A DNA stretch of 10,587 nt from an uncultured beta proteobacterium (GTDB lineage: Bacteria; Pseudomonadota; Gammaproteobacteria; Burkholderiales; Burkholderiaceae_C), in the NCBI GenBank assembly GCA_903944555.1, contig CAJASG010000189.1:1-10587 (forward strand), written 5' to 3'. Under the pieces are notes generated by a model. It made no database searches. It was not told the DNA's origin and was given only the letters and a program-made list of their open reading frames with translations. Shown piece by piece: positions 1 through 10,587 of this stretch (its first letter is position 1; each line of letters opens with the position of its first letter). Made by a program: the position numbers and the translations under genes.

Positions 1-203
1 CGGCGGTTATCGTCATAGGCTTGGCGCTTGTCCGGATCGGACAGCACGTCATAAGCCTCTTGTACCGCTCTGAATCGCTCTGGCGCTTGCGCATCCGAAT
101 TGCGGTCCGGGTGGTGTAGGGACGCTTTTTGGCGAAACGCTTTTTTGATGTCCGCAAGCGTTGCCGCACTGCTTAGGTCAAGGGCTGCGTAGTGGTCTTT
201 CAT
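1..203 (-). CDS. J-domain (DnaJ-like) co-chaperone, N-terminal part only
   Basis: The 67 residues visible form almost a complete J domain. Helix II is rich in basic residues (DIKKAFRQKAS, about 18-28), the invariant HPD tripeptide is at residues 31-33, and a typical helix III/IV follows (ERFRAVQEAYDVLSDPDKRQAYD). J domains bind Hsp70/DnaK and stimulate its ATPase. The ATG at 203 opens the domain at the usual place (MKDHYAALDLS), and an AAGGGA stretch about 11 bases upstream is a possible ribosome binding site. The gene leaves the window on the left, so it cannot be said whether it is DnaJ, a CbpA type or a short J protein. The first residues are not the usual DYYEVLGV of canonical DnaJ, so a specialised J protein is more likely. 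It lies in the same direction as the cassette to its right but beyond a terminator, so it is probably transcribed separately. Confidence 0.88.
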   Translation of the reverse strand, partial: MKDHYAALDLSSAATLADIKKAFRQKASLHHPDRNSDAQAPERFRAVQEAYDVLSDPDKRQAYDDNR

Positions 204-232
204 ACAGCGAAATATCCCTTGTCAGAAAAGAA

Positions 233-265
233 AAACCCCACTAGTAAAAAAATGTAGCGGGGTTT
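233..265 (-). terminator. Rho-independent terminator for the TAXI/two-component cassette
   Basis: The arms AAACCCC (233-239) and GGGGTTT (259-265) pair perfectly. After one A/C mismatch the stem continues with CTA (241-243) against TAG (255-257), around a loop of 11 bases. On the minus strand the hairpin is followed by TTTTTCTTTTC, the T-tract expected of an intrinsic terminator. It lies about 85 bases past the response regulator stop and before the J-domain gene. On the plus strand no T-run follows, so it works leftward only. Confidence 0.8.
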
Positions 266-350
266 CAACTGCCTTGAAGGCACGGGGAGCATTTTACACC
301 AGTCAGCATCGTAGGACGGTTAGTCGTTCCTCGGGTTGCCCATTGCAACA

Positions 351-962
351 CTAAAGCTTGTTTTCACGCAGGTAGCGGTCCAGTTCTATGGGTGTGGATT
401 GATCCAGCTTGGCGTACACCTTTGCGCGGTGCGTCTCCACAGTGCGCACTTCACAGTGAATATCCCTCGCTATCTCTTTGTTCGACTTTCCATTGCGTAG
501 CAGGTGCGCTACCTGCTGTTCCCGTGGTGTCAAATTGCACCAACGGTTGTGGGCTTCACGTTGCATTGGTATCTTGGCCGCTACTGTTTGCGCTTGCTCC
601 AGTGCTTGTGCCACAGTGTTCAGCAACCGAGTTTCGTCACATGGTTTCTCCAACCATCCGAAGGCGCCATTTTTGGTGGCTTCAACCGCGATCGATATAT
701 CTCCGTGTCCGGACAAAAAAAGCACGACCAAAGGGCTTGCGCGCTGCCGAATCGCTTCAAACACCTGCAAGCCGCTGATGCCGTCCATGCGCAGGTCGAG
801 AATGACACAACCACCCCGCATGATGTCAGCCTTGGCGAGGAAGGATTCACCCGAATCAAACAACTGCACTTGGTAGCCGCGTGAGGCCAGCAAGTAAGTT
901 AAGGATTTGCGAACGCCTTCGTCGTCATCCACTACATAGAGAATTAGATTTTTGGTATTCAT
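351..962 (-). CDS. FixJ/DctR-like response regulator (REC plus LuxR-type HTH)
   Basis: This is a 203-aa two-domain transcription factor of the FixJ/NarL class. From the chosen start, the receiver domain covers about 1-115: acidic pocket DDD at 12-14, phospho-acceptor Asp56 in VILDLRM, conserved Ser84 (FLSGHGD) and Lys106 (LEKP). A LuxR-type helix-turn-helix follows at about 144-186 (LTPREQQVAHLL, then NKEIARDI and VRTVETHR). All phosphorylation residues are present. The ATG at 962 overlaps the kinase stop as ATGA, a common sign of translational coupling, so I prefer it. An ATG at 971 would add three residues (MHG), and neither has a clear Shine-Dalgarno. Its partner is almost certainly the kinase encoded just upstream. 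The pairing of a FixJ-type regulator with a DctB/DctS-like sensor recalls DctS/DctR of Rhodobacter, which controls C4-dicarboxylate TRAP uptake. The actual target genes are not visible in the window. Confidence 0.9.
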   Translation of the reverse strand: MNTKNLILYVVDDDEGVRKSLTYLLASRGYQVQLFDSGESFLAKADIMRGGCVILDLRMDGISGLQVFEAIRQRASPLVVLFLSGHGDISIAVEATKNGAFGWLEKPCDETRLLNTVAQALEQAQTVAAKIPMQREAHNRWCNLTPREQQVAHLLRNGKSNKEIARDIHCEVRTVETHRAKVYAKLDQSTPIELDRYLRENKL

Positions 963-3109
963 GCCATGCATTTCAGTTTCAAGGTGAATAGTGCACCGTT
1001 GCCGCTTCTGTTTTTAAACTCAAGCGTTCCCCCATGGCTTTCCACAATCGTGTGGCAAATGTTTAAACCCAACCCCAGTCCATCGGGTTTTGTGGTGAAA
1101 AATGGAGTGAAAATTTGATCAAAAATGTCAGGCGTGATGCCGCTGCCATTGTCTGCGATTTGAATGATCACCTCGTCATTCACATGTTCAGCGACTATAT
1201 TGATTTCACGCTCACCAGCGGGTGTGTTTTGCATGGCTTGCAGGCTATTGAGCATCAGATTGATCAACACCTGTTCCAGCAACACTCGGTCCACCACTAC
1301 TGCTGGGATCGACTTGGGACAATGGCTGACAATTCTGGCCTGACGCTGGCGTATTTCCGGCTTTAAAAGAGCCTTGGCGTTGGCAATCATGTTTGCAACT
1401 GAGTTCGCCTCGAGCCCTTGGGTACGCTGGCGCACAAAACCCCTTATTCGTCGAACGGTCTCGGCGGCCCGTTGCGCCTGCGCTACGATTTCATCCAGAC
1501 TATTCATCAACATGGCCTGCTTTCCCTGCTCGGCAAATGCTTTCGCTGCACTGGCAAAGTTGCTCAAGGCCATGAGCGGTTGATTGAGCTCATGCGCTAC
1601 GGTGGATGCCATCTCGCCCAAACTAGCCAAGCGCTGGGCATGCTGCAACTGCTCGTCGTGTTGGCGCTGGCGTGCATCGTGGTTTTTTTGTTCGCTAATG
1701 TCCACCACTGAGCTCATCCAACCACTGTGCTCTCCAGATCCGTTAATCAGGGGGGCCGTGTAGATCATGGTGTAGACATCATGACCATCGCGGTGACGTA
1801 TGCGCGATTCAAACCCGGTCAGTGCGGCCTGGCCGCTCATGGCTGCCTCGTTATCTCGCCAATGCTGCTCCATGTCGTCAGGGTGCCAATAGGGGTAGGG
1901 CGGAAGGCGCCCCATCAATTCATCATTGCGGTAACCCGTCATCTCGCACAAGGCTGGATTCACGTAAATAATGTGCCCCTCCAAGTCTCGGGCGCGCATG
2001 CCAATCAACAAGGAATCTTCCATGGCTTTGCGAAAAGCACTGGCCTCCCCTAGTTCCCGTGTTCGATCGCGCACCCGGACCTCAAGCTCGCGGCGCAAAT
2101 TGCGTTGCTCCGTAAAACGTCGTTCACGTTGGCGCCAATAGAGACTGCCCAGCAGCAGCACACCTGTGAGAAGCGTGGCCAGTGCTATTGCCGTATACCG
2201 AGCTTTGTTGATGGGGAGCCAGTCAGACAGCACCACCAGGGTCCAGCCAAACTCTGGCAGGGTTTCCTCGCGGGCCAGGAACTTTTTTGAAGCGCCGTCA
2301 ATGGCTGCAACCAATTGATAGCTGGGGTCTCCGTCCGTGTACCGGGCGGTCCACGGCACTGGTGGGTAATTGGATTGCAGGCCATACTGCTGCTGAGAGG
2401 CGATTACGTCCAAATCCGTCTGACTGAGAGCCCGGGTGCTGGTGTAAATCCAGGATGACACGGTGCTCAAAAAAATAATTCCGCGCGCGTCCGACATATA
2501 AACCGGTGCACCTACATTGCTCCACGCTTGCGCTATGTCGCGCAAGCTCAATTTGATGGCGACCACGCCAATAATGCGGTCCTCATGGCGCACCGGTGTG
2601 GCGATGAATAGTCCGGGAATCTTTGTCGAGGTCCCTATTGCATAGAAAAATCCGCTGCGCCCTTGCATTGCATCTCTGAAGTACGGGCGAAATGAATAGT
2701 TGTCACCCACAAAAGTTAAGTGCTCGTTCCAATTACTGGCTGCCAGTGTTACGCCCTTTGCGTCCATAAGGTACAGCGCATCCGAGCCAACACGGCGGTT
2801 GACCTCTTCCAGATAGTGGTTCACTCTCTGTGTCACCTTGCTGTCAGCCGGTGTGGCCAGTAAGGTCTGAACACTGGTTTGCTGTGCGGTGGTGAAGGGA
2901 ATGTGTTTGTACCGTGCTACTGCACCGCGCAAGCTCAAAGATTGCACTTCAAGCGTCCGGTGGTTTGCATCTTCCTGTGCAGTAAGCTCCCTGCGGGCCG
3001 CCCACTCACCGCATACACCTACGAACAGGACAGCGCCAACTGTCACCGAAGCCCACGCCAACCGGCGGCGCATTTGCGAGGATGGTTTGGTTGGTGACAG
3101 TGTGGGCAA
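959..3109 (-). CDS. DctB/DctS-like membrane sensor histidine kinase (Cache, PAS, HisKA, HATPase)
   Basis: The 716-aa protein has TM1 at about 15-35, a periplasmic sensor region at about 36-303, TM2 at about 305-325, a coiled-coil linker, a PAS domain at about 360-475, and the kinase core. The periplasmic part carries the DctB-type double-Cache signature NYSFRPYFRDAMQG (138-150) with YAIG and ATPV after it. The H-box is LGEMASTVAHELNQP with phospho-acceptor His506. The N-box has Asn617 and Asn621, and the ATP lid shows DNGSG (653-657), FTPFFTTK (667-674) and GLGLGL (677-682). The core is therefore complete. The start is a TTG at 3109 with TAGGA about 8 bases upstream; the next in-frame ATG (codon 13) has no Shine-Dalgarno and would shorten the cytoplasmic N-terminus. 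The TAXI gene ends 34 bases upstream and the regulator gene overlaps its stop. Ligand unknown; the family usually senses carboxylates, directly or through a binding protein. Confidence 0.92.
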   Translation of the reverse strand: MPTLSPTKPSSQMRRRLAWASVTVGAVLFVGVCGEWAARRELTAQEDANHRTLEVQSLSLRGAVARYKHIPFTTAQQTSVQTLLATPADSKVTQRVNHYLEEVNRRVGSDALYLMDAKGVTLAASNWNEHLTFVGDNYSFRPYFRDAMQGRSGFFYAIGTSTKIPGLFIATPVRHEDRIIGVVAIKLSLRDIAQAWSNVGAPVYMSDARGIIFLSTVSSWIYTSTRALSQTDLDVIASQQQYGLQSNYPPVPWTARYTDGDPSYQLVAAIDGASKKFLAREETLPEFGWTLVVLSDWLPINKARYTAIALATLLTGVLLLGSLYWRQRERRFTEQRNLRRELEVRVRDRTRELGEASAFRKAMEDSLLIGMRARDLEGHIIYVNPALCEMTGYRNDELMGRLPPYPYWHPDDMEQHWRDNEAAMSGQAALTGFESRIRHRDGHDVYTMIYTAPLINGSGEHSGWMSSVVDISEQKNHDARQRQHDEQLQHAQRLASLGEMASTVAHELNQPLMALSNFASAAKAFAEQGKQAMLMNSLDEIVAQAQRAAETVRRIRGFVRQRTQGLEANSVANMIANAKALLKPEIRQRQARIVSHCPKSIPAVVVDRVLLEQVLINLMLNSLQAMQNTPAGEREINIVAEHVNDEVIIQIADNGSGITPDIFDQIFTPFFTTKPDGLGLGLNICHTIVESHGGTLEFKNRSGNGALFTLKLKCMA

Positions 3110-3143
3110 CTGTGGAGTCCTATCCGTTTGTTGTGAGTACGCC

Positions 3144-4121
3144 TTAGCGTGTCGCTGTTCTGACTGTGGCCTTGGTCACGTCGGATTTACCATACCGGGT
3201 AATGCCAAGGGTATCACCAACATTGCGCACTTCCTTCCACGCCGCATGGTATTGGCCCTCTTGCAACTCATCCATGTGGCTTGCAATGCAGTTTTGCAAT
3301 GCTGCAACTTGTTTGCCTTTTTCGCCCGTGGGTTTGAATGGTCGGGTGACCAGTAAATTCGGCGCTGACAGAAAGCGGTAGTTGTAGGCTCCAAGGTTGG
3401 TGTAATTGCGCTTGGTAGTGGTCAGCGGTGTCTGGGGTGATAGATCGTACTCGGCAAGCATCAAGCCACTGGTGCTTGCGTGGCGGCTAACGGAGGGGTA
3501 GGGCCAGCCGCCCGTCGTAAAAACGGCTTGCACCTGGTTTGATTGCAGCATCTTTATGGCCTCGTCATCGGTATTTGCCAGAACAAAGCCCATGCCATAC
3601 CCAAGCTGTCTCTCCAGCGCCTGGCCCAGCGCCTGGGCCGAGCCAACGGTGGCGACTTTAGCCCCTTTTAGATCGGAAAATTTTCGGTACACCAGTTGCT
3701 CACCCGACATTGGATTCCACTTATTGGCCCCGACCACGGAGCCGTCGGTCTTAGTAATGACGTGCAGCAGGTTTGCATGCATTGGCATGACTGCCTGGAG
3801 CTCCTGGATGTTTTGATCACCCTCCTTGGCCATTTGCTGCAACACGTCCACCTGAACAAACCCAATGTCAGCCTCACTGGCCGACAGCAGCATCAGGTTT
3901 TGTAGCCCCCCTGTGCTGGGTACCTGGCACACTGACGCCGCCTTACCGCACACCTTCTGAATGTCTCTGGCGAGCTGGGTGTAAACCCCGCTGGCCGGAC
4001 CTGTTGCAATGCGTAAGCTGCATTCTTCCTTTGCCTCCTGTGCGTGCACCGTCATGGTGGCGCCGCTAGTCAGTACGCCAATGGCGAGGCCAGCAATGAC
4101 AGAAATTTTTGTTGTTTTCAT
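3144..4121 (-). CDS. TAXI-family TRAP solute-binding protein, periplasmic, without transporter subunits
   Basis: This 325-aa protein begins with a classical signal peptide: KTTK, a hydrophobic core to about residue 24, and a probable signal peptidase I site after VHA at 25-27. The mature protein opens with RIATGPASGVYTQLARDI, the typical start of TAXI (TRAP-associated extracytoplasmic) binding proteins, followed by STGGLQNLMLL and EADIGFVQVD, also typical of the fold. Characterised TAXI proteins bind glutamate, glutamine or 2-oxoglutarate-type ligands, but the ligand cannot be read from this sequence. The ribosome binding site AAGGAG lies 8 bases before ATG. TAXI genes normally neighbour a fused DctQM-type membrane gene; none is encoded here. 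The gene sits instead between a 43-aa membrane protein and a sensor kinase. I infer a role in signal detection, perhaps presenting ligand to the kinase Cache domain, although it could also serve a TRAP membrane subunit encoded elsewhere. Confidence 0.9.
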   Translation of the reverse strand: MKTTKISVIAGLAIGVLTSGATMTVHAQEAKEECSLRIATGPASGVYTQLARDIQKVCGKAASVCQVPSTGGLQNLMLLSASEADIGFVQVDVLQQMAKEGDQNIQELQAVMPMHANLLHVITKTDGSVVGANKWNPMSGEQLVYRKFSDLKGAKVATVGSAQALGQALERQLGYGMGFVLANTDDEAIKMLQSNQVQAVFTTGGWPYPSVSRHASTSGLMLAEYDLSPQTPLTTTKRNYTNLGAYNYRFLSAPNLLVTRPFKPTGEKGKQVAALQNCIASHMDELQEGQYHAAWKEVRNVGDTLGITRYGKSDVTKATVRTATR

Positions 4122-4142
4122 TGGAATAACTCCTTGGGTTGG

Positions 4143-4274
4143 TTAGCGAATAATTTCAGGTGCTGCCCGAGTGGGCTCTGTGCTGCTGGAGCGATCTGCG
4201 CCTATCCAGCTCGCGAGAACAATGGCCACGAAAACAGCGAATGAGATCCAGCGTAATCCGGTCCAAAATTTCAT
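4143..4274 (-). CDS. Small single-helix membrane protein, 43 aa, function unknown
   Basis: This short frame encodes MKFWTGLRWISFAVFVAIVL at its start, giving one hydrophobic helix at about residues 8-25 after a short basic N-terminus. A polar 18-residue tail rich in Ser, Thr, Ala and Pro follows. The evidence that it is real is translational: GGAG lies 6-7 bases before ATG, and the ATG overlaps the stop of the preceding gene as ATGA. It ends 21 bases before the TAXI start codon, and that gap holds the TAXI ribosome binding site. There is no cysteine, so it is not a lipoprotein. The basic N-terminus predicts the tail in the periplasm, where it could touch the TAXI protein or the kinase sensor domain. 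That is inference from position. An uncleaved signal anchor is more likely than a secreted peptide, since no clear AxA site follows the helix. I recognise no family. Confidence 0.72.
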   Translation of the reverse strand: MKFWTGLRWISFAVFVAIVLASWIGADRSSSTEPTRAAPEIIR

Positions 4275-5062
4275 AAAAATCTCCTTTTCTGTGTAACGGT
4301 AGGCAAGGTAAGTGCGTCGAGTTGCTCCAACTCCTTGTGTTGCATAAAGCGTTGTGCAGGTGAATCCATGGAGCGCATTTCAACGTCGAGTTCTGCAAAT
4401 ACGGTGTTGAACCTGCTTTGCACCGAGCGCAATGCCTCGTCAGTGAGCAAGTCCTGCATTAGGTCCTGTAGCTCATTGGGATTCAAGGCAGCCATCACAC
4501 GTTGCCCTGCCTTGGCAAATTCCCACTCGAACATCTTTTGTTTGACTTGGTGACGGAACTCTTCCAAGGCGGCGTGGGCTTGATCGAGTCGATCGAGATT
4601 GCAGTCGTAGAAGTGCGTCATGCGTTGTAGCGCCTGTTGCTGGCGATCAAGCACATGGCCAGGATCTATGTGGCTTCGCTCGGCGACCATCTGCTTCATG
4701 GATTGGATTTGACCGCCGATAGTTACCAGTGCTTGGCGAAAGGACTTCAGCCTTTCCTCACGGCGCAAGCAGTCGTTTTGAAGTTGCTCAATCGGGTTGG
4801 TCCGAGCCTCTGACTTACGCAGGTGAAGAATGCGGTTTTCCAACCTTTGCATGGCCAATGGAATGCCGTGAAAAAGAACAGTTCCTATGATCGCCATTGC
4901 CCCTAGCGCCAACAAGCCAAGGCCAGAAGACACCGCCGCCCAAATGAGCGGGGCAGAAAGCGCCAATAGGGCTGTTGTGGCTAGCAGCGCCGTAATACGC
5001 AGGATCCAGACGCGTTGCGCGGCGTCTGTTGGCGGTGCGGAAGTCGATGTGAGCGCTGGCAT
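4271..5062 (-). CDS. Two-helix membrane protein with long helical cytoplasmic domain, unknown family
   Basis: The 263-aa product has a short polar N-terminus, two closely spaced hydrophobic helices at about 20-42 and 46-68, then about 190 residues rich in Glu, Gln, Arg, Lys and Leu. This part looks helical and probably coiled coil (about 72-125 and 140-190), broken by HIDPGH at 131-136 and NPNEL at 194-198. The two-helix hairpin with an Arg-rich exit (MQRLENRILHLRK) predicts both ends in the cytoplasm. I do not recognise the family. The charged helical body with a C-terminal segment TDEALRSVQSRFNTVFAELD vaguely recalls PspA/IM30-type proteins, but I see no decisive motif. It is the first gene of the cassette, and its stop overlaps the start of the 43-aa gene. 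The start at 5062 has GAAGG 6 bases upstream, inside a hairpin annotated separately. It may scaffold or signal alongside the kinase; this is unproven. Confidence 0.8.
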   Translation of the reverse strand: MPALTSTSAPPTDAAQRVWILRITALLATTALLALSAPLIWAAVSSGLGLLALGAMAIIGTVLFHGIPLAMQRLENRILHLRKSEARTNPIEQLQNDCLRREERLKSFRQALVTIGGQIQSMKQMVAERSHIDPGHVLDRQQQALQRMTHFYDCNLDRLDQAHAALEEFRHQVKQKMFEWEFAKAGQRVMAALNPNELQDLMQDLLTDEALRSVQSRFNTVFAELDVEMRSMDSPAQRFMQHKELEQLDALTLPTVTQKRRFL

Positions 5063-5068
5063 GGTTGG

Positions 5069-5093
5069 CCTTCATTGTTTGCAGTAATGAAGG
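5069..5093 (-). promoter_or_regulatory. Hairpin covering the ribosome binding site of the first cassette gene
   Basis: On the minus strand CCTTCATT (5093-5086) and AATGAAGG (5076-5069) are perfect 8-bp complements around a 9-base loop. The 3' arm contains GAAGG, the only Shine-Dalgarno-like sequence for the ATG at 5062, at a normal spacing of 6 bases. In RNA the site would be paired, which would lower translation of the gene unless the stem is opened. Because the following gene is coupled to this one by an ATGA overlap, the effect could reach further into the cassette. The pairing is seen directly; the regulatory effect is inferred. Confidence 0.5.
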
Positions 5094-5143
5094 TAGTTTC
5101 TGCCTGAATGGGTGTTGTTCCATCCGTGTCTTTGCGTCTGCTT

Positions 5144-5163
5144 CGTGCGTAGGATTACGCACG
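5144..5163. promoter_or_regulatory. Perfect inverted repeat, candidate operator of the cassette's FixJ-type regulator
   Basis: CGTGCGTA (5144-5151) and TACGCACG (5156-5163) are exact reverse complements separated by GGAT, so the arms are 8 bp and the centre-to-centre distance is 12 bp. It lies in the intergenic region before the cassette, about 80 bases upstream of the first start codon. Dyads of this size suit dimeric LuxR/FixJ-type regulators such as the one encoded at the end of the cassette, so autoregulation is plausible. No T-run follows on either strand, so it is not an intrinsic terminator. It could alternatively form an RNA stem with a four-base loop in the leader of the cassette transcript. 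Confidence 0.5.
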
Positions 5164-5211
5164 GGTTTACGCTATTCGCTATATTTATGATGGCGTTTTG
5201 CGCCCTTATCT

Positions 5212-5240
5212 ATTAGATTGGACATCAAAATGCCCGTGAA
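5212..5240 (-). promoter_or_regulatory. Candidate sigma-70 promoter of the cassette
   Basis: On the minus strand TTCACG (5240-5235) and TCTAAT (5217-5212) are separated by exactly 17 bases. They match the TTGACA and TATAAT consensus at 4 and 5 of 6 positions. The site begins just after the glnD stop and would start transcription near 5205, giving a leader of about 140 bases that contains both inverted repeats. Because glnD has no clear terminator, readthrough from map-glnD could also feed the cassette. If the regulator activates from the 5144-5163 repeat, a second promoter closer to the gene would be expected, and I see no good one. Confidence 0.35.
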
Positions 5241-5244
5241 ATGC

Positions 5245-7842
5245 TTAGGAGCTCAGGGCATCCAGCAGCTCCGTCTCGATCTCAATTTGCGCCCGGTTGT
5301 GTTGCAACTGTGGCCCGTGGATGAGGAAGGTGTCTTCCACCCGCTCACCCAGCGTGGCAACTTTTGCCAGTTGCACGGCAATGCCGTGGTGGGCCAGCAC
5401 CCGGGCCACCGAATACAGCAAGCCAATGCGGTCGCTGGCCGAAATATTGAGCAACCACAGCTGGGCTTTCTCGTCCGGGCGCAAGGTGACGCGCGGTGCA
5501 ATCGGGAAACTCTTAACCCGGCGCGAAACCCGGCCACGGCTGGGCGCAGGCAGTGGCCCGGCTTTGGCAATCGCCTGGCTGAGTCCGTTTTCCAGCAGGC
5601 TGGTGGTCTCGCGGTAGTGGTCGTCGATATCCGTGGATGTGACCACCTGAAAGGTGTCCAGGGCATACCCTTTTCGGCTGGTGTGGACCCGTGCATCCAA
5701 AATGCTGAAGCCACCCTGGTCGAAATAGCCGCAAATCCGGGCAAACAGATCCGGCTGGTCCTGGGTGTACACCAATACTTGCAAGCCTTCGCCAACTGGC
5801 GATCGGCGTGCACGCACGATCGGCTGGGTGGTGGCAACGTGGCGGGACAGCTGTTTGGTGTGCCAGGCAATGTCGGCGGCGTCGTGGCGCATGAAGTAGC
5901 TCACGTCCAGCGTGTCCCACAGCGGCTTGTGGGCTTCAAACGGCATGGCGTGCAAGGCAATCATGATCAGCGCTTCGCGCTTGCGCTGCTCGACTTCGGC
6001 ATCGGGGTCGGGTGCTCTGCCGCCCAATGCCCGGGTGGTGAGGCGGTACAGGTCTTCCAGCAGCTTGCCTTTCCAGGCGTTCCACACCTTGGGTGATGTG
6101 CCGCGGATGTCGGCCACCGTCAACAGGTACAGCGCCGTGAGCTGGCGCTCGGTGCCGACGCGCTTGGCAAAATCGGCGATCACGGTGGGGTCGCTCAGGT
6201 CCGACTTTTGGGCAATGCGACTCATGGTCAGGTGTTCGTGCACCACAAACTCAATCAGCTTGGCGTCGTCGGCCGCAATGGCGTGCTGCTTGCAAAAACG
6301 CCGCACCTCCACGCTGCCCAGCTCGGAATGGTCGCCCCCCCGGCCCTTGGCAATGTCGTGGAACAGGGCCGCAATGTACAGCAGCCAGGGCTTGTCCCAA
6401 CCAGACGCCAGTTGCGAGCAAAACTGGTACTCGTGGGCGTGTTCGACGATAAAGAAGCGCCGCATGTTACGCAGCACCATCAGGATGTGCTGGTCCACGG
6501 TGTAGACATGGAACAGGTCATGCTGCATCTGCCCGACGATCTTGCGAAACACCCACAGATAGCGCCCCAGCACCGAGGTCTGGTTCATCAGGCGCATGGC
6601 ATGGGTGATGCCTTCAGGTTGCATCAAAATTTCGCGAAACGTCGCCCGGTTGACCGGATCGCTGCGGTAGCGGGCGTCCATGACGCCCCGGGCGTTGTAC
6701 AGCGCACGCAAGGTGCGGGCCGACAAACCCTTGACCCCAACCGTGGTCTGGTAGACCAGAAAGGTCTCCAAAATCGCATGCGGCTCGCGTTGGTACAGGT
6801 CGTCGCTGACCACATCGATCATGCCCGCCTTGTCGTTGAAGCGGTCATTGATGCGCTGCGGCGCATGGGTGGAGGGGTTGAGCCGCTCCTCAATGTTCAT
6901 CAACAAAATCTGGTTGAGCTGGGTGACCGCCTTGGCCGCCCAGTAGTAGCGCTTCATCAGCAACTCGCTGGCGCGAACAAAGGAGCGCGACTTTGCATCG
7001 GCTTGCGTGGATGTGTAGCCAAACGATTCGGCGACCGCATTTTGCATGTCAAAGATCAAACGGTCTTCTCGGCGTTTGGCAATCAGGTGCAAGCGCGCCC
7101 GAATCAAAAACAGCAGCGACTCATTGCGCTGGATTTGCTTGACCTCAAACGGCGTTGCCAGCCCACTGGTGGCTAACGCGGCCCAATCATCACCATACCC
7201 TGCGGCCTTGGCGACCCACAAGATCACCTGCAAGTCGCGCAGGCCTCCGGGGGACTCCTTGCAGTTGGGTTCCAGGGAGTAGGGCGTGTCTTCAAACTTG
7301 GTGTGGCGCTGGCGCATTTCCAGCGTTTTTGCGACAAAGAACGCACGGGCGTCCATGGCAGCAAAAAAGTCGTGCTGAAACTGCGCAACCAGTGGGGCAC
7401 TGCCCGTTATCAAGCGGCACTCCAGCATGGCGGTTTGCACCGTCACGTCTTTCTCGGCCTCGGCCAGGCATTCACCCAGCGTGCGCACGCTCGAACCAAT
7501 CTCCAGCCCTGTATCCCAGCAGCTACCGATGAAGGCCTCGATACGGGTCTTCAGTTCTATATCGTGCTCAGCGGAAAAACTGTTTGGCAGAAGCACCAGC
7601 ACATCCACATCCGAGTGCGGGAAAAGCTCGCCCCGGCCAAATCCACCGACGGCCAACAGGGCAAAGGGCTCCTTCAGACCGGCAAGCGTCCACAAGTGGA
7701 CAAGTAGCCCATCTGCCAGCTTTGCGAGTTGGTGCAACACCTTGCGAACCTCGCGTGGTGTGGAAGACGGTGCGGCAATTGTCTGCAGGAGTTGCGCTTT
7801 TTGCGCCCGGTACTCTGCGCGCAGCGCCTGCATATCGTTCAT
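5245..7842 (-). CDS. glnD: Bifunctional [protein-PII] uridylyltransferase/uridylyl-removing enzyme GlnD
   Basis: The enzyme senses glutamine and uridylylates PII proteins (GlnB/GlnK) when nitrogen is short, and removes UMP when glutamine is abundant. Its 865 residues match the family's usual length. The nucleotidyltransferase motif [15 protein letters not shown] lies at 66-80, with the catalytic aspartates of the DVD at 78 and 80. A central GlnD-specific region follows (SPGGLRDLQ at 197-205). The HD phosphohydrolase motif is at His495-Asp496 ([17 protein letters not shown]). Two C-terminal ACT domains bind glutamine, at about 687-760 and 795-865. All the key motifs are intact. The ATG at 7842 is 4 bases after the map stop, and a weak AGG inside the end of map could serve as ribosome binding site, so the two genes are very likely cotranscribed. 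No obvious terminator follows the stop at 5245. Confidence 0.97.
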
Positions 7843-7846
7843 TGCG

Positions 7847-8659
7847 CTAACCTAACTGTGCGGGAACAAAATCCGGTATGGGTGGGCAACCCGGAGACAG
7901 CGTCAGCACCTCGTAGCCGGTTGGTGTGACCAATACGGTGTGTTCCCACTGCGCCGACAGCGAACGGTCTTTGGTCACGATGGTCCAGCCATCGCCCATT
8001 TCCTTGATTTCCTTGCGCCCCACGTTGAGCATGGGCTCAATGGTGATGGTCATGCCAGCCTTGAGCTGGTCCAGCGTGCCGGGGCGGCCGTAATGCAGGA
8101 TTTGGGGATCTTCGTGGAACTTTTGACCAATGCCATGGCCACAAAATTCGCGCACCACGCTCAGGCCATTGCCTTCGGCAAAGGTTTGAATCGCATGGCC
8201 AATATCACCCAAAAAGGCGCCCGCCTTGACCTTGGCGATGCCATGCCACATGGCGTCATAGGTCAGGTTGCACAAGCGCCGGGCCGCCACGGACACATCA
8301 CCCACCATATACATACGGCTAGAGTCACCGTGCCAGCCGTCTTTGATGACTGTGACATCTACATTGACGATATCACCCTTTTTGAGCGGCTTATCGTTGG
8401 GGATGCCGTGGCACACCTGGTGGTTGATGGAAGTACAAATCGCTTTGGGGTAGGGGTTGTGGCCGCCCGGGGCGTAGTTCAGCGGTGCCGAGATGGCGTG
8501 TTGCACCTGCGTGGTGTAGGCGTCGGCCAGCTTGTCCAGCTCGTTGGTGGTGATACCGGGTTTGACGAAGGGTGCGAGGTAGTCCAGCAGTTCGCCGGCC
8601 AAGCGGCCCGCTACGCGCATACCCGCAATGCCTTCAGCGTCTTTGTAAGTGATAGTCAT
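7847..8659 (-). CDS. map: Methionine aminopeptidase, type I
   Basis: The enzyme removes the initiator methionine from nascent proteins whose second residue is small. The 270-aa sequence is a full-length type I MAP. The five metal ligands are Asp101, Asp112, His175, Glu208 and Glu239, in DVTV, GDSS, GHGIG, IEPM and WEHT, and the substrate-contacting histidine is in CHGIP at 83-87. The start at 8659 aligns with the N-terminus of E. coli MAP through MRVAGRLA, although no good Shine-Dalgarno precedes it. There is no N-terminal zinc-finger extension of the eukaryotic or actinobacterial kind. It is the first gene of a two-gene unit with glnD and is divergent from purL across 127 bases. A GATAAT hexamer at 8673-8668 on the minus strand lies so close to ATG that it would imply an almost leaderless mRNA; I regard this as weak. 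Confidence 0.97.
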
Positions 8660-8737
8660 GGGGCAGGATTATCCCATTGGGTGAGGGCCGCGACTTGGGT
8701 GGGGACATTGCTGGCACGGACCAGCGGCATGGGCAGG

Positions 8738-8743
8738 TAAAAT
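8738..8743 (+). promoter_or_regulatory. Possible -10 element of purL
   Basis: TAAAAT lies 43 bases before the purL GTG in the 127-base map/purL intergenic region. No matching -35 hexamer is seen at 16-18 bases; TTGCTG at 8708-8713 is too far away (24 bases). The call rests on the -10 match and position only. I see no PurR-like palindrome in this intergenic stretch. Confidence 0.25.
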
Positions 8744-8786
8744 CTGCGCAATCCCTTCAGCCCTTTCTCTTTACTAGGCCACCACA

Positions 8787-10587
8787 GTGACCCTGCACAT
8801 TTCTCAATTTGAGGGCAGCAACGCCCTCAGCGGTTTTCGCGTTCAACAACTTCTGCCTGCCCTGCAATGCATCCACGACAAGATAACGGCGGTGTCCGCC
8901 CGGTTTGTGCATTTGGTGGCTTGCGAAACGACTCCCAGCGAAGCTCTGCAAGCCCAGTTGGATGCCTTGCTGACCTACGGTGAGCCCTACGCCGGCCCAG
9001 CGGACGGCGTGCTGCTGGTCGTCACCCCCCGATTTGGCACGGTGTCCCCCTGGGCGTCCAAGGCGACCGACATTGCGCACAACTGCGGTTTTGCGGTCAA
9101 GCGCATTGAGCGGCTGGTGGAATACCGGCTGACCCTGAAAAACGGCTTACTGTCCAAAACCACCTTGACGCCTGAGCAACTGGAGCAGGTATCCGCGCTG
9201 TTGCACGACCGCATGACCGAAAGCGCCATGTTCTCGCGCCATCAGGCTTTAGGCCTGTTCAACGTGCTGCAAGCCGCGCCCATGGCCCATGTGGACGTGC
9301 TGGAAGGCGGAAAAGCTGCCTTGGAGACTGCCAACACCCAGTTTGGTCTGGCTTTAGCGGCCGACGAAATTGACTATTTGGTCCAAGCCTTTACGCAGTT
9401 GAAGCGCAACCCCACCGATGTGGAGCTGATGATGTTTGCGCAGGCCAACAGCGAGCACTGCCGCCACAAGATTTTCAACGCCCAGTTCACCATCGACGGC
9501 GCGCCACAGGATGGCAGCATGTTCAGCATGATCCGCCATACGCACCAGACGAATCCACAGCACATGCTGGTGGCGTACTCGGACAACGCCTCTGTCATGG
9601 AAGGCGTGCAGGTTGAGCGATTTACAGCAAAATCGGCCTCCAGCCCAGACGGAATATGCGCAGCCAGCTATGAAAAGCATAGCGAAACCAACCACATTTT
9701 GATGAAGGTTGAGACCCACAACCACCCGACCGCCATCTCTCCGTTCCCCGGCGCCTCCACTGGCGCGGGCGGCGAGATTCGCGACGAAGGTGCTACCGGC
9801 CGCGGCTCCAAGCCCAAGGCGGGTTTGACCGGCTTTACCGTGTCCAAACTCTGGCCACAAGACGGCGTGCCTGCCTTCGGCAAGCCCGAGCACATTGCCA
9901 GCCCGTTGCAAATCATGACGGAAGGCCCACTGGGCGGCGCAGCATTCAACAACGAGTTTGGCCGACCCAACCTCTTGGGCTACTTCCGCGAGTACGAGCA
10001 ATCGGTGGTCAGCGGACAAGACACCGTGCAGCGTGGCTACCACAAGCCCATCATGATTGCTGGCGGCTTGGGGGTGATTGACGCCACCCAGACCCACAAG
10101 ATCGAATTCCCCGCGGGCAGCTTGCTAATCCAGTTGGGCGGCCCCGGCATGCGCATTGGTATGGGCGGCAGCGCGGCCAGTTCCATGGGCACCGGCGCCA
10201 ACGCCGCCGAGCTGGACTTTGACTCGGTGCAGCGTGGCAACCCCGAGATCGAGCGCCGGGCGCAAGAGGTGATCAACCAGTGCTGGATGCTGGGGCAGGG
10301 TGGTGATGGCCTGCGCGCCAACCCGATTCTGGCGATCCACGACGTCGGCGCCGGTGGTTTGTCCAACGCCTTCCCCGAGCTGACCAACGACGCCGGCCGG
10401 GGCGCGCGCTTCGATTTGCGTGGTGTGCCGCTGGAAGAGTCCGGCATGGCACCCAAGGAAATCTGGTGCAACGAGAGCCAGGAGCGTTATGTGCTGGCCA
10501 TCGCCCCCGAGTCCCTGGACATGTTCAAGGCCTTGTGCGAGCGCGAGCGCTGTCCGTTTGCGGTGGTCGGTGTCGCTACCGAAGAAC
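8787..10587 (+). CDS. purL: Phosphoribosylformylglycinamidine synthase (FGAM synthase), N-terminal 600 residues
   Basis: The enzyme converts FGAR, glutamine and ATP to FGAM, the fourth step of purine synthesis. The visible 600 codons match the large single-chain PurL of Gram-negatives (about 1,300 residues): a PurS-like N-terminal domain, a linker, then the first synthetase half. Signatures include ANSEHCRHK (220-228), [17 protein letters not shown] (308-324), [18 protein letters not shown] and [16 protein letters not shown] from 517. The second synthetase half and the glutaminase domain lie beyond the right edge. The start is GTG at 8787; a stop codon lies 12 bases upstream in frame, and the first residues ([23 protein letters not shown]) align with the usual start of PurL. 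An AGG 8 bases upstream may be the ribosome binding site. Residues about 280-299 are encoded by a repeat-like insert, described separately. No frameshift is seen. Confidence 0.96.
9626..9683. repeat. Comamonadaceae-type short repeat inserted in frame within purL
   Basis: The stretch begins AGCAAAATCGGCCTCCAGCC, continues through ATATGCGCAGCCAGC, and ends with a perfect 6-bp hairpin, GCTATG (9667-9672) against CATAGC (9678-9683) with loop AAAAG. This layout (AAATCGGCCTC, then a TGCGCA-like segment, then AGCTAT and a short hairpin) resembles a repeat I remember as abundant between genes of Comamonadaceae genomes. Here it encodes residues 280-299 of PurL ([20 protein letters not shown]) without breaking the frame. 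The same loop of E. coli PurL, just before [12 protein letters not shown], is about seven residues shorter and unrelated in sequence. The hairpin and the longer loop are direct observations; the repeat identity comes from memory and needs a search. Confidence 0.5.

Follow-up and report, generated by a model that had tools for sequence, protein, structure and literature searches.

Three genes in the analysed stretch of DNA (10,587 nt, here called the window) form a conserved unit: they encode a 263-aa membrane protein (M263), a 43-aa membrane protein (S43) and a periplasmic binding protein of the TAXI kind, and they or their counterparts occur together in all 50 loci that have an intact 263-aa gene. 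The initial annotation had proposed a five-gene system that also includes a histidine kinase and a response regulator. The recurring linkage of the TAXI protein to the two membrane proteins is borne out, but the unit consists of three genes and not five, as the window-type kinase accompanies them in just 12/50 loci. Such an association suggests a membrane system for reception or capture that has not been described before.

Operon architecture in the window

According to the ORF list the window carries a minus-strand operon of five genes (351–5062). M263 is its first gene (4271..5062), followed by S43 (4143..4274), the 325-aa TAXI-type protein with a signal peptide-like N-terminus (3144..4121), a 716-aa histidine kinase with a TTG start (959..3109) and a 206-aa FixJ-like response regulator (351..971), for which Met4 at 962 is a possible start. 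The reading frames of M263 and S43 share an ATGA overlap. A second such overlap had been assigned to kinase and regulator; it exists only if the regulator starts at Met4, while counted from the first ATG the overlap is 13 nt. The two remaining intergenic gaps measure 21 and 34 nt. The operon is bracketed by a control region bearing a candidate operator dyad, TGCGTA-N4-TACGCA (5146..5161, no strand assigned, 99 nt before the M263 start in the 182-nt gap that separates glnD from M263), and by a putative terminator hairpin 3′ of the regulator gene (232..266, minus strand). This hairpin was identified by folding against shuffled sequences (z −4.23, with 0/200 shuffles equally stable) and is absent from the list of a consensus terminator scan of the window. 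The description as five packed minus-strand genes with one terminator and one control region therefore stands, whereas a constant five-member set does not, since kinase and regulator vary between loci.

The encoded proteins

Neither M263 nor S43 attains a Pfam or NCBIfam cut-off. Hydropathy predicts two N-terminal transmembrane (TM) segments in M263, followed by a helical bundle (AlphaFold model, pLDDT 80.3); 417 relatives were found at E ≤ 0.001 among 7998 candidates scored. An assignment of M263 as a PspA, Vipp1 or BAR protein was rejected, with no Foldseek match at E 0.001 and no such Pfam family. S43 has one predicted TM segment, a FW motif at the N-terminus and a conserved C-terminal end. 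Two fusions were observed elsewhere: in another genome (G428) a relative of M263 is followed by one chain with a TM segment, a family-3 binding domain and LysM, and on contig C658 of the window's own genome a single chain, divergent to a kinase frame, joins TM, TAXI, TM and a helical tail.

Periplasmic binding proteins of the TAXI kind normally serve a transporter. The protein in the window scores above the cut-off for NMT1_3, and the best structural matches of its model (pLDDT 87.5) are the solved TAXI proteins 1us4, 4ddd, 9ibp, 8u79 and 9ibo. Judged by profiles and predicted fold it is a divergent member of the TAXI binding proteins; we call it divergent because, despite these matches, its TRAP_TAXI score (9.1e-17, 60.9 bits) stays below the cut-off of 84.35 bits. 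Its designation as an orphan holds: Pfam scans of the eight window ORFs revealed no TRAP membrane gene and, again in the window only, no carrier (gltS included), and TRAP_fused, the fused subunit of the TAXI type, does not rise above the cut-off anywhere in the genome, which is 91% complete. It is likewise missing above cut-off in 25/27 other module genomes. DctM of the DctP kind is found at seven other places in the window's genome. A TRAP gene adjoining the module in relatives, the observation that was to speak against the initial annotation, was not encountered: merely weak or partial DctM matches lie near three loci, namely a 63-residue match in L008/L039, ∼4–5 kb off, and a 26% match in L056.

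The kinase contains the Pfam domains dCache_1, PAS, HisKA and HATPase_c. A PDB search with its Cache part returned DctB as the closest protein (1.9e-35 to 3e4o over residues 55–295), which agrees with the DctB type assigned earlier and indicates that the kinase carries a complete DctB-like Cache domain; the DctB ligand residues, at what we take to be their positions, appear to be kept. Because the kinase owns such a domain, the TAXI protein need not present a ligand to it. The regulator combines Response_reg and GerE. Its earlier classification as FixJ/DctR-like is right for the architecture only, as the best NCBIfam match, FixJ (1.2e-53), reaches 181.7 bits and thus falls short of the equivalog cut-off of 255 bits.

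Distribution and composition of the module

A single-protein TAXI scan of the genomes' contigs found no relative, and the M263 alignment was used as the search query instead. Broad samples gave a match in 3/150 genomes of the family, 3/300 of the order and 3/398 of the phylum; these samples overlap and each count the window's own genome. Two genomes were not counted: in G263 the match is a flagellin (L061), and in G680 it comprises short stretches of a 744-aa frame. The only same-genus genome listed (G125) gave no match, and the G428 relative, used as query against 250 order genomes, retrieved itself plus, in G180, a 31% fragment. The module is thus rare and patchily distributed. All type A loci found (those of the window type, see below) come from MAGs; a type B (DctP-linked) locus is present in the cultivable Ramlibacter rhizophilus. 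Two loci (L055, L057) are on MAG contigs that carry candidate-phylum labels, and L055 (57% G+C) may be misbinned.

In each of the 50 loci the S43 counterpart lies after M263, with an ATGA-type overlap in 39. This set omits L008, which seems to duplicate the L039 contig, as well as L056 and L058, which hold M263 fragments only (with and without TAXI, respectively); it includes TAXI genes truncated at the contig end (L034, L042) or split across two frames (L027), a short small ORF of 30 aa (L030) and small ORFs entered by hand (L016, L019).

The two-component genes are far more variable. We distinguished 12 loci of the window type (type A), 13 DctP-linked loci (type B), 11 loci with a sCache_2 kinase (type C, including L022, whose kinase is seven genes off) and 14 with another kinase or none. 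Eight type A loci are complete in window order, one (L017) ends at a contig edge before the regulator and in three TAXI has moved upstream. Mapped on the M263 tree, the kinase type changes 10 times, compared to a minimum possible of 3: the two-component system is exchanged while the three-gene module stays. Two-component genes adjoin the module well above background, with a kinase within six genes of the module in 40/50 loci (a count that misses L009, where a gene-caller error hides it, and L002, where it lies on another contig) versus 5/205 genes located seven or more genes off. In seven loci, a kinase is missing within that distance. The partner kinases also differ in their sensor regions: Pfam assigns dCache in the window and sCache_2 in two type C representatives, and the sensor region of the type B representative is without a Pfam match. 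Type B loci carry DctP and a divergent kinase–regulator pair, an arrangement also seen in the ordinary DctP/DctM locus of the window's genome (contig C299); in type B the module occupies the spot where DctQM would stand.

Candidate operators upstream of the module

Type-specific conserved dyads lie upstream of the module; they are candidate operators through which the adjacent two-component system may control the binding-protein operon. The window-type dyad TGYGTA-N4-TACRCA is present in 12/12 type A loci and a different one, GTGTGG-N4-CCACAC, in 11/12 type B loci; the scan covered 12/13 type B (without L002), 10/11 type C (without L024) and 12/14 other loci (without L009 and L032). As both patterns were composed after inspecting the repeats, most of these loci are not independent tests; three that had no such repeat in the prior listing (L014, L017 and L019) score 11, 10 and 10 of 12. 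Cross-scores occur: the type B pattern scores 10/12 in two type A loci, and the type A pattern 10/12 in two loci of type C.

The perfect window dyad is found as a single copy in the 4.07-Mb genome, where one-mismatch sites are no commoner than those of a control pattern (11 versus 17). A wider regulon was rejected on comparing the ten further one-mismatch sites with the 17 of the control. One of the ten lies inside M263 itself; nine were inspected, seven of them within ORFs, the other two being a site at an SPFH gene (C174) and one upstream of a secreted-looking ORF adjoining a receiver-like ORF (C397, L089). Because of the type-specific dyads and the single perfect genomic copy, the module is most likely a target of the neighbouring regulator, that is, its output, a role that the initial annotation had not suggested, and perhaps also a co-sensor. 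It is probably switched on by whichever two-component system adjoins it.

Possible function of the module

We tentatively favour, at a little under an even chance, a membrane receptor or capture module of M263, S43 and TAXI that is controlled by the neighbouring two-component system. Through its own periplasmic Cache domain the DctB-like kinase would detect a carboxylate, and the FixJ-like regulator would bind the dyad at 5146–5161 and control the entire operon including its own genes. The exported TAXI protein may bind a small carboxylate or amino acid and would be held at the membrane by S43, probably via the conserved C-terminal end; M263, in the predicted topology, would relay the state of this complex to the helical bundle on its cytosolic side. 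The likeliest use that we infer by analogy is a feedback that tunes the kinase, the role that BctC, a TTT binding protein, plays for BctE. This reading is based on the constant company of the three genes, the exchange of kinase types around them, the proximity of kinases, the dyads with their one perfect copy and the lack of TRAP_fused above cut-off here and in nearly all other module genomes, together with the chains of G428 and C658 and the BctC–BctE precedent. Against a receptor speak the different sensor regions of the partner kinases, among which a conserved docking surface is not evident, and the seven loci without a nearby kinase, where the module may work without one; a pure sensor should moreover have further target genes, yet one-mismatch sites do not exceed the control.

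Rather unlikely, if still a serious contender, is an uptake or capture device induced by the two-component system, in which the kinase is the sole sensor and TAXI gathers a carboxylate and passes it across the membrane, either via S43 and M263 or via a carrier whose gene lies elsewhere. The module as likely regulator target, the resemblance of type B to the C299 locus with the module in the DctQM place, and a SulP-type carrier upstream in 4/50 loci fit this idea, as does the report that a TAXI protein is able to work with the non-TRAP carrier GltS (PMC12344293); three predicted TM helices in M263 and S43 together are few for a secondary carrier, however, and among the annotated loci no carrier gene turns up repeatedly next to the module. 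The five-gene relay originally envisaged, with TAXI presenting its ligand to the kinase's periplasmic domain and the membrane proteins as scaffold, appears improbable. The five genes do co-occur in the type A loci, and kinases dependent on binding proteins exist, but the role of ligand presenter is hard to reconcile with a kinase type that changes around three constant genes, with differing partner sensor regions, with the loci that have no kinase within six genes and with a Cache domain that itself aligns with DctB.

We consider it quite improbable that the module maintains membrane domains or the envelope with an SPFH protein, TAXI reporting an envelope signal. In favour are the long helical structure of M263 and the presence of an SPFH gene close to the module in nine loci, 7/9 of which have a type A-like site (≥10/12 matches) upstream, against a background of 32/763 genes in which module and SPFH genes are counted; but M263 has neither a Pfam match to PspA nor a fold match at E 0.001, and most loci show no SPFH gene in view, for some because the contig ends. 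That an orphan TAXI gene sits by chance within an unrelated operon is scarcely credible: rarity and patchiness would suit it, whereas the invariable linkage, conserved overlap and conserved dyads refute it for the three-gene unit.

A more general form of the favoured reading is a possible though more doubtful one: M263 and S43 may be a general membrane adaptor that makes a periplasmic binding protein, be it TAXI or, in G428, a TM-anchored family-3 domain with LysM, a receptor without transporter, the kinase being exchangeable and at least two types driving the module via their own operators. If true, this arrangement would constitute a transmembrane receptor class of its own, apart from binding-protein-dependent transporters and one-piece sensor kinases. 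To our knowledge, few orphan binding proteins have known partners; in this case the strict linkage identifies two unnamed protein families as partners. With this system one could ask directly whether signalling by a binding protein requires a permease, the type-specific dyads are ready reporters, and kinase exchange around a fixed core provides a natural experiment in two-component rewiring.

Comparison with known systems

In BctC–BctDE of Bordetella pertussis a TTT binding protein is linked to a two-component system (review PMC5812351). Both systems tie a periplasmic binding protein to an adjacent two-component system, which in B. pertussis controls the operon of the binding protein and here is a candidate for doing so; BctC is a TTT protein with a transporter of its own, BctBA, whereas the module pairs TAXI with two other membrane proteins and no transporter subunit. 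The TAXI protein working with GltS in B. pertussis shares the absence of a TRAP membrane subunit, but its partner is a carrier of the 12-TM class instead of small membrane proteins and a kinase; the term two-component is absent from that paper. With the DctB-type C4-dicarboxylate sensor kinases (PMC4077058, PMC8694187) the window's kinase shares a dCache that is DctB-like along its whole length; the differences are the FixJ-like regulator with GerE and the candidate target, which is the TAXI module and not a dicarboxylate carrier. Compared to the TAXI-TRAP system VcGluP (PMC11574862), the window's TAXI has no fused DctQM but the same predicted fold, in which the equivalents of Tyr45 and Gln93 are kept and the positions of Ser75 and Glu125 are replaced.

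Conservation of the module

We searched by alignment with M263, the 263-aa membrane protein of the window, and obtained 49 loci in 37 assemblies (a hand count of record names). After removal of L056 and L058, where M263 is fragmentary, the window, L002 and L009 were added to give a set of 50 loci. In every one of them TAXI adjoins M263, and a small single-TM ORF (43 aa in the window, hence S43) lies directly 3′ of M263, with an ATGA-kind overlap between the two in 39 loci; TAXI precedes M263 in three (L010, L012 and L031). The module of M263, S43 and TAXI is real and conserved. Of the 50 small proteins, 47 carry an FW motif close to the N-terminus (absent in L009, L055 and L057), and their C-terminal ends are similar within groups: GL in 12 of 13 loci of type B (DctP-linked); for types A (window-like) and C (sCache_2), mostly AP plus I or F, ending in R, H or similar; and FN in nine of a Massilia-Rhodocyclaceae-like kind. 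With its variable linker and conserved end, the small protein looks like a tethered docking peptide. As far as searched, the module is undescribed: no paper on it appeared among the titles and abstract openings listed by searches of an open full-text library.

A SulP-type carrier gene lies directly upstream of the module in L010, L018, L022 and L031. In L058 (9947–11738) an M263 remnant adjoins a kinase and regulator of the window type, and TAXI is missing; this locus appears to be a decayed module.

The window operon and its proteins

The initial annotation had proposed a five-gene TAXI/kinase sensor cassette, and our ORF calls placed the five genes as it claimed: M263, S43, TAXI, kinase and FixJ-like regulator on the minus strand (351–5062). 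M263 and S43 are joined by an ATGA overlap, spacings of 21 nt and 34 nt separate S43 from TAXI and TAXI from the kinase gene, and the kinase and regulator genes overlap. The operon is flanked by glnD and map on one side, with a gap of 182 nt between glnD and M263, and by a DnaJ-domain ORF on the other; a stable terminator hairpin (232–266) lies 3′ of the regulator. An Rfam scan of the window gave zero families at threshold and a tRNA search of it found none.

Pfam assigns receiver and GerE domains to the regulator and dCache_1, PAS, HisKA and HATPase_c to the kinase. In the Cache domain the alignment with DctB, a C4-dicarboxylate sensor, spans kinase residues 55–295 (1.9e-35), and the residues that we take to be the succinate ligands of DctB (Tyr149, Arg152, Thr171 and Lys197) appear to be kept, by hand count on the alignment. 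Carboxylic acids are named as ligands of DctB-like dCache domains, as a general point, in a section of PMC8694187.

The window TAXI is a divergent family member, and its model (pLDDT 87.5) has solved TAXI proteins as its best structural matches. According to an excerpt of PMC11574862, Tyr45 and Gln93 of VcGluP are among the residues that matter most for glutamate. Matching by hand on short motifs gives Tyr47 and Gln90 as the window equivalents, and of 28 aligned module TAXIs 26 have Tyr and 25 have Gln at these columns; in contrast, Ser75 and Glu125 of VcGluP, matched in the same way, are replaced by Leu73 and Asn117. The ligand of the window TAXI is likely a small carboxylate or amino acid. 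Neither M263 nor S43 reached a Pfam or NCBIfam family at cut-off. The M263 model (pLDDT 80.3) consists of helices only, the two at the N-terminus being hydrophobic, and yielded zero matches to solved folds at E 0.001.

Exchange of the kinase partner

The loci were sorted by the kinase and regulator beside the module, the domains being read in representative loci, L035 for type B and both L021 and L023 for type C, and the remaining loci assigned by tblastn. Type A comprises 12 loci (the regulator of L017 lies past the contig end). Type B comprises 13, with DctP and the module and a divergent PAS kinase and receiver-GerE regulator, and type C 11, with an sCache_2/HisKA_3 kinase, a CheY-like protein and a receiver-GerE regulator. 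The other 14 include four Massilia loci with the kinase convergent to TAXI, seven with zero kinases within six genes, and L009, where a kinase is accompanied by a further TAXI protein that is anchored in the membrane. This second TAXI protein (6311–7651) carries N-terminal hydrophobic segments, adjoins the kinase and regulator and is divergent to the L009 module.

A kinase was found at most six genes away in 40 of 50 loci, compared with 5 kinases among 205 genes at least seven genes away; HATPase_c has 91 matches across the 4.07 Mb of the window's own genome. The four kinase labels require 10 changes on the M263 tree, where 3 would be the minimum, a count that is approximate because good support is limited to 18 of 47 inner branches. 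L026 (type A) is paired with L021 (type C) with support 99/97, and L038 (type C) stands amid type B rows, paired with L032 (100/99). The kinase is the exchanged part of the locus.

Upstream dyads and probable control of the module

A perfect dyad, TGCGTA-ATCC-TACGCA (5146–5161), lies in the glnD–M263 gap, 99 nt 5′ of M263. With the pattern TGYGTA-N4-TACRCA, counting a site at 10 or more of 12 matches, all 12 type A loci have a site at −99 to −145, which at most 1 of 60 shuffles equalled; when the pattern was run over 12 loci of type B, 10 of type C and 12 of the remainder, a score of 10 came up in two type C loci. A different dyad, GTGTGG-N4-CCACAC, scores 11 or 12 in all of the 12 type B loci scanned except L036, which lacks it, and in zero non-B loci, two type A loci reaching 10. 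Type C upstream regions look similar near −100 in an alignment.

The window operon holds the single perfect type A site of its genome. One-mismatch sites number 11 versus 17 for the reversed control pattern, and a wider regulon can therefore not be claimed from these counts. One of the 11 precedes an SPFH gene adjoining a paralogous module. A type A-like site of at least 10 of 12 matches occurs at 7 of 9 SPFH genes near modules and at 32 of 763 genes overall, a background that includes module and SPFH genes. The adjacent regulator therefore most likely controls the module, a reading that is well supported by sequence.

SPFH (Band 7) genes lie near the module in L002, L016, L019, L026, L033, L035, L040, L041 and L045, and type A-like dyads upstream of them are found in type B loci as well. 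At about 1500 of L089 (own-genome contig C397) a one-mismatch dyad lies 118 nt 5′ of a secreted-looking 163-aa ORF that neighbours a kinase and a further receiver-like ORF; a site of this kind may serve a second FixJ-like system there. Immediately 5′ of the M263 start, the window has a second inverted repeat (5069–5093, CCTTCATTACTGCAAACAATGAAGG), which may fold so as to cover the ribosome-binding site; L022, too, has a similar repeat 5′ of M263.

Transport partner, fused forms and possible function

TRAP_fused is the type of membrane subunit paired with TAXI. In the window's genome (91% complete) a profile search gave nothing above cut-off for TRAP_fused, and DctM matched at seven places. Among 27 module-bearing genomes of unknown completeness, taken from 28 of the 49 alignment loci, TRAP_fused was above cut-off in two. 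TAXI itself was found at three places in the own genome: the window, contig C174 (a 44% paralogue) and contig C658 (a weak match, E 5.4e-5). The C174 paralogue comes after the end of a DctP gene, and on contig C273 the kinase and regulator are of type B and diverge from a DctP start; we take the two as one split locus with the intervening part of DctP missing. On that reading all three TAXI proteins of the genome would adjoin kinases.

The C658 protein (L081, 3133–4473; 447 codons) has hydrophobic segments on both sides of the TAXI domain and diverges from an open frame of 1,722 codons that matches HATPase_c. By eye, its single chain runs from a TM segment through TAXI and a second hydrophobic segment to a helical-looking tail. 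In another genome, G428, the gene after an M263 relative encodes an N-terminal TM-like segment, SBP_bac_3 (family-3) and LysM in one protein (L076, 8442–10498), a module-like pair whose binding domain belongs to a family other than TAXI. This arrangement lends support to a possible role of S43 as anchor. The fused forms in G428 and on C658 suggest that the three separate module proteins work as one receptor.

Signalling by the module is plausible, and it is possible that the module transports its substrate. TAXI-TRAP has always been found with fused DctQM, according to the review PMC5812351; TAXI-GltS (PMC12344293) is the best precedent for a TAXI protein that does without TRAP. BctC is the best precedent for coupling a binding protein with a two-component system next to it: according to PMC5812351, BctC is required for inducing its own operon and contacts BctE in two-hybrid assays. 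Binding-protein-linked two-component systems are already known, and it is the membrane pair M263/S43 that is new. Own-genome contig C299 (L080) shows an ordinary layout, in which kinase and regulator genes diverge from DctP and DctM lies further along; type B resembles it, with the module standing where DctQM would be.
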